Shown one piece after another: positions 1 through 64,000 of a DNA stretch of 64,000 nucleotides. The notes under the pieces are model-generated. The model was not told where the DNA came from. It did not search any database and was given only the letters and a program-made list of their open reading frames with translations. The position numbers and the translations under genes are program-made. Numbering within the stretch: the first letter of the stretch is position 1; the number at the start of each line of letters is the position of its first letter. Origin of the DNA: an uncultured Lachnospiraceae bacterium (GTDB lineage: Bacteria; Bacillota; Clostridia; Lachnospirales; Lachnospiraceae); NCBI GenBank assembly GCA_902781655.1, contig CACZJZ010000012.1, positions 28,926 through 92,925 of the forward strand, given 5' to 3'.

Positions 1-1
1 T

Positions 2-322
2 ATGAGTCAGAAAGAGGATGTACTGGATGTTTTGGATGCGTTGGAGATTCTACGCAGAAAATCACAGGAGAATCCGGATGTGAGGCAGAAGTTGCTCAGG
101 ACGGCGGAGAGCCGGAATCCGCTGCAGGAGTTTTGCCGTGCAGCAGCTGGTCTGGGAGCCCCGATGGATGAAATGGATCTTGTCTTCGCCGGAGAGGAAG
201 ATTATGCGGCAATCCGCCGCTCAACCAATGGAGGCGGGGAGAATTCTCCGCTGCTGGAGGGATCAGACGACTACTACAGTATGTTTATGGCAGAACTCAG
301 GGTAATGGCAGGAAAGGAGTAG
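2..322 (+). CDS. Small protein of unknown function
   Basis: This reads as an acidic, probably cytosolic 106-residue protein without signal peptide or membrane segment. The first in-frame ATG lies at base 2, so the true start may be upstream of the window. The N-terminal half (about residues 5-50) looks helical, with a DxLxxLRRKSxENPDVRQKL pattern that loosely recalls Nif11-type leader domains; that is only a resemblance and no modification or export genes lie nearby. The C-terminal half is low in complexity and rich in Gly, Glu and Asp. It ends 9 bases before the Maf gene and is probably cotranscribed with it. I do not recognise its function. Confidence 0.6.
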   Translation: MSQKEDVLDVLDALEILRRKSQENPDVRQKLLRTAESRNPLQEFCRAAAGLGAPMDEMDLVFAGEEDYAAIRRSTNGGGENSPLLEGSDDYYSMFMAELRVMAGKE

Positions 323-331
323 AGCGGCATT

Positions 332-1195
332 ATGAAGGAGAGGACAGTTATTCTTGCCTCCGGTTCGCCGAGGCGCAGAGAACTGCTGCAGCAGATCGGG
401 ATTGATCCGGTTGTTATTCCGAGTCAGCTTGCGGAGTGCCCATCGGCTGACACGCCGGAGGGAGTCGTGAGGCAGCTGTCTTTGCAGAAAGCGTCGGATA
501 TTGCAGAGCAGGTGCGGGAATACCTTGAAAAGAAACAGAAGGAATGGGGGATCCGGATGGAGGATTCCGCAGCAATGGGTGAGGAGACCATCGTCCTTGG
601 CGCCGATACCGTTGTATCCGTGGATGACAGGATCCTTGGCAAGCCGGAGAATCATGATGATGCGGCGCGGATGATCCGCCTGCTCGCGGGAAGGGGCCAC
701 TCGGTCTACACAGGCGTCACACTCATTCGGCTGTCTGACAGCAGGATCGTGACTTTCGCAGAGGAAACACGGGTTTATGTCTATCCCATGTCAGAGGAGG
801 AAATCCTGCAGTACGCAGACAGCGAGGAGCCGATGGACAAGGCAGGTGCATATGGCATCCAGGGGAGGTTTGCGGCATACATCGAGGGAATTGAGGGCGA
901 TTATAGTAATGTGGTAGGACTTCCGGTGGGAAGGGTGTATCAGGAGTGGAAAAGGCTGATGGGAAGATGTGAATATGAGGAACCCGTCCGGAAGGAAACG
1001 GAGGCTATGTGCAAGGCTGCAGAGGAATGGAAGGAAGAACTGCTGACGCAGGGAAGAGCGGAGGGAAAAGCAGAAGGATATAATGAGAAAACATTGATTG
1101 TTTATCGCAACTGTTTGAACCGCGGAATGTCGCAACAGGATGCGATTGCGATTTCGGGGATGACGAGCGAGCTGCTCGATTCCATTTCAGAGTAA
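332..1195 (+). CDS. maf: Maf-family nucleoside triphosphate pyrophosphatase with an extra C-terminal tail
   Basis: Maf proteins hydrolyse non-canonical or modified nucleoside triphosphates to the monophosphate and PPi in the cytosol. The family signature LASGSPRRRELL is at residues 8-19, GADTVV near residue 90, and the GKP and AGAYGIQG motifs follow. Two features are unusual. There is a charged insertion of about 25 residues (near 60-85) before GADTVV. The protein is 287 residues, against about 190-200 for typical Maf: after residue 215 it continues with a charged helix, a QGRAEGKAEGYNEK stretch and a short helical element ending GMTSELLDS. That tail resembles the C-terminal tails of Rpn/PD-(D/E)XK transposase-like proteins. 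The function of the Maf core is firm; the tail is inference. A strong terminator follows. Confidence 0.9.
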   Translation: MKERTVILASGSPRRRELLQQIGIDPVVIPSQLAECPSADTPEGVVRQLSLQKASDIAEQVREYLEKKQKEWGIRMEDSAAMGEETIVLGADTVVSVDDRILGKPENHDDAARMIRLLAGRGHSVYTGVTLIRLSDSRIVTFAEETRVYVYPMSEEEILQYADSEEPMDKAGAYGIQGRFAAYIEGIEGDYSNVVGLPVGRVYQEWKRLMGRCEYEEPVRKETEAMCKAAEEWKEELLTQGRAEGKAEGYNEKTLIVYRNCLNRGMSQQDAIAISGMTSELLDSISE

Positions 1196-1213
1196 AGAAG
1201 TCAAACCAGAAAT

Positions 1214-1256
1214 GGCGGGAGCAGGTAAAAGAGATTTATCTGCTCCCGTCATTTTC
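1214..1256. terminator. Bidirectional intrinsic terminator between maf and the surface-protein gene
   Basis: Arms at 1214-1224 (GGCGGGAGCAG) and 1240-1250 (CTGCTCCCGTC) form an 11-bp stem with one G-U pair and a 15-base loop, followed by ATTTTC. It sits between two converging genes and can serve both. Confidence 0.8.
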
Positions 1257-2589
1257 AGTCCCAGATTGCATGGAGAGTTTCCTTGGGAATTCTCGCCTGG
1301 TAGATCGTGGACTGGGCGTGCTCGTTGGTGGAAAGGTACATGTAGTCCCCGTCAAGAGAGATGTCCTCCACCTCTTCCGGAATATCGATGGTGAAGACAC
1401 CGAGGTATTCTCCTTTGTGGGAGAAGACACTGATGCGCTGCCGGTTTTTCCAGTCGTAGGTCTTGAAGCCGGCGCTGACAGCGTAGATGAAGGACTCATC
1501 CGCGGCAATACCCTGAGAGCTGTAGGTGGCATAATAGTCGTCCACGGCGGTGATGGACAGGGTTTTCATATCCTGGTTGAGGATACAGAAGGAGTTGCGG
1601 CTGTCATCATTGCGGCCGATCACATAAAAATATCCGTCTGAGTAGCTGATGGCCCAGATGTGGGTGAGCAGGGGGAAGTTATATTCTCTGACGAACTTCA
1701 GATTGCTGTCGAGTTCCATGACGCCGCTGGGGTAACCCTCTTTTGCTCCGCCTTCCGCAATATAGATGTGGTCATTATCAGGGCAATAGCAGATGCTGTT
1801 CCCGTGGTCAAAGGCAAGTCCGCGTACAGAAGCCACCAATTCCCCGGTATCCAGGTTGAATTTATTCAAAATATTCTCATAGTGGGAGAGGTCTCCCTTG
1901 TTATAAGCACCGTCGTTGACGATGGCGGCCTCGAGCAGGTATCTGCTTCCATCTTTCGTGTATACGCACGAGCCCTGCGTGCTCCGGAAGGTATATTTCT
2001 TATTCTTTGGTTTCCCGTTGTCAACCGTGCGGATTTTTGTGGAGAAGGTGCTGCCTGACTGGAGGTTCAGGACGTTCTGCTGGTTGCTGTAGCGGGTGCC
2101 GGTGGCGGTGTCGATCCATCCCAGAAAACGGTGTCCCGGACGAAAGAAGTGATTTTTTTCAAGCGAGACCGGGGTGCCGTAGTATGCATACATATCCTGG
2201 GCTGACTCGCTTGTGACGCCGCTTCCGTCAAAATGAATGATGTAGAGCTGCGGTTCCCAGACGGCGTAGAGAGTCTGGTCTCCTCCGGTCGGGAGAGTGC
2301 CCTGATCATGATAGGTGGCCTGCTTTGCGTCCGGGTCCCCGGACCATCCGCGAAAGATATAGCCATAGCGGGAGAAGGTGCTCACCGGAAGAGCATCGCC
2401 GTCTGACAGAGAGGCATCGTCCATGCTGCCGGATCCTCCGTTTGCGTCAAAATGCACTGTCCCCGCAGAAGCCTGCACGGGCAGGGGCAGGAACAGTGCA
2501 AAACACAGTACAAGCGCCGCCGCGCAGGCGGCCAGACTCCCGGGTTTCCGCCGGGAAAGGGGAAAATCTCGATTCTTTTTGTTCCACAT
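1255..2589 (-). CDS. Secreted protein with two InlB/Listeria-Bacteroides repeats and a propeller-like domain
   Basis: A probable exported surface or extracellular protein of 444 residues. After a positively charged N-terminus there is a hydrophobic signal segment (about residues 18-40, ending PVQASA). Two Listeria-Bacteroides (flg_new) repeats follow: the first contains FDANGGSGSM, FRGWSGDPDA and YAVWE, the second FDGSGV and RFLGWID. From about residue 165 the chain has repeated aromatic-rich blades (DxLVxSVRGLAFDHGNS, IYIAEGG, FYVIGRNDD, FIYAVSAGF, YMYLSTNEH) suggestive of a beta-propeller. There is no LPXTG-type or other sorting signal at the C-terminus. I chose the ATG at 2589 because AGGAA precedes it at good spacing; ATG 2616 in the same frame is an alternative. 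It lies downstream of the AraC-type gene on the same strand but has its own likely promoter. Confidence 0.8.
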   Translation of the reverse strand: MWNKKNRDFPLSRRKPGSLAACAAALVLCFALFLPLPVQASAGTVHFDANGGSGSMDDASLSDGDALPVSTFSRYGYIFRGWSGDPDAKQATYHDQGTLPTGGDQTLYAVWEPQLYIIHFDGSGVTSESAQDMYAYYGTPVSLEKNHFFRPGHRFLGWIDTATGTRYSNQQNVLNLQSGSTFSTKIRTVDNGKPKNKKYTFRSTQGSCVYTKDGSRYLLEAAIVNDGAYNKGDLSHYENILNKFNLDTGELVASVRGLAFDHGNSICYCPDNDHIYIAEGGAKEGYPSGVMELDSNLKFVREYNFPLLTHIWAISYSDGYFYVIGRNDDSRNSFCILNQDMKTLSITAVDDYYATYSSQGIAADESFIYAVSAGFKTYDWKNRQRISVFSHKGEYLGVFTIDIPEEVEDISLDGDYMYLSTNEHAQSTIYQARIPKETLHAIWD

Positions 2590-2677
2590 GGATGGCATTT
2601 CCTGTCTTTTCTTCATTAACGATTCAGCATCTCGAAATAAATTTACGAATCTGAGCGAGTTACATTTGCACAGCCAG

Positions 2678-2721
2678 ATTATATCATCCTTATACCTGGT
2701 GCCACGTTTTCTTGGCACCAG
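2678..2721 (-). promoter_or_regulatory. Extended -10 promoter overlapped by a 9-bp inverted repeat
   Basis: On the minus strand TG-A-TATAAT places a perfect -10 at 2683-2678, upstream of the surface-protein gene. The expected -35 region is occupied by a perfect palindrome, CTGGTGCCA (2696-2704) and TGGCACCAG (2713-2721), separated by 8 bases. No U-run follows the palindrome on the minus strand, so it fits an operator better than a terminator. The -35 itself is poor. Confidence 0.5.
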
Positions 2722-2746
2722 AAAGAGGCACACTGACCGTGTGGCA

Positions 2747-3619
2747 TCACAGCTTCTGTCTGGCAGTATCCGCATATTCGCGGGGGGACAGACCGTATTC
2801 CCGCCGGAACGCACGGAAAAAGCCGGCGTAGTCGCGGAAGCCGCAGTCCAGGCAGGCGCGGGCGATGGGTGTGCCGCTCAGGATGGCGTCCCGCGCCGCG
2901 GCGAGGCGTTTTTTCATAATGTACTGATGGATGGAGACGCCCAGGGTCTCCTTGAAACTGTGTGCCAGATAATATTTGCTTACATAAAAGGTATCTGCCA
3001 GCTGGTCCAGGGTGATATCTTCGCTGGCATGCTGATCGAGCCAGGCGATCAGATTGTCCACGAGGTCTGCTCCCTTTGCCTCCAGCCTCGGATGTTCACG
3101 CTCATAAATGGTCCGGTTGAGCCAGAGGATGAGTCCGTTGACCCCCAGAGAGACTGCCGCGGATTTCCCGTAGCGGTCAAGATGGATTTCCTCGAGGAGG
3201 GCGAGAATTCTGGTTTGGGCAGTATTCCGTTCGGCGGCATCGAGGTGCCAGATGGAGCGGCCGATCGCTGCCTGCTGCATCAGAAAAATATAATCGGGGG
3301 ATTCGTCCAGCAGTTTTCCAGCATAAGCCCGGCTGACCCAGAAGACAAACCTCCGGTAAGGCGTGCCGTCGTGTGCTGTCAGCGCATGGTGCATCACACC
3401 CGGCGGGATGAGTACGAGATCTCCCGGTTGGAGCGGTGTGGCAGTTCCTCGGATATCCATCTGTGCCCGTCCCTCGAGAAAGAGATAGAACTCATAGTAA
3501 TCATGTGCATGCGCTGACACAGAGGGAGGATTCGTATCACTGTAATAGTAGATCTCGAAATCCTTCGAGAGCATGTATTGGCGTGTGTTAAAGGCAGAGC
3601 GGAGATTTTGCTGTTTCAT
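2747..3619 (-). CDS. AraC-family transcriptional regulator with N-terminal cupin domain
   Basis: A 290-residue DNA-binding regulator. Residues 30-110 form a cupin-like sensing domain (HAHDYYEFYLFLEG, GDLVLIPPGVMHHAL). Residues 185-285 carry the two AraC helix-turn-helix motifs (ITLDQLADTFYVSKYYLAHSFK, GISIHQYIMKKRLAAAR-like, then LDCGFRDYAGFFRAFRREYG). It is divergent from uxuA-uxuB, so control of hexuronate breakdown with a sugar acid as effector is the simplest inference. Its promoter appears to be TTGTCT-N18-TACAAT at 3690-3661 on the minus strand. The ribosome-binding site is weak. Confidence 0.9.
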   Translation of the reverse strand: MKQQNLRSAFNTRQYMLSKDFEIYYYSDTNPPSVSAHAHDYYEFYLFLEGRAQMDIRGTATPLQPGDLVLIPPGVMHHALTAHDGTPYRRFVFWVSRAYAGKLLDESPDYIFLMQQAAIGRSIWHLDAAERNTAQTRILALLEEIHLDRYGKSAAVSLGVNGLILWLNRTIYEREHPRLEAKGADLVDNLIAWLDQHASEDITLDQLADTFYVSKYYLAHSFKETLGVSIHQYIMKKRLAAARDAILSGTPIARACLDCGFRDYAGFFRAFRREYGLSPREYADTARQKL

Positions 3620-3660
3620 GATTTCATGCTTTCATCGCAGAATCTGTTTATGCAAAATCC

Positions 3661-3690
3661 ATTGTACCGCAAGATTCACAATGCAGACAA
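3661..3690 (-). promoter_or_regulatory. Promoter of the AraC-type regulator
   Basis: On the minus strand TTGTCT (3690-3685) and TACAAT (3666-3661) are 18 bases apart and lie about 42 bases upstream of the start codon. Confidence 0.5.
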
Positions 3691-3729
3691 CAACAAGCGC
3701 AATGCATAAGGGCAAGGAATAGGAGACAA

Positions 3730-3789
3730 TATACTCAGCAAAAGTAATTTTCCGGCAAAAGCAATGCAAGAGGACATTTTCAGCAAAAG
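3730..3789 (+). promoter_or_regulatory. uxuA upstream region with GCAAAAG repeats
   Basis: A -10-like TATACT lies at 3730-3735 without a good -35, as is usual for activator-dependent promoters. Three copies of GCAAAAG follow at 3738-3744, 3755-3761 and 3783-3789, preceded by C/G. The stretch also repeats AATGCA (near 3680, 3701 and 3763). They may be AraC-type half-sites; their position downstream of the -10 would suit repression better than activation. Confidence 0.35.
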
Positions 3790-3823
3790 CAGGAACAGGC
3801 ACAGACACGCGGAGGTGGAGATC

Positions 3824-4900
3824 ATGGAGATGACAATGCGCTGGTACGGGTCAAAGTTCGACACGGTGACCCTGAAGCAGATTCGTCAGACGGCTTATGT
3901 GAAGGGCGTCATTACAATGCTGTACGACAAGCAGCCGGGGGAACTCTGGCCGCAGGAGGAGATTCACGCACTGAAGGAGGAAGTAGAGGCGGCAGGCCTG
4001 CATATCGCCGGGATTGAGTCGGTCAACGTTTCAGATGCGATCAAGACCGGAAGCGCGGACCGGGACCGGGATATCGATAATTATATTCGTAGTCTTGAGA
4101 ATCTCGGCAGGGAAGATATTCATATGGTCTGCTATAACTTCATGCCGGTATTCGACTGGACGAGAACGGAGCTGGCCAGGAGAAGGCCGGATGGGTCCAC
4201 GGTGCTTGCCTACACACAGGAGGCAGTTGACGCGATTCATCCGGAGGAAATGTTTGATTCTATTCAGGGGCAGATGAACGGAACCGTGATGCCAGGCTGG
4301 GAACCGGAGCGCATGGCACACGTGAAGGAGCTGTTCAGGATGTATGAGGACATCGACGAGGAGAAGCTGTTTCAGAATCTGGTTTATTTCCTCAGGGCAA
4401 TCATGCCGGTGTGCAATCAGTATGACATCAAGATGGCGATTCACCCGGATGACCCGGCATGGAGTGTATTCGGACTGCCGCGCATCATCACCGGCAAGGC
4501 GGGGATCATCCGCATGCTGAAGGCGGTGGACGATGTCCACAACGGCATCACGCTCTGCACCGGCTCCCTCGGGACGAATCTGGAGAATGATCTGCCGGAT
4601 ATCATCCGGTCTATCCCGGGGAGAATTCATTTCGCTCATGTCAGAAATCTGAAATTTAATTCGCCCACGGATTTTGAGGAGGCGGCGCATCTGTCCGGCG
4701 ACGGCACCTTCGACATGTATGAGATTGTGAAGGCGCTGAAGGATACCGGATTCGACGGGCCGATCCGTCCGGACCACGGCCGCATGATCTGGGATGAGGT
4801 TGCGATGCCGGGCTACGGGCTTTATGACCGTGCGCTGGGCGCGGCGTATCTGTGCGGGCTGTGGGAAGCAATCGACAAGGCGGAGAGCAGAGGCGTGTAA
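3824..4900 (+). CDS. uxuA: Mannonate dehydratase
   Basis: Dehydrates D-mannonate to 2-keto-3-deoxygluconate, the third step of D-glucuronate breakdown. The protein is 358 residues, the usual UxuA size. It opens with the family start MEMTMRWYGSKFDTVTL and contains MPVFDWTRTEL, the metal-site region MAIHPDDPAWSVFGLPRI, and the C-terminal HVRNLKF, SGDGTFDMYEI and RPDHGRMIWDE blocks typical of this TIM-barrel enzyme. The reading frame is open further upstream, but ATG 3824 has GGAGG eight bases ahead and matches the family N-terminus. It is followed 19 bases later by uxuB, in one operon. Confidence 0.95.
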   Translation: MEMTMRWYGSKFDTVTLKQIRQTAYVKGVITMLYDKQPGELWPQEEIHALKEEVEAAGLHIAGIESVNVSDAIKTGSADRDRDIDNYIRSLENLGREDIHMVCYNFMPVFDWTRTELARRRPDGSTVLAYTQEAVDAIHPEEMFDSIQGQMNGTVMPGWEPERMAHVKELFRMYEDIDEEKLFQNLVYFLRAIMPVCNQYDIKMAIHPDDPAWSVFGLPRIITGKAGIIRMLKAVDDVHNGITLCTGSLGTNLENDLPDIIRSIPGRIHFAHVRNLKFNSPTDFEEAAHLSGDGTFDMYEIVKALKDTGFDGPIRPDHGRMIWDEVAMPGYGLYDRALGAAYLCGLWEAIDKAESRGV

Positions 4901-4919
4901 AAAAGGAGGGTTTGAAATC

Positions 4920-6545
4920 ATGAAATTGACTGCAGAGGGTCTGACGGACCGGAAGGAATGGGAAGAGAAAGGGTATCATCTGCCGCAGTACGACAGGGAG
5001 GCGATGATTCGGAAAACTAGGGAGCATCCGGAATGGGTGCACTTCGGCGCGGGCAATATTTTCCGCGCATTCCATGCCAATCTGGCGCAGAAACTGCTGG
5101 AGCAGGGCGATGCGGAAACGGGGATCACGGTCTGCGAGGGATTTGATTATGAGATCATCGGGAAGCAGTACCGCCCGCATGACAATCTGTCCGTCCTGGT
5201 GACGTTGAAGGCGGATGGCTCGATCGATAAGTCTGTGATCGGCGCGGTCGGGGAATCGACGATCCTGGATTCGGAGAATGCGGCGGAGTTCGAGAGGCTG
5301 AAGGAGATCTTTTCCGCAGATTCTCTCAGGCTCTGCACCTTTACGGTGACGGAGAAGGGCTACAGCCTGGTGAATGGAAGAGGAGAGATGCTGCCGGCGG
5401 TCAGCGCGGATTTTGCCGCGGGGCCGGAGCGCCCGCAGAGCTATATCGGGAAGGTAGCCTCGCTTCTCTACACGAGATATCTGGCGGGAGAGAAGCCGGT
5501 CGCGATGGTGTCTACAGACAATTGTTCGCGGAACGGGGAAAAGCTGTACCAGGCGGTGATGGCCTTTGCGAAGGCATGGACGGAGAACGGGACGGTGGAT
5601 GCGGGATTCACAGCGTATCTGGATGACCGGACAAAGGTGTCCTTCCCCTGGAGTATGATCGACAAAATCACGCCGCGCCCGGATGCCTCGGTGGAGAGCA
5701 TTCTGCAGAAAGACGGGCTGGAGGGACTTGAACCGGTTGTAACCACGAAAAAGACCTGGGTCGCACCGTTTGTCAACTCCGAGGAGACGGAGTATCTGGT
5801 TATCGAGGACTGGTTCCCGAACGGACGTCTCGCGCTTGAGAAAGCAGACGTGATTTTCACGGACCGGGATACAGTCGGCAAGGTCGAGCGGATGAAAGTG
5901 ACCACCTGTCTCAATCCGCTGCATACGGCGCTCGCGGTCTACGGCTGCCTGCTGGGATATACCAGAATCTCCGCGGAGATGAGGGACCCGGATCTCTCCG
6001 GCATGGTCAAAATCCTCGGCTACCGCGAGGGGCTTCCGGTTGTTGTGAATCCCGGCGTGCTTGATCCGAAGGCATTTCTTGACACGGTGGTGAACGTGCG
6101 GATTCCGAACCCATTCATGCCTGACACACCGCAGAGAATTGCCACGGATACCTCCCAGAAGCTTGCCATCCGATACGGAGAGACGATCCGGAGCTACATG
6201 GCCTCGGATACGCTCGACGTGCAGAGTCTATCCATGGTCCCGCTCGTGCTGGCGGGATGGATCCGGTATCTCTGCGGGGTCGATGATGAAGGAAAGGCAT
6301 TCGAGCTTTCTCCGGACCCGCTGCTGTCTGAATTGACCCCACGCGTCAAAGGACTTTACCCGAACGTGGCGCCTGATCTCACTGTCATCGATCCGCTGCT
6401 CCATGATGCTTCCATCTTCGGCGTCGACCTCTTCGAGGCAGGGCTGGCGGACAAGGTGAAGACGTATCTTGCCGCGGAGCTTCAGGGACCGGGGGCGGTC
6501 CGCAGGACCGTTCACGAGGCGGTAGAGAGGGCTGATTTAAGCTAA
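4920..6545 (+). CDS. uxuB: Fructuronate reductase (mannitol dehydrogenase family)
   Basis: Interconverts D-fructuronate and D-mannonate with NAD(H), supplying the substrate of UxuA. The 541-residue chain has an N-terminal nucleotide-binding domain with FGAGNIFRAF near residue 40 and VSTDNCSRNGEKL near 205, and the C-terminal family helix bundle with KVTTCLNPLHTALAVYG near 325 and the AIRYGETIRSY region. ATG 4920 has an excellent AAAGGAGG site and follows uxuA closely. The last bases overlap the end of the convergent VanZ-like gene by 4 nt, leaving no room for a terminator. Confidence 0.93.
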   Translation: MKLTAEGLTDRKEWEEKGYHLPQYDREAMIRKTREHPEWVHFGAGNIFRAFHANLAQKLLEQGDAETGITVCEGFDYEIIGKQYRPHDNLSVLVTLKADGSIDKSVIGAVGESTILDSENAAEFERLKEIFSADSLRLCTFTVTEKGYSLVNGRGEMLPAVSADFAAGPERPQSYIGKVASLLYTRYLAGEKPVAMVSTDNCSRNGEKLYQAVMAFAKAWTENGTVDAGFTAYLDDRTKVSFPWSMIDKITPRPDASVESILQKDGLEGLEPVVTTKKTWVAPFVNSEETEYLVIEDWFPNGRLALEKADVIFTDRDTVGKVERMKVTTCLNPLHTALAVYGCLLGYTRISAEMRDPDLSGMVKILGYREGLPVVVNPGVLDPKAFLDTVVNVRIPNPFMPDTPQRIATDTSQKLAIRYGETIRSYMASDTLDVQSLSMVPLVLAGWIRYLCGVDDEGKAFELSPDPLLSELTPRVKGLYPNVAPDLTVIDPLLHDASIFGVDLFEAGLADKVKTYLAAELQGPGAVRRTVHEAVERADLS

Positions 6546-7048
6546 TCATGGCTCTGCCGTCTGGTTTTCAGTGACCTTCTGCGCATGCGACGGGAATGGA
6601 GCGCGCAGAGCAGGGAACCTGCGGCGCCGCCCGCGGTATCGATGCATACGTCGCGGAACTGCCCGGATCTGCCCGGTACGTAGAGCTGATGGATTTCATC
6701 GGTGGAGGCGTACAGGAAAATCACCAGAACGGTCAGGAAGAATCGGTTCCTGCCGCGGATGCCGTTCCGCTCAAAGCCGTGGGAGAGGGCGAGAGAGAAG
6801 ATGAGATACTCCGTGAAGTGCGCGCCCTTTCGGACAAGGTGCTCGTATTTTGCGACGAAGGCTGCGATCTGAAAAGCCTTGAGACGGAGGCCAAAGACGC
6901 CGGAGACTGCGCGCAGAAGCTCCGCCGTGACGGTTTTCGACAGGTCCGAGCTGTCCGAGGAGGGCTGGGCGGAGAAGCAGAAGATCATGACGGCGAGGAG
7001 TACGGCCGGAAGAAACGCGATAAGGTTTGTTGTATTTTTGCTTTTCAT
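6542..7048 (-). CDS. VanZ-like family membrane protein
   Basis: A 168-residue integral membrane protein. The hydrophobic segments are near residues 10-27, 85-100 and 112-125, followed by a basic tail. The N-terminal PAVLLAVMIFCFSAQPSSDS, the RKGAHFTEYLIFSLAL block and the ASTDEIHQLYVPGRSGQFRDV block are the VanZ hallmarks. VanZ of enterococci gives low-level teicoplanin resistance, but for stand-alone chromosomal members like this the role is unknown. The start codon has no Shine-Dalgarno sequence: CACCCCT lies directly in front of ATG 7048 and a TATAAT only 7 bases upstream, so the transcript may be leaderless. Confidence 0.88.
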   Translation of the reverse strand: MKSKNTTNLIAFLPAVLLAVMIFCFSAQPSSDSSDLSKTVTAELLRAVSGVFGLRLKAFQIAAFVAKYEHLVRKGAHFTEYLIFSLALSHGFERNGIRGRNRFFLTVLVIFLYASTDEIHQLYVPGRSGQFRDVCIDTAGGAAGSLLCALHSRRMRRRSLKTRRQSHD

Positions 7049-7084
7049 AGGGGTGATTATAGCGGTTTTTGCAGAGTTTGCACA

Positions 7085-7114
7085 TTGTACTTTGCCGGAG
7101 GTTGCTGATATAAT
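7085..7114 (+). promoter_or_regulatory. Promoter of the purL leader
   Basis: TTGTAC (7085-7090) and the perfect -10 TATAAT (7109-7114) are 18 bases apart, and TG-A directly precedes the -10 (extended -10). Transcription would begin near 7121, giving a leader of about 260 bases before purL. Confidence 0.7.
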
Positions 7115-7175
7115 GCAGTTGCGCTGCGGCTAAGTGCAGTGCGGTGAAAACAGAACAACGGAACATAAGAACGGC

Positions 7176-7260
7176 CCGCGGAGATGCACCTTTCCTGCAG
7201 AACTCCGCGGCTGGATGGTTGTGTATGGTAAGTGCTGCAGGAGTCCTTGCAGCACTTTTT
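7176..7260 (+). terminator. purL leader: hairpin followed by an intrinsic terminator (candidate attenuator)
   Basis: The first hairpin pairs CCGCGGAG (7176-7183) with CTCCGCGG (7203-7210). The second pairs AAGTGCTGCA (7230-7239) with TGCAGCACTT (7248-7257) and continues into a T-run to 7260, a textbook intrinsic terminator lying about 120 bases before the purL start and downstream of its only visible promoter. It could attenuate purL or end a 140-base small RNA. I could not match the region to the purine, PRPP, THF or ZTP riboswitch consensus. Confidence 0.7.
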
Positions 7261-7381
7261 CTATGCCCGACGCATCCGGAACCCTGCCGCGGCACACGAC
7301 TCTCTGCCGGACTGGAAAAGCCGCCCTGACGGATATACGGCACCGGGCATTCAGATTCGGCATTCAGATGGAGGAAATGGC

Positions 7382-10300
7382 ATGAGCGTAAGGCGAATCT
7401 ATGTGGAGAAGAAGGAGCCCTACCGCGGGGCTGCCCGCGCACTGAAGGAGGACATCCGAAACTTTCTCGGCGTGCCGGGAATCCGTGAGGTCCGGGAGCT
7501 GATCCGGTACGATGTGGAGAATGTTTCGGATGAGGTGTTCGCGCTGGCGGAAAGGACCGTATTCTCCGAGCCTCCGGTCGATATTCTGTACCATGAGACG
7601 ATCGACATTCCGGAGGGAGCGCGTGTGTTCAGCGTCGAACCGGTTCCTGGACAGTTCGATCAGCGCGCGGATTCCGCGGTGCAGTGCCTGCAGTTTATCA
7701 ACGAGCATGAGACGCCGACCGTCTGTACAGCAGTAACTTATATCCTGGAGGGGGATATTTCCGATGAGGAGTTTGCACGCGTCAAGAGTTACTGCATCAA
7801 CCCGGTAGATTCCAGGGAGACCGGCATGAAGAAGCCGGAGACCCTCGCCATCCAGCACCCGGTTCCGAAGGATGTGGAAATCCTGACGGGCTTTGATTCC
7901 ATGCCGGAGGAACAGTTCCGGGCGCTTTATGATTCGCTCGGGCTTGCCATGACCTATGCGGATTTTCAGTTCATCCGCAGCTATTTCAGCGGGAATTTTG
8001 ACGGGAAGGTACACCGCGATCCCACGATCACGGAGATCCGTGTGCTGGATACCTACTGGTCGGATCACTGCCGCCATACCACGTTCGCCACGGAACTCAA
8101 GGACGTCCGGTTTGACGAGGGCGATTATGCCGTGCCCATGAAGCTGGCCTATCAGAGCTATCAGGATACATTCCGGGAATTATACCGTCATCGCCCGGAG
8201 AAGTATGTCTGCCTTATGGACCTTGCTCTCATGGGTATGAAGAAGCTCAAGGCGGACGGGAAGCTCACTGACATGGAGGAGTCCGAGGAGAACAATGCCT
8301 GCACCGTGATCGTCCCGGTCGAGGCCGACTATGGCAGAGGACCGGAGACCGAGGAATGGCTGGTGTTCTTCAAGAATGAGACGCACAACCACCCGACGGA
8401 GATCGAGCCGTTTGGCGGCGCGGCGACCTGTCTCGGCGGCGCGATCCGCGATCCGCTCTCCGGACGCGGCTACGTTTATCAGGCTATGCGTGTCACGGGC
8501 GCCGCGGATCCGACCATTCCGGTGTCCCAGACACTGAAGGGCAAGCTGCCGCAGAAGAAGATCGTCAGGGAGGCGGCACACGGCTATTCCTCCTATGGAA
8601 ACCAGATCGGACTGGCTACCGGCCATGTCCGTGAAATATATCATCCAAATTATGTGGCAAAGCGCATGGAAATCGGCGCTGTGCTCGGTGCGGCACCGAG
8701 AAGCGCGGTGGTCCGCAAGAGTTCAGACCCGGGGGATATCATCATCCTTCTCGGCGGGCGGACGGGCCGGGACGGGATAGGCGGCGCGACCGGCGCATCC
8801 AAGGCACATACGGTGAAATCACTCGCCACCTGCGGCGCTGAGGTTCAGAAGGGTAACGCGCCCACGGAACGGAAGCTGCAGCGCCTGTTCCGCCGGCCGG
8901 AGGTCGCGCACATGATCAAGAAGTGCAATGATTTTGGCGCGGGCGGGGTCTCCGTCGCAATCGGAGAGCTTGCGGACGGACTCAGGGTGAATCTTGATCT
9001 GGTTCCGAAAAAGTATGAGGGCCTTGATGGAACTGAGCTTGCCATCTCCGAGTCCCAGGAGCGCATGGCGGTCGTCGTGGCGCCGGAGGACCGGGATCAG
9101 TTTCTCGCCTATGCGGCAGAAGAAAATCTGGAAGCTACGCCGCTCGCGGTTGTGACGAAGGAACCGAATCTGGTTCTGACCTGGCGCGGGAAGGATGTGG
9201 TCAATATCAGCCGCGCGTTCCTTGACACCAACGGCGCGCATCAGGAGTGCTCCGTGGAGGTCGAGGCGCCCTCCAGAGAGGACAATTATCTCGAAAAAAT
9301 CGCCTGCTCCGCCGTGGACGAGATTCTGAGGGCGGACAGCGATGATTTTGCCGGCGCCTTCTTGGCACAGCTGGCGGATCTCAACACCTGCTCGCAGAGG
9401 GGGCTGGTTGAGATGTTCGATTCCTCGATCGGCGCGGCAACGGTGGACATGCCGTATGGCGGCAAGTATCAGATGACGCAGACGCAGACCATGGTGGCGA
9501 AGCTCCCGGTGCATCACGGGGACACCGATGTGGTCACGATGATGAGCTATGGGTTTGACCCGTACCTGTCCTCCTGGAGTCCGTATCACGGCGCGATCTA
9601 CGCAGTCACGCAGTCGGTTGCGAAGGTGATCGCGGCGGGCGGCAGCAGGGAGAAGATGCATTTTACCTTCCAGGAATATTTCCGCAGAATGAGCGAGGAC
9701 CCGAAACGATGGAGTCAGCCGTTCGCGGCGCTGCTCGGCGCCTACGACGCGCAGCTCGGCTTCGGCATCGCGGCAATCGGCGGCAAGGATTCCATGTCCG
9801 GCACGTTCGACCAGATTGACGTGCCGCCGACGCTGGTTTCGTTCTGCGTCGATATCGACAAAGTGGGTCATGTGATCACGGATGAAATCAAGGATGAGGG
9901 CGACGTTCTTGTGGAGTTCCGGATCCATCGCGACGACTACGATATCCCGGTGTATGCCGACGTGCTGCGGCTCTATGACCGCATCACCGCGCTGATCCGC
10001 GAAGGGCGGATCAAGGCTGCCTACGCGGAGGACAGCTACGGCGCGGCACCGGCTGCGGCGCAGATGGCATTCGGCAATCATTATGGCGTGCATTTTGACG
10101 GCAGTCTGGAGGCGGCAGATCTGTTCGAGAATGGCTGCGGCTGTATTCTCGCCGAGATGACGCCGGACGATGCCGACGCGCTCGAGGATATGGACTGGGA
10201 CTGCGGGGACTACCGCGTCATCGGCACGGTCTCCGGAAGAGACCAGGGCGGCGAGGCATATTTTGACTGGAAGAACAGCGAGGTGCCGCTCAGCGCGGCG

Positions 10301-11221
10301 CTGAAGTCCTGGACCGGAACGCTGGAGAAGGTTTTCCCGACAAGAGTGTCGGAGGACCGGACGGAGATCGCGTCTCCGCTGTATGACACAAAGGATATTT
10401 ATGTCTGCCGCAGCAAGGTAGCCCGGCCGACAGTCTTCATTCCGGTGTTCCCGGGAACCAACTGCGAGTTTGACTGCGAGCGTTCGTTTGAGAAGGCGGG
10501 CGCGGACGTGGATATCAGGGTGTTCCGGAACCGCACGGCTGACGATATCGTCTCGTCTGTGGCATCCTTCGCGGAAGGCATCCGCGGCGCGCAGATTGTG
10601 ATGTTCCCGGGAGGCTTCTCGGCCGGCGATGAACCGGACGGCTCGGCAAAATTCTTTGCGACGGCGTTCCGCAATGAGAAGATCCGGGATGCCATCGAGG
10701 ATCTGCTGAATCACCGCGACGGACTGGTGCTCGGTATCTGCAATGGATTCCAGGCGCTCATCAAGCTGGGTCTTGTGCCGAACGGACGCATCACCGGGCA
10801 GGATGAGAATGCGCCGACGCTGACGTTTAATACCATTGGCCGGCACATCTCGCGGGAGGCCTACATCCGGGTGGTCTCCAACAAGAGCCCGTGGCTGATG
10901 GATACGGATCTCGGCGGTGTGTATGTGAACCCGGCCTCGCACGGCGAGGGACGGTTCGTCGCGCCGGAGGAGACGATCGAAGCGCTGCTGCGTGGCGGTC
11001 AGGTCGCGACACAGTACTGCGACCCGGAGGGCACCGTTTCCATGGACGAGGAATGGAATTTCAATGGTTCCTACCACGCGATCGAGGGCATCACGTCTCC
11101 GGACGGCAGAGTGCTCGGCAAGATGTGTCACAGCGAACGCCGCGGAGACGGTGTCGCGGTCAACATCGTGGGACGGCAGGATATGAAGATCTTTGAGAGC
11201 GGCGTCCGGTATTTTCTGTAA
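7382..11221 (+). CDS. purL: Phosphoribosylformylglycinamidine synthase, single-chain
   Basis: Converts formylglycinamide ribotide, glutamine and ATP to formylglycinamidine ribotide, step four of purine synthesis. At 1279 residues it is the fused form that carries its own glutaminase. The N-terminal region is followed by the first synthase half with FFKNETHNHPTEIEPFGG near residue 330, a second half with GGKDSMSGTF near 805, and a C-terminal class I glutaminase with FPGGFSAGDE, the nucleophile in GICNGFQ near 1115 and the SHGEGRF histidine-glutamate region. The start at 7382 follows GGAGG. It is followed after 23 bases by carA, suggesting joint control of purine and pyrimidine synthesis. Confidence 0.96.
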   Translation: MSVRRIYVEKKEPYRGAARALKEDIRNFLGVPGIREVRELIRYDVENVSDEVFALAERTVFSEPPVDILYHETIDIPEGARVFSVEPVPGQFDQRADSAVQCLQFINEHETPTVCTAVTYILEGDISDEEFARVKSYCINPVDSRETGMKKPETLAIQHPVPKDVEILTGFDSMPEEQFRALYDSLGLAMTYADFQFIRSYFSGNFDGKVHRDPTITEIRVLDTYWSDHCRHTTFATELKDVRFDEGDYAVPMKLAYQSYQDTFRELYRHRPEKYVCLMDLALMGMKKLKADGKLTDMEESEENNACTVIVPVEADYGRGPETEEWLVFFKNETHNHPTEIEPFGGAATCLGGAIRDPLSGRGYVYQAMRVTGAADPTIPVSQTLKGKLPQKKIVREAAHGYSSYGNQIGLATGHVREIYHPNYVAKRMEIGAVLGAAPRSAVVRKSSDPGDIIILLGGRTGRDGIGGATGASKAHTVKSLATCGAEVQKGNAPTERKLQRLFRRPEVAHMIKKCNDFGAGGVSVAIGELADGLRVNLDLVPKKYEGLDGTELAISESQERMAVVVAPEDRDQFLAYAAEENLEATPLAVVTKEPNLVLTWRGKDVVNISRAFLDTNGAHQECSVEVEAPSREDNYLEKIACSAVDEILRADSDDFAGAFLAQLADLNTCSQRGLVEMFDSSIGAATVDMPYGGKYQMTQTQTMVAKLPVHHGDTDVVTMMSYGFDPYLSSWSPYHGAIYAVTQSVAKVIAAGGSREKMHFTFQEYFRRMSEDPKRWSQPFAALLGAYDAQLGFGIAAIGGKDSMSGTFDQIDVPPTLVSFCVDIDKVGHVITDEIKDEGDVLVEFRIHRDDYDIPVYADVLRLYDRITALIREGRIKAAYAEDSYGAAPAAAQMAFGNHYGVHFDGSLEAADLFENGCGCILAEMTPDDADALEDMDWDCGDYRVIGTVSGRDQGGEAYFDWKNSEVPLSAALKSWTGTLEKVFPTRVSEDRTEIASPLYDTKDIYVCRSKVARPTVFIPVFPGTNCEFDCERSFEKAGADVDIRVFRNRTADDIVSSVASFAEGIRGAQIVMFPGGFSAGDEPDGSAKFFATAFRNEKIRDAIEDLLNHRDGLVLGICNGFQALIKLGLVPNGRITGQDENAPTLTFNTIGRHISREAYIRVVSNKSPWLMDTDLGGVYVNPASHGEGRFVAPEETIEALLRGGQVATQYCDPEGTVSMDEEWNFNGSYHAIEGITSPDGRVLGKMCHSERRGDGVAVNIVGRQDMKIFESGVRYFL

Positions 11222-11244
11222 AACGGGACGTGAGAGGTAATGGA

Positions 11245-12552
11245 ATGAAAGCATTCTTGATTCTGGAGGATGGAACCGTATTCACAGGCTCGCGCATCGG
11301 CGCGGACCGGGATGTGATCAGCGAGATCGTCTTCAACACGACCATGGCCGGTTATCCGGAGGTCCTGACTGACCCGTCCTATGCGGGGCAGGCGGTCTGC
11401 ATGACTTATCCGCTGATCGGCAATTACGGCATCTGCTTCGACGACTGTGAATCGGACCGGCCCTGGATGGACGCGCTGATTGTTCATGAGGCAGCGAGGG
11501 TGCCGAGCAATTTCCGCTCGGACATATCGCTGCTGCAGTTCATGGAGAAATATGATCTGCCCGGCATCGAGGGCATCGATACCAGGAGGCTGACAAAAAT
11601 TCTGCGGGAAAAGGGAACGATGAACGGCATGATCACCTCGAATGCGGAGTTCAGCATGGAGGAGATTCTGCCGCGTCTCAGGGCCTATTCCTGCGGAAGA
11701 GTGGTGGAGAAGGTCACCTGCCGGGAAAAATATATGGTGAAGGGAGCCGCGTCCCTCGCGGATAACGGCCCTCTGACCGGCAGTGCGGTCTTTCATCCGG
11801 AGCAGTTCGCAGAGGAACAGGACCGGTATGCGGAGGACGAGGGCGGCATCGGCCCCACGGACAGTGTACCGGATGCGGCGGGATATGTGCACTGGGCGAC
11901 CGTGCCCGGAAGTCATCCGGAGCATGAGAAGAAACCGAGCCTGGTAAAGAAACTCACCGGCGTCACAGGAGATGGCAGACATCTCCGGATCGCGCTGATG
12001 GACTACGGGGCGAAGCGCAATATTGCGGCTTCCCTGGCGGCGCGCGGCTGCGACGTGACCGTATATCCCGCGCTGACTCCTGCGATGGAAGTCCTCGCGG
12101 ACGATCCGGACGGGATCATGCTCTCGAACGGCCCGGGCGATCCGAAGGAATGCACTGGCATCATCCGTGAAATCCGGAAATTTTATACGAGCGATGTGCC
12201 GATTTTCGCCATCTGCCTCGGCCATCAATTGATGGCGCTGGCCACAGGGGCGGACACATATAAGCTGAAGTACGGACACCGCGGCGGCAATCACCCGGTG
12301 AAGGACCTGGAGACGGGAAGAGTCTACATTTCCTCTCAGAATCACGGGTACGCGGTGGACGCTTCGACGGTCGATCCGTCTGTCGCGGTACCGGCTTTTG
12401 TCAATGTCAATGACGGAACCAACGAGGGACTGCGCTATCTGGACAAGAATATTTTCACGGTGCAGTTCCATCCGGAGGCCTGCGCCGGCCCGCAGGATTC
12501 CGATTATCTCTTTGACCGCTTTCTCGCCATGGTCCGCGCACGGAAAAGGTGA
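11245..12552 (+). CDS. carA: Carbamoyl-phosphate synthase small (glutaminase) subunit
   Basis: Supplies ammonia from glutamine to CarB for carbamoyl phosphate, used in arginine and pyrimidine synthesis. Residues 1-160 are the small-chain N-terminal domain (FNTTMAGYPEVLTDPSYAGQ, GIEGIDTRRLTKILR). Residues 245-435 are a class I glutaminase with LSNGPGDP, the nucleophile in AICLGHQL near 321 and the final QFHPEACAGP. At 435 residues it is longer than the usual 355-385: about 80 acidic, low-complexity residues (near 165-245) separate the two domains. GAGAGG precedes ATG 11245. Confidence 0.95.
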   Translation: MKAFLILEDGTVFTGSRIGADRDVISEIVFNTTMAGYPEVLTDPSYAGQAVCMTYPLIGNYGICFDDCESDRPWMDALIVHEAARVPSNFRSDISLLQFMEKYDLPGIEGIDTRRLTKILREKGTMNGMITSNAEFSMEEILPRLRAYSCGRVVEKVTCREKYMVKGAASLADNGPLTGSAVFHPEQFAEEQDRYAEDEGGIGPTDSVPDAAGYVHWATVPGSHPEHEKKPSLVKKLTGVTGDGRHLRIALMDYGAKRNIAASLAARGCDVTVYPALTPAMEVLADDPDGIMLSNGPGDPKECTGIIREIRKFYTSDVPIFAICLGHQLMALATGADTYKLKYGHRGGNHPVKDLETGRVYISSQNHGYAVDASTVDPSVAVPAFVNVNDGTNEGLRYLDKNIFTVQFHPEACAGPQDSDYLFDRFLAMVRARKR

Positions 12553-12621
12553 CACAACGACGGGATCGTCTGATTTTGTCTCCCTTTCACAACGGAACAG
12601 GTTTACAGGAAAGGAACAGCA

Positions 12622-15600
12622 ATGCCGAAGAATCCGAATATACATAAAGTAATGGTTATCGGCTCCGGCCCGATCGTCATCGGGCAGGCGGCCGAATTCG
12701 ATTATGCGGGAACACAGGCCTGCCGCTCTCTCAAGGAGGAGGGACTCGAGGTGGTCCTGGTCAATTCCAATCCGGCCACCATCATGACGGACAAGGATAT
12801 CGCGGATGAGGTATACATCGAGCCGCTGACCGCCAGGGTGCTGGAGAAGATCATCGAGAAGGAGAAGCCCGACGGCCTTCTGCCGAATATGGGAGGTCAG
12901 GCAGGGCTTAATCTCGGCATGGAGCTTTCGGAGTCCGGTTTTCTTGACCGGCATGGCGTCAGGCTCCTCGGGGCCAACGCGCTGACCATTAAGAAAGCGG
13001 AGGATCGCCTGCTCTTCAAGGAAACGATGGAGAAGATCGGAGAGCCGGTGGCGCCGTCCCAGGTTGTGGAAAACGTCGAGGACGGCGTGAAGTTCGCGGA
13101 GAAGATCGGATATCCGGTGGTGCTCCGCCCGGCCTACACTCTCGGCGGATCCGGCGGCGGTATCGCGCACAGCGTCGTGGAGCTGCGCAAAATTCTGGAG
13201 AACGGCCTCAGGCTTTCCCGCGTGGGACAGGTCCTGGTGGAGCGTTCCATCGCCGGATGGAAGGAAATTGAGTACGAGGTGATGCGGGACAGCGCAGGCA
13301 ACCGCATCACCGTCTGCAACATGGAGAACATCGACCCGGTGGGCGTACATACCGGCGATTCCATTGTTGTGGCGCCCTCCCAGACGCTGTCGGACAAAGA
13401 GTACCAGATGCTCCGCACGTCCGCGCTGAACATCATCGACGAGCTCGGCATCACCGGCGGCTGCAATGTTCAGTTTGCGTTGCATCCGACGAGCTTCGAG
13501 TACTGTGTCATCGAGGTCAATCCTCGCGTGTCGCGTTCCTCCGCGCTCGCCTCGAAGGCGACGGGGTATCCGATCGCCAAGGTGGCTGCCAAGATCGCGC
13601 TCGGGTATACGCTCGATGAGATCCGCAATGCAGTCACGGGCGAGACCTTCGCCAGCTTCGAGCCAGCGCTCGATTACTGCGTCGTCAAATTCCCGCGCCT
13701 GCCCTTCGATAAATTCATCACGGCCAAGCGCACGCTGACCACACAGATGAAGGCGACCGGCGAGGTCATGAGCATCTGCGACAATTTTGAAGGTGCGCTC
13801 ATGAAGGCCATCCGCTCCCTGGAGCAGCACGTGGAATGCCTCGACAGCTACGATTTCTCGGGACTTTCCAGGGAGCAGCTCTTCACGCGGCTCACCGTGG
13901 TCGACGATCAGCGCATCTGGGTGATCGCGGAGGCGCTGCGCAAGGGAATCTCGTACAGCACAATCCACGAGATCACGATGATCGACGAGTGGTTCATCGA
14001 CAAGATCGCGCATCTCGTGAAGATTGAGGCAAAACTTAAAGAGACCGGGCGCAGAATCACGGCGAAGCGGATTGACGGAGGGAGCGAGACGGAGGCATTG
14101 GAGCTGCTGTCTAAAAAGCTGCTCCTCACAGCCAAGAGCTGCGGGTACCCGGACCGCACGATTGCGCGTCTGACGGGGCTGAACGAGCAGCAGGTGAGGG
14201 CGCGCCGCACCGCGCTTGGCATCACCGCGGTCTACAAGATGGTCGATACCTGCGCGGCGGAGTTTGCGGCAAAGACGCCATATTATTATTCTGTCTACGC
14301 GGATAATCAGGAGGAAGAGGACGAGGCAAAAGAGAAGCTCACAGACCGGAAGAAGATCCTGGTTCTCGGCTCCGGACCGATCCGCATCGGGCAGGGTATT
14401 GAATTTGACTATTGTTCCGTGCACGCGACCTGGGCATTCGCGAAGGCGGGATATGAGACTATCATCATCAACAACAATCCCGAGACGGTTTCCACGGATT
14501 TTGACATCGCGGACAAGCTGTACTTCGAGCCGCTGACGCCGGAGGACGTGCAGAATGTGGTGAGCATCGAGCATCCCGACTATGCGGTGGTGCAGTTCGG
14601 CGGGCAGACAGCCATCAAGCTGACGGCGGATCTCACGAAGATGGGCGTTCCGATTCTCGGGACAGACGCCAAGGACGTGGATGCGGCGGAGGATCGCGAG
14701 ATTTTTGACGAGGTGCTTCAGAAATGCGGCATCCGGCGCGCGGCAGGCGCCACGGTATTCACCGCGGAGGAGGCAAAGAAGGTCGCGAACCGCCTGGGGT
14801 ATCCGGTGCTGGTGCGGCCGTCCTATGTGCTCGGTGGACAGGGAATGCAGATCGCACTCAATGACAGCGAGATCGAACAGTTCATGGCGGTCATCAACCG
14901 CTACGAGCAGGAGCATCCGATCCTGATCGATAAATATCTTCAGGGAACGGAGACGGAGGTCGATGCAGTCTGCGACGGGGAGAACATTGTCATTCCCGGC
15001 ATCATGGAGCATATCGAGCGGTCAGGCGTCCACTCCGGAGACTCGATTTCGGTCTATCCGGCGCGCACGCTCACGGCCCATGTGAAGGAGACGATCGCCA
15101 CCTACACGAAACGGCTTGCGCAGGAGCTCCATGTGATCGGACTCATCAATGTGCAGTTTATCGCGATGGGAGAGGATGTCTATATCATCGAGGCCAATCC
15201 ACGCTCCTCGAGAACGGTGCCGTACATCAGCAAGGTCACAGGGATTCCGATCGTGGATCTCGCGGCGCAGTGCATGATGGGGAAGAAACTTACGGATATG
15301 GGCTACACACCGGGGCTGCAGCCGGAGGCGGATTATTACGCGATCAAGATGCCGGTCTTCTCGACGGAGAAGGTGCGCGGCGCGGAGGTCGCGGTCGGTC
15401 CGGAGATGAAATCGACCGGAGAGTGTCTGGGCATTTCCAGATCGTTCGACGAGGCACTGTACAAGGCGTTCCTCGGCGCCGGCGTCAATCTGCCGAAGCA
15501 TAAGCAGATGATCATCACGGTGAAGGATTCCGACAAGGGTGAGATTATTGACATCGCGAAGCGCTATGAGAAGCTGGGCTACATCATTTATTCGACCCGC

Positions 15601-15897
15601 CGCACCGCGGACACGCTGCGGGAGAACGGCATCCGGGTCCGCCAGGTAAACCGGATTTCGCAGGAATCTCCGACCGTCATGGATCTGCTTCTCGGTCATA
15701 AGATCGACCTGGTCATCGATACGCCGACACAGGGGCGGGACAAGAACCGGGACGGGTTCCTGATCCGCCGCACGGCGATCGAGACGGGCGTATACTGCAT
15801 CACCTCGCTCGACACGGCGCGGGCGCTGGTTTCGTCGCTCGAGCACGCAGCGGAGACGAGCAGCAACCTCGAGATCGTGGACGTCGCGAAAATCTGA
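12622..15897 (+). CDS. carB: Carbamoyl-phosphate synthase large subunit
   Basis: Makes carbamoyl phosphate from bicarbonate, CarA-derived ammonia and two ATP. The 1091-residue chain has the classic duplicated structure: the first half opens with KVMVIGSGPIVIGQAAEFDY and has an ATP-grasp domain (RPAYTLGGSGGG, EVNPRVSRSSALASKATGYP); the second opens near residue 575 with ILVLGSGPIRIGQGIEFDY and repeats the ATP-grasp (RPSYVLGGQGM, EANPRSSRTVPYISKVTG). The C-terminal 140 residues are the MGS-like allosteric domain (DTPTQGRDKNRDGFLIRR). It is paired with carA 69 bases upstream and starts after AAAGGAA. Confidence 0.97.
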   Translation: MPKNPNIHKVMVIGSGPIVIGQAAEFDYAGTQACRSLKEEGLEVVLVNSNPATIMTDKDIADEVYIEPLTARVLEKIIEKEKPDGLLPNMGGQAGLNLGMELSESGFLDRHGVRLLGANALTIKKAEDRLLFKETMEKIGEPVAPSQVVENVEDGVKFAEKIGYPVVLRPAYTLGGSGGGIAHSVVELRKILENGLRLSRVGQVLVERSIAGWKEIEYEVMRDSAGNRITVCNMENIDPVGVHTGDSIVVAPSQTLSDKEYQMLRTSALNIIDELGITGGCNVQFALHPTSFEYCVIEVNPRVSRSSALASKATGYPIAKVAAKIALGYTLDEIRNAVTGETFASFEPALDYCVVKFPRLPFDKFITAKRTLTTQMKATGEVMSICDNFEGALMKAIRSLEQHVECLDSYDFSGLSREQLFTRLTVVDDQRIWVIAEALRKGISYSTIHEITMIDEWFIDKIAHLVKIEAKLKETGRRITAKRIDGGSETEALELLSKKLLLTAKSCGYPDRTIARLTGLNEQQVRARRTALGITAVYKMVDTCAAEFAAKTPYYYSVYADNQEEEDEAKEKLTDRKKILVLGSGPIRIGQGIEFDYCSVHATWAFAKAGYETIIINNNPETVSTDFDIADKLYFEPLTPEDVQNVVSIEHPDYAVVQFGGQTAIKLTADLTKMGVPILGTDAKDVDAAEDREIFDEVLQKCGIRRAAGATVFTAEEAKKVANRLGYPVLVRPSYVLGGQGMQIALNDSEIEQFMAVINRYEQEHPILIDKYLQGTETEVDAVCDGENIVIPGIMEHIERSGVHSGDSISVYPARTLTAHVKETIATYTKRLAQELHVIGLINVQFIAMGEDVYIIEANPRSSRTVPYISKVTGIPIVDLAAQCMMGKKLTDMGYTPGLQPEADYYAIKMPVFSTEKVRGAEVAVGPEMKSTGECLGISRSFDEALYKAFLGAGVNLPKHKQMIITVKDSDKGEIIDIAKRYEKLGYIIYSTRRTADTLRENGIRVRQVNRISQESPTVMDLLLGHKIDLVIDTPTQGRDKNRDGFLIRRTAIETGVYCITSLDTARALVSSLEHAAETSSNLEIVDVAKI

Positions 15898-15915
15898 GGC
15901 GGCCCAGGTATCAGC

Positions 15916-16686
15916 ATGACAGCAAAACGAAATTACAGCAGGGAACTGGATCAGATTGCGGAATCGGCGCGGCAGCAGGGATATGCGCCCACGCTGCTGC
16001 TGCAGGCGTGCTGCGCCCCCTGTTCCAGCGCCTGCCTTGAGCGGCTGCGGGAAGACTTCCGCGTGACCGTTTATTACTATAATCCGAACATCACCGACTC
16101 CGCGGAGTATGTGAAGCGGAAAGAGGAGGAAAAACGTCTCATCGCGGAGCTGAACCGGCAGGTGAAGGAGCAGGATTTTGCCTTTTCCCATCCGCTCTCC
16201 GCGGAGGAGGACGGCCGCAGCACGCTGGCAGCAGACCATCCGGAGCTGCTCCGTGCCATGCATTCCACCAGCCGTGCCCGCCGGATTGATATCCTGGAGG
16301 CACCCTATGATCCGGAACGATTTCTGGTCATGGCGAGGGGCATGGAGGAAATGCCGGAGGGAGGTGCGCGCTGCTTCGCCTGCTATGCGCTGCGCCTGAA
16401 GCAGACGGCGGAGGCAGCGCTTGCAGGCGGGTTTGATTATTTCTCCACGACGCTCACCATCAGTCCGCTGAAGAACGCGGACAGGCTGAATGAGATCGGG
16501 GAGAAGATGGCGGCGCAACTGCGCGGGGAGAGGGCGCCGAGGTTTCTCCCTTCCGATTTCAAGAAGAAGAACGGCTATCTCCGGTCCATTCAGCTGTCCC
16601 ACGAATTCGGACTCTATCGGCAGAATTACTGCGGATGTGAGTTCTCGAGGAGGCAGGCGGAGCAGAAGAAGTCTGACCGGATGTGA
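15916..16686 (+). CDS. queH: Epoxyqueuosine reductase QueH (DUF208)
   Basis: Catalyses the last step of queuosine formation in tRNA, reducing epoxyqueuosine to queuosine; QueH replaces the B12-dependent QueG in many Firmicutes. The metal and redox cysteines are visible: QACCAPCSSAC near residue 32, RCFACYALRLKQTA near 150 and YCGCEFSRRQ at the C-terminus. The length of 256 is slightly above the family norm of about 200-220. It starts 18 bases after carB with only a weak ribosome-binding site (AGGT), so it may depend on carB translation. It is likely the last gene of the purL-carAB run. Confidence 0.93.
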   Translation: MTAKRNYSRELDQIAESARQQGYAPTLLLQACCAPCSSACLERLREDFRVTVYYYNPNITDSAEYVKRKEEEKRLIAELNRQVKEQDFAFSHPLSAEEDGRSTLAADHPELLRAMHSTSRARRIDILEAPYDPERFLVMARGMEEMPEGGARCFACYALRLKQTAEAALAGGFDYFSTTLTISPLKNADRLNEIGEKMAAQLRGERAPRFLPSDFKKKNGYLRSIQLSHEFGLYRQNYCGCEFSRRQAEQKKSDRM

Positions 16687-16692
16687 TATGAT
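16684..16692 (+). promoter_or_regulatory. Extended -10 element upstream of argS
   Basis: TG-A-TATGAT puts a -10 hexamer at 16687-16692, 85 bases before the argS start. The -35 is poor. The resulting leader is too short for a T-box, and none is visible. Confidence 0.4.
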
Positions 16693-16777
16693 AAGCGAAA
16701 ACAGGCGCCACAGGCGCCCGGAATGATTTTGCCGGCCGTGTCAGAGCATGGCAGGGCTGGCGGCTGGGAGTGGATGT

Positions 16778-18589
16778 ATGGAGCAGTTGCTTGATGTAAT
16801 CAGTGAGAAGGTCGGCGCGGCGTTTGAGGCTGCAGGGTATGACAGGACGCTTGGACGGGTGCAGATTTCGAACCGTCCGGATCTGTGTGAGTATCAGTGC
16901 AATGGCGCGATGGCCGGCGCAAAGCAGTATCACAAAGCGCCGTTTATGATTGCCGACGCGGTGGCGGCGGAGCTGGCAAAGGGAGAGAAGCGCCCGGACG
17001 GGACGGTGGAGGAGTCCGCGTTTGAATCGGTGGAATCGGTCAAACCGGGATTTCTCAATCTGAGGCTGAAGCCTGCATTTCTGGCCGGGTATCTGGAGCA
17101 GATGAGAGAGGCAGGCGCGGACGGAAAGTGGGGTCTGCCGGCGCCCGAGAAGAAAAAGAAGATTATCATCGACTACGGCGGACCGAATGTCGCCAAGCCG
17201 CTGCATGTCGGACATCTCAGAAGCGCCGTGATCGGCGAGGCTCTGAAGAGACTGGCGCGCTACAACGGGCAGGATATCATCGGAGATATCCACCTCGGAG
17301 ACTGGGGCCTGCAGATGGGACTGGTTATCACGGAGCTTCGAAAGCGGCATCCGGAGTGGGTGTATTTTGACGACAATTACACCGGGGCATATCCGGAGGA
17401 AGCGCCGTTCACGGTTTCCGATCTGGAGGAAGTCTATCCCTTTGCCAGCAAACGGTCCAAGGAGGATGCGGACTACTATGCCGAGGCGATGGAGAACACA
17501 CATCTGCTGCAGGAGAAGAAGCGCGGCTTCTACGCATTGTGGCAGAAGATCATCGAGGTGTCGGTCGCGGACCTGAAGAAGAACTACCGGAATCTGGATG
17601 TGGAATTCGAACTCTGGAATGGCGAGGCATCGGTGAATGACGTCATTCCGGGCATGGTCGACAAAATGAAGCAGGACGGCTTTGCCTATGAGAGCAACGG
17701 TGCGCTTGTGGTGGATGTCGCGGAGGATACCGACGCGAAGGAGGTTCCGCCGTGCATCATCCTCAAGTCAGACGGCGCTGCGCTCTACACGACGACGGAT
17801 CTCGCCACCATTCTGGACCGGGAGAATAAGTATGATCCGGATGAGATTCTGTATGTGACAGACAAGCGGCAGGCGCTGCACTTCACGCAGGTTTTCCGCG
17901 CGGCGAGAAAATGCGGGCTCGTGAAGCCCACGACGGAGCTGGTCCACATTGGCTTCGGGACCATGAACGGGCGGGATGGAAAACCGTTCAAGACCAGGGA
18001 CGGCGGCGTGATGCGCCTCGAGACGCTCATCAGCGATATTGATGAGGAGATGAAGAAGAAGATCGAGACCAACCCGGAAATCGGCGCGGAGGAGGCGGAC
18101 CGGACGGCGAAGCAGGTCGCCATGGCTGCGCTGAAGTACGGCGATCTCTCCAACCAGGCCTCGAAGGACTATGTGTTCGACATCGAAAAGTTCTGCTCCT
18201 TCGAGGGCGATACCGGGCCGTATATCCTCTACACGATGGTGCGGATCAAGTCGATTCTGGCAAAATATAAGGCGCAGGACGGCGCTGTGGATCTGTCAGA
18301 ACTCCGGATCGGACCTGCCCGGAGCGGGGCTGAAAAGACGCTCCAGGAGACGCTCGCCCGGTTCTCCGGGACGATGCAGAATTCCTGGAAGGAATATGCG
18401 CCGCACCGGCTCTGTGCCTATATCTATGATTTGTCCAATGACTTCAACAGCTTCTATCATGGGACCAGAATCCTTGTGGAGGAAGACAGGGAGAAGAAGG
18501 CCGGGTGGATTGCACTCCTCACCCTCACGCTCGGCGTATTGGAGGCCTGCACAGATGTTCTTGGCTTCAGTGCTCCGGACCGGATGTAG
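16778..18589 (+). CDS. argS: Arginyl-tRNA synthetase
   Basis: Charges tRNA-Arg with arginine. The 603-residue class I synthetase has the N-terminal Add-1 tRNA-binding domain (about residues 1-110), the HIGH motif in PLHVGHLRSAVIGEAL near 143-158, and the catalytic core. The second signature region reads GKPFKTRDGGVMRLETLI instead of a canonical KMSKS, as in most ArgRS. It ends with the DALR anticodon-binding domain (HRLCAYIYDLSNDFNSFY). The start at 16778 is supported by GGGAG upstream and by the family N-terminus. Confidence 0.96.
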   Translation: MEQLLDVISEKVGAAFEAAGYDRTLGRVQISNRPDLCEYQCNGAMAGAKQYHKAPFMIADAVAAELAKGEKRPDGTVEESAFESVESVKPGFLNLRLKPAFLAGYLEQMREAGADGKWGLPAPEKKKKIIIDYGGPNVAKPLHVGHLRSAVIGEALKRLARYNGQDIIGDIHLGDWGLQMGLVITELRKRHPEWVYFDDNYTGAYPEEAPFTVSDLEEVYPFASKRSKEDADYYAEAMENTHLLQEKKRGFYALWQKIIEVSVADLKKNYRNLDVEFELWNGEASVNDVIPGMVDKMKQDGFAYESNGALVVDVAEDTDAKEVPPCIILKSDGAALYTTTDLATILDRENKYDPDEILYVTDKRQALHFTQVFRAARKCGLVKPTTELVHIGFGTMNGRDGKPFKTRDGGVMRLETLISDIDEEMKKKIETNPEIGAEEADRTAKQVAMAALKYGDLSNQASKDYVFDIEKFCSFEGDTGPYILYTMVRIKSILAKYKAQDGAVDLSELRIGPARSGAEKTLQETLARFSGTMQNSWKEYAPHRLCAYIYDLSNDFNSFYHGTRILVEEDREKKAGWIALLTLTLGVLEACTDVLGFSAPDRM

Positions 18590-18622
18590 AAAATCAGAAA
18601 ACGGGCACTTGCAAGAGGCAGA

Positions 18623-18651
18623 TTGTGATTTTTCTGAAAACGTGATACTCT
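18623..18651 (+). promoter_or_regulatory. Promoter upstream of the corrinoid adenosyltransferase gene
   Basis: TTGTGA (18623-18628), 17 bases, then TACTCT (18646-18651) preceded by TG-A (extended -10). Start of transcription is near 18658, leaving a 140-base GC-rich leader. No cobalamin-riboswitch core is recognisable in it. Confidence 0.6.
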
Positions 18652-18797
18652 CCTAACAACCATGAGAGTGGGTTCGGCGGACCTGGCGGAGAAAAATAGA
18701 TACGCCCGGGGACAAAAGTACGGCAATCGCCTGGCGGGCGCGGAGAGGGAAGGACACAGAAGGCCTGTGAAAGGGCAGGGACGGAGTTCAGCGCGAT

Positions 18798-19289
18798 ATG
18801 GCAGAGGGAAAAATAACCATTTATACCGGCGAAGGGCATGGGAAGACACCGGCTGCGCTTGGCATAGCACTCCAGTATGCCTCGGAGGGAAAGCGGACGG
18901 TCATGATTCAGTTCCTGAAGGGAAAGGGACTGGAAGATACGGAATTTGTGAAACGGCTGGAACCGGAGATCCGGATTTTCCGTTTTGAGAAGTCGGATTT
19001 ATGCTTTGACAGCCGAAGTGAGCAGGAGAAACAGGACGATCTCACGAATATCCGAAACGGGCTGCAGTTCGCCCGGAAGGAACTCAATACAGGTGGATGC
19101 GATCTGCTGATTCTCGATGAGGTGCTTGATCTTGTCGCCAATGGGATCATCACGGTGGAGGATCTTCGCTCTCTTCTGGAGAAGCATGAGTATACAGATA
19201 TTATCCTGACAGGTGTGAATATGAGCCCGGAGGTCTGTCAGTTTGCAGATGTGATCACAAAATTAGTAGCCGTGCAGTGCACGAATTGA
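18798..19289 (+). CDS. Corrinoid (cob(I)yrinic acid a,c-diamide) adenosyltransferase family protein
   Basis: A P-loop ATPase of the CobO/BtuR/CobA type, which transfers the adenosyl group of ATP to cobalt of corrinoids. The Walker A region near residues 11-21 reads GEGHGKTPAALG, with Pro where CobO usually has Thr after GKT. FLKGKGLEDTEF and the Walker B-like DLLILDEVLDLVANG near 100 follow, then the usual C-terminal NMSPEVCQFADVITK. At 163 residues it is a little shorter than CobO of B12 producers (about 190). No other cobalamin genes are nearby, so salvage is more likely than synthesis. It is followed 24 bases later by dapA. Confidence 0.85.
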   Translation: MAEGKITIYTGEGHGKTPAALGIALQYASEGKRTVMIQFLKGKGLEDTEFVKRLEPEIRIFRFEKSDLCFDSRSEQEKQDDLTNIRNGLQFARKELNTGGCDLLILDEVLDLVANGIITVEDLRSLLEKHEYTDIILTGVNMSPEVCQFADVITKLVAVQCTN

Positions 19290-19313
19290 GATGATTCAGA
19301 GGAGGGACGGAGG

Positions 19314-20204
19314 ATGCCGGTATTCAGGGGGTCTGCGGTGGCAATTGTCACACCATTTCACGAGAAGGACGAGTCGCTGAATTTTGATGCGTTCGCGGAT
19401 ATCATTGATTATCAGATTGAGAACGGGACGGACGCCATCGTCGTCTGCGGATCGACCGGGGAGGCGGCCACGATGACGGAGGAGGAGCACATGCAGACAG
19501 TAAAGTTCTGCATCGATCATGTGCGCCACCGCGTTCCGGTTATCGCGGGGACTGGTTCGAACTGCACGAGAACGGCGATTCACCTGTCAAAACAGGCAGC
19601 GGAGGACGGCGCGGACGCGCTGCTGCTGGTCTCGCCTTATTATAACAAGGGGACGCAGCAGGGACTCTATCTGCACTACAGGGCGGTGGCGGACGCTGTG
19701 AACGGCTGTCCGCTGCTGATTTACAATGTGCCGTCCCGGTCGGGTGTGAATGTGCTGCCGGAGACCGTGGCAAGGCTGGTGCGGGATGTGCCGAACATCG
19801 TCGGCATCAAGGAGGCGTCTGGCAATATCAGCCAGATTGCAAAACTGATGGCACTGACGGATGGAAAGATCGAGCTGTATTCCGGCAATGATGATCAGGT
19901 GGTCCCGCTTCTTGCTCTCGGCGGACTGGGGGTCATTTCCGTGGTCGCCAACATCGCACCGCGGGCGATGCATGAGATGTGTGCCAGATTTTTTGCGGGC
20001 GATGTGGCAGGGGCGGCCAAAATTCAGCGCGACACCTTCCCGCTTTTTGAAAATCTTTTTTCCGAGGTCAACCCGATTCCGGTCAAAAAAGCGGTCAATC
20101 TGCTGGGGCAGCAGGCTGGACCGCTCCGCATGCCGCTTACGGAGATGGAGCCGGAGCACGCCGAAAAGCTTCGCCAGGCGATGGTGGATTTTGGCCTGAT
20201 TTGA
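19314..20204 (+). CDS. dapA: 4-hydroxy-tetrahydrodipicolinate synthase
   Basis: Condenses pyruvate and aspartate semialdehyde, the first committed step to lysine and diaminopimelate. The 296-residue TIM barrel has the GSTGEAATMTEEEH motif near residue 44, the catalytic tyrosine in YNVPSRSGVN near 135 and the Schiff-base lysine in GIKEASGNI near 163. GGAGG precedes the start. dapB follows after about 105 bases, so the pair forms a lysine/cell-wall unit. Confidence 0.96.
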   Translation: MPVFRGSAVAIVTPFHEKDESLNFDAFADIIDYQIENGTDAIVVCGSTGEAATMTEEEHMQTVKFCIDHVRHRVPVIAGTGSNCTRTAIHLSKQAAEDGADALLLVSPYYNKGTQQGLYLHYRAVADAVNGCPLLIYNVPSRSGVNVLPETVARLVRDVPNIVGIKEASGNISQIAKLMALTDGKIELYSGNDDQVVPLLALGGLGVISVVANIAPRAMHEMCARFFAGDVAGAAKIQRDTFPLFENLFSEVNPIPVKKAVNLLGQQAGPLRMPLTEMEPEHAEKLRQAMVDFGLI

Positions 20205-20309
20205 GGATGGCAGGACGGCGAGCCGCATGGGAATATGTTGTGGAGTGAAGCTGGCGGACCCTGTACGATGAGGGCGGAGTTTTGATTCAGGAGAGGGAGC
20301 GTGGGAGGT

Positions 20310-21065
20310 ATGACGAAGATTTTGCTGCATGGTGCCTGCGGACGGATGGGGCACTGGATTGCCGATACGGTCTCAGGAGAGCGGGACTGCGAGATTGTTG
20401 CCGGTGTGGATCCATCCGGGGAGGCGTACGGCGGGTTTCCCGTTTATTCTTCTCTCTCAGACGTGAAGGAAACAGCTGACGTCGTGATTGACTTCTCGAG
20501 TGCGAAAGCGGTGGACGGACTTCTGACTTTTGCTGTGGAGCACAGGCTGCCGCTGGTGTTGTGTACGACAGGTCTGTCCGAAGCCCAGATCGGGGCAGTG
20601 CGGAAAACGGCGGAGAAGATAGCGGTGCTCCGTTCCTCCAATATGTCCATCGGTGTGAATCTGCTGATCAGGGTCCTGCGAGAGGCGGCGCCGGTGCTCG
20701 CCGCCGCCGGGTTTGACATGGAGATTGTGGAGAAGCATCACAATCAAAAACTCGACGCGCCGAGCGGAACGGCGCTCTCGCTGGCGGATGCATGCAGCGA
20801 GGCGTGCGGCGGGGGATATGAATATGTCTATGATCGCTCGCAGCGAAGGGAGAAGAGGCCGGAGCGGGAGATCGGTATCTCATCGGTGCGCGGCGGAACG
20901 ATTGTCGGCGATCATGACGTGATCTTTGCCGGACAGGATGAAGTGGTCACGCTGTCGCACCGTGCCTACAGCCGTGCGATCTTTGCGAAGGGCGCTGTCG
21001 CGGCGGCGCGGTTCCTTGCGGGGAAACCGGCAGGGCTGTACGACATGATGGATGTGATCGGCTGA
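20310..21065 (+). CDS. dapB: 4-hydroxy-tetrahydrodipicolinate reductase
   Basis: Reduces the DapA product with NAD(P)H to tetrahydrodipicolinate. The 251-residue enzyme has the Rossmann start ILLHGACGRMGHWIAD, the CTTGL segment, the catalytic EKHHNQKLDAPSGTAL near residue 145 and the C-terminal AVAAARFLAGKPAGLYDM. An in-frame GTG at 20301 is possible and has GAGAGGG just ahead, but ATG 20310 matches the family N-terminus. It lies in the same direction as dapA and the hisA-like gene. Confidence 0.95.
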   Translation: MTKILLHGACGRMGHWIADTVSGERDCEIVAGVDPSGEAYGGFPVYSSLSDVKETADVVIDFSSAKAVDGLLTFAVEHRLPLVLCTTGLSEAQIGAVRKTAEKIAVLRSSNMSIGVNLLIRVLREAAPVLAAAGFDMEIVEKHHNQKLDAPSGTALSLADACSEACGGGYEYVYDRSQRREKRPEREIGISSVRGGTIVGDHDVIFAGQDEVVTLSHRAYSRAIFAKGAVAAARFLAGKPAGLYDMMDVIG

Positions 21066-21163
21066 GAGTCTGGAAGCGCGCGGAAGCGAAATGCGCTGGC
21101 AGCAGACCGGATTTCCGGCGGCGCGCGAAAGGGTTTAGGTTCTGGCAGCGGAGGGAGAAAGAG

Positions 21164-22006
21164 ATGCGTCTGCGTCCTTGCATAGATCTTCATGACGGAC
21201 AGGTGAAGCAGATCGTCGGAAGCTCGATCCGGGACGAACAGGGCAGAAGTGCGCGGTACGATCTCGGCGGTGTGAGGGAGAATTTTGTCTCGTTCGAGGA
21301 TGCGGCGCATTACGCGGCCATCTACCGGGAGAAAAATCTTCCCGGGGGACATATCATCCTTTTGAATTCGAAGGAGCGGCAGCCGGAACTGTATGAGGTG
21401 GACCGGCAGCAGGCGCTGGCGGCACTCAGGGCGTATCCGGGCGGCATGCAGGCCGGCGGCGGGATGACGCCTGAAAATGCGGCGGATTTTCTGGATGCCG
21501 GCGCGTCGCATGTCATCGTGACGAGTTATGTATTCCGGAATGGAGAGCTGGACGGGGAACGTCTTGCCAGGATGCAGGAGGCGGTCGGTCGGGAGCGCCT
21601 TGTGCTGGATCTCTCCTGCCGCCGAAGGGAGAACGGGAGCTATACAGTCGTGACGGACCGCTGGCAGAAGGAGACCAGTCTCACAGTGGACAGCCGCACG
21701 CTCGAGACACTGAGCGGGGAGTGCGGCGAATTTCTTATCCACGCGGCGGATGTCGAGGGGAGACGCGCGGGCATTGAGCTGCCGCTTGTCAGGATTCTGG
21801 GGCAGTGGCTCGGGCAGAGACAGAAAGAGGAAAGAACGGATTTTGCCGTGACCTATGCCGGCGGCATCCATTCGCTCGAGGACGTGCGTCTTTTAAGACA
21901 GGCGTCAGGCGGCAGACTTGATTTCACGGTTGGCAGCGCGCTCGATCTCTTCGGGGGAAACCTTCGCCTGGACGCGCTCGTTGAGGAAGCGGACCGGAAA
22001 TGCTGA
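21164..22006 (+). CDS. hisA: Phosphoribosylformimino-AICAR isomerase of the eukaryotic (HIS6) type
   Basis: Isomerises ProFAR to PRFAR, the fourth histidine step. The 280-residue TIM barrel does not resemble usual bacterial HisA (about 240 residues, I(P)A(I)DL start). It matches the pattern of yeast HIS6 as I recall it: CIDLHDGQVKQIVG at 6-19, GGG near 97, VIVTSYVF near 115, LDLSCRRR near 147, FLIHAADVEGRRAGI near 190, YAGGIHSLEDV near 230 and FTVGSALDLFGGNL near the end. The expected Asp residues are present in both half-barrels (CIDLH, AADVEG). It stands apart from any other his gene and follows dapAB. The family assignment is confident; the origin is inference. Confidence 0.88.
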   Translation: MRLRPCIDLHDGQVKQIVGSSIRDEQGRSARYDLGGVRENFVSFEDAAHYAAIYREKNLPGGHIILLNSKERQPELYEVDRQQALAALRAYPGGMQAGGGMTPENAADFLDAGASHVIVTSYVFRNGELDGERLARMQEAVGRERLVLDLSCRRRENGSYTVVTDRWQKETSLTVDSRTLETLSGECGEFLIHAADVEGRRAGIELPLVRILGQWLGQRQKEERTDFAVTYAGGIHSLEDVRLLRQASGGRLDFTVGSALDLFGGNLRLDALVEEADRKC

Positions 22007-22085
22007 CAGCGCTATGACAGAGACACGCTTTTGTTAGAATTGTACAAAACTGGGGAAACTGAAGAAGCAAAATTCGCAAAAACGC

Positions 22086-22114
22086 TTTACTTTTCCGGCG
22101 CGATGTGATACTTT
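22086..22114 (+). promoter_or_regulatory. Promoter of the cold-shock gene
   Basis: TTTACT (22086-22091), 17 bases, then TACTTT (22109-22114) with a preceding TG-A. This predicts a 5' UTR of about 58 bases, shorter than the classical cspA leader. Confidence 0.65.
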
Positions 22115-22178
22115 CAGAGTGTTGCAGGATTCTGCAGCCGCAGCTATTTTTTATATCTTGTTGGAGGTAACAACAACT

Positions 22179-22382
22179 ATGAACAAGGGTACTGTAAAGT
22201 GGTTCAACAACCAGAAGGGCTATGGCTTCATTTCTGATTCTGAAGGGAACGATATTTTCGTTCACTATTCTGGACTGAACATGGAAGGCTTCAAGTCTCT
22301 CGATGACGGCGAGCATGTCGAGTACGATGTCATCCAGGGCGAGAAGGGACCGCAGGCTGTCAACGTCACGAAGCTTGACTGA
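22179..22382 (+). CDS. csp: Cold-shock domain protein
   Basis: A 67-residue single-stranded nucleic-acid-binding OB-fold protein that keeps RNA unstructured. RNP1-type KGYGFISDSEG and RNP2-type DIFVHYSGL are both present, after the usual start MNKGTVKWFNNQKG. The C-terminus QGEKGPQAVNVTKLD is canonical. Start 22179 follows TTGGAGGTAA. It has its own promoter and is followed by a terminator, so it is probably monocistronic. Confidence 0.96.
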   Translation: MNKGTVKWFNNQKGYGFISDSEGNDIFVHYSGLNMEGFKSLDDGEHVEYDVIQGEKGPQAVNVTKLD

Positions 22383-22401
22383 TCTGAGCCATCACCCCAT
22401 G

Positions 22402-22431
22402 GTGCCGGAGCTTCCGGCGCGCTAATTTTTT
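22402..22431 (+). terminator. Intrinsic terminator after csp
   Basis: An 8-bp stem (22402-22409 with 22413-22420, including one G-U pair) has a 3-base loop and is followed after 4 bases by a run of six T. Confidence 0.65.
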
Positions 22432-22454
22432 CAGAACTATATGCAGTACTTCAT

Positions 22455-22574
22455 TGATATACGGAAACACCTTGTGAGGGGCATAAACCGATAGCTTTAA
22501 AGTGAATGCAGGAAACTCCGAATCGATTAGTGGATGAACCAGACCGGTGTGCGTCAGCACACCGGTTATTTTTG
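22455..22574 (+). ncRNA. Candidate small RNA between csp and yerC
   Basis: An extended -10 TG-A-TATACG (22455-22463) is followed by about 80 unassigned bases and a perfect intrinsic terminator: ACCGGTGTGC (22543-22552), loop GTCA, GCACACCGGT (22557-22566), then TATTTTT. No gene ends here on the plus strand, so a transcript of roughly 105 bases is the simplest explanation for this terminator. The -35 (AACTAT) is weak. I cannot assign it to a known RNA family. Confidence 0.4.
22543..22574 (+). terminator. Perfect intrinsic terminator of the candidate small RNA
   Basis: A 10-bp stem without mismatch, a GTCA tetraloop and a T-rich tail. It is about 160 bases beyond the csp stop and separate from the csp terminator. 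Confidence 0.75.
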
Positions 22575-22581
22575 TCCCTGA

Positions 22582-22650
22582 TTGTCCCTAAGGAGTTTAG
22601 CTTGTTTGGGACAAAAATTGTCCCAAACAAGCTAAACTCCTCAGGGACAA
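22582..22650. repeat. 33-bp near-perfect inverted repeat
   Basis: The arms 22582-22614 and 22618-22650 are reverse complements except for one position, with AAA between them. Each arm begins TTGTCCC and ends GGGACAA, so the arms contain nested shorter palindromes. There is no T-run after it, and it is much longer than the terminators here. It could be a mobile miniature element, a protein-binding site or an RNA-processing hairpin. Together with the small-RNA candidate it accounts for most of the gene-free stretch 22383-22719. Confidence 0.9.
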
Positions 22651-22659
22651 TTTCACTTC

Positions 22660-22688
22660 TGGACTTTCATGCGGTGAAGTGATACACT
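22660..22688 (+). promoter_or_regulatory. Promoter of yerC-yfhO
   Basis: TGGACT (22660-22665), 17 bases, TACACT (22683-22688) with TG-A before it. It begins 10 bases after the long inverted repeat. Confidence 0.6.
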
Positions 22689-22719
22689 AAATGGGCTGCT
22701 GGGGCGGCAGGAGGGTGAG

Positions 22720-23022
22720 ATGAATAAGAAGATCAGGACGGAAGCAGTGGATCAGTTGTTTGACGCGGTGTTGAGTCTCCAGAATCGGGAGGAGTGCTAT
22801 CGTTTCTTTGAGGATCTGTGCACGGTGAAGGAGCTGCTTTCGCTGTCACAGCGGCTGGAGGTGGCGGAGATGCTGCGTGAGGACAAGACATACCTGGAGA
22901 TCGGGGAGAAGACGGGCGCTTCGACGGCGACGATCAGTCGGGTGAACCGGTCTCTGAGTTATGGGGAGGATGGCTATGATCTGGTGTTCCGCCGTCTCGG
23001 GAAAGAAGATAACAAGGTATGA
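22720..23022 (+). CDS. yerC: YerC/YecD family TrpR-like transcriptional regulator
   Basis: A 100-residue helical DNA-binding protein. The TrpR-type core is FEDLCTVKELLSLSQRLEVAEML, then the helix-turn-helix TYLEIGEKTGASTATISRVNRSL, then the SYGEDGYDLVF tail typical of YerC. Members of this family are widespread in Firmicutes; their effector is not established. The stop overlaps the start of yfhO (ATGA), so the two are translationally coupled. Confidence 0.93.
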   Translation: MNKKIRTEAVDQLFDAVLSLQNREECYRFFEDLCTVKELLSLSQRLEVAEMLREDKTYLEIGEKTGASTATISRVNRSLSYGEDGYDLVFRRLGKEDNKV

Positions 23023-25664
23023 GGAATAGAATTTCTGCGGCCGGTGCTTCCGCACCGGCTGTTTCTTTACGGTCTGACAGGCGCGGTGCGGTGGAGCATC
23101 CTTACCGGACGGCGTTTTTGCTCGGTGCGGTACTGTATGTGGTCTGTGTGATTCCGTTTCTGATTTATCACGGCGGGATCTTTTTCTATTACGGGGATTA
23201 TAACGTCCAGCAGGTGCCGTTTTATATTCTTGCACACCGCGCTGTGCGGGAGGGACGGCTGTTCTGGAGTCCGTATGTGGATCTCGGCGGAAGCATGGGC
23301 GGGAGTTTTGCGTTTTATCTCTGGGGCAGTCCGTTTTTCTGGATCACCATTCCGTTCCCGGAGACTGCGGTGCCATACCTTCTGCCGTTTCTGATGGCGG
23401 CAAAATACGGCACTGCCACGCTGACCGGGTTCGCGCTGATCCGCAGAGGGACGAAAACGGACCGGGCGGCGCTGATCGGTGCACTGCTTTATGCGTTTTC
23501 CGGGTTTCAGGCCTGCAATATTGTCTTTCAGCATTTTCACGATGTGGTGGCGTTTTTTCCACTTTATGTGCTTGCGTTTGATGACTTTCTGCAGAAGAAG
23601 AAGCGGGTTCCATTCACGCTGATGACGGCGTTCATGGTCATTCTGAACTACTATTTCTTCGTGGGCGAGGTTGTTTTCTTTCTGTTGTATTACGCCGTCC
23701 GCTATGTCTGGGCGGACGGAATCATGCAGCGGAAGAGAGGTATCGCCCGGGAAGTTTTGTCACTGCTCGGATTCGGCGCGCTGGGGCTTGGCGCCGCTGC
23801 GTTTTTCCTTGTGCAGTCACTTGAGGGGGTAGTCGGCAACACGCGCGTTTCCAACTGGATCAGCGGTTATGACTGGGTCCGTTACCCGGATCCCGGAACG
23901 CCGCTCGCTATTCTGAAAAGCTTCTTCGTGGCGCCGGATCTGATTGCGAAGGGGACAATGTTCTCAAGTGACGCGATCAAGTGCGGGTCGGTGGCCGCTT
24001 ATCTGCCGTGCTTCGGCGTCTCCGGTGCAGCCGCGTATTTTGCCGCGCACAGGGGGAAATGGAATTGGAAAAAACGGCTGTCTGTGGTCTTTCTGGCATG
24101 TGCTTTTGTCCCGCTTTTGAATGCGATGTTTTCCGCGTTCAACAGCGCCTATTATGCGCGCTGGTTTTACCTGCCGGTGCTCCTGATGGCGTCGATGACT
24201 GCGGAGTCTCTGGAGGACGCGGATACGTCATCCTGGAAGATTGGCGCGAAGATTGCGATCTTCGGACTTTTGTTCTTCACGCTGTGTGGGCTGATTCCAA
24301 AGTATGAGGACGGGAGCTGGTCGTTCTTCTCGCTGCCGGATAATCCGGAGATTTTCTGGATGGAGATTCTCGGCACGGCGCTGACGGTGCCGTTCCTGCT
24401 CTATATTCTTTTCGGGCCGCAGATGCAGGAAAAGCTTCACGCCCTGCGGCGCGGCGCGCAGGCAAAGGATGAATCATCGACGGAACTTGCTCCGGTGAGG
24501 CGCCGGCACAGGCCGGGCAGATCCGGAGAGAAAGGCAGATGGTCTGAGGAAGCCGGACTGCCGGAAGTACCGGAGTTTCAGCGTTACCGTCCTGCGGCAC
24601 TTGTCCTCACGGCATTCTGCTGCGCACTCTGCACGATGACGGTCATGCTCAACGGAACGAGCCTCATCGCGCGGACAGGCGGGACGAAGTGGCGCTGGGA
24701 GATGCTTGACACAAGACCTGCGCTGCCGGATGAGAAGACCTTTGCCCGGGTCGAGACGGACGGAACGAGTACAAACTATGAGATGGTATGGGGATATCCG
24801 ACCATTCACGCCTTCGAGAGCACGGTCACGCCTTCGATTCAGGAGTTTTACGACGGGATCGGTATACGCCGCTCGGTGGAATCGGAGCTTCCGTGGACGA
24901 GAGTCGGGGCGAGACAGATTCTGTCGGTCCGGTATGAGTTGGAGAATCTTATCATCTCCTCGGATGAGAAGTATTCCAAGCGGGGCGGACTGCCGGGGTA
25001 TACCAGCGTGGAAACGGAAAGCCCGTATTATGCCATTTATGAGAATCAGCATTTTATTCCGATGGGATTCACGTTTGAGCATTACGTGACGGAATCTGAG
25101 TACAAGACGCTGGATGCCGGCAGTACGATCGCGGACCGGCTGCTGGTACGCGATCTGATTCTGCCGGATGAGACCGCGGCATCCCTGGGCCTGGATATCG
25201 GAGAGAATGCGGAGGAAGCGGCAAAATCAATCCGGGAGGATCTGCAGGAGTCCGGCACGGAGACGGAGGTATATCCGACGCTGGCACACGACGATATCGC
25301 GGATCCCGGTGCCATGTCGATCGACGAGCTGGAGCGGGAGAGCGACCGGCGGGCCGCGTCCGCATGTACGTCGTTTGTCTTCGACAACGGCGGATTCACG
25401 GCGGAAACAGCGGATCTTGACGCGCGGAACCTGGTGTTTTTCTCTGTACCGTATTCCAGGGGCTGGACTGCCTTTCTTGACGGGGAGAAGACGGAGGTGA
25501 TTCGTGCGGATTTCGGACTCATGGCGGTGGCGGTGCCGGAGGGGGTGCACCATATCTCGTTCCGCTACGAGCCGTACGGCTTCCGTCTGGCAGTGCTCTG
25601 TTCGGTGCTCTGCGCAGCATTGATCTGTGTCATCGCCTTGATCGAGAAGCGGAAGAAGAGATGA
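23019..25664 (+). CDS. yfhO: YfhO-family multi-pass membrane protein
   Basis: An 881-residue integral membrane protein. About a dozen hydrophobic segments occupy the first 480 residues (for example FLLGAVLYVVCVIPFLIYH near 30), then a basic cytosolic-type stretch (near 480-510), another membrane segment (near 525), a large extracytoplasmic domain and a last segment (LAVLCSVLCAALICVIALI) with a basic end. The N-terminal YYGDYNVQQVPFY and DLGGSMGGSFAFYLWGSPFF motifs are those of the YfhO family, GT-C-like proteins implicated in lipoteichoic acid glycosylation in some Firmicutes. The substrate here is unknown. It is coupled to yerC by a 4-base overlap. Confidence 0.88.
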   Translation: MRNRISAAGASAPAVSLRSDRRGAVEHPYRTAFLLGAVLYVVCVIPFLIYHGGIFFYYGDYNVQQVPFYILAHRAVREGRLFWSPYVDLGGSMGGSFAFYLWGSPFFWITIPFPETAVPYLLPFLMAAKYGTATLTGFALIRRGTKTDRAALIGALLYAFSGFQACNIVFQHFHDVVAFFPLYVLAFDDFLQKKKRVPFTLMTAFMVILNYYFFVGEVVFFLLYYAVRYVWADGIMQRKRGIAREVLSLLGFGALGLGAAAFFLVQSLEGVVGNTRVSNWISGYDWVRYPDPGTPLAILKSFFVAPDLIAKGTMFSSDAIKCGSVAAYLPCFGVSGAAAYFAAHRGKWNWKKRLSVVFLACAFVPLLNAMFSAFNSAYYARWFYLPVLLMASMTAESLEDADTSSWKIGAKIAIFGLLFFTLCGLIPKYEDGSWSFFSLPDNPEIFWMEILGTALTVPFLLYILFGPQMQEKLHALRRGAQAKDESSTELAPVRRRHRPGRSGEKGRWSEEAGLPEVPEFQRYRPAALVLTAFCCALCTMTVMLNGTSLIARTGGTKWRWEMLDTRPALPDEKTFARVETDGTSTNYEMVWGYPTIHAFESTVTPSIQEFYDGIGIRRSVESELPWTRVGARQILSVRYELENLIISSDEKYSKRGGLPGYTSVETESPYYAIYENQHFIPMGFTFEHYVTESEYKTLDAGSTIADRLLVRDLILPDETAASLGLDIGENAEEAAKSIREDLQESGTETEVYPTLAHDDIADPGAMSIDELERESDRRAASACTSFVFDNGGFTAETADLDARNLVFFSVPYSRGWTAFLDGEKTEVIRADFGLMAVAVPEGVHHISFRYEPYGFRLAVLCSVLCAALICVIALIEKRKKR

Positions 25665-25720
25665 AGTGAGAAGGCAACTTTTTCTCCATCAACGCGATTG
25701 GTCTTAAATCAATACATCTC

Positions 25721-25749
25721 TTGCAAATTGAGGAGTCGGGTGATACGAT
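25721..25749 (+). promoter_or_regulatory. Promoter of the pheB-hom-aspartate kinase operon
   Basis: TTGCAA (25721-25726), 17 bases, TACGAT (25744-25749) with TG-A in front. The two hexamers and spacing are identical to the promoter at 30003-30031. Confidence 0.7.
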
Positions 25750-25815
25750 TTCCACCATGAGCGCACAAATGTCCGTGCAATATAGACAATTACGACAATT
25801 GTGCCGGGAGGCTGT

Positions 25816-26259
25816 ATGGCTAAAGAGACAGGGTACTATCTGATCCGGAAGAATGCCGTTCCGGAGGTCCTGCAGAAGGTCGTGGAGGTGAACAAGATGC
25901 TGGCCTCCGGGAAGGCCAGGACCGTGAATGAGGCGGCCGCGGCAGTGGGCATCAGCCGCAGCACGTATTATAAGTACGCCAATGACGTGGAGGAATTTCA
26001 TGACAGCGCCGCCGGTACGACACTGACGCTGTATGCGGAGATCAATGACGAGACCGGATTGCTGGCGGAGGTTCTGCGGATCATCGCGGAGAGTCGTGCC
26101 AATATTCTGACCATTCATCAGAGTATTCCGCTCAATGGCGTCGCTGCGCTCTCCATCAGCATTCAGATTCTGGAGAACACAGACAATATCAATCTTATGA
26201 TCGAGCGGCTTGAAAACCTCAGCGGTGTGCGGAAGGTCCGCGTGACCGGAAGAGAGTGA
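25816..26259 (+). CDS. pheB: ACT domain protein PheB (UPF0735)
   Basis: A 147-residue small-molecule-binding regulator candidate. Residues 1-65 contain a helix-turn-helix-like element (TVNEAAAAVGISRSTYYKY). Residues 70-145 are an ACT domain (LTLYAEINDETGLLAEVLRIIAESRANILTIHQ split over the fold, ending GVRKVRVTG). PheB is regularly found beside homoserine dehydrogenase in Firmicutes, as here. The molecular role is not settled; amino-acid-responsive regulation is inferred. GGGAGG precedes ATG 25816; an in-frame GTG at 25801 is less likely. Confidence 0.9.
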   Translation: MAKETGYYLIRKNAVPEVLQKVVEVNKMLASGKARTVNEAAAAVGISRSTYYKYANDVEEFHDSAAGTTLTLYAEINDETGLLAEVLRIIAESRANILTIHQSIPLNGVAALSISIQILENTDNINLMIERLENLSGVRKVRVTGRE

Positions 26260-26389
26260 GCGCGGGTCACGCGATGATGGAGTCCGGGCGGACGAGTGAC
26301 GCCAGGCATGGCGCAGAGACCTGCTGCCGGAGTGGCTTACACGATGGCAGGGTCCGGATGGATGACAGACGGAAGGGAGAAGGATACCA

Positions 26390-27661
26390 ATGATCAAGGC
26401 AGCAATTCTTGGGTATGGGACGGTTGGCAGCGGCGTCGCGGCGCTGATTGATCAGAACAGCGCGGAGATCCGCCGCAGCGTTCCGGAAGGCATCGAGGTG
26501 AAGTACATTCTGGATCTGCGGGACTTTCCGGACAGTCCTTACCGGGACCGGATGGTGAAGGATGTGAATGTGATCCTGGAGGATCCGGAGATCAAAATCA
26601 TATGTGAGACGATGGGCGGCAAGGGCGCGGCATATCAGTTCAGCAAGGCGGCACTGGAGAAGGGTATCAGCGTCTGCACTTCTAATAAGGAGCTGGTGGC
26701 CGCTTTCGGACCGGAGCTGATGGCGACAGCCGCTGCGCATCACTGCAGCTACCTCTTCGAGGCAAGTGTGGGCGGCGGCATTCCGCTGCTCCGCACGCTG
26801 AATACAGGTCTGTCGCAGGAAAACATCACGCGTGTCGCCGGCATTCTGAATGGGACGACCAACTACATTCTGACGAAGATGAACCGGGATGGCGCGGATT
26901 TTGATACGGTACTCCGCAGAGCGCAGGAACTCGGGTACGCGGAGCGCAATCCGGAGGCGGATGTGGAGGGGCATGACACGGCGCGAAAGATCGCGATCAT
27001 CACCTCTCTCATCAGCGGCAGGACAGCCCGGTATGAGGATGTTCCCTGCGAGGGCATCACGAAAATTGACCGCATGGATTTTGCCTGCGCGGCAGCGCTT
27101 CATGCGGAGGTGAAGCTGCTCGGTCTGTGTGAGAAGGATGGAGACGGACGATATGCGGTGATTACCGCGCCGTTCCTGGTGCCGGAGGAGAGTCTGCTTG
27201 CGCCGGTGCAGGATGTGTTCAACGGCGTGCTGATCCATGGAACAATGGTGGACGATGTGGTGCTGATCGGCCGCGGAGCGGGCAGGGATGCGACCGCGAG
27301 CGCGGTGGTGAGCGATGTGATCGATGCGGCGCGCCATCCCGGCGAGACGGTTCCCTGCCCGTGGAAGGGTGGCGATCCGATGCCGCTCGTCCCGGTTGCG
27401 GAACAGAAGAGGCGGTTTCTCGTCCGCGTGCCGGCAGCAGAGGCCGGACTTGCGGCGCAGCTGTTCGGCGCGGTGCGGCCTGTGGCGGCAGAGTCCGGCG
27501 CGGCGCGGCCGGCTTTCGGTGAGAACGGCAAGAGCCAGCCGGAGCAGAAGGAGGAATACGCCTTTGTGACGCCGGTGCTGTCTGAAGGAGAGTTCGCGAA
27601 GAAGGCGGGGGAGTTCTCGTCTGTGCACCGGATTCGTCTGCTGGATCCCGATATGGTTTAA
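26390..27661 (+). CDS. hom: Homoserine dehydrogenase
   Basis: Reduces aspartate semialdehyde to homoserine, leading to threonine and methionine. The 423-residue protein has the N-terminal Rossmann fold (AILGYGTVGSGVAAL), the TSNKELVAA segment, the substrate-site region FEASVGGGIPLLRTL near 123 and GILNGTTNYILTKM near 150, and EADVEGHDTARKIAIL-type helices. The C-terminal third is short and divergent with an Ala-rich linker, and does not show a clear ACT domain; PheB might supply this function. It lies between pheB and aspartate kinase. Confidence 0.95.
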   Translation: MIKAAILGYGTVGSGVAALIDQNSAEIRRSVPEGIEVKYILDLRDFPDSPYRDRMVKDVNVILEDPEIKIICETMGGKGAAYQFSKAALEKGISVCTSNKELVAAFGPELMATAAAHHCSYLFEASVGGGIPLLRTLNTGLSQENITRVAGILNGTTNYILTKMNRDGADFDTVLRRAQELGYAERNPEADVEGHDTARKIAIITSLISGRTARYEDVPCEGITKIDRMDFACAAALHAEVKLLGLCEKDGDGRYAVITAPFLVPEESLLAPVQDVFNGVLIHGTMVDDVVLIGRGAGRDATASAVVSDVIDAARHPGETVPCPWKGGDPMPLVPVAEQKRRFLVRVPAAEAGLAAQLFGAVRPVAAESGAARPAFGENGKSQPEQKEEYAFVTPVLSEGEFAKKAGEFSSVHRIRLLDPDMV

Positions 27662-27694
27662 GAGAAGACGCGGAAGTACAACAGGAGAGATGGA

Positions 27695-29026
27695 ATGAGA
27701 AAAGTAGTCAAGTTCGGCGGCAGTTCTCTCGCCGATTCGCATCAGTTTGAAAAGGTCGGCAATATCATCCGCGCGGACGCGTCGAGAGTTTATGTCGTGC
27801 CCTCGGCACCGGGCAAGCGGTTTTCCGGGGACCGGAAGGTCACGGACCTGCTCTACGACGCGTACCGCGCCGCTTCAGAGGATGCGGACAGCGGGGCGGT
27901 GGATGCCGTGCTCGGCAAAATCCGTGCGCGCTACGCGGAGATCATCGAAGGACTGGGACTGGGAGAATTTTTCCTCGGAGCGGATTTTGACGAGATCCGG
28001 AAGAATCTTCTGGAGGCGCCGGAGAGGGATTATGTGGCGTCGCGCGGGGAATATCTGAACGGCAGGATCATGGCGCGCTACCTTGGGTATGAATTTCTGG
28101 ACGCGAAGGAGGTCATTTTCTTCGATGCGGACGGGCGGCTCGATGCGGAGAAGACGAATGAAGTGCTGCGCGGACGGCTCGAGTCTATGCCGAACGCGGT
28201 GATTCCAGGCTTCTACGGCTGCGGCGCGGATGGAAGGGTGAAAACATTTTCACGCGGCGGATCTGACATTACAGGATCCATCGTGGCGCGCGCATCGGGC
28301 GCCGATGTCTATGAGAACTGGACGGATGTGTCGGGATTCATGGTCGCGGACCCGCGGATCGTCGCGAATCCGCAGTCCATCGATACCATCACCTACCGGG
28401 AGCTGCGAGAGCTCTCCTATATGGGAGCATCCGTGCTGCATGAGGACGCGATCTTTCCGGTGCGTCACGCCGGCATTCCGATCAACATCCGCAACACCAA
28501 CGAGCCGGACGCGGCGGGCACCTGGATTGTGGAGAGCACGGCGCGTCAGCCAAAATACACGATCACCGGCATCGCCGGAAAGAAGGATTTCTGCTCCGTG
28601 CTCATCAGCAAGGCGCTGATGAACTCGGAGATCGGATTTTACCGCAGAGTGTCGCAGGCGTTCGAGGATCACGGCGTCTCCGTCGAGCACATGCCCTCGG
28701 GTATCGATACGATGACGGTTGTCGTGCATGAGTCGGAGTTTCTCAACAAGGAACAGCAGGTGGTCTCCGAGATTCACCGGCAGTGCAGCCCGGACAGCAT
28801 TGAGATCGACTCCGGACTCGCGCTCATCGCGGTCGTCGGACGCGGCATGAAGAGCACGCGCGGCACGGCGGGACGCATCTTCTCCGCGCTCGCGCACGCG
28901 CATGTCAACGTCCGCATGATTGATCAGGGCTCGAGCGAACTCAATATCATCATTGCCGTGGATAATCAGGATTTTGAGACGGCAATCCGCGCGATTTATG
29001 ATATATTTGTCACAACGCAGTTGTGA
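27695..29026 (+). CDS. lysC: Aspartate kinase
   Basis: Phosphorylates aspartate, the entry to lysine, threonine and methionine synthesis. The kinase domain has VVKFGGSSLADS at the start, the active-site TFSRGGSDITGSIVA near residue 185 and the DPRIVANPQ segment. From about residue 300 two ACT domains follow (FCSVLISKALMNSEIGF and GLALIAVVGRGMKSTRGTAGR), expected to bind feedback amino acids. The 443-residue single-chain form fits Clostridial enzymes that are not fused to Hom. It starts 33 bases after hom behind AGGAGAGATGG. The symbol is by pathway role; thrA or dapG would be equally defensible. Confidence 0.94.
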   Translation: MRKVVKFGGSSLADSHQFEKVGNIIRADASRVYVVPSAPGKRFSGDRKVTDLLYDAYRAASEDADSGAVDAVLGKIRARYAEIIEGLGLGEFFLGADFDEIRKNLLEAPERDYVASRGEYLNGRIMARYLGYEFLDAKEVIFFDADGRLDAEKTNEVLRGRLESMPNAVIPGFYGCGADGRVKTFSRGGSDITGSIVARASGADVYENWTDVSGFMVADPRIVANPQSIDTITYRELRELSYMGASVLHEDAIFPVRHAGIPINIRNTNEPDAAGTWIVESTARQPKYTITGIAGKKDFCSVLISKALMNSEIGFYRRVSQAFEDHGVSVEHMPSGIDTMTVVVHESEFLNKEQQVVSEIHRQCSPDSIEIDSGLALIAVVGRGMKSTRGTAGRIFSALAHAHVNVRMIDQGSSELNIIIAVDNQDFETAIRAIYDIFVTTQL

Positions 29027-29068
29027 CAGAAGGAGTCGCAGGATTCTCAGCGCGGGAGGAAACAGGGC

Positions 29069-29896
29069 ATGACGCTGAAGGAAGATTTTGAAAATCAGAA
29101 AAAGATGCTCGAGGGAAAGAGCGGGAAGGAGAAGCTGGTCTGGTTCTGGGGATACTATAAGATACCGGTGATTATTTTTGCCGGCATGATCGTCCTGCTT
29201 GTGATGCTGATCCGCACCTGGGTGACCAATAAGCCGCAGGCGGCGGGGCTTGTCCTGCTCAATGCGGAGAGTGAGCAGGCCTATCAGGACCCGTCGGAGT
29301 GGCTCGAGCAGCCGCTGGCGGATTATATGGGAGTCAATCTCAAGACCAGCTCGCTGATGCTGAGCACGGGCGGACATATCACGCCCGGCGGCTCGACGGA
29401 CCAGTACGAGATCGCCGAGGCACAGAAGGTCATGGTCTATGTGGCCGCGCAGCAGGTCGATGTGCTGTGCGCGGACGCCTGGAATTATGAGAGCTATGCC
29501 ATCGCGGATATGTACATGGACCTCCGGGATGTTCTGAACGAGAAGCAGATTGCAAAATACGAGCCGTATTTTTATTATGTAGACCGCGCGGTCATCGAGG
29601 AAAGGCAGAATTATACGGCGGATGGGACGCAGGATACGCCGTTCGTCTCCGGCACGATCGCAGACATCTCGGGCCAGACAAAGGCGGCTGCGGCAGAACA
29701 GAGGGGTACCTGGAAAAGGCCGGACCCGAAGAGTATGAAGGATCCGGTTCCGGTCGGAATCATTATGACAGACAGTCCGTACCTCACAAAATCGGGGCTT
29801 TACCAGAACGCGGTGCCGATCGTGGGTGTGATCGGTAATTCGAAGCACCTTCCGGAAGCCCGCTATATGGTCGACTTCCTGTGGGAACATGAATAG
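29069..29896 (+). CDS. Single-span membrane protein of unknown function
   Basis: A 275-residue protein with a charged cytosolic N-terminus (residues 1-30), one membrane segment (PVIIFAGMIVLLVMLIRTW, about 32-52) and a large extracytoplasmic domain. The soluble part has AGLVLLNAES, a VDVLCADAWNYESYA segment and VPVGIIMTDSPYL; the arrangement loosely recalls periplasmic-binding folds, but I do not recognise the family. It follows aspartate kinase by 42 bases with a GGGAGGA site and is closed by a strong terminator, so it is probably the last gene of the pheB-hom-lysC unit. Confidence 0.8.
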   Translation: MTLKEDFENQKKMLEGKSGKEKLVWFWGYYKIPVIIFAGMIVLLVMLIRTWVTNKPQAAGLVLLNAESEQAYQDPSEWLEQPLADYMGVNLKTSSLMLSTGGHITPGGSTDQYEIAEAQKVMVYVAAQQVDVLCADAWNYESYAIADMYMDLRDVLNEKQIAKYEPYFYYVDRAVIEERQNYTADGTQDTPFVSGTIADISGQTKAAAAEQRGTWKRPDPKSMKDPVPVGIIMTDSPYLTKSGLYQNAVPIVGVIGNSKHLPEARYMVDFLWEHE

Positions 29897-29917
29897 TAAC
29901 GGCGGCAGAACCGCCGT

Positions 29918-29961
29918 ATCGGGTGGGGCAGATTTCATCTGTTCTGCCCGATTTTGTTTTT
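29918..29961 (+). terminator. Intrinsic terminator closing the aspartate-family operon
   Basis: Arms 29918-29931 and 29939-29952 pair over 14 positions when G-U pairs are allowed, with a 7-base loop, followed by TTTGTTTTT. A smaller hairpin, CGGCGG (29900-29905) with CCGCCG (29911-29916), lies just in front. Confidence 0.85.
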
Positions 29962-30002
29962 CTGAAAAGACTCACAGCCTGCTTTTGTTTGCCTGGAAGG
30001 AC

Positions 30003-30031
30003 TTGCAATCAAAAAGTGAGTAGTTTACGAT
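30003..30031 (+). promoter_or_regulatory. Promoter upstream of the 169-residue membrane protein and guaB
   Basis: TTGCAA (30003-30008), 17 bases, TACGAT (30026-30031). The predicted leader is about 70 bases. Confidence 0.65.
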
Positions 30032-30107
30032 ACAGACAGTCTGTACGGCATATGCGGAAATTGGCATTACGATTATTAAATCATCAATTGACAGGAGAGC
30101 GGAAGGT

Positions 30108-30617
30108 ATGGATTCATCGGAACGCGGCGTAATTGAAAATGTGGTGCCCAGCCGGGCGGGGGCGGGAACGAAGGTATTGTATGTGTTTCTCTGGATCGTG
30201 ACGGCTCTTTTTCTGATGATGGGAATGGTCAGAGGGTTTATCCCACTTCTGATCGGCGTGGTACTTGTCTTTGTCACATGGTGGATGAGCCGCATGACAC
30301 AGATCGAGTATGAGTACTCCTATTTTGACAAGGAGCTGCATGTCGCCCGGATCATGAAGAAGGAGGCGAGAAAGGAACTCGGCACGTACAATCTCGACGA
30401 TATGCAGATCGGCGGACCGGTGCGCTCCTATCATCTCGACAATTATCGGAATAAGGACAAGGATCTCAAGACGCTCGATTACAGTTCCAAGGTGGAAAAG
30501 CAGCCTGACCCGCGGTATGCGCTGTATTTTGCCGACAAGAGGATCCTGATCGAACCGGATGCGGAGCTGGCGCAGGCGCTGCACGAGAAATTTCCGAGGA
30601 AGTTTTATCTAGACTGA
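30108..30617 (+). CDS. Two-span membrane protein of unknown function
   Basis: A 169-residue protein. Two adjacent membrane segments (VLYVFLWIVTALFLMMGMV and FIPLLIGVVLVFVTWWM, about residues 23-62) form a hairpin, followed by a soluble cytosolic domain of about 105 residues with IEYEYSYFDKELHVARIMKKEARKE split into two strands, DDMQIGGPVRSYHLDNY and LYFADKRILIEPD. The soluble part resembles small PH-like domains found after such membrane hairpins, but this is a loose impression. It is 42 bases upstream of guaB and probably shares its transcript. Confidence 0.8.
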   Translation: MDSSERGVIENVVPSRAGAGTKVLYVFLWIVTALFLMMGMVRGFIPLLIGVVLVFVTWWMSRMTQIEYEYSYFDKELHVARIMKKEARKELGTYNLDDMQIGGPVRSYHLDNYRNKDKDLKTLDYSSKVEKQPDPRYALYFADKRILIEPDAELAQALHEKFPRKFYLD

Positions 30618-30632
30618 GGCTGGACAGAATAA

Positions 30633-32120
<1,488 letters not shown>

Positions 32121-32183
32121 ACCCGGGTAACGCAAGGGAAGCGGTTCAGGGTATAAAAACAGATCCAACAATACGTAAGCGAT

Positions 32184-32232
32184 GCAGCACCTCATCCCGG
32201 ATTCGCAGCGCGGATTCCAGGTGAGGTGCTGC
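32184..32232 (+). other. Hairpin in the guaB-glnS intergenic region
   Basis: GCAGCACCTCA (32184-32194) pairs perfectly with TGAGGTGCTGC (32222-32232). The 27-base loop contains CGGATTC twice. No T-run follows, so a simple terminator is unlikely; it may be part of the glnS leader. No T-box core is seen. Confidence 0.5.
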
Positions 32233-32267
32233 ATAGTTACAATACAATACTAATAAGGATGAAGATT

Positions 32268-33998
32268 ATGTCAGAGGAGAAAAATTGCTGCGGGACCGAC
32301 CGTGAAGATGGAGCTGCAGCGAAACAGGAAGAGAAGGAGAGCCGGAATTTCATTGAACATGAGATCGACAAGGATCTCGCGGAGGGAGTCTATGACCATG
32401 TGCAGACCCGTTTTCCGCCGGAGCCGAACGGCTATCTCCACATCGGCCACGCCAAGTCGATTCTGTTGAACTATGGAATCGCGAAGGAATATGGCGGAAA
32501 GTTCAGTCTGCGGTTTGACGATACGAATCCGACGAAGGAGAAGAACGAGTTTGTCGACGCGATTCAGCGGGACGTGAAGTGGCTCGGCGCGGACTATGAG
32601 GACCGTCTCTTCTATGCCAGCGATTATTTTGACAAGATGTATGAGGTTGCGCTGATTCTCATCCGCCAGGGGAAGGCGTATGTCTCTGATCTGTCGGCGG
32701 ACGAGATCCGGGAGTACCGCGGCACGCTGACGGAGCCGGGCAGAAATGATCCGAACCGGGACCGCTCCGTGGAGGAGAATCTGGACCTCTTTGAGCGCAT
32801 GCGGGCCGGCGAATTTGCGGACGGGACAAAGACGCTCCGCGCGAAGATCGACATGGCGAGCTCGAACATCAACATGCGCGATCCGATTCTGTACCGTGTG
32901 GCGCATCTGCATCACCAGCACACCGGAGATAAGTGGTGCATCTATCCGATGTACGACTTTGCCCATCCGCTGGAGGACGCCTTCGAGGGCGTGACGCATT
33001 CGCTGTGCACGCTGGAGTTTGAGGATCACCGCCCGCTGTATGAGTGGGTGGTGCGCGAGCCGGGGATCTTCAAAAATCCGCCGCGCCAGATTGAGTTCGC
33101 GAAGATGTATCTGAAGAACGTCGTCACCGGCAAGCGGTATATCAAGAAGCTGGTTGAGGACGGCATTGTCGACGGGTGGGACGACCCGCGTCTTGTCTCG
33201 ATCGCGGGACTGCGCAGACGCGGTTTCACACCTGCTTCGATCCGCCGGTTTGTGGAAATGTCCGGTATTTCGAAGGCAAATTCGGTTTCGGACTATGCGA
33301 TGCTGGAGTATTGCATCCGCGAGGATCTGAAGCCGGCCTGCCGCCGGATGATGGCGGTGCTCGATCCGGTGAAGCTGGTGATTGATAATTATCCGGAGGA
33401 CAGGTCGGAGCTTCTGCCGGTGGAAAACAACAAGGAAAACCCGGAGCTTGGAAGCCGCGAGGTGCCGTTTGGGCGGGAACTGTGGATCGAGCGTGAGGAC
33501 TTCATGGAGAACCCGCCGAAAAAATATTTCCGGCTGTTCCCGGGCAATGAAGTGCGGCTCATGAACGCGTATTTTGTCCGGTGCACCGGCTGCGAAAAGG
33601 ACGCGGACGGAAGGGTGACGGTCATTCACGCCACCTATGATCCGGCGACCCGCGGCGGAGACAGTCCGAACGGGCGCAAGGTCAAGGGGACCATTCACTG
33701 GGTGGATGCGGCCACAGCGGTTCCGGTTACGGTGAGACTGTATGAGAATCTGATCGACGAGACGAAGGGGGTCTATAACGAGGACGGCTCGCTCAATCTC
33801 AATCCACATTCCCTTACGGTCTGCCATGCCTTTGCGGAACCGGCACTGCGCGAGGCGAAGCCGTATGACCGCTTCCAGTTTGTCCGCAGCGGCTTCTTCT
33901 GCGTGGATCCCAAGGATTCTAAGGAAGGGGCGCCGGTATTCAACCGCATCGTGACGCTCAAGAGTTCCTTTGTATTGCCGGCGAAATCTGGTCAGTAA
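32268..33998 (+). CDS. glnS: Glutaminyl-tRNA synthetase
   Basis: Charges tRNA-Gln directly. The 576-residue class I enzyme has the HIGH-type motif [16 protein letters not shown] near residue 55, [30 protein letters not shown] near 230, and [20 protein letters not shown] near 305, then the two beta-barrel anticodon-binding domains. The place of the KMSKS loop (E. coli MSKRKL) reads VTGKRYIKK. Many Firmicutes make Gln-tRNA by the GatCAB route, so this gene is probably an old acquisition. The chosen ATG 32268 has AAGGA eight bases upstream; ATG 32259 is an in-frame alternative. Confidence 0.95.
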
Positions 33999-34000
33999 TG

Positions 34001-34052
34001 GTCAGTTATGAAGCATCTCAGCAGTATCGCGGAGATGCTTCATGACTGACCG
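34001..34052 (+). other. 20-bp hairpin after glnS
   Basis: Arms 34001-34020 and 34033-34052 pair at every position (one G-U) around a 12-base loop. The left arm begins two bases after the glnS stop and repeats GGTCAGT from the glnS 3' end (33991-33997). It probably stabilises or ends the transcript, but no T-run follows. Confidence 0.6.
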
Positions 34053-34121
34053 CGGGGTGCCGGAAGGCTGTCCTGTCACTGACAGTCAGAGGCCTTCATG
34101 GAAATGTAAACAGGTAACAAA

Positions 34122-35735
34122 ATGAAGGAGCTGGGTATCACACTGACCTCCGGCGGCGGAGATCATCTATACGAACAGATTTATCGATATATCCGGGATG
34201 AGATACGCGCCGGGCACCTGCGGACGGGGGAGAAGCTCCCCTCGACGAGGGCGCTCGCCGCGTATCTTTCTATTTCCCGGAGCACAGCAGAGACGGCCTA
34301 TGATCAGCTGCTTTCGGAGGGGTATCTCGTCTCACGGAAGAACAGCGGCTTTTATGTCGCGGCCATGGAATATCTGGAAGGGGAGAAATCGGGCGCACCC
34401 TGTCAGATGAAAGCGGAACGCGCGGACGGAAAGCATGCGACGGTGCGGTGTCAGACGGAGCCGGAACACAGAGTTAGAGAGGATGCGGTCAGTCCGCGGC
34501 AGGCGGAGGAAAATCCGGTCTGCATTGATTTTTCTCCCCGCCGGATTGATATGACGCAATTTCCCTATGCGACCTGGAAACGGATCACAAGGGACAATCT
34601 GGTGGATGCCAATTCGGAGATGTTTGCACTGGGAGAGCCGGAGGGCGACCGCTCCTTCCGGGAGACGATCGCGCATTATCTCTATACCTCGCGCGGCGTG
34701 CTCTGCGATCCGGACAATCTGGTGATCGGCGCTGGAAATGACTATCTGCTTATGCTGCTATGCCGGCTGCTCAGGCTGGATCCGGATGGAGTGCACACGC
34801 CAGGGCACCGGGATTTTCCGGACGATACGAGGACAGCGGAGAAGCATGATATTCACACCTGCGGGCAGCCGGTCATCGGGATGGAATATGTCACCTATCT
34901 GCGCGCGGCCCGTCTGTTTCAGGCCTTTGGCTGGACCGTGGCGCCGGTCCGGATGGATGCGGAAGGCATGCGCACGGATTCTCTCCGGGAACAGCAATGC
35001 AGTCTCGCTTATGTCATGCCGTCTCATCAGTATCCGTCGGGTATCACGATGCCGATCGCAAGGCGGCTTCAGCTTCTGTCCTGGGCATCGGAGCAGGAGG
35101 GACGCTTTCTGATCGAGGATGACTATGATTCCGAGTTCCGTTACCGCGGCAAACCGGTTCCCTCACTCAGGGCGTCAGACCGGGACGGTAGAGTGATCTA
35201 TATCGGGACGTTCTCCAAGTCGATCGCACCAGCCATCCGCGTCAGCTACATGCTGCTCCCGGATACGCTTATGCGCCGCTATCGCTCGTCTCTGTACTTT
35301 CTCTCCTCCACCGTGTCGAGACTGGATCAGCGGCTTCTCGACCGTTTTATCCGGGAGGGGTATTTTGAACGCTATCAAAATAAGATGCGGACCTGCTACA
35401 GGGGAAAGCGGGATGTGCTGCTCGCGGCACTGGAACCGCTCGCAGACCGGTTTGACGTGAACGGCGAGGGAGCGGGACTTCACCTCCTGCTCACGGAAAA
35501 ATGTGACCCGCTTCCGCTTCCGGCCTGCTGGGCGCGGGAGGAGGAACTGGCGCGAGGCGCCTCCTGCGACGGCGTGAGGGTCTACCCGATGGGAGAAAAC
35601 CTGATTCCGGGCATTTCGGTCCGGGACATGGAACAATTCCGGCAGCGGCCGACGATTCTTCTCGGCTATGCTGCCCTGACGGAGGAGCAGATCCGGGAAG
35701 GGGCGGAATGTCTGTGCGCCGCGTGGCTTACCTAA
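34122..35735 (+). CDS. MocR/PdxR-family regulator (GntR helix-turn-helix plus aminotransferase-like domain)
   Basis: A 537-residue PLP-binding transcription factor. Residues 10-80 form a GntR-type winged helix (LYEQIYRYIRDEIRAGHL, KLPSTRALAAYLSISRSTAETAYDQL). After a charged linker of about 60 residues comes a class I aminotransferase fold with the VIGAGNDYLLML region, EDDYDSEFRYRGKP and the PLP lysine context GTFSKSIAPAIRVSYM. Members usually control vitamin B6, GABA or amino-acid genes. No pdx gene is adjacent here, so the target is unknown. The ribosome-binding site is weak. The end overlaps the convergent TetR gene by 8 bases. Confidence 0.9.
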   Translation: MKELGITLTSGGGDHLYEQIYRYIRDEIRAGHLRTGEKLPSTRALAAYLSISRSTAETAYDQLLSEGYLVSRKNSGFYVAAMEYLEGEKSGAPCQMKAERADGKHATVRCQTEPEHRVREDAVSPRQAEENPVCIDFSPRRIDMTQFPYATWKRITRDNLVDANSEMFALGEPEGDRSFRETIAHYLYTSRGVLCDPDNLVIGAGNDYLLMLLCRLLRLDPDGVHTPGHRDFPDDTRTAEKHDIHTCGQPVIGMEYVTYLRAARLFQAFGWTVAPVRMDAEGMRTDSLREQQCSLAYVMPSHQYPSGITMPIARRLQLLSWASEQEGRFLIEDDYDSEFRYRGKPVPSLRASDRDGRVIYIGTFSKSIAPAIRVSYMLLPDTLMRRYRSSLYFLSSTVSRLDQRLLDRFIREGYFERYQNKMRTCYRGKRDVLLAALEPLADRFDVNGEGAGLHLLLTEKCDPLPLPACWAREEELARGASCDGVRVYPMGENLIPGISVRDMEQFRQRPTILLGYAALTEEQIREGAECLCAAWLT

Positions 35736-36345
35736 TAAATACTTTTTCCAGAAAATCGAGATAGGTGCCGATCTCCTTCTGCAGGGCATCGGCGGAGAAG
35801 TCTGTGTCCTCGAGGTGAGACCGGAGCAGGCCCTGTCTGGTGAAGCGCACGAGATTGTCCAGCCGGCGGGCGCCGTCTGATTCCGGCCCGTCGAAGCCGA
35901 GCTTCTGGTAGTCTGCGTTCTGGAGAAGACTGTCGTAGCAGTCTGAGATCAGGTGCCTCGCATCCGCGACGGCATCGAGCGCTTCGTCGCTGGTTTCCCG
36001 GAGCACACTGTCGAGATACAGAATAATATAGGGATACTGCCGCTGGAGTGTCGTCTCGGCAGCCACGATCTGTCGCTGGATGGCAAAATAACCAGTCTCC
36101 TCCCGGCGGACGCCGGACTGCAGCTCCACGACGGCAAAATGCGACGCGTAGTCGAACAGAAACTCATAGAGTCCGATTTTGCTTCCGAAATAGTGGAAGA
36201 GCAGCCCCTTGCTGATTCCGGCCTCCAGCACAATATCGTCCGTGCTCGCGTGGCGGTAGCCGTTCAGCGCGAAGACCTTGAGAGCCGCATTGATCATGCG
36301 GTCCTGCTTTTCCTTCTTCAGATCAAAGAACTTATCGTTCATCAT
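35728..36345 (-). CDS. TetR-family transcriptional regulator
   Basis: A 205-residue dimeric repressor type. The N-terminal helix-turn-helix is clear (MINAALKVFALNGYRHAST, then DIVLEAGISKGLLFHYFGSKIGLYEFLF, residues 17-62). The C-terminal ligand domain is all-helical with no recognisable subfamily. The start 36345 (or ATG 36342) is preceded on the minus strand by a GGGGGT site. It is divergent from the malY-like gene and an inverted repeat lies just upstream, consistent with autoregulation and control of the neighbour. Confidence 0.92.
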   Translation of the reverse strand: MMNDKFFDLKKEKQDRMINAALKVFALNGYRHASTDDIVLEAGISKGLLFHYFGSKIGLYEFLFDYASHFAVVELQSGVRREETGYFAIQRQIVAAETTLQRQYPYIILYLDSVLRETSDEALDAVADARHLISDCYDSLLQNADYQKLGFDGPESDGARRLDNLVRFTRQGLLRSHLEDTDFSADALQKEIGTYLDFLEKVFIR

Positions 36346-36360
36346 GGCACAACCCCCAAA

Positions 36361-36377
36361 TTGACCAAAACGGTTAA
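36361..36377. promoter_or_regulatory. Candidate TetR-type operator
   Basis: TTGACC-AAAAC-GGTTAA is a 6-bp imperfect inverted repeat (one mismatch) located 16 bases upstream of the TetR start codon. TTGACC also looks like a -35 for the opposite strand. Confidence 0.45.
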
Positions 36378-36430
36378 TCATTAGAGTAGCACGCTGTCGG
36401 CGGAAGCGCAAGACGCGGCGAAGCAGAATC

Positions 36431-36459
36431 GTGTTCATGGTCGTGTTCATCGTGTTCAT
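36431..36459 (+). repeat. Three short direct repeats GTGTTCAT
   Basis: GTGTTCAT occurs at 36431-36438, 36443-36450 and 36452-36459, each preceded by C, in the tetR-malY intergenic region. They could be binding sites or simple slippage repeats. Confidence 0.6.
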
Positions 36460-36554
36460 TGGATGGGTGGCGGCAGAGATATGAGAAAGCGGGACGCTAA
36501 TCTGGAATTCAGCTGGAATGCGTGCTACCATGACATCACATAACGGAGGTGCCT

Positions 36555-37769
36555 ATGAAGTACGATTTTACCAGTATCATGGACCGGCATAATCACGATG
36601 CGATCGCAGTCGATGGAATCGGCGGATCCGGGTTCGCGCCCGGGAAACCGAAGGATGGGTTCGATTTCATCCCCATGTGGGTGGCGGATATGAATTTTCC
36701 GACGGCTCCGTCGATTCCGGCTGCCATCATCGAGCGGGCGAAGCATCCGGCGTACGGATACTTTGAACCGACCGACGAGTATTTTGACGCGATCATTCAC
36801 TGGCACGAAATCCGCAAGGGCGTGACGGGGATCACGAAGGATGAGATCGGCTATGAGAACGGCGTCCTCGGCGGAGTTGTCTCGGCACTGAAGGTGTTTG
36901 CCACTCCCGGCGATCCGGTTCTTCTGCACAGCCCGACCTATATCGGATTCACCGGAAGCGTCGAGGCAAACGGCTATCACATTGTCCACAGCCCGCTGAA
37001 GAAGGACGCGGACGGCATCTGGCGTATGGACTACGAGGACATGGACAGGAAGATCCGGGAAAACCATATTCATGTGGCGATCTTCTGCAATCCTCACAAT
37101 CCCTGCGGACGCGTATGGACGCGGGAGGAAATCGGAAAGGCCATGGCGGTGTACGAGAAGAATCACTGCTGGGTCATCAGCGACGAGATCTGGTCGGACA
37201 TTATCCTCGGCGGACACCGGATCACGACGGCGCAGTCGGTCAGCGACTGGGCAAAATACCACACCATCGCCTTTTACGCGCCGTCCAAGACCTTCAACCT
37301 CGCGGGACTCGTGGGAAGCTACAGCATAATTTACAACCCGGAGATCCGCGACCGGGTGCACAGCATCAGCCGCAAGCTCGTCTATAATTCGATGAATGTG
37401 CTGTCGGAGCACGCCCTGATCGGCGCCTACAGCAAAACCGGCGACGAGTGGGTGAGCGAGCTGTGCGAGGTGCTTACCGGCAACGTGGATTTTGCCAGTG
37501 ACTTTATCCGGGACAGACTGGAAGGGGTTGAAGCTATGAAGCCGGAGGGGACCTACATGATGTTCCTGGACTGCGGCGCGTGGCTGAGCAGGCACGGCAA
37601 GACTATGGATGAGCTGCTGCGGCGCGGCTGGGATTACGGCATTGGCTGGCAGGACGGCAGACGGTTCCACGGGGCGACCCATATCCGCCTCAATCTGGCT
37701 TCTCCGCTGACCCGGATCGAGGAAGCCTTCCGCAGAATGGATCAGTATGTTTTCAACGGGAAATGGTGA
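36555..37769 (+). CDS. MalY/PatB-family PLP-dependent C-S lyase/aminotransferase
   Basis: Probable cystathionine beta-lyase or related C-S lyase acting on cysteine conjugates. The 404-residue fold-type I enzyme has the family start (MKYDFTSIMDRHNHDAIAVDG, split by motif), PMWVADMNFPTAPSI near residue 37, CNPHNPCGRVWTREE near 180, SDEIWSDIILGGH near 210, the PLP lysine in YAPSKTFNLAGL near 240 and the C-terminal RLNLASP. ATG 36555 follows GGAGGT. It is the first gene of a likely operon with the next two. Its substrate cannot be told from sequence. Confidence 0.9.
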   Translation: MKYDFTSIMDRHNHDAIAVDGIGGSGFAPGKPKDGFDFIPMWVADMNFPTAPSIPAAIIERAKHPAYGYFEPTDEYFDAIIHWHEIRKGVTGITKDEIGYENGVLGGVVSALKVFATPGDPVLLHSPTYIGFTGSVEANGYHIVHSPLKKDADGIWRMDYEDMDRKIRENHIHVAIFCNPHNPCGRVWTREEIGKAMAVYEKNHCWVISDEIWSDIILGGHRITTAQSVSDWAKYHTIAFYAPSKTFNLAGLVGSYSIIYNPEIRDRVHSISRKLVYNSMNVLSEHALIGAYSKTGDEWVSELCEVLTGNVDFASDFIRDRLEGVEAMKPEGTYMMFLDCGAWLSRHGKTMDELLRRGWDYGIGWQDGRRFHGATHIRLNLASPLTRIEEAFRRMDQYVFNGKW

Positions 37770-37805
37770 TAGAAAGGACAGACAGGAAGGAAAGGAGATC
37801 TGACA

Positions 37806-38414
37806 ATGAGCAAATTCGGGAAGTTTCTGGCCGGTGCCACGATCTTTACCGCCGCGGCGGTCGGCGTCTACGAAGTAATGAAAAAGAGCGCCGCGAAGGA
37901 GGAAACTGAGAGCGGGACAGAGGCGGAAGGCACGGATTTTGCCTCGAGAGCGTACACGACGATCCGCAGGGGCACGGAGCAGGTGGCGGACAAGGTGTCG
38001 CAGGAGGTGATGCCCCGCGTGAAGGAAGCAGTCGGACCTAAGGGCGGCGAGGTTCTGGACACCATCGGAGAGACAGCCGGGAAGGTGAAGGACACTGTGG
38101 CGGAATCGGTCTCCAGGGTGGCGGAGATCCTGCGCGGAGATGCGCACGAGACGCATTACAGCACGGTGGATTCCGCGGCTGACCGCGGCGGCGCAGAAGA
38201 GACTGATACAGAAGCGGATGCCGCCGGGGCATCATCGTCCGGGCAGGAATCCATGGAGGATTTGGTGCAGCAGGGACTCGATATGATCGATGCCGCACAG
38301 AAAATGAGTGAAACCGCAGAACAGAAACCGGCAGAAAGCGGGAATACCGCTGCTCCGGGCGTGGTTTTGGAGGATGCCTCCGGGGAATCGTTCTTCGATG
38401 ACGGCGTAAGGTGA
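37806..38414 (+). CDS. Membrane-anchored protein with YtxH-like N-terminus
   Basis: A 202-residue protein of unknown function. One hydrophobic segment near the N-terminus (FLAGATIFTAAAVGVYEVM, about residues 7-25) is followed by Lys, then amphipathic helical repeats (TTIRRGTEQVADKVSQEV, IGETAGKVKDTVAESVSRV) like those of YtxH-type stress proteins, and an acidic, low-complexity C-terminal half. AAAGGAGA precedes the start. Its stop overlaps the start of the EAL/GGDEF gene (TGATG), so synthesis of the two is probably coupled. Confidence 0.8.
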   Translation: MSKFGKFLAGATIFTAAAVGVYEVMKKSAAKEETESGTEAEGTDFASRAYTTIRRGTEQVADKVSQEVMPRVKEAVGPKGGEVLDTIGETAGKVKDTVAESVSRVAEILRGDAHETHYSTVDSAADRGGAEETDTEADAAGASSSGQESMEDLVQQGLDMIDAAQKMSETAEQKPAESGNTAAPGVVLEDASGESFFDDGVR

Positions 38415-41400
38415 TGGAGAACAGGAATATGACGGCGGACAGCGCGCGGGAGATGTATCATCAGAATTATGACCTTCTCGAGGGGGGTGTTCTCATGCTC
38501 GCGGCGGACGGGACCGAGCGGGTCATCTTTGCCAGCAGACCGGCCGCCAGACTGTATGAGTGCGACTCGGAGGAGGAATTTCTGTCGTTCTGCGCCTCCC
38601 GCTTCCAGAACATGATGGTTCCGGAAGACTATAAACCGATCGCGGAAATCATGAATCCGGAGACCGGCCGCTTTCATATTACCTATCATTATCTGACACG
38701 GCAAGAACATTTCCGTAAGGCGGAGGCAGTCGGGAGTCCGCAGGATACGGCCTTTGGCAGAGTGTATCTCGTTCAGTTCTTTTCGGACGAGCAGATCGCG
38801 GAAGACAGGAAATCTGACGAAAACACCAATCTTCTTGGCATGCATGATTTCTTCAGAGAGGCTCTGCGCCGCGCCGTGGCGAGGAAGGACGACGGCACGC
38901 TGGGAAGATTTTGCCCGGTAAGTCTGGATGTCACGCGCTTCAAGGAATATAACCGCCTCTATGGAATGCACCGAGGGGATCTGTGTATCCGGATGATTGC
39001 GGAGACGATCCGGGAGCATTTTCCGGGAGCGCTGGTGGGACATCTGATGGCAGATCATTTTGTGGCGCTGCTGCCATCCGATGGCCTGGAAGCGAAACTG
39101 GAACAGGTCTGCAATGAGGTCAATCTCTTCATTGACAACGACGCCATCCAGCTGAAGGCGGGAATCTATCGTCCGACGAATCACGATTCCATGGAAGACC
39201 TCCGGCATGCTTTCGATATGGCCAAGATTGCCTGCGACAGCATCAAGAAAGACGGCAATCGGACGGTGATCGTCTATCAGAGCACCATGGGAGAGAGCAT
39301 CGGCCAGAAGACCTTTATCCTGCGCCATTTCGGGGAAGCGCTGGAAAAGCACTACATCCGGGTGTTCTTTCAGCCGATTGTCCGGACCATGACAGGCTGT
39401 CTGTGCGGCTTTGAGGCGCTGGCCCGCTGGGAGGATCCGAAGTTTGGGACGATTTCTCCGGCCGTTTTTGTGCCGGTTCTGGAGGAAGCCCAGCTGATCA
39501 ACCGGCTCGACCGCTTTGTGTTTGAACGGGTGGCGAGGCTTCTTCGTGACAGAATGGATAATGGACTTTCATTGATTCCGGTGTCCATCAATCTGTCGGG
39601 ATATGATTTTGAGGTCGCGAATCCCTTCCATACGATCGAGACGCTGATGGAACGCATGCAGATTCCCCGCAGTCTGCTCTGCATCGAAATTACGGAGCGG
39701 GTTATGCTTCGCAACCGGATCGGCATGACCGCGGCGATTCAGCAGTTCCAGGATGCCGGCTATCAGGTCTGGATGGATGATTTCGGAAACGAATACTCGT
39801 CTCTCAACTCACTCCACAATTATCACTTCGATGTCATCAAAATCGATATGGGCTTCTTCAGACATTTTGACGACCGGAGCAGGCAGATTATCATGGCTGT
39901 CGTGATCATGGCCAAGATGCTGGGCGTGCAGACGCTGGCAGAGGGCGTGGAGACCGCGGAGCAGGTCGCCTTTCTGGAGCGGATCGGATGCGGCAGAATT
40001 CAGGGGTATTATTACGGGCGCCCGATGGTCCTGGAGGATGTTCTGGAATTCCTGTATCGCAAGGGAATCAGAACGGAGAGTGCGGAGGAGGAAGAGCTGC
40101 TGGATGCCGCGGAACAGGTGAATGTCGCCACGGAGACTCCGACCGCGATTTTCCGTTTTGATGGAAAGCAGATCCGTCTGCTGGTGGAGAATGACGCGTA
40201 CTCGCGGGAGCTGAGAAGCACAGGCACGCAGGATATGGAGGAGGCCAATGCCAATCTGAACGCCCCGGGATATCCATTTCGCGGCCGCTTCATGCAGCTT
40301 CTCACGAAAGCGTTTCAATCCCGGGCGGAGGAGACCCTGATCTATGAGGACAACGGGCAGTACCTGAAGGTTACGGTCCGCTGGCTCTCCGGAAGACAGG
40401 ATAACTGGGTCGGTACAGCACACATATACAATATCAGCTCCAAATCGGTGCTGCACGATGCGTCGGAGTGGGATCAGGTGCTCCGAGACACCTTCCAGCT
40501 CTACGACGGAGTTTACCTGATCGACTGCGGCAAAAATGAAATACGCGCCCTGCAGAGCAGCCATGAGGGACTTTTGCATGAGGAATCCTCTCTGTCTGTA
40601 TCAGAGTATGCCGCGAACTTCGCCGGGACGCAGGTATATCCGGAGGATAGGGAGCGGTTCCTTACATTCCTACAGCCGGAGCATCTTGAGAAAGAGATGC
40701 GGCGCACAGATACTGTCCATACAGCGGATTTGTTTCGCGTACGGAAGGAAGACGGAAGCTTCCGGTGGACAACCTTTGAAGCGCTGCAGATTTACAAAAG
40801 CCTTACGCACAATATTCTGCTCTGTGAGCGGGAAGATTTCTGGGAGCGGAAGGAGGACAGGAGGACGCTGCTGCCTGTCTTCTGCCGATCTTTTGGAGTC
40901 GAAGCCTGCAGCGGCAGGACGCCTGCGGTCACCAGGGACAGCAGTCTGTTCCGCACACTCCGTCTCTGCTCTCCCTACTCCTTCTTCTGGAAGGATCGGG
41001 AGGGACATATTCTCGGGGTAAGCGCCGCTCTTCTCCGGCAGATGGGAATCCGCGACGAATCCGTGCTTCTCGGGCGGACGGAGACAGAGCTCGGATGGCA
41101 GATTGAGCCAGCCCCGTCACAAAAGGCCGAGCAGGATATCCTGACGAAGGGCAGTCCGGCATCGGAAATCATGGAGCAGGTAGTGTGCGGCGGCCATATT
41201 ATCAGGAGCCGCGTGGACCGGATACCATGGTACGAGGAAAAGGAAGTTGCCGGGATTGTGGAACTGCTTGGCAGCGCGCCGGAAAAACAGGAGGAGGATC
41301 CCCTGGGGCTGCTCGATGCAGATACCGGATGCCTCAGCTATCGGGGCGCCCTCGAGGCAGGTCTTAAGTATGGCGATCAATATCGTCTTCATCATACTGA

Positions 41401-43114
41401 CTATGTCGGCGTCCTGCTCGATGTCCCTGTCTATGCCGGGACGATGCAGGACGAACCGGACAAGGCAGCTGTCATTCTGAGAAGCTTCGCGCAGGCTTTC
41501 CGGGAAAGCATGACCCCCGGATGGGCTATTGCCCGGATCGGTCTGTGCTGTTTTCTCTGCTTCTGCCAGAGAAGCAGTGCGGGAGATGCAGAGGAGAAAA
41601 TTGACGCCGCAGCGGGTATGCTGCGGCAGTTGTGGAGAAAGCAGGGATTGAAGACGATCCCGGTTATGACACGGGCGCTTGCATTCGGTTCCGAGGTGAG
41701 CGGGCTGGACGATCTGCTCCGCCTTCTCACCAGCCGTCTCTCCCAGTCGGAAAAGCTGAACACCAGGGAAGATCTTTCCGCGGGGGACAACATCTCCTTC
41801 CGGCGGGATACCCTGGATGTCATGCCGGAGAGCATCGTGGTGAGCGATCCGAAGACCTATGAGCTGCTTTATCTCAATCAGGCCGCTCGCAGGGACACGG
41901 GAATCGGGCCGGAGGAACCGATCGCAGGGAAGCATTGCTATGAAGTGCTGGAGGGAAAGAACGCGCCCTGCGGGGATTGCCCGAATATGGTTCTGCGGCG
42001 GGATCGTTTCTATGCTGCAACGCATCTGAGCGGCAGAACAGGAGAAAATCTCCTGATCCGCTCCGTTCTGATCTCCTGGGAGGGCCGCTCGCTGCGGTTC
42101 ACCATTGCGTTTCATCTGAGTGAATATATGAACACACTGGCGAAGGATCACGAGCTGATTTACCAGGAGGCAAGGGCAAACGAGGCCATCTCGGTCGGCA
42201 TGGCAGAGGAAAATCCTGACCGGGGAATCGAGAAGATCATCGAGTGTATCTCCCAGAATCTGAAACCGGAGCGTTTTCTGATTTTCGAGGAGCACGATGA
42301 TAATACGGTCAGCGCCACCTATGAATGGACCGCGCCTGGTGTCATGCCTCTGCGGGATGATCTCCAGAGCCTTTCGCGGGCAGCCGTCGGGGCTCTGTAC
42401 CGGGCCTTCGCGCTGCATCATGTTGTTCTTGTCAGCGATATCGGGGCATTCAAAAAGGAGAATCCTGACTTTTCGCTTCCCATCTATGGCATGCGCAGTT
42501 TTGTCTCCGGCCAGCTGACTCTGCAGGGCAGGACAGAAGGGTTTACCATGGTGATCAATCCGCAGGAGAATACGTTCCGGCTGGCCAGTCTGCTTCTGTC
42601 CACCCTGACGGATTTTATCGCGATTATGATCCGGAACCGCAACGGAATGCATCTGCTGGAGGAGCAGAGCATGCGGGATCAGATGACCGGCGCCGGAAAC
42701 CGCCGGATGCTGGAGCAGACGATCCGGGCCTGGGGCGGAGAGGGTTCCCTCGGCGTCATTTCCATCGATCTCAACGGGTTGAAGAATGTCAACGATTCCC
42801 AGGGGCATCGCGCGGGTGATACACTGATCTGCAATACGGCGCGGATTCTGCGGGAATGCGCGGGGGAGAAGTGTGTCTACCGGACGGGCGGAGATGAGTT
42901 TGTCGTGGTGACGGAAAATATGCAGGAAAAGGATGTCCTGATGCTGATTCAGCACATCCGTGAGAGCGCGGAACGGAACGGTATCAGTCTGGCGGTCGGG
43001 TATGCGTACAGCAGGGGGCAGGAATGCGATTTTGACCGGATGATGACGGAAGCTGATCTCAATATGTACAAGGACAAGGGACACAGCTATCGCCGGAGGA
43101 GGACGGACCGCTGA
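38414..43114 (+). CDS. Large multidomain c-di-GMP protein: degenerate GGDEF, EAL, several PAS, GAF-like, GGDEF
   Basis: A 1566-residue signalling protein with no membrane segment. Residues 1-130 are PAS-like. Residues 145-295 form a GGDEF fold with a lost motif (HLMADHF). Residues 306-545 are an EAL domain with the key elements kept: FFQPIV, GFEALARW near 331, SINLSG, CIEITERV, MDDFGNEYSSL near 453, VIKIDMGF and AEGVET. PAS-like modules follow (about 585-690, 690-830, 860-960), then a second GGDEF-like region without motif (970-1115), a PAS with cysteines CYEVLEGKNAPCGDC near 1180 and a GAF-like region (1250-1410). The C-terminal 1415-1560 is an intact GGDEF domain, RTGGDEF near 1490. It may both make and break c-di-GMP. 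A GTG at 38411 is an alternative start. Confidence 0.92.
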   Translation: MENRNMTADSAREMYHQNYDLLEGGVLMLAADGTERVIFASRPAARLYECDSEEEFLSFCASRFQNMMVPEDYKPIAEIMNPETGRFHITYHYLTRQEHFRKAEAVGSPQDTAFGRVYLVQFFSDEQIAEDRKSDENTNLLGMHDFFREALRRAVARKDDGTLGRFCPVSLDVTRFKEYNRLYGMHRGDLCIRMIAETIREHFPGALVGHLMADHFVALLPSDGLEAKLEQVCNEVNLFIDNDAIQLKAGIYRPTNHDSMEDLRHAFDMAKIACDSIKKDGNRTVIVYQSTMGESIGQKTFILRHFGEALEKHYIRVFFQPIVRTMTGCLCGFEALARWEDPKFGTISPAVFVPVLEEAQLINRLDRFVFERVARLLRDRMDNGLSLIPVSINLSGYDFEVANPFHTIETLMERMQIPRSLLCIEITERVMLRNRIGMTAAIQQFQDAGYQVWMDDFGNEYSSLNSLHNYHFDVIKIDMGFFRHFDDRSRQIIMAVVIMAKMLGVQTLAEGVETAEQVAFLERIGCGRIQGYYYGRPMVLEDVLEFLYRKGIRTESAEEEELLDAAEQVNVATETPTAIFRFDGKQIRLLVENDAYSRELRSTGTQDMEEANANLNAPGYPFRGRFMQLLTKAFQSRAEETLIYEDNGQYLKVTVRWLSGRQDNWVGTAHIYNISSKSVLHDASEWDQVLRDTFQLYDGVYLIDCGKNEIRALQSSHEGLLHEESSLSVSEYAANFAGTQVYPEDRERFLTFLQPEHLEKEMRRTDTVHTADLFRVRKEDGSFRWTTFEALQIYKSLTHNILLCEREDFWERKEDRRTLLPVFCRSFGVEACSGRTPAVTRDSSLFRTLRLCSPYSFFWKDREGHILGVSAALLRQMGIRDESVLLGRTETELGWQIEPAPSQKAEQDILTKGSPASEIMEQVVCGGHIIRSRVDRIPWYEEKEVAGIVELLGSAPEKQEEDPLGLLDADTGCLSYRGALEAGLKYGDQYRLHHTDYVGVLLDVPVYAGTMQDEPDKAAVILRSFAQAFRESMTPGWAIARIGLCCFLCFCQRSSAGDAEEKIDAAAGMLRQLWRKQGLKTIPVMTRALAFGSEVSGLDDLLRLLTSRLSQSEKLNTREDLSAGDNISFRRDTLDVMPESIVVSDPKTYELLYLNQAARRDTGIGPEEPIAGKHCYEVLEGKNAPCGDCPNMVLRRDRFYAATHLSGRTGENLLIRSVLISWEGRSLRFTIAFHLSEYMNTLAKDHELIYQEARANEAISVGMAEENPDRGIEKIIECISQNLKPERFLIFEEHDDNTVSATYEWTAPGVMPLRDDLQSLSRAAVGALYRAFALHHVVLVSDIGAFKKENPDFSLPIYGMRSFVSGQLTLQGRTEGFTMVINPQENTFRLASLLLSTLTDFIAIMIRNRNGMHLLEEQSMRDQMTGAGNRRMLEQTIRAWGGEGSLGVISIDLNGLKNVNDSQGHRAGDTLICNTARILRECAGEKCVYRTGGDEFVVVTENMQEKDVLMLIQHIRESAERNGISLAVGYAYSRGQECDFDRMMTEADLNMYKDKGHSYRRRRTDR

Positions 43115-43122
43115 CTTTTTTC

Positions 43123-43151
43123 TTGACGAAGGAACCTGTGGTCAGTAGAAT
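43123..43151 (+). promoter_or_regulatory. Promoter of the permease leader
   Basis: TTGACG (43123-43128), 17 bases, TAGAAT (43146-43151), the best -35 in the window. It starts a leader of about 220 bases. Confidence 0.75.
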
Positions 43152-43231
43152 AGGACCCGATAATGTTGACACGGGTTTCTGGGAGCTGGCCATGGGTTAC
43201 ATCATACCGGAAGACAGAATGCATACGGCAG

Positions 43232-43287
43232 CACATAGAAGGACACGACAGGGAAGATATTTCTTCTCTGTCGTGTCCTTTTATGTG
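43232..43287 (+). promoter_or_regulatory. 26-bp leader hairpin upstream of the permease
   Basis: CACATA-G-AAGGACACGACAG (43232-43251) pairs with CTGTCGTGTCCTT-T-TATGTG (43268-43287), and six inner pairs (43252-43257 with 43262-43267) extend it around a 4-base loop. Two pairs are G-U, the rest Watson-Crick. CCTTTTAT in the right arm could act as a short terminator tail. It lies between the promoter and the start codon, so attenuation is plausible. No PyrR-binding loop, guanine riboswitch or xanthine riboswitch core is recognisable. Confidence 0.65.
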
Positions 43288-43377
43288 CGGATGTGACGAA
43301 ACGAATACGGGAGGACCGTATGGTGCGGACGTATGGTGCGCAGCAGGGAACCGGTGATTCTTATGGAGGAGGTAATA

Positions 43378-44853
43378 ATGAGTACATTCCAATCTACTGC
43401 GCAGGAGGGCGCCATTTATGACGCGCGGAGTCTGGGCAGGCCGAAGATGATCATCCTGGGCCTGCAGCATATGTTTGCAATGTTCGGCGCCACGGTTCTT
43501 GTGCCGCTGCTGACAGGGCTTTCCGTCTCGACAACGCTGCTGTTCGCCGGACTCGGCACGCTGCTGTTCCACCTGATCACAAAGCGGAAGGTTCCGGCGT
43601 TTCTCGGTTCGAGCTTTGCCTTTCTCGGAGGCTACGCCGCGATTGCGCCGATGGTAAACGGACAGCCGAGTCACGATCTTCCTTACGCCTGCTTCGGCGT
43701 CGCCTGCGCTGGTCTGGTGTACCTGGTGCTCGCCGGATTGTTTCGGGCGTTTGGCTCGAACAAGGTCATGCGCTACTTCCCGCCGGTGGTCACGGGACCG
43801 ATCATCATCGCCATCGGCCTGAATCTGTCGGCGTCCGCGCTCAACAACATTCTGCAGACCTCTACGGACGACGCGGGAAACACTGTGCTGGCGAACCCGC
43901 ACACCTGGTGGATCGCCCTTGTCGCCATCGTCATAGTCATCGTCTGCAACATCTGGGGACGCGGCATGGTCAAAATCATCCCGATTCTGCTCGGCGTTCT
44001 CGGATCCTACGGCTGTGCCATTCTGTATGACCTCGCCATCGGCGGCGGATTCATCAAATGGGAGACAGTGCAGAACTCAGCCTGGATCGGCCTGCCGGTG
44101 AAGGCGGAGAACACAGTGTTCTCGCTGTTTACCTCCGGCAATCTGGATCACGGCAAGCTGATCGCTGCGGTCGTCACGATTGTCCCGATTGCCTTTGCAA
44201 CCATGATGGAGCATATCGGAGACATCTCCGCGATTTCCTCCACCACCGGGATCAATTATATCAAGGACCCTGGACTTCACAGAACGCTGACCGGCGACGG
44301 TCTTGCCACCACGGTCGCCTCTCTGTTCGGCGCGCCGGCGAATACCACCTACGGCGAGAACACAGGCGTTCTGACCCTGACGAGGGTATATGATCCGGCG
44401 GTTATCCGCCTTGCGGCCTGGTTCGCCGTGGCCCTGAGTTTCTGTCCGAAATTTGCGGCTATCATTGAAATCATGCCCTCCGAGGTCATCGGCGGCATTT
44501 CTCTCGTGCTCTACGGCATGATCTCCGCAGTCGGTGTCCGGAATCTGGTTGAGACGCACTGTGATTTCTCCAAGAGCCGCAACGTCCTGATCGCGGCGCT
44601 GATCCTCGTTCTGTCCCTCGGCATCAGCAACAGCGCAATGGGTGCCATCAATATCCCGGTCGGCAGCATGACCATCAGCTTCTCCGGCCTTGCAACCGGT
44701 TCTCTGGTCGGCATCATTCTGAACGCGGTGCTGCCCGGAAAGGATTATGTCTTCGATGAAGGCGAGCCGAACGATACCGGCGTCGATCTGCAGATTGCAC
44801 AGGGTGAGAACCTCGGCGAGGAGATGGAGGCAAAGAAGGCAAAGAAGAACTGA
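43378..44853 (+). CDS. Uracil/xanthine permease family transporter (NCS2)
   Basis: Proton-coupled nucleobase importer in the cytoplasmic membrane. The 491-residue chain has about 14 hydrophobic segments. The family motifs are LGLQHMFAMFGATVLVPLLTG near residue 27 (split by the repeat), GSSFAFLGGY near 75, VVTGPIIIAIGLNL near 140, MMEHIGDISAISSTTG near 280 and NTTYGENTGVLTLTRV near 325. That last block fits the UraA/PyrP uracil group better than xanthine carriers, but the substrate is not certain. ATG 43378 follows GGAGGAGGT. Confidence 0.92.
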   Translation: MSTFQSTAQEGAIYDARSLGRPKMIILGLQHMFAMFGATVLVPLLTGLSVSTTLLFAGLGTLLFHLITKRKVPAFLGSSFAFLGGYAAIAPMVNGQPSHDLPYACFGVACAGLVYLVLAGLFRAFGSNKVMRYFPPVVTGPIIIAIGLNLSASALNNILQTSTDDAGNTVLANPHTWWIALVAIVIVIVCNIWGRGMVKIIPILLGVLGSYGCAILYDLAIGGGFIKWETVQNSAWIGLPVKAENTVFSLFTSGNLDHGKLIAAVVTIVPIAFATMMEHIGDISAISSTTGINYIKDPGLHRTLTGDGLATTVASLFGAPANTTYGENTGVLTLTRVYDPAVIRLAAWFAVALSFCPKFAAIIEIMPSEVIGGISLVLYGMISAVGVRNLVETHCDFSKSRNVLIAALILVLSLGISNSAMGAINIPVGSMTISFSGLATGSLVGIILNAVLPGKDYVFDEGEPNDTGVDLQIAQGENLGEEMEAKKAKKN

Positions 44854-44908
44854 AAACATGACAGAATCCCCATTCCGTGAACCTGATTGGAATGGGCAAC
44901 ATATCAAC

Positions 44909-44959
44909 AGAAAAGCCCATGGAACAGACTCCGGGAGGAGCTTGTCCATGGGCTTTTCT
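44909..44959. terminator. Bidirectional terminator between permease and PPi-PFK genes
   Basis: AGAAAAGCCCATGGA (44909-44923) pairs perfectly with TCCATGGGCTTTTCT (44945-44959). The stem gives T-runs in both directions between two converging genes. Confidence 0.85.
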
Positions 44960-44989
44960 TAATTAGGATGCGGGGCAGCAGGAGAGGGA

Positions 44990-46648
44990 TCAGCCCTTCT
45001 CGAGCGCCAGCGTTCTGGTGGTCAGATCGCACACGTCAGCCGGTCCGTAGTACTGGATTGCACCCGGATAGGTGTAGCAGGTCTTGGCCGCCCACTCCGC
45101 TCTGTGCGCCTCGAAGTACTGGAACGGCTTGCCATTCAGATCGACGAGTGCCTTGCGGATGACAGGCTTGTCCTCGCCGTTTCTGCGCTCCATGTTCATC
45201 ATCTTCGTGATCGGCATACCGCCTGCAACCCACTCCTCAGCGGGCCTCGACAGATTGGAGACCTTGGAGAGATATCCGGTGTAGCCATACTGGATCAGCA
45301 TGAATGCATTGTAGCCGAGGCTGTAGCAGTAATCCGCGTCAAAATTGGACGGGAATGCGCATCTTCCTTCGTAGCCGAAGAAGTGGAACTGCGTCTTGAA
45401 GCTGCCCTTGTAGGTGCCGGCCTTCTTGCGCTCATCGAGTTTGTTCTTCACAAGCTCGGCGAAGAGCTTCTCGGACTCGATCAGAGAAACCTGCACGTTG
45501 CCGTGCGGATCTCTCTCGAGGAAGAGCTGCTTCTGGATGGACTCCGGAAGAATGGCGAATACCTTGTAGGACTCTTCAGTCAGACCCTTCCGGATGAATT
45601 CCTTCTTCGCATCCCAGTCGGGCAGGGCATTGAATTCCTCAGTCTTCGATCCGGCGAGCATCTCACTGATCTCGCGGATCAGCGTGCCGAACTCCGGAAC
45701 GAACTCCACGATGCCCTCAGGAATGATCACGACGCCGAAGTTGCCCTCGGTCTTCGATCTCTGCTCCACCGAGTCCGCGATCTGATCCGCGATCTGGGAG
45801 AGGGAGAGCTTTTTCTCCGCGACTTCCTCGCCGATCAGGCAGATGTTCGGCTGTGTCTCCAGGGCGCATTCGAGCGCGACATGGGAGGCGCTGCGGCCCA
45901 TGACCTTGACGAAGTGCCAGTATTTCTTTGCGGAGTTTGCATCTCTCTCGATGTTGCCGATCAGCTCGGAGTAGGTCTTGGTTGCCGTATCGAAGCCGAA
46001 GGAGCACTCGATGTCATCGTTCTTGAGGTCGCCGTCGATAGTCTTCGGGCAGCCGATGACCTGGACGCCGAGATGGTTCGCGGCAAAATATTCGGCGAGC
46101 ACCGCGGCATTGGTGTTGGAATCATCGCCGCCGATGATGACGACAGCGGTGAGGCCGTGTTTCTTAGCGGTCTTCGCAGCTGCCTCGAACTGCTCCGGTG
46201 TCTCGATCTTGGTTCTGCCGGAACCGATGATATCGAATCCGCCGGTGTTGCGGTATGCATCGATGAACGCATCATCGAACTCGACGTAATCGTCATCGAC
46301 AAGGCCGCTCGGGCCGCCCTTGAATCCGATCAGGACGTTCTCGCGGTCCGTCGCCTTCAGCGCGTCGTAGAGACCAGAGATGACGTTGTGGCCGCCGGGC
46401 GCCTGTCCGCCGGACAGAATGACGCCGACGACCTGCTTCTTAGGCACAGAGGTATTGGCACCCTTCTGAAAAGTGATTTCCTTCTTGCCGTAGGTGTTGG
46501 GGAACAAGGCTTTGATTTTGTCCTGATCCGCAACGCTTGCTGTGGGCTCGCCCTCTTTGACACAGATGTCAGCGATGCCGTGCCGGAGCATGCCGGGCAG
46601 TTTCGGCTGGTATTTCAGTCTTTCTTTCTGAAGCGGTGATATTTCCAT
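44990..46648 (-). CDS. pfp: PPi-dependent 6-phosphofructokinase (long form)
   Basis: Phosphorylates fructose 6-phosphate reversibly using pyrophosphate, joining glycolysis and gluconeogenesis. At 552 residues it belongs to the long clade related to the plant enzyme. The nucleotide/PPi site reads [16 protein letters not shown] near residue 75; GGDDSNTNA near 165 has the second Asp diagnostic of PPi rather than ATP use; PKTIDGDL follows near 200, then the substrate region [25 protein letters not shown] precedes ATG 46648 at good spacing. The leader carries a 12-bp hairpin. Confidence 0.95.
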
Positions 46649-46686
46649 GAAAAACAGCTCCTTTCCTTCCCTGCGCGGGCAGACAG

Positions 46687-46723
46687 CACGGGAGAGGCAG
46701 CACGCCGCGCGGCCTCTCCCGTG
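46687..46723 (-). promoter_or_regulatory. 12-bp hairpin in the PPi-PFK leader
   Basis: CACGGGAGAGGC (46687-46698) and GCCTCTCCCGTG (46712-46723) pair perfectly around 13 bases of GC-rich loop, 39 bases before the start codon. Confidence 0.55.
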
Positions 46724-46790
46724 GGGAGCTGGCGCGCGGGGCTGCCGCACATTCTGCCTGCCTCGTCGTATTCGCTTCTGATACGCACTG

Positions 46791-46819
46791 ATCTTAAAAC
46801 ATTTTTGTATTCTTGCCTA
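46791..46819 (-). promoter_or_regulatory. Promoter of the PPi-PFK gene
   Basis: On the minus strand TAGGCA (46819-46814), 17 bases, TAAGAT (46796-46791). This gives a leader of about 135 bases. Confidence 0.5.
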
Positions 46820-46925
46820 GTCTGTGGCGATTTTTTTGGCAGTATATTACAATGAAGCCATGGCTGAAAGGCCAGGCGCGTCATCCGCGCAGGTGACAGA
46901 TGGTTCTTTCATGGAGGCATATCTC

Positions 46926-49900
46926 ATGCCATATCATTTTCTCTTCGGCGCGTCCGGCGCCGGGAAGAGCTGCCGGCTTCAGCATCAGTTTCTGGAGGAA
47001 GCGCAGCAGTCTCTTGCCAGTTTCTCTTCTGTTCAATATCTTTTCATCGTTCCGGAGCAGTACACGATGCAGACACAGAAGGATCTCGTGATCGCCAGTC
47101 CGACCGGCGGCATTCTGAATGTGGATGTGCTGTCCTTCGGCCGTCTTGCGCACCGCATTTTCGAGGAAATCGGGACAGATCCACGCACTGTACTGAACGA
47201 TATCGGGAAGAGCCTGATTTTGCAGCGCCTCGCAGACCGGCTTGGGGATCGTCTGCCGGTGATTGGCGGAAATCTTCACCGCCAGGGGTATATTTCCGAA
47301 GTGAAAAGCATCCTGTCGGAATTCATGCAGTATGACCTCACGGTGGACGATGTGAAGAAACTCGCGGCGTTCGCCGGAGGGAGGGGGGCGCTGCGGGCAA
47401 GACTCACGGATCTGGCGGCGCTGTACCAGGCTTTTCAGGAGTATGAGCAGGGAAATTTCATCACCGCGGAGGAGACGCTCGATCTGGTGGCGGAGGCGGT
47501 TCCGCGCTCGGCGCTCGTGCGGAATGCCGTGATTATTTTTGATGGATTCACCGGGTTTACGCCGGTGCAGAACCGGGTCATCGCCCAGCTGATGAAGTAC
47601 GCGAGGCGGGTGGTGATCAGTCTCACCCTCTCGGACGACGGCGGCAGGCCGATTTCCCTCGTGGAGCAGGAAAAGGATCCGGGAGAGGAACAGGCCCTTT
47701 TCTATCTCACCCGAAAGACTGTGGCGTCCCTCACACGGCTGGCGGAGGAGAAAGACATTCCGCGCGAGCCGGATGAATTTCTCACAGGGGAACCGTGGCG
47801 GTTCCGCGCTGTCCCGGCGCTGTCCCACCTGGAGCGCAGGCTGTTCCGGTATCCGGTGACGGCGTATGTGGACAGGCAGGCGGCCGGAAGCAGTGCCGCA
47901 TGTGCCGTATCCTTATTCGAGGCATCCTCGCAGCGGGAAGAGGTGCGTCAGATGATGATCCGCATGAAGATGCTCGCAAAGGAGGAGGGATACTGCTGGA
48001 GAGATTTTGCCGTCGTGGCGGGCGATCTTGCGGCATACGCGGATCTGCTGCGCGAAGCCGGCGCGCTTTACGGCGTCCCGGTTTATCTTGATCTCACCCA
48101 TGCTGTGGTACACAATCCGCTGATGGAGACGATCCGCGCGGCACTGGAGGTGCGGATCCGGGATTTCAGCTATGAGACAGTCTTCCGGTATCTGCGCGGC
48201 GGTCTGATGGATCTGACACCGGAGGAGACGGATCTGCTTGAGAATTATTGTCTTGCGCACGGCATCCGCGGACGAAAGCGCTGGATGCTGCCTTTCGATG
48301 CTGCCCTCGAGCCGATGCGCAAAAAGGTGTGTGAGAGCCTGTCTCCGCTCCTCACGGAGGAGACAGGGCACCGGCGCACCGCGGCAGAGCGGACTGAGGC
48401 ACTGTGGGAGTTTCTGGTGCAGAACCGCTGTCAGGAAAAGATGGAGGCGCTCGCCGCGGCGTTTGACGCAAAAGGGGACACGGTGCGGGCGGACGAGTAT
48501 CGGCAGGTGTACCGGGCGGCGATCGATCTGCTCTCACAGATTCACGACCTTCTGGAGGATGAGCCAATTTCGAGAGAGGACTATCTGGCGCTGCTCCGCA
48601 CGGGGTTTGACGAGATCCGGCTCGGGACGCTGCCGCAGCAGACGGATGTGGTGCTGGCGGGCGATCTGGAGCGGACGCGGCTGACGCAGGAAAAGGTGCT
48701 GTTCGTGCTCGGCGTCAACGACGGAAGTATCCCGAAAGGAACGGCGGGCGGCGGGCTGCTCTCGGATCTGGACCGGGAATTTCTCGCCTCCTCCGGCATT
48801 GAGCTTGCGCCGACGCCGCGGGACCAGATGATGACGCAGCGTCTGTACCTGTATCTCAATCTGACAAAGCCGGAGCGCAGGCTGATCGTTTCGTTCGCCG
48901 ACACGGACGGCGCCGGAAAGAGCCTGCGGCCCTCCTATCTCATCCCGCTGCTTCAGCGTCTGTTTCCGCAGGCGGCGCCGGGCGGCAGGATTCAGAGGCC
49001 GGAGGAACGGCCTGCCTCCGCGCAGCTGACCGGCGCAGAGGACACCGTTTCTTATCTGGCGGTCGCGCTGCGCCAGTGCGCGGAGGGACGGTTTGACGGA
49101 GCGGAGGAGCAGAGCAGCCGCGGCCCGGGGCGCGTGGATGACGCGGATGAGGCGGAGGAACATCTGGATCGGGAGAGGGGCAGGCAGAGAGCGGAGTTCC
49201 TGACCATCTACAGCTATGTCGTTTCACAGGGGGAGAAGCCAGTGCGGGACCAGGCGGAGAAGCTGCTCGCGGCCGCGTTCCGGCATTATGATCCCAGGCC
49301 GCTCTCCCGTAAGGCCGCGGGACGCCTGTACGGCAGGGCGCTGTCCGGCTCTGTGACCAGGCTCGAGCACATGGCGCTGTGCTATCGGAGACAGTTCCTT
49401 GAGTATGGGATGCGTCTCCGGGAGCGGCCCGAGTTCGTGCTCCAGCCCTCCGATTCCGGAACCATCATGCACGCGGCGCTCAGCGATTTTGCCGCGGCGC
49501 TCGAAGAGCGCGGCCTCACCTGGCGCACGTTTACAAAGGAAGAGGGGGACGCGCTGGCGGCAGAGTCGGTGCGGCGTTTCACGGAGACGTATGGAAACCG
49601 CATCTGCTACGCCACCGCCGCGGGAGCGTTCACGGTCCGCCGGATGCAGCGGATTCTGGCGCGGACGGTGGAGACGCTGAAGGCGCAGATCGAGGCAGGT
49701 GGGGATACGAGCTGTCTTTCGGTGGCCCCGAGCCGGATTCTCCGGCGGGGCTGGTGCTGGACCTGAGTCCGGATATCGTGGAGGACCCGGCGGCAGAAAG
49801 GATGTATCTGAACGGGCGCATCGACCGGCTCGATCTCGCCGGGAGCGGAAATAGCCTGTATGTCAAAATTCTCGATTACAAGAGCGGCGCGCTTGATCTG

Positions 49901-50437
49901 AGCCTGCGGAAGATGGCGGACGGGCGGCAATTGCAGCTCATGGTATATATGGAGGAGGTATTGTCCTGGCTCCGTCAGAAATACCCTGACCGCGCCGTGG
50001 TGCCGGCGGCGCTGCTCTATTATCATCTGAGCGATCCCTTTGTGGCAGAACCGGAGGACGGCGATCACGATGCTCTCGTCAGGAGCCGCCTCGGCGCCAT
50101 GAAGCCGATGGGGATTCTTTCGGCGGAACCGGCGGTGCTGCAGATGCTCGACCACGGACTCTCCTCCGGCGCAAATTCTGCGTATCTCCCTGTCCGGATG
50201 AAGAAGGACGGGACGCCGTATGCCTCGCCGCGCCTCTTCACGGAGGCCGCGTACCGTGCTCTGTGGGAGACGAGCCGGGCAGTCTGCGTGCGGCTCGGGA
50301 GGCAGATTCTGGCGGGAAACATCACGGCGCAGCCGTTCCGAGACGGGGCGGACAACGCCTGCACATACTGTCCGTACCGCGAGGTGTGTGGCTATGATCC
50401 CCGCATTCCGGGGACCGGCACAAAGACGGAAAACTGA
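46926..50437 (+). pseudogene. addB: ATP-dependent helicase/nuclease subunit B, interrupted by a frameshift
   Basis: AddB forms with AddA the double-strand-break resection enzyme of Firmicutes. The first frame runs 46926-49766 (ATG after GGAGG). It has the Walker-like FLFGASGAGKS near residue 5, FIVPEQYTMQTQ, and the helicase core. The second frame, open from about 49703 to 50437, continues the family sequence with LNGRIDRLDL, the nuclease residues KILDYKSG and the iron-sulfur cysteines CTYCPYREVC; the partner cysteine (ALCYRRQF) is in the first frame. Reading resumes if one base is regained at the G run 49701-49704 (GGT-GGG-GGA-TAC). The total of about 1170 residues is the normal AddB length. 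So the gene is complete except for one shift: a recent mutation, a sequence error, or, less likely, recoding. addA follows intact. Confidence 0.9.
49701..49704 (+). other. Frameshift position in addB
   Basis: The four-G run after GCAGGT is where the reading frame must move by -1 (equivalent to one missing G). Upstream the frame encodes conserved AddB; after it, the original frame gives about 20 unrelated residues to the stop at 49766, while the other frame continues YELSFGGPEPDSPAGLVLDL. Confidence 0.85.
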
Positions 50438-50525
50438 TCCGATGCCGCGAAGGGCGCGGCAGAGGATCCGGGCATGACAGGAAACGGATCGGATGCAGCG
50501 GATTTTGCCGCAGCGGGGTATAGAA

Positions 50526-53500
50526 ATGGCAGTACAGTTTACGACACAGCAGCAGAAGGTGATCGACGCGCGGGGACACAACATTCTGGTCTCCGCAGCG
50601 GCTGGCAGCGGCAAGACGGCGGTGCTCGTCGAGCGCATCATCCGGCTGATCACGGACAGGCAGAATCCAGTGGATATCGACAGACTGCTCGTTGTGACAT
50701 TCACGCGCGCGGCGGCAGCCCAGATGAGGGAGCGCATTGCGAAGGCTATCAGCGACAGGCTGGAGAAGGATCCGGAAAACAGGCATCTGCAGCGTCAGGA
50801 GACACTGCTCCATACGGCTCAGATCACGACGATCGACAGCTTCTGCGCATTTCTGCTGCACAATAATTTTGCCGACATTGATCTCGACCCGGGATTCCGG
50901 CAGATGGATGAGATGGAGGCAAAGCTCCTGCTGTCCGATACGCTCACGGAGGTGCTGGAGCAGCAATACGCGGAGAAGGATCCGGAGTTTGTCTGGTGCG
51001 CGGATTATTTCTGCCCCGGCGTCGGGGATGCGGAGCTGCGCGACCGGATTCTGGGGCTGTACCGGCGTGCGATGTCCCATCCCTGGCCGGAGGCGTATCT
51101 GGCGGAGCGGTCCGAGGACTACGCTGTGGGAGACACTGAGGATCTTTTCCGGAAATCCTGGTTTCTCGCCTGTATGGAGGAGCTGCGGGAAGAGGTGACC
51201 GATGCCGCGCAGGAGTATGCGGGGCTGATTGCGCTCTGCCAGAGTGCGGGCGGGCCATACCCTTACGAGGAAATGCTGACGGAGGAGCGGACATGGCTGC
51301 TTGCGCTCGCCGGAGAATCCGGATGGGAAGCGGGAGATAACGCAGACAGCACGCGGGCAAAATTATTGTGGGAAGGTCTCTCCGGCCTTTCCAGTCTGGA
51401 ATTTGGCAGGCTGCCCGCCATCCGGAAAACCAACACGGATGTGGATCCGGAGAGGAAGGATGCGGTGTCGGGCGCCAGAACCCGTATCCGGAAAAAGCTG
51501 AAGGAGGAGGCGGAGCGGTTCTTCGCGGATTCGCCGGACGAGACGGTCCGGAAGATGCACGCGGCGGAACGGCCGCTCCGGGAGCTGGTGCGTCTCACGG
51601 AAAAGCTGATGGAAGCTTATGCCACGGCAAAGGCGGAGAAGAACGTCATCGATTTCGACGATCTTGAGCACTTCGCGCTTCGGATCCTCTGCAGGCGGGG
51701 AGAGGACGGCAAGGTATACGCGAGGCCTGCCGCGGAGACATACCGCGAACATTTTGCCGAAATTCTGTGCGATGAGTATCAGGATTCCAACGATGTGCAG
51801 GAGCTGCTGCTCAGTATGATCTCACGCGAGAGCGGGGGGCAGCGAAACCGGTTCATGGTCGGGGACGTCAAGCAGAGCATCTACAAGTTCCGGCTCGCGA
51901 GGCCGGAGATTTTCATGGAAAAATACCGGACCTTCCGTCCGGATGATCCGGAGAACGAGCGGATTGATCTCGACCGCAATTTCCGCTCCCGCGCCGAGGT
52001 ACTGGATCCGGTCAACGCGATTTTCCGGCATATCTGCCGGGCGGAGGTCGGCGGCGTGGAGTACGACGGGGCAGCCGCGCTGAAGGCCGGGAATACCTCG
52101 TATCCGCCGTGCCCAGAGGCGAAAGCGGAGCTGCTGGTGATCAACCGCACGGAGCGGGACGCGGGAGAGACGGAGGAGGAAGAGGAGGAGAGCGACAGCA
52201 GCCGGCGCATCGAGGCCAGGGCAATCGCCCTCCGGATCCGGGAGCTTGTCGGACATTATCCGGTCACGGATGAGGAGACGCATGCACTCCGGCCAGCGCG
52301 GTACGGCGACATTGTGGTTCTTCTCCGGGCGACTGCGGGCTGGGACGAGGATTTCCGAAGCGTGTTTGAGGAAAACGGCGTGCCCTGTTATGTGGCGGCG
52401 CGGGCCGGATATTTTCAGACAGAGGAGATCCGCGAGGTAATCCAGTATCTGCGCGTGCTGGACAATCCCCGTCAGGACATTCCGCTGTATGGCGCGATGC
52501 GGGGCTATTTCGGCGGCTTTGACGAGGAGGAACTCGCCCTCATCCGGGCAGAAAACAAGGAGCGCGGCACGGAGTTTTATACGGCAGTCTGCCAGTATGC
52601 GGGGGTGCCGGTGCTGATGCCCGACGGCGAATGCGGGCAGAGAGACAGGGAATATAACAAGGATGCGGACGGGCGCGATCCGGCGCTCGCGGAGAAATGC
52701 CGCCGGTTTCTGGAGCAGATTGACAGGGACCGCGCACTCCGCACGGTACTTCCGATTCATGAGCTTCTCGCCAGACTGGTGATCGACACAGGGTATGAGG
52801 ATTACATCACGGCGCTGCCCTCCGGCGGACAGCGCGCGGCCAATCTGCGTATGCTGCTCGGCATTGCGCGGGATTTTGAGAAGACGGCGTACACCGGCCT
52901 GTTTCAGTTCCTCCGCTATATGGATCAGATGAAGGCGCAGGAGGTGGACTTCGGAGAGGCCAACACGCTCGATGAGAATGCGGACGTCGTCCGCATTATG
53001 ACCATTCACAAGAGCAAGGGACTGGAATTTCCGATCTGCTTTGTGGCAGGCCTTGCGAAGCGGATGAACCGACGCGACATACAGGGGCGGCTCATTGCGG
53101 ACGACAGCCTCGGGGTCGGCATGGATTTTGCCGATCCGGAGGAACGGGTGATGAGCACGACGCTCCGGAAGGAGGTCATCGCGGATCGGATCCGGCGGGA
53201 TAGCATGGGTGAGGAGCTCCGGGTGCTCTATGTGGCGATGACGCGCGCGAAGGAGAAGCTGATTCTCACCGGACTGGTGAAGGATTACGATGCCAGGAAG
53301 AGGGCGGCGGAGCTTCGGACGCCAGCCTATGCGGACAAAATTCCAGTGTCCGAGATCATGGATGCCACGGACGATCTCACGCTGATCCTGGATGGAATCA
53401 CGGCGGCGGAGAAGAATGGGGAGGACCCGGCGGTCGATGTGACAGTGCGGGACAGCACGGATCTTGCCATTCAGCGGGAGAAGCAGCAGTATGACCTGGG

Positions 53501-54434
53501 AAAGCGGCGCGAGGCAGTGCAGGAGGCGGCACAGAAGGCGCTGCGGGACGGCATCGGCGGGCTTCCCGATCCGGTGCTCGGGACGGAGCTGGAAAGACGC
53601 TTCTCCTGGCAGTATGCGCATGGCGCGTTGAAAGGGCTGTACACGAAGACGACGGTTACGGAACTCAAGGAGGCGCGGGGGAGAAGCGCCTGGAGCGAGG
53701 AGGAAGGAGAAATGCGGCAGCAGGACGGCAGGATCCTTTATCCGGAAAAGCCGGCGGACCCGTATCTGCCGACCTTTGCAGGCAGGCGGGTGACAGAGAA
53801 CGTTACGGAGGGCGGGCCGGCATCGCCGCATGGCTGCAGCGATGCCGGCAGACGGAATCGCGGAGGGAACGGTGCGGAAGGCGCTCCGGCAGCTGCAGAC
53901 TTTTCCTCCGCAGCCCGCGGCACGATCATCCATCGGTGCATGCAGCTTCTGGATTATCACCGTTTTCCGCATCCGGCATCCGTGACGGAGGATGCGTTCC
54001 TTGTCTGGAGAACGGAGCTGGTGCAGACCGGGCAGATTCTGGCGGAGGAGGCAGCGTTGCTTGTGCCCTCGCTCATCCTGCCGTTTCTCAGAACGCAGCT
54101 CGCGGAGCGGATGGCAGCGGCGGACCGGAGAGGACGCCTGCGCCGTGAGCAGCCGTTCGTGATGGGCATCCCGGCAAATCGTCTGAAGGATAGCTTTCCG
54201 GCGGAGGAGACCGTTCTCATCCAGGGCATCATCGACGCGTATTTTGAAGAGGACGGACAGATCGCCGTAGTGGATTACAAGACGGATCGGGTGCGGGAGA
54301 GCGGAATCCTGGTGGATCGGTATAGAATTCAGCTGGACTGCTACGCAGAGGCGCTCGGCCGGATGATCGGCCTTCCGGTGCGGGAAAAGCTGATCTACAG
54401 CTTTGCGCTCGGAGAAATTGTTCCGCTGCCATGA
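50526..54434 (+). CDS. addA: ATP-dependent helicase/nuclease subunit A
   Basis: A UvrD-type 3'-5' helicase with a C-terminal nuclease, working with AddB in recombinational repair. The 1302-residue chain has Walker A VSAAAGSGKTAVLVERI near residue 24, VVTFTRAAAAQMRERI, TIDSFCAFLL, Walker B-type CDEYQDSNDVQ near 420, GDVKQSIYKFRLARP, the RIMTIHKSKGLEFPICFVAG motif near 825 and VLYVAMTRAKEKL near 905. The C-terminal PD-(D/E)XK nuclease has GIIDAYFEEDG and AVVDYKTDRV near 1245-1260. A charged linker of about 60 residues lies near 1090-1140. All motifs appear intact although addB is frameshifted. Confidence 0.96.
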   Translation: MAVQFTTQQQKVIDARGHNILVSAAAGSGKTAVLVERIIRLITDRQNPVDIDRLLVVTFTRAAAAQMRERIAKAISDRLEKDPENRHLQRQETLLHTAQITTIDSFCAFLLHNNFADIDLDPGFRQMDEMEAKLLLSDTLTEVLEQQYAEKDPEFVWCADYFCPGVGDAELRDRILGLYRRAMSHPWPEAYLAERSEDYAVGDTEDLFRKSWFLACMEELREEVTDAAQEYAGLIALCQSAGGPYPYEEMLTEERTWLLALAGESGWEAGDNADSTRAKLLWEGLSGLSSLEFGRLPAIRKTNTDVDPERKDAVSGARTRIRKKLKEEAERFFADSPDETVRKMHAAERPLRELVRLTEKLMEAYATAKAEKNVIDFDDLEHFALRILCRRGEDGKVYARPAAETYREHFAEILCDEYQDSNDVQELLLSMISRESGGQRNRFMVGDVKQSIYKFRLARPEIFMEKYRTFRPDDPENERIDLDRNFRSRAEVLDPVNAIFRHICRAEVGGVEYDGAAALKAGNTSYPPCPEAKAELLVINRTERDAGETEEEEEESDSSRRIEARAIALRIRELVGHYPVTDEETHALRPARYGDIVVLLRATAGWDEDFRSVFEENGVPCYVAARAGYFQTEEIREVIQYLRVLDNPRQDIPLYGAMRGYFGGFDEEELALIRAENKERGTEFYTAVCQYAGVPVLMPDGECGQRDREYNKDADGRDPALAEKCRRFLEQIDRDRALRTVLPIHELLARLVIDTGYEDYITALPSGGQRAANLRMLLGIARDFEKTAYTGLFQFLRYMDQMKAQEVDFGEANTLDENADVVRIMTIHKSKGLEFPICFVAGLAKRMNRRDIQGRLIADDSLGVGMDFADPEERVMSTTLRKEVIADRIRRDSMGEELRVLYVAMTRAKEKLILTGLVKDYDARKRAAELRTPAYADKIPVSEIMDATDDLTLILDGITAAEKNGEDPAVDVTVRDSTDLAIQREKQQYDLGKRREAVQEAAQKALRDGIGGLPDPVLGTELERRFSWQYAHGALKGLYTKTTVTELKEARGRSAWSEEEGEMRQQDGRILYPEKPADPYLPTFAGRRVTENVTEGGPASPHGCSDAGRRNRGGNGAEGAPAAADFSSAARGTIIHRCMQLLDYHRFPHPASVTEDAFLVWRTELVQTGQILAEEAALLVPSLILPFLRTQLAERMAAADRRGRLRREQPFVMGIPANRLKDSFPAEETVLIQGIIDAYFEEDGQIAVVDYKTDRVRESGILVDRYRIQLDCYAEALGRMIGLPVREKLIYSFALGEIVPLP

Positions 54435-54542
54435 ACGGACGCAGTGGAGATCGGGTGAGTGCCGGTGAGAAAATGATGGAGGCGCATCAGAAGCCCGGGC
54501 CAGGGGCAGGAGATTCAACCAGAGGCAGGAGCGAAGAAAGAT

Positions 54543-55241
54543 ATGACGAAATTTCAAAATATACTGTTTGATCTTGACGGAACACTGACAGACTCCGGGC
54601 CGGGAATTACCCGCTCGGCGCAGTACGCCCTCGGGAAACTCGGAATCGACGAGCCGGACCTTGTCAGACTCCGTACCTTCGTCGGTCCGCCGCTCAGCGA
54701 CAGCTTTGTCAGGCAGTACCATCTCACGACGGCAGAGACGGCGAAGGCTGTGGCCTATTTCCGCGAGCGGTATACGGTGACCGGCGTCTATGAGAACGCG
54801 CTCTATCCCGGCATCGCGCAGATGCTGAAGGACCTGAAGGCGGCAGGCCGTCATCTCGCGGTCGCGTCGAGCAAGCCGGAACCGCTCGTGCTCACGGTGC
54901 TGCAGCACTTTAAGGTCATGCCGTATTTTGACGTCGTATGCGGCGCGGATCCGGCGCGGGAGGAGGACGGCGTCGCCCGCGGCAGTGACAAGGATATCGT
55001 CGTCCGGCGGGCGCTCTCCCTGCTTGGGGGAGAGGATTCCACTGCGGTGTGCAGAGAGAAAACTGCGATGGTGGGTGACCGCTGTTATGACATCGACGGC
55101 GCGCATGCCAACCGTGTCACGGCGGTCGGCGTCTCCTACGGCTATGGAAGCAGGGAGGAGCTAGAGCAGGCCGGCGCGGATTTCATCGCGGATTCGGTGG
55201 AGGACCTCCGGCGGATACTGCAGGACGGACATGGGGTATGA
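54543..55241 (+). CDS. HAD-family phosphatase (Gph/PpaX-like)
   Basis: A 232-residue cytosolic haloacid dehalogenase-type phosphatase. Motif I is ILFDLDGTLTDSGPGI with the nucleophile near residue 11; a helical cap follows with TFVGPPL and YPGIAQMLKDLKAAG; motif II is VASSKPEP; motif III and IV include MVGDRCYDIDGAHAN near 180. The layout matches phosphoglycolate or pyrophosphate phosphatases; the substrate is not determinable. It overlaps the CPBP gene by 4 bases (ATGA). Confidence 0.93.
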   Translation: MTKFQNILFDLDGTLTDSGPGITRSAQYALGKLGIDEPDLVRLRTFVGPPLSDSFVRQYHLTTAETAKAVAYFRERYTVTGVYENALYPGIAQMLKDLKAAGRHLAVASSKPEPLVLTVLQHFKVMPYFDVVCGADPAREEDGVARGSDKDIVVRRALSLLGGEDSTAVCREKTAMVGDRCYDIDGAHANRVTAVGVSYGYGSREELEQAGADFIADSVEDLRRILQDGHGV

Positions 55242-56092
55242 GGATGAAGAACAGCATGCGCAGAGGAAACGGAACACTGCGGATCTTCCTTCCGTTTCTG
55301 GTTTTCCTGCTGGCTGGAGAGCTGGTTCAGGCACTTGGCTCTGTCCTGTGCTCTGCCCTGATGCGGCAGGGCGGCGCGGTGGCAGACTACATCACGGCGT
55401 ATCCGGGAAGCGTACAGGTGGTGTTCGCTGCGGCTTCCGCACTTGCCGGTCTGGCTGCGGTATATCCGCAGGGAGGGCGGATCCCGGTTTTTCCTCCGCG
55501 CACGGGAAAGGAGCAGAACCGGTTGGAAGCTGCACCCGGCGGACTGCACACGGCGGGGAGAGCAGATCTGACGACGCCAATGGGTATGGGCTGCGCCGCG
55601 GTATTCAGCGTCTGTCTTGCCCTCTTTATCAACATCCTGTTTTATCTCACCGGCCTGCTGGAGGCGGATGCGGCAGCAGGGCAGGCGGCTGCGGCCGAGA
55701 ATAGTGCGCCGCTCGCGGCGGGACTCCTGGTGTACGGCATTGTGACGCCGCTCGCGGAGGAATATGTTTTCCGCGGCGTGATTTTCGGGCGGATGCAGCG
55801 GCAGCTCGGGCTCCGGGCAGCCGTGATCGGTTCGGCGCTGCTGTTTGGCATTTATCACGGGAACCTCAGTCAGATGCTCTTTGCGGCAGGCATGGGTATG
55901 GTGTTCGCGATGTTCTGTGCACGGTCAGGCGGGATCTTTGTTCCATTGCTCTGTCATGCGATTGTCAATGGGATGGTTTTTCTGCTCTCCACAAAGGGGG
56001 TATTTCAGGAGATGGTGACACCGGTGTGGGCCGCAGCGATGGCGGGACTGGCTGCCTTGGCGGGGTATCTCTTATTTGCAAGAAGACGATAA
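55238..56092 (+). CDS. CPBP-family intramembrane metalloprotease
   Basis: A 284-residue membrane protein with about seven hydrophobic segments. The CPBP (Abi/CAAX-like) motifs are TPLAEEYVFRGVIFGRM near residue 170, LLFGIYHGNLSQML near 205 and LLCHAIVNGMVF near 245, supplying the Glu-Glu, His and His-Asn active-site residues. Family members process prenylated proteins, bacteriocins or anti-sigma factors; the target here is unknown. A loop of about 40 residues (near 75-115) is rich in Gly, Pro and charged residues. ATG 55244 is a possible alternative start. Confidence 0.9.
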   Translation: MRMKNSMRRGNGTLRIFLPFLVFLLAGELVQALGSVLCSALMRQGGAVADYITAYPGSVQVVFAAASALAGLAAVYPQGGRIPVFPPRTGKEQNRLEAAPGGLHTAGRADLTTPMGMGCAAVFSVCLALFINILFYLTGLLEADAAAGQAAAAENSAPLAAGLLVYGIVTPLAEEYVFRGVIFGRMQRQLGLRAAVIGSALLFGIYHGNLSQMLFAAGMGMVFAMFCARSGGIFVPLLCHAIVNGMVFLLSTKGVFQEMVTPVWAAAMAGLAALAGYLLFARRR

Positions 56093-56255
56093 GACGTAGA
56101 AGATATGATGAGACGATGATGACGTCTTATAGTTCGTTTCGTGAACGCTTTGTCACAAAGCCACCAGTACGGGCGGTAAAGGCGCTTCGATCCGCATGGA
56201 ACCCTTTGTACAGGGCCTTCGCGGAGCCACGGTAAGTGCGGGACAGGAGGTTTCT

Positions 56256-57215
56256 ATGGGTCATCAGAAAAAAGATAAAGAAGTATTGAAGAAGGCACTC
56301 AGGGAAGCAAAATTCACGCCGGTCAGCCGTTTCCTCCTGGGTCTTGTCATTGTCCTTGGGATCGGGGTGATTGTGGCGGCGGTTCTGTTTGCTCTGAAGC
56401 TGTCGGAGGAAGTGAAGGCGCAGAAGGAAGCGGAAGCGCTGGAGCGGTTCTATTCGATCAAAGAAACAGAAGAAAACACCGGAGATGCAGTCCTGTCCGG
56501 CGGAGAACAGGCTGGCACCCTTGCCCGGATCGGCGCGGACAGAGATGATGTGGCAATTCTTTCTGACGAGGCGGAGCGGGTGATCGCCGGATTTTCGGCG
56601 GATTACGAGGGACTTCGGGCGGTCAATCCGAATTTTGCCGGCATTCTCTATGTGCCCGCCGTCGATCTGATCGAGCCGGTGGCAGCGGGCACGGACAATC
56701 AGGAATATCTGAAGAAAACGTTCCGCGGCGCGGCAAACGCGGCGGGGGCCGTGTTTCTCGATGCCGGTTGCGACGCGGATCTGTCGGATCTGCATCTCAT
56801 TCTCTACGGCCACAATATGCGGAACGGGTCGAGGTTCGGAAGTCTGAAGCTGTTTCTGCAGGATGAATCGCTCGCGGAGCGGGAGCCGTATATCTATCTG
56901 TGTAGGGAGGACGGGATCCGGATATACCGGATCTTTGCCTGTTACACGGCTTCGGAGCAGACGGATGATTTTATGCTGATTCCGGCGGAAGAGGCGGAGC
57001 TGGCGTCCGCGTATGGAAAGCAGGCGCTGAAGCGGGGTCTGTACAGGTCTGTCAGAGAATCGGACGATGCAGAAGACATGCCGGATTTTGATACATCACC
57101 GCAGATCCTGACGCTTGCGACCTGCTCAGGCCGGGCAGGCACGAACAGGCGGCTTCTGGTGCAGGCGGCACTTGTCTCATTCCACGGCAGCGGTGCCGCA
57201 CCGCTGGAAATTTAA
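56256..57215 (+). CDS. Class B sortase
   Basis: A cell-surface transpeptidase that attaches proteins to the wall. The 319-residue protein has a cytosolic basic N-terminus, one membrane segment (FLLGLVIVLGIGVIVAAVLFA split, about residues 28-50) and the extracellular sortase fold. The catalytic residues are visible: His in LILYGHNMRNGSRFG near 190, Cys in LTLATCSGRAGTNRRLLVQA near 295 and the Arg that follows. The class B-type NPNFAGILYVPAVDLIEPV segment supports the subclass. AGGAGG lies 5 bases before ATG 56256. No protein with a recognisable sorting signal is encoded in this window. Confidence 0.92.
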   Translation: MGHQKKDKEVLKKALREAKFTPVSRFLLGLVIVLGIGVIVAAVLFALKLSEEVKAQKEAEALERFYSIKETEENTGDAVLSGGEQAGTLARIGADRDDVAILSDEAERVIAGFSADYEGLRAVNPNFAGILYVPAVDLIEPVAAGTDNQEYLKKTFRGAANAAGAVFLDAGCDADLSDLHLILYGHNMRNGSRFGSLKLFLQDESLAEREPYIYLCREDGIRIYRIFACYTASEQTDDFMLIPAEEAELASAYGKQALKRGLYRSVRESDDAEDMPDFDTSPQILTLATCSGRAGTNRRLLVQAALVSFHGSGAAPLEI

Positions 57216-57257
57216 GGAGTTTTCCTGGTGCCCTGCTTTCATACGCCGCAATATTTA

Positions 57258-57923
57258 TTACTGCATGTCCGCATAAGAGGGGAGGCTTTGCAGCGCGCCC
57301 TGTTTCATGGCGCGGATGTAGGCGCCGCCGTGTTCCTTCAGCCACCGGCGGCGTTCCCGGTAATCCGGAAGGATCCGTTCGACTTCAGCCCAGAAGCGGG
57401 CGGAGTGATTCATCTCCAGACGGTGACAGAGTTCGTGGACGATCACATAATCGATGATACGCTGGTCCATCAGCATGAGCAGGCAGTTGAAGCTGAGCGA
57501 CCCGCGGGCGTTACAGGAACCCCAGAGGGAGGTCTGATTGCGAATGGTGATGCGGCTGTAGGTGACGTGCAGAAGTTCCGCGTACCGGGCTGTGCGCGGC
57601 GGAATTTCGCGCAGCGCTCTGGCCGCGAGTGCACGTACGTCGGCGGGCGGGATGGGCGGCACGGCGAAGGCATCTTCGGCCTGTCTTCTCTCCCGGATGC
57701 GTTCCCTGCTGCGGAGAATCCAGTCCTGGCGCGAAGTCACGAAGCGCTGAATTTCTGCGTTGGTCGCGCGGTATGGAGCACGCACGAGAACGGCACCCTC
57801 CGCGGTCACCTCGAGGCAGAGCGTTCTGCGGCCGCTCCGGATGATGCGGTACGGGATGAGTTCGGATTGCTGAGCGGCGGGTGCCGGTCTGACAGCAACT
57901 GTCTGAGTTCTTGTTCCTTGCAT
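57258..57923 (-). CDS. YgjP-type metallopeptidase (M48/DUF45, SprT-like)
   Basis: A 221-residue probable zinc peptidase of the YgjP group. The N-terminal half has YRIIRSGRRTLCLEVTAEG and VLVRAPYRAT; the C-terminal half has SLWGSCNARGSLSFN, the zinc motif VIVHELCHRLEMNHSARFW (HExxH with the following His) and a helical end (LPDYRERRRWLKEHG). No signal peptide is seen, so it is cytosolic. AAGGA lies 8 bases before ATG 57923; the frame is open upstream to 58034, but that would overlap the histidine-kinase start. The substrate is unknown. Confidence 0.9.
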   Translation of the reverse strand: MQGTRTQTVAVRPAPAAQQSELIPYRIIRSGRRTLCLEVTAEGAVLVRAPYRATNAEIQRFVTSRQDWILRSRERIRERRQAEDAFAVPPIPPADVRALAARALREIPPRTARYAELLHVTYSRITIRNQTSLWGSCNARGSLSFNCLLMLMDQRIIDYVIVHELCHRLEMNHSARFWAEVERILPDYRERRRWLKEHGGAYIRAMKQGALQSLPSYADMQ

Positions 57924-58032
57924 GAGGTATCCTTCTGAATCAAGAAAAGCAGGAAATTTTACACCGGAAATGCACTGAGTATACCATAAAACCGGCGTAC
58001 CTGTGCCATGAAGGAAATCGGAAAGGAAAGCC

Positions 58033-60474
58033 ATGCATCATCGCGGTGATGTTATGAATCAGGGTAAGATAAAACGGTTCGGCAGATTTGTGCTCCCTGC
58101 GGGGCTGTGCCTGCTGCTCTCCCTTGGGCTGTCGGCTGTTGGATTATGCGGATTCCGTGGCAGCATGTCGGAGGTGCAGGCGCAGACAGAGAAGGAGCAG
58201 GAAGGGAATGCAGCGGCCGGAACGGCTGTAAGAGCGGTGCTCACGGAGCAGCAGGCCGCGCTGGTGAAACGCCTTGGCATCATCCGGATCGGTTATGAGA
58301 AGGATGAGTATCCAATCACAAGACAACACGCGAAGGGAGATGGAAGCACCGACAGCGGAAAGACCGGCGAGCCGGAGGGAATCGCCATTGATCTCGCGCG
58401 GACCGCGGCAGAAGAGCTGGGGCTGCAGGTCAGGTTCGTCCCGATTCCCGAAGGGCGGAGCGGGCTTCAGCTTCTTCGCGGCGGCGCGGTGGATGTCTAT
58501 ATTACGTATGCAGACAATGCGGGCTGGGGCACCGCGGAGGGAATTGTCAGGTCTGATATTTTTCTCTCGGATCCGATTGTGGCAGTGACACGCCGAAATG
58601 TCGGCAGGAATGGCACGGCGGAGGATGGAGACAGGTCTGATTCTGCGCGGAGAAAGACAGCCAGGATATCCGAAGACATTCCGGTCGCCGCGGTCATCCT
58701 GGGACGGCCCGGCGATGTCAGGACGGCAGACGGGTTTCTGGATGATTTTGCCTTCGATTACTGCAGTGATACGGATGCCTGCCTCACGGCGGTCCGAAGC
58801 GGCAAGGCAGACATCTGGTTCGCCGACCAGTATGTCGCAAATTACCATCTGCAGAGTCCGTACAATGAAGGGCTGGAGGAGCAGTTCGGATACGGGCGGA
58901 CGCGGGATTATTGTTTTATGGCGCTATGGCGCAGCCACAGTGTGATCGAGGTCCTCAACGCGGCGATCCGGTCGCTGAATCAGGAGGAGGTCCAGACCGC
59001 GATCGGAGTGCATACCCGCGGCGGCAGCTATCAGCTCACTGTGGCGGAGAAGATGTATGGAAGCCGGAGGGCCATTCTCTGGACTTCCGTCACGACGGCC
59101 GTCGTGCTTGTTCTGCTCATCAGGGGGATTCTGGTGCAGCGCCGGTACAGCCGCGAGATGGCGCAAAAAAACCGAGAGCTGGAGGAGGCAAACCGCGCAA
59201 GGGGGGATTTTCTTTCAAGTATGTCCCATGATATGCGCACACCGCTCAATGGGATCCGCGGCGCTCTTGATCTCATGGAGCAGGAGAAGCACGATCCGCG
59301 GACGGAGGAGCTGCTGTCTATGTCCAGAGTCTCAGCCGATCATCTGCTGACGCTGATCGACGATATTCTTGATATGGCTAAGCTCCGGTCGGGACGATTC
59401 GCACTGCGCATGGCCTATCGCGACACCGCGGATTTTGCCCTGAAGCTGCTGGCAGTCATGATGCCGCTCGCCTCGCAAAATCAGGTCACGATGCACACGC
59501 ACACGGACTGTGAGTCATGTCCGGAGGTTGAGATTGATCCGGAGCGTCTGACGCAGGTCTGCATCAATCTGCTGTCCAACGCGGTCAAGTACACGCCGGC
59601 GGGCGGTCTGGTCGGGTTTACCTTCCGCACCGTGCCGGAACCGGAACCGTATCGCGGCAAAATTCAGATTGTCGTGGAGGATAACGGCGTCGGAATGTCA
59701 GAAGACTTTCTGAAAAAGGCGACGGAGCCGTTCACCCGGGCGGATGGACCGGATCGAACGCCGAACGGCGTCGGCGGCTCAGGGCTGGGACTTGCGATCA
59801 CGGCGGAGCTGGTGCGCCTCATGGAAGGGCAGATGCGAATCGAGAGTCAGATGGGGAAGGGCACGCGCATTTCAGTTTCTGTGCCGGTGCGCTGGCGGGA
59901 CCGGCAGGAGGAAAGCAGCATTGAGCAGGACAGCGCGGACGGGAAAGGATCCACGGCCGATGCAAAATGTGCGGAGAGCAGAGAAGGAAAAGCCGCGGAG
60001 CGCAGAGACGGGGATAGCTGCGTGGACAGCGGCGCGGAGCAGGAAGCGGGTGCCGCAAACGGCGCGATACAGGATATCAAAGGAAATGTGCGGTGCTCCG
60101 CGCGGCGTGTTCTACTGGTTGAGGATAATGCGATCAACCGCGAGATTGCCAGACTTCAGCTTGAAAATTTCCATGTGGAGGCGGAGGTTGTCCGCACTGG
60201 AGAGGAGGCCGTGGATCGATTCCTGCAGTCATCGGAGGGCTATTATGATGTCGTTCTGATGGATGTGATGCTGCCGGGCATCAGCGGGCTGGAGGCTGCA
60301 AGACAGATCCGCCTGTCCGGACGCTCCGATGCACATTTGATCCGCATCGCGGCGATGAGCGCCGATCCCTACCGCGTCGGGGAGACCACCGGACCCGGTG
60401 CGGATTTTGACGCCTTTGTGCCGAAACCGTTCAGCACGGATGATCTCGCCGCGGTGCTGGGGCGCACGGAGTGA
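58033..60474 (+). CDS. Hybrid sensor histidine kinase with a solute-binding sensor domain
   Basis: A membrane two-component sensor of 813 residues. After a signal/anchor segment (about residues 19-38) comes an extracytoplasmic bacterial family 3 solute-binding domain (about 80-340; IRIGYEKDEYP, GIAIDLARTAAEELGL, VDVYITYADN, DIWFADQYVANY), then a membrane segment (near 348-368), a HisKA domain with the phosphorylated His in SSMSHDMRTPLNG near 398, an HATPase with NLLSNAVKYTP and VEDNGVGMS, a charged linker (near 625-690) and a receiver domain (VLLVEDNAINREIA, Asp in VVLMDVMLPG near 740, PKPF). There is no adjacent DNA-binding response regulator, so the output partner is elsewhere. The sensor would bind an amino-acid-like ligand by family analogy. 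Confidence 0.93.
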   Translation: MHHRGDVMNQGKIKRFGRFVLPAGLCLLLSLGLSAVGLCGFRGSMSEVQAQTEKEQEGNAAAGTAVRAVLTEQQAALVKRLGIIRIGYEKDEYPITRQHAKGDGSTDSGKTGEPEGIAIDLARTAAEELGLQVRFVPIPEGRSGLQLLRGGAVDVYITYADNAGWGTAEGIVRSDIFLSDPIVAVTRRNVGRNGTAEDGDRSDSARRKTARISEDIPVAAVILGRPGDVRTADGFLDDFAFDYCSDTDACLTAVRSGKADIWFADQYVANYHLQSPYNEGLEEQFGYGRTRDYCFMALWRSHSVIEVLNAAIRSLNQEEVQTAIGVHTRGGSYQLTVAEKMYGSRRAILWTSVTTAVVLVLLIRGILVQRRYSREMAQKNRELEEANRARGDFLSSMSHDMRTPLNGIRGALDLMEQEKHDPRTEELLSMSRVSADHLLTLIDDILDMAKLRSGRFALRMAYRDTADFALKLLAVMMPLASQNQVTMHTHTDCESCPEVEIDPERLTQVCINLLSNAVKYTPAGGLVGFTFRTVPEPEPYRGKIQIVVEDNGVGMSEDFLKKATEPFTRADGPDRTPNGVGGSGLGLAITAELVRLMEGQMRIESQMGKGTRISVSVPVRWRDRQEESSIEQDSADGKGSTADAKCAESREGKAAERRDGDSCVDSGAEQEAGAANGAIQDIKGNVRCSARRVLLVEDNAINREIARLQLENFHVEAEVVRTGEEAVDRFLQSSEGYYDVVLMDVMLPGISGLEAARQIRLSGRSDAHLIRIAAMSADPYRVGETTGPGADFDAFVPKPFSTDDLAAVLGRTE

Positions 60475-60578
60475 TCTTGCGGATAGTGTACCGGTCAGGC
60501 CATTCACAGTAAGGCAGGCCGGAGAGCTGGCAGCAACATTGGGGCGAATGCTTTGCTTTGCGCGGAATTGATCGTGTA

Positions 60579-60607
60579 GTGACAGGCCGGAACCGGAAAG
60601 TTATAAT
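60579..60607 (+). promoter_or_regulatory. Promoter of the 114-residue protein and rlmD
   Basis: GTGACA (60579-60584), 17 bases, perfect TATAAT (60602-60607). Confidence 0.7.
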
Positions 60608-60642
60608 AATACTGATTTTTTTTTATGGAGAGGCGAGTGGCA

Positions 60643-60987
60643 ATGTCGACGATAATCCGTGAGAATACGTATTTTGACAACGAAGTGGATTTCTGCAGGG
60701 TGGCAGGAGATGCCAATCGGGAGCGTCTGGAGAATCTGTTCCTGAAAAACCGGATTTCCTATTTCATCAAGTGGGAAGAGAAATCGTTTCTGGGGAAGCT
60801 ATTCGCCGGCAGAAAGCCGAGTGTGGTGATTTTCCGCATCAATACGAGGGACGTTGCGCTGGCGCGGGAACTGGTGGAGCATGCCGAAGGGGTGGAGGTG
60901 ATCTGCCCGGCGATCCAGGAGGACTGGTCGCCAAAGGCAAAGGCTGCCCGCAGGGAGCAGGAAGAGGACAGAACGGATGAATTCTGA
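60643..60987 (+). CDS. Small cytosolic protein of unknown function
   Basis: A 114-residue soluble protein without signal or membrane segment. It reads as an alpha-beta fold: FDNEVDFCRVAGDANRERL, a FLKNRISYFIKW segment, then VVIFRINTRDVALARELVEHA. The order loosely recalls DUF2007-like putative signal-transducing proteins; this is not firm. Start 60643 has GGAGAGG at good spacing; ATG 60625 is less likely. Its end overlaps the rlmD start by 11 bases, so it is cotranscribed and probably translationally coupled. Confidence 0.75.
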   Translation: MSTIIRENTYFDNEVDFCRVAGDANRERLENLFLKNRISYFIKWEEKSFLGKLFAGRKPSVVIFRINTRDVALARELVEHAEGVEVICPAIQEDWSPKAKAARREQEEDRTDEF

Positions 60988-62233
60988 AAGCAGTGCAGCG
61001 ATGCGGTCCGGCAGGAAAAACAGAGAAGAGAAAGGATCCGGAACTGAAAAAAAGAAGAAGCGCTGCCCCTACATCAGCCGCTGCGGCGGCTGCAGTGAGG
61101 TGTCGCTTCCTTACACGGAGCAGATCAGACGCAAGCAGGCATGGGTTGAGGAGTGTATCGGCAGCTTCGGTCCGGTGGAGTCCATGATCTGTATGAAAAA
61201 TCCGGATCATTACCGCAATAAAATGACAGCGGTATTTGCAATCGATTATCGCCATGGGCACAAGCCGTACTGTGGCATTTATGAGAAAAATTCTCACCGG
61301 GTGGTCCCGGTGGAGCATTGTCTGCTGGTTGATCCGCGGGCGGATGCGATATGTCAGTCCATCCTGTCGCTGCTCCCCTCCTTCAAAATACAGGTCTTTG
61401 ATGAAGATCGGGGAACCGGCATTCTCCGTTATGTTCAGGTTCGCACGGCAAAGGCCACCGGGCAGGTGATGGTTACGCTTGTGACGGCGGGACCAATTTT
61501 TCCTTCCAAAAATAATTTTGTGAAGGCTCTGTGCAAAATGCAGCCGGAGATCACGACTATTGTGCAGAATATCAACACGCGGACGGATTCCATGATCCTG
61601 GGCGATCGGGAAAAGGTGATGTTCGGACCGGGATATATCGAGGACCGGCTTTGCGGGAGGACCTTTCGTATTTCGTCCCGTTCTTTCTATCAGGTGAATC
61701 CGATTCAGACGGAGAAGCTGTATAACATTGCAATTGACGCAGCGAGGCTATCCGGGAAGGAGCATATTCTCGATGCATACTGCGGGATCGGCACGATTGG
61801 AATCTGCGCGGCGGACCGTGCGGCCGAAATCACCGGCGTCGAAATTAATCCGCAGGCTGTTTCCGATGCAAAAATCAATGCGGCGTTGAATTTTCCGGTC
61901 GAGGAAGAGCAGGCAAAATTCCACTATATCAGGGGAGATGCCGGAAAACTAATGGTTCAGATGGCGGAGGAGGGAAATTGTCCGGACGTCGTCTTCATGG
62001 ACCCGCCACGGGCGGGCGCCTCGGAAGATTTTCTCAATTCGCTGCTTGCGGCCGGCCCGCGCCGGGTCGTGTATATTTCCTGCAATCCCGTGACACTGGG
62101 AAGGGACCTGGAGATTCTATGCAGAGCATACCGGATGGAGAAGGCGGTCCCGTTGGACATGTTCCCCGCGACAGGAAAGGCAGAGACGGTATGTTTATTG
62201 TCCAAACTTAATGGAATGGTAAGTGATCGATAG
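60977..62233 (+). CDS. rlmD: 23S rRNA (uracil-C5) methyltransferase, RlmD/RlmCD family
   Basis: Methylates a uridine in 23S rRNA using SAM. The N-terminal basic tail is followed by the iron-sulfur cysteines CPYISRCGGCSEVSL near residue 30. The usual TRAM domain is not evident. The methyltransferase core has the SAM site LDAYCGIGTIGICA near 265, the DPPRAGASED segment near 340 and the catalytic cysteine in YISCNPVTLGRDL near 365. Length 418 fits the shorter TrmA-type members. Whether it modifies U747, U1939 or both cannot be told here. ATG 61001 is an alternative start. Confidence 0.93.
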   Translation: MNSESSAAMRSGRKNREEKGSGTEKKKKRCPYISRCGGCSEVSLPYTEQIRRKQAWVEECIGSFGPVESMICMKNPDHYRNKMTAVFAIDYRHGHKPYCGIYEKNSHRVVPVEHCLLVDPRADAICQSILSLLPSFKIQVFDEDRGTGILRYVQVRTAKATGQVMVTLVTAGPIFPSKNNFVKALCKMQPEITTIVQNINTRTDSMILGDREKVMFGPGYIEDRLCGRTFRISSRSFYQVNPIQTEKLYNIAIDAARLSGKEHILDAYCGIGTIGICAADRAAEITGVEINPQAVSDAKINAALNFPVEEEQAKFHYIRGDAGKLMVQMAEEGNCPDVVFMDPPRAGASEDFLNSLLAAGPRRVVYISCNPVTLGRDLEILCRAYRMEKAVPLDMFPATGKAETVCLLSKLNGMVSDR

Positions 62234-62250
62234 TTTGGAGGACATGCTAC

Positions 62251-62658
62251 ATGAAAATATTAGTAATAGATGCTCAGGGCGGCGGGATCGGAAAACAAGT
62301 AGTCGCTGCAATTAAACGCGAACAGTCACACATAGAAATTACGGCAGTTGGAACAAACAGTACTGCCACAACAGCCATGCTGAAAGCAGGCGCTGATCAT
62401 GCTGCGACTGGAGAAAATGCAGTCGTTGTCGGATGCCGGACAGCCGATGTTATTATTGGACCTATTGGGATTGTCATTGCGGACGCAATGTTTGGAGAAG
62501 TGACTCCGACTATGGCGATAGCTGTTGGGCAAAGTAGAGCAAAACGGCTACTGATTCCTGTGAATCATTGCGATAATACCATTGTCGGAATCTCAGATCT
62601 GTCTGTAGGAAGCTTGATAGAAGAAGTTCTGAAAGAAATAAACAAAATGAGATTATAG
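62251..62658 (+). CDS. DUF3842-type protein
   Basis: A 135-residue cytosolic protein with a Rossmann-like start MKILVIDAQGGGIGKQVVAAI, then a TAVGTNSTATTAMLKAGADHAATGEN segment and GPIGIVIADAMFGEVTP. The pattern fits the small conserved DUF3842 family of Clostridia; the function is unknown, and nucleotide binding is inferred from the glycine-rich loop. TTGGAGGA precedes the start. From here on the DNA becomes visibly more AT-rich than the rest of the window. Confidence 0.85.
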   Translation: MKILVIDAQGGGIGKQVVAAIKREQSHIEITAVGTNSTATTAMLKAGADHAATGENAVVVGCRTADVIIGPIGIVIADAMFGEVTPTMAIAVGQSRAKRLLIPVNHCDNTIVGISDLSVGSLIEEVLKEINKMRL

Positions 62659-62668
62659 CCACAGGTAC

Positions 62669-62699
62669 TTGTTTTTTTGGGATTAGGCGGTGATATAAT
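62669..62699 (+). promoter_or_regulatory. Promoter of the two-gene membrane operon
   Basis: Extended -10 TG-A-TATAAT with the hexamer at 62694-62699. The best -35 is TTGTTT (62669-62674), 19 bases away. Transcription should begin near 62706, giving a leader of about 170 bases. Confidence 0.65.
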
Positions 62700-62750
62700 A
62701 TATATGCTTATGCAGGAAGCTGAGTAATGATGTCGAAGCATCTGATAGTA

Positions 62751-62839
62751 AAATAATCAAAGCAAACAACAGATGAAGATTATGTATACACAAGAAGGTA
62801 TACGGTTCCTCTGAAGAGGAGCGGTACGCCTTCTTTTTT
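62751..62839 (+). promoter_or_regulatory. Attenuator-like leader with competing hairpins
   Basis: The terminator arm 62793-62811 pairs with 62816-62834 (two mismatches, one or two G-U) around loop TGAA, followed by six T (62834-62839). Its left arm contains GTATAC (62798-62803), which can pair instead with GTATAC at 62784-62789, giving an alternative hairpin that would break the terminator. Upstream, ATAATC (62753-62758) can pair with GATTAT (62778-62783). Such mutually exclusive folds before a start codon are the pattern of riboswitch or attenuation control. The ligand is unknown and I match it to no known class. Confidence 0.6.
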
Positions 62840-62878
62840 GGCGTAAAAACATTTGCGAAATTTAGGAGGTACATAATT

Positions 62879-63292
62879 ATGGCATGTTTTCTTGTTCCGG
62901 CTGCGGAAGCTATTGTCACTACTGTCGCTGCAAAGGTGATCAAGTCCAAGGAAAAAGAAGAATCTGTTAAGCTCTCTCTTTCGGACGGCTCTGTTCAGGA
63001 AGCAACGAAAATTAAGTTTTCCACGAAGCTTGGCTGGCTGAACAAACTGCTCTGGGGTGGTTCTGTGCTTCTGGCGTTTGAGCACCTGTGGCACGGCGAA
63101 GTGGTTCCGTTTTTTCCGTTCCTGACAGCTGTTAAAAATGGTGAAACCGCTGAAATGTTGGCGGAAATGGGCAGCGCAGGCATCATGATGGCTGTATTTG
63201 TTACGGTCGTATGGGTCGGTATGCTTGCCGTTTCTTCTGTTGTGGAAAAGAGAGCGCTTCATGCTCCCAAGCTCACACAGGAGGGAGTGTAA
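62879..63292 (+). CDS. Conserved small membrane protein of unknown function (first of a pair)
   Basis: A 137-residue protein. It opens MACFLVPAAEAIVTTVAAKVI, a hydrophobic stretch, then a charged stretch of about 25 residues (KSKEKEESVKLSLSDG) and two further membrane segments (WLNKLLWGGSVLLAFEHLWHG and GIMMAVFVTVVWVGMLAVSSV). GEVVPFFPFLTA lies between them. The histidines in FEHLWHGE could bind a metal or act in transport, but that is inference. AGGAGG precedes the start. It ends 3 bases before the next gene, so they form an operon. I recognise the type as recurrent in gut Clostridia but know no function. Confidence 0.85.
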   Translation: MACFLVPAAEAIVTTVAAKVIKSKEKEESVKLSLSDGSVQEATKIKFSTKLGWLNKLLWGGSVLLAFEHLWHGEVVPFFPFLTAVKNGETAEMLAEMGSAGIMMAVFVTVVWVGMLAVSSVVEKRALHAPKLTQEGV

Positions 63293-63295
63293 AGT

Positions 63296-63610
63296 ATGAC
63301 TTTACTGACAACGGTTTTTGCAGCAATAATTGCTACGGTCATTTGGTATAAGGGCGCTCCGAAAAGTGAAATGAAAGTTGGTGCTCTTTGCTGGATGTAC
63401 TGGGGAGCATCCCTGATGTGGCTTGTTGATGCAATTTTTGAGTATGCAGAACTTGGCACTGAATACTTTACCCCTGCTCCTGTGGATATGCTCAACGATT
63501 TTTATCTTGGCCTGTCTGTTGTAGCCCATGGCCTGATCATCTGGCTGGTTATTCTGCTTGTGAAAGATCCGAAGGGCGTTGTAAAGGCAGCGTTGTTCAA
63601 GAAAAAGTAA
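63296..63610 (+). CDS. Conserved small membrane protein of unknown function (second of the pair)
   Basis: A 104-residue protein with three hydrophobic segments (LTTVFAAIIATVIWY, VGALCWMYWGASLMWLVDAIF and GLSVVAHGLIIWLVILLV). A short loop between the second and third holds EYAELGTEYFTPAPVD. The end is basic (KDPKGVVKAALFKKK), placing it inside. GGAGGGAG lies upstream. It very likely acts together with the preceding protein in the membrane. No terminator with a clear T-run follows; an imperfect 7-bp hairpin (GTCTTTT with GAAAAGAC, near 63632-63657) lies about 20 bases on. Confidence 0.83.
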   Translation: MTLLTTVFAAIIATVIWYKGAPKSEMKVGALCWMYWGASLMWLVDAIFEYAELGTEYFTPAPVDMLNDFYLGLSVVAHGLIIWLVILLVKDPKGVVKAALFKKK

Positions 63611-64000
63611 GGTGAGCGGTACACAATAAGCGTCTTTTGACTAACTTTCGAAAAGACAACTGCCACCGGTCTGCAGAATTCTTCCTTTATAGAAGTGTCT
63701 GTGCCATCAGTCCCGGCATTTTCCACTGACCGTAAACCCGGCGGATCCAATGCTGATTCTGTCCCGTCATGGGGCATGCTCTGCTGGATGATCTGATGCC
63801 ATGGTCTGAAACATACAGAAAGTATGAGCAGGAACAGGCAGCGCAGGATGCATCCCTGGCGATCGGAGGGGGGAAAACCCTCCGCGGCCCAGGACTCCAC
63901 GAAAGAAAGACAAACAGCGGAGTGCCTGATTATAGCAGGAGGCCCTTCGCCATACATCAGCCTCAGGCCGGACCACTCCGGTCTGTTTGGCATACCCTCA
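63611..64000. other. Unassigned 390 bases at the right edge
   Basis: No gene here can be supported. A plus-strand frame is open from ATG 63769 to the window end, beginning MGHALLDDLMPWSETYRKYE, and a minus-strand frame spans 63993-63502; neither has a ribosome-binding site or convincing coding character along its length. Two hairpins are visible: GGAGGG/CCCTCC near 63867-63885 and a 9-bp stem near 63963-63984 (CAGGCCGGA with TCCGGTCTG). It may be a decayed gene or a leader for a gene beyond the window. Confidence 0.4.

Follow-up and report, generated by a model that had tools for sequence, protein, structure and literature searches.

The two small membrane-protein genes A and B of an uncultured Lachnospiraceae bacterium are preceded by a leader RNA that represents a new, well-supported family of attenuator RNAs, other members of which stand in front of genes for nickel-pincer nucleotide (NPN) synthesis and of candidate transport genes. 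We propose that this leader acts by transcription attenuation in a nickel/NPN regulon, under the control of a DUF3842 protein, and that A and B form a nickel importer; taken as a whole, we regard this explanation as evenly poised between right and wrong. In the window, by which we mean the whole stretch of 64,000 nucleotides that was analysed, a DUF3842 gene, an extended -10 promoter, the leader of about 170 nt and genes A and B all lie on the same strand:

62251..62658, + strand: gene of a 135-aa DUF3842 protein (PF12953; 170.9 bits against a Pfam cut-off of 28.5), a candidate for acting in trans on the leader
62691..62699, + strand: extended -10 promoter element TGATATAAT, with a weak -35 (sequence)
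62705..62726, + strand: hairpin P1, loop AGGAA at 62714-62718 (fold; covariation helix 1; RNAalifold)
62729..62742, + strand: hairpin P2, loop CGAA at 62734-62737 (covariation helix 2)
62784..62803, + strand: hairpin P3, the antiterminator, with arms GTATAC / GTATAC and a loop region containing C-AAGAA-G (covariation helix 3; truncated-transcript fold)
62805..62822, + strand: hairpin P4, loop TGAA, the upper part of the terminator and compatible with P3 (covariation helix 4)
62794..62839, + strand: intrinsic terminator, arms 62794-62811 / 62816-62833, U tract of six T at 62834-62839 (sequence; fold -22.9 kcal/mol)
62864..62869, + strand: ribosome-binding site AGGAGG of gene A (sequence)
62879..63292, + strand: gene A, encoding a 137-aa predicted membrane protein (translation; homologue alignment)
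63296..63610, + strand: gene B, encoding a 104-aa predicted membrane protein, the conserved partner of A (translation)

This layout agrees with the first-pass annotation of the stretch, which had described the promoter, the length of the leader, two membrane-protein genes three bases apart without known function, and a terminator sharing the sequence GTATAC with a mutually exclusive upstream hairpin. The two copies of GTATAC lie at 62784-62789 and 62798-62803, the second being part of the terminator 5′ arm; terminator and P3 have positions 62794-62803 in common, where the 5′ arm of the former is the 3′ arm of the latter. P1 and P2, which carry the same loop signature as P3 and P4, were absent from that annotation. 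Transcription would start near 62706; the consensus promoter scan omits the TGATATAAT promoter because of its poor -35 element. No promoter-like site lies between the terminator and gene A (sigma-70 scan, which covers that promoter type). The window reaches the end of the contig 390 nt past B, so that no more of the sequence after B is available.

Structure and covariation of the leader RNA

The alignment of upstream regions, covariance model and Rfam comparison proposed in the first-pass annotation reveal covariation and no Rfam match. A module of two hairpins (an ANGAA loop, 19 nt, an NGAA loop) occurs twice per leader, as P1-P2 and then as P3-P4. Among 27 aligned leaders, the 19-nt spacing is found in 19 for P1-P2 and in 21 for P3-P4, the GAA of each loop is retained in at least 23, and P1 to P4 are all predicted by RNAalifold without imposed structure. 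Changes on both sides of the pair are seen in 18 of the 26 base pairs; none of 500 shuffles reaches the observed covariation, and the signal is abolished when the pairing partners are slid. These two-sided changes fall mostly in P1, P2 and P4, whereas in P3 two of the eight pairs change on both sides and six on one side only; the 3′ arm of this hairpin has to form terminator pairs as well. Both-sided changes reach 25 of the 26 pairs in a 74-row alignment fitted to the model, a kind of alignment that leans towards its model (L044, L058, L096 and L103 are left out of the model alignment, and L070 and L108 were not entered). The duplicated module is not universal, since P2 is absent by eye in several leaders of S-component genes. 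Outside the stems, conservation is mainly that of the loop GAA.

The covariance model, R1, was trained on the 27 A/B leaders, including the window copy, which as a training sequence scores 88.8 bits (E 1e-14) and is the single match in its genome. R1 matches occur in 19 of the 295 genomes of an order sample and in 36 of the 391 genomes (29 of 223 genera) of a class sample, with four genomes common to the order sample. With Rfam 15, the window contains no match at gathering score; at permissive settings, nothing relevant appears in the window at E up to 5 or at eight further leader loci at E up to 1.

This result sets the leader apart from two known RNAs. The NiCo riboswitch, a nickel-related RNA of Clostridia, folds into a four-way junction and has efflux genes as targets. 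The leader is made of separate hairpins, its targets are not efflux genes, and the lack of an Rfam match at the loci just named speaks against its being a NiCo riboswitch. The loops of the guanidine-II riboswitch are ACGR. In the excerpted text of PMC9481103, this RNA has two similar small hairpins, as the leader does, but the leader has other loop letters and other target genes and does not match the Rfam covariance model, so that this assignment was also rejected.

The computed folds place termination first. The segment 62702-62880 folds with z = -3.56, and none of 200 shuffles is equally stable. In folds of the growing transcript, P1, P3 and P4 are present when the 3′ end is at 62822; when it is at 62833, 11 nt more and with the terminator 3′ arm included, the terminator wins, its energy comparing with -4.0 kcal/mol for P3 plus -8.7 kcal/mol for P4. 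Termination is the default fold and, because the terminator out-competes P3/P4, something must hold P3 for genes A and B to be transcribed.

Genes behind the leader and its DUF3842 neighbour

Targets could be read at 45 loci out of 53 distinct R1 matches, the other eight matches being without locus. At 43 of the 45, the target is A/B (9 loci), LarE with LarB (7), LarC (2), an ECF S-component (19) or a Nik/Fec-type ABC transporter, the last represented by a NikA/OppA-like binding protein (2), a FecB-like protein (2), a FecCD permease (1) and a NikB-like permease preceded by a methyltransferase (1). At the two exceptions, L131 (E 0.0056) and L138, no target could be recognised. A check by similarity bore out these target counts. 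LarB, LarC and LarE carry out NPN synthesis. Representatives pass the NCBIfam cut-offs for LarE (257.8 bits, cut-off 150) and LarB (286.6, cut-off 175), both at L121, and for LarC (217.1, cut-off 90, at L130); the remaining Lar targets were assigned by similarity, with E of 1e-88 or better for LarE/LarB and 7.7e-116 for L139. Two of the leader-bearing S-components exceed the PF12822 cut-off of 30.7 bits (72.7 and 67.7 bits) and the 17 others were assigned by similarity. The NikA/OppA-like and FecB-like targets pass no specific family cut-off, so nickel is their presumed cargo. Altogether, the regulon points to nickel and NPN, and these other targets, which are NPN or candidate transport genes, bear out the expectation of the first-pass annotation that the function of the A/B pair could be learnt from the leader.

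The 19 genomes with a leader-controlled S-component encode LarA without LarC in ten cases, both in one, LarC only in two, a partial LarC in one and neither in five; the comparison of this 10 of 19 with 12 of 295 draws on different samples and is indicative only. LarB exceeds its cut-off in none of these ten genomes, eight of which are at least 91% complete, and 20 of the 21 LarA-without-LarC genomes tested for LarB have none over cut-off. A LarA that is active in a cell without LarB or LarC could use NPN only by import, and the leader-bearing S-component may thus be an NPN-salvage transporter. The argument concerns the leader-bearing subset; the S-component family as a whole is not tied to Lar genes, LarA and LarC both being absent from 16 of the 37 genomes in which an S-component is strongly matched (LarA at E below about 1e-7, 63 genomes). 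At loci with a strong S-component, R1 detects a leader in 5 of 30 at E up to 0.028. Genome G155 has adjacent genes for a LarA homologue, an S-component without a confirmed leader and a kinase-like protein. As a side observation, an ECF S-component with a kinase-like neighbour or one of about 320 aa (L142-L157, L125; L210) looks like NPN uptake in LarA bacteria lacking LarB/LarC.

That the leader stands over synthesis, possible salvage and metal supply makes NPN status a plausible signal, and we put NPN rather than Ni2+ in this role at just short of an even chance. The window's genome contains LarC but no LarB over cut-off; LarA is matched there only at E 7.9e-4, and an S-component not at all at 1e-20. 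The bacterium may therefore make no NPN; an NPN signal fits badly in this case and a nickel signal better. Elsewhere in the same genome, a lone LarC lies among glycosidase-like genes (L202, G000:C23:6000-16000), and cooS is followed by genes for a NikA/Opp-like binding protein and permeases (L203, G000:C21).

A gene of the DUF3842 family, searched with a purpose-built profile, is present upstream and on the same strand in 48 of 70 leaders with enough sequence, whatever the target, within 140 nt in 47 of them and 1.3 kb upstream at L153; in the flanking sequence searched, it was not found upstream of the other 22. This count stands apart from L108 (DUF3842 upstream), L129 (none), L131, the second match at L139, the duplicates L114-L117 and two leaders with under 700 nt upstream. 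Among 108 A loci with enough upstream sequence, 33 have a leader and 75 have none: 25 combine leader and DUF3842, eight have the leader only, none has DUF3842 only and 75 have neither, a difference (25/33 against 0/75) with P 6e-18 under an independence that related genomes do not have. L026 (no start found) and L038 (same locus as L002) are left out of these loci. A rescan of the leaderless set with R1 gave four matches at E below 1 in 78 loci (L056, L066, L011 and L091). The L056 match (E 0.003) resembles a degenerate leader, but the locus stays in the leaderless count; the match at L066 lies within LarB. As the leaderless A/B-Lar operons are without DUF3842 in the flanks seen, DUF3842 goes with the RNA and not with the pathway. 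Clustering of the proteins around A loci also ranks DUF3842 as the most frequent upstream family after the operon's own families.

DUF3842 is probably a nucleotide-binding protein of Rossmann-like fold, as suggested by its AlphaFold model (pLDDT 86), the structural matches of which are weak and generic (best UbiX, 3e-5, TM 0.47; NAD-binding domains). Its sequence profile has no relative in the PDB (best E 0.62). Twenty sequences all share G10-G12 and C107, and nearly all share H106, which gives a conserved His-Cys pair. No mention of DUF3842 was found in the literature searched. DUF3842 genes also lie near an S-component or LarE/LarB without a leader match seen at L182, L187 (R1-scanned) and L201, where a diverged leader may be present.

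The first-pass annotation had proposed a riboswitch or attenuator. The attenuator part stands, on the competing hairpins, their conservation and the both-sided covariation; a riboswitch in the strict sense is not supported over a protein-dependent antiterminator, which fits at least as well given the adjacency of DUF3842, loops conserved little beyond N-GAA and default termination. A true riboswitch would bind NPN, a Lar intermediate or Ni2+, with the GAA-loop hairpins docking on the ligand and DUF3842 as a mere neighbour from the pathway. The Moco and AdoCbl riboswitches each use a single kind of leader for genes of cofactor synthesis, of salvage and of metal transport. The targets of the present leader span a similar range, with synthesis, possible salvage and transport together, and this regulon logic speaks for a riboswitch, as does the capacity of two similar small hairpins to make ligand pockets, described for guanidine-II in the same excerpt of PMC9481103. 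The leader is structurally unrelated to the Moco and AdoCbl RNAs, however, and a riboswitch has to contend with conservation that is mainly loop GAA outside the stems and with a DUF3842 gene that tracks the leader and not the A/B-Lar genes. Moreover, to judge from the folding, binding to P3-P4 would switch expression on, the wrong sign for product feedback. We consider a true riboswitch unlikely.

The A/B pair

The segment FEHLWHGE, noted in the first-pass annotation as conserved-looking, corresponds to residues 67-74 of A, and EHxWHGE is invariant in 11 aligned homologues, together with E10 and K19. Neither A nor B exceeds the cut-off of any family in Pfam, NCBIfam or PADLOC, known nickel transporter families of Pfam and NCBIfam included, and neither has a PDB relative at E below 1. 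When 18 A+B rows were scanned, the hits were weak, differed between homologues (cation efflux in five rows, PalH in four, others in fewer) and were disregarded, and the structure model of A with B (pLDDT 49) is unusable. Homologues of A are found in 53 of the 295 genomes of the order and in at least 534 confirmed stretches of the species collection, with B behind A in 75 of the best 80. Two short records from human faeces called Bacteriophage sp. (MT836268.1 and MT836358.1) also contain A homologues.

Of the 68 loci with at least 3.5 kb of sequence, 53 have LarB, LarC or LarE genes behind A (18 of 22 with a leader, 35 of 46 without); in the window's own group (the window, L033, L034, L035 and L133), the available sequence after A/B contains no Lar gene. 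In the order sample, LarC is present in 42 of the 53 A genomes (P 1.5e-5) and absent from 11 (E up to 0.001, at which 153 of 155 LarC are over cut-off), while A and strong LarA avoid each other, LarA being found in 1 of 53 A genomes against 60 of 242 (E below 1e-8, 61 genomes). In two genomes, cooS is directly upstream of A/B: on the Ruminococcus albus plasmid pRUMAL02 and in G158, with about 140 nt between the end of cooS and A. Both of these A/B copies are without the leader. CooS is over cut-off in 8 of the 53 A genomes, including the window's. G113 has no LarC; its A/B genes are the first of an operon that also encodes a hydrogenase maturation protease, HypF, HypD and HypE (L214, 6680-12723). 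NPN enzymes, CO dehydrogenase and NiFe hydrogenase are all nickel-dependent. Nickel is therefore the common denominator of the Lar, cooS and hyp genes found with A/B, and nickel supply is the simplest role; we consider it rather probable that A and B are a nickel importer.

Two further features of these loci were observed. The gene order three-gene ABC transporter, cooS, A, B is the same in pRUMAL02 (L032) and G158 (L204). By eye, a thioredoxin-like gene or the 4Fe-4S end of an oxidoreductase lies upstream in the leaderless A/B operons L051, L083, L090, L093, L105, L109, L080, L082, L085, L091 and L095.

Instead of importing nickel, A and B could be an NPN-using membrane protein, the kind of non-LarA NPN protein that is expected according to the consulted portion of PMC11796402. 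Such a protein would account for the 41 of 42 LarC-containing A genomes without strong LarA and for the mutual avoidance of A and LarA, and the invariant Lys and His of A are compatible with it; the 11 A genomes without LarC and the association of A/B with cooS and with hyp genes argue against it, and it appears to us distinctly unlikely.

LarB, LarC and LarE are common to the operons described here and to the lar/NPN operons of Lactiplantibacillus plantarum. The L. plantarum lar system has separate nickel transport genes, a further point of resemblance. The present system differs from it by the leader RNA, DUF3842 and the A/B pair, and by the absence of strong LarA from 52 of the 53 A genomes.

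Antitermination and the proposed mechanism

Among the known RNAs closest to the leader are the targets of ANTAR antiterminators such as EutV and NasR, which, in the accessible part of PMC3369931, are dual hairpins with hexanucleotide loops bearing A1 and G4, one hairpin excluding the terminator. The leader likewise has a pair of small hairpins whose loops contain conserved letters and of which one excludes an intrinsic terminator, but its loops are mostly NGAA or ANGAA, its module usually occurs twice and DUF3842 is a frequent neighbour. By this loop test, again with the ANTAR loops as given in that part of the article, the leader is not an ANTAR target, and by analogy it would work like an ANTAR-type dual-hairpin antiterminator.

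This analogy, in the form in which PMC3369931 presents it, also favours a trans-acting RNA-binding protein other than DUF3842, ANTAR-like or not, as the factor that binds the hairpins, and the 22 of 70 leaders with no DUF3842 found upstream would then be explained. We judge it quite improbable, in view of loops that are mostly NGAA or ANGAA where the ANTAR loops of that source are hexanucleotides with A1 and G4, and of the high rank of DUF3842 among the families upstream of A loci. That the leader is an ordinary 5′ untranslated region with a strong terminator and no regulation would agree with termination as the default fold, but is hardly credible for a P3 that is incompatible with the terminator while P1, P2 and P3 are conserved with compensating changes before unrelated targets.

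In the DUF3842-dependent mechanism that we propose, RNA polymerase would halt at the terminator by default. A factor recognising the two-hairpin module, in P1-P2 and again in P3-P4 over the terminator, would hold P3 and prevent the terminator, and A and B would then be transcribed. The factor would be the product of the adjacent upstream DUF3842 gene, whose hold on the RNA would tighten or loosen with the supply of NPN (or nickel), and A and B would together form a small nickel importer. For DUF3842 as the regulator of the leader, the chances seem to us equal either way. It is a further step, and in our opinion a somewhat unlikely one, that DUF3842 is the first of a new class of RNA-binding antiterminators that sense NPN and control the full NPN economy: LarB/C/E synthesis, nickel supply (A/B, ABC) and salvage by an ECF S-component with a nucleoside kinase in LarA bacteria without LarB/LarC.

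No RNA regulation or uptake of the nickel-pincer cofactor was found in the portions of the literature covered by our search. The leader RNA ties A, B, DUF3842 and an S-component without known substrate to nickel. It makes testable how bacteria sense NPN and which partners LarB, LarC and LarE have in genomes without LarA. If the salvage reading is true, it predicts cofactor sharing between bacteria.
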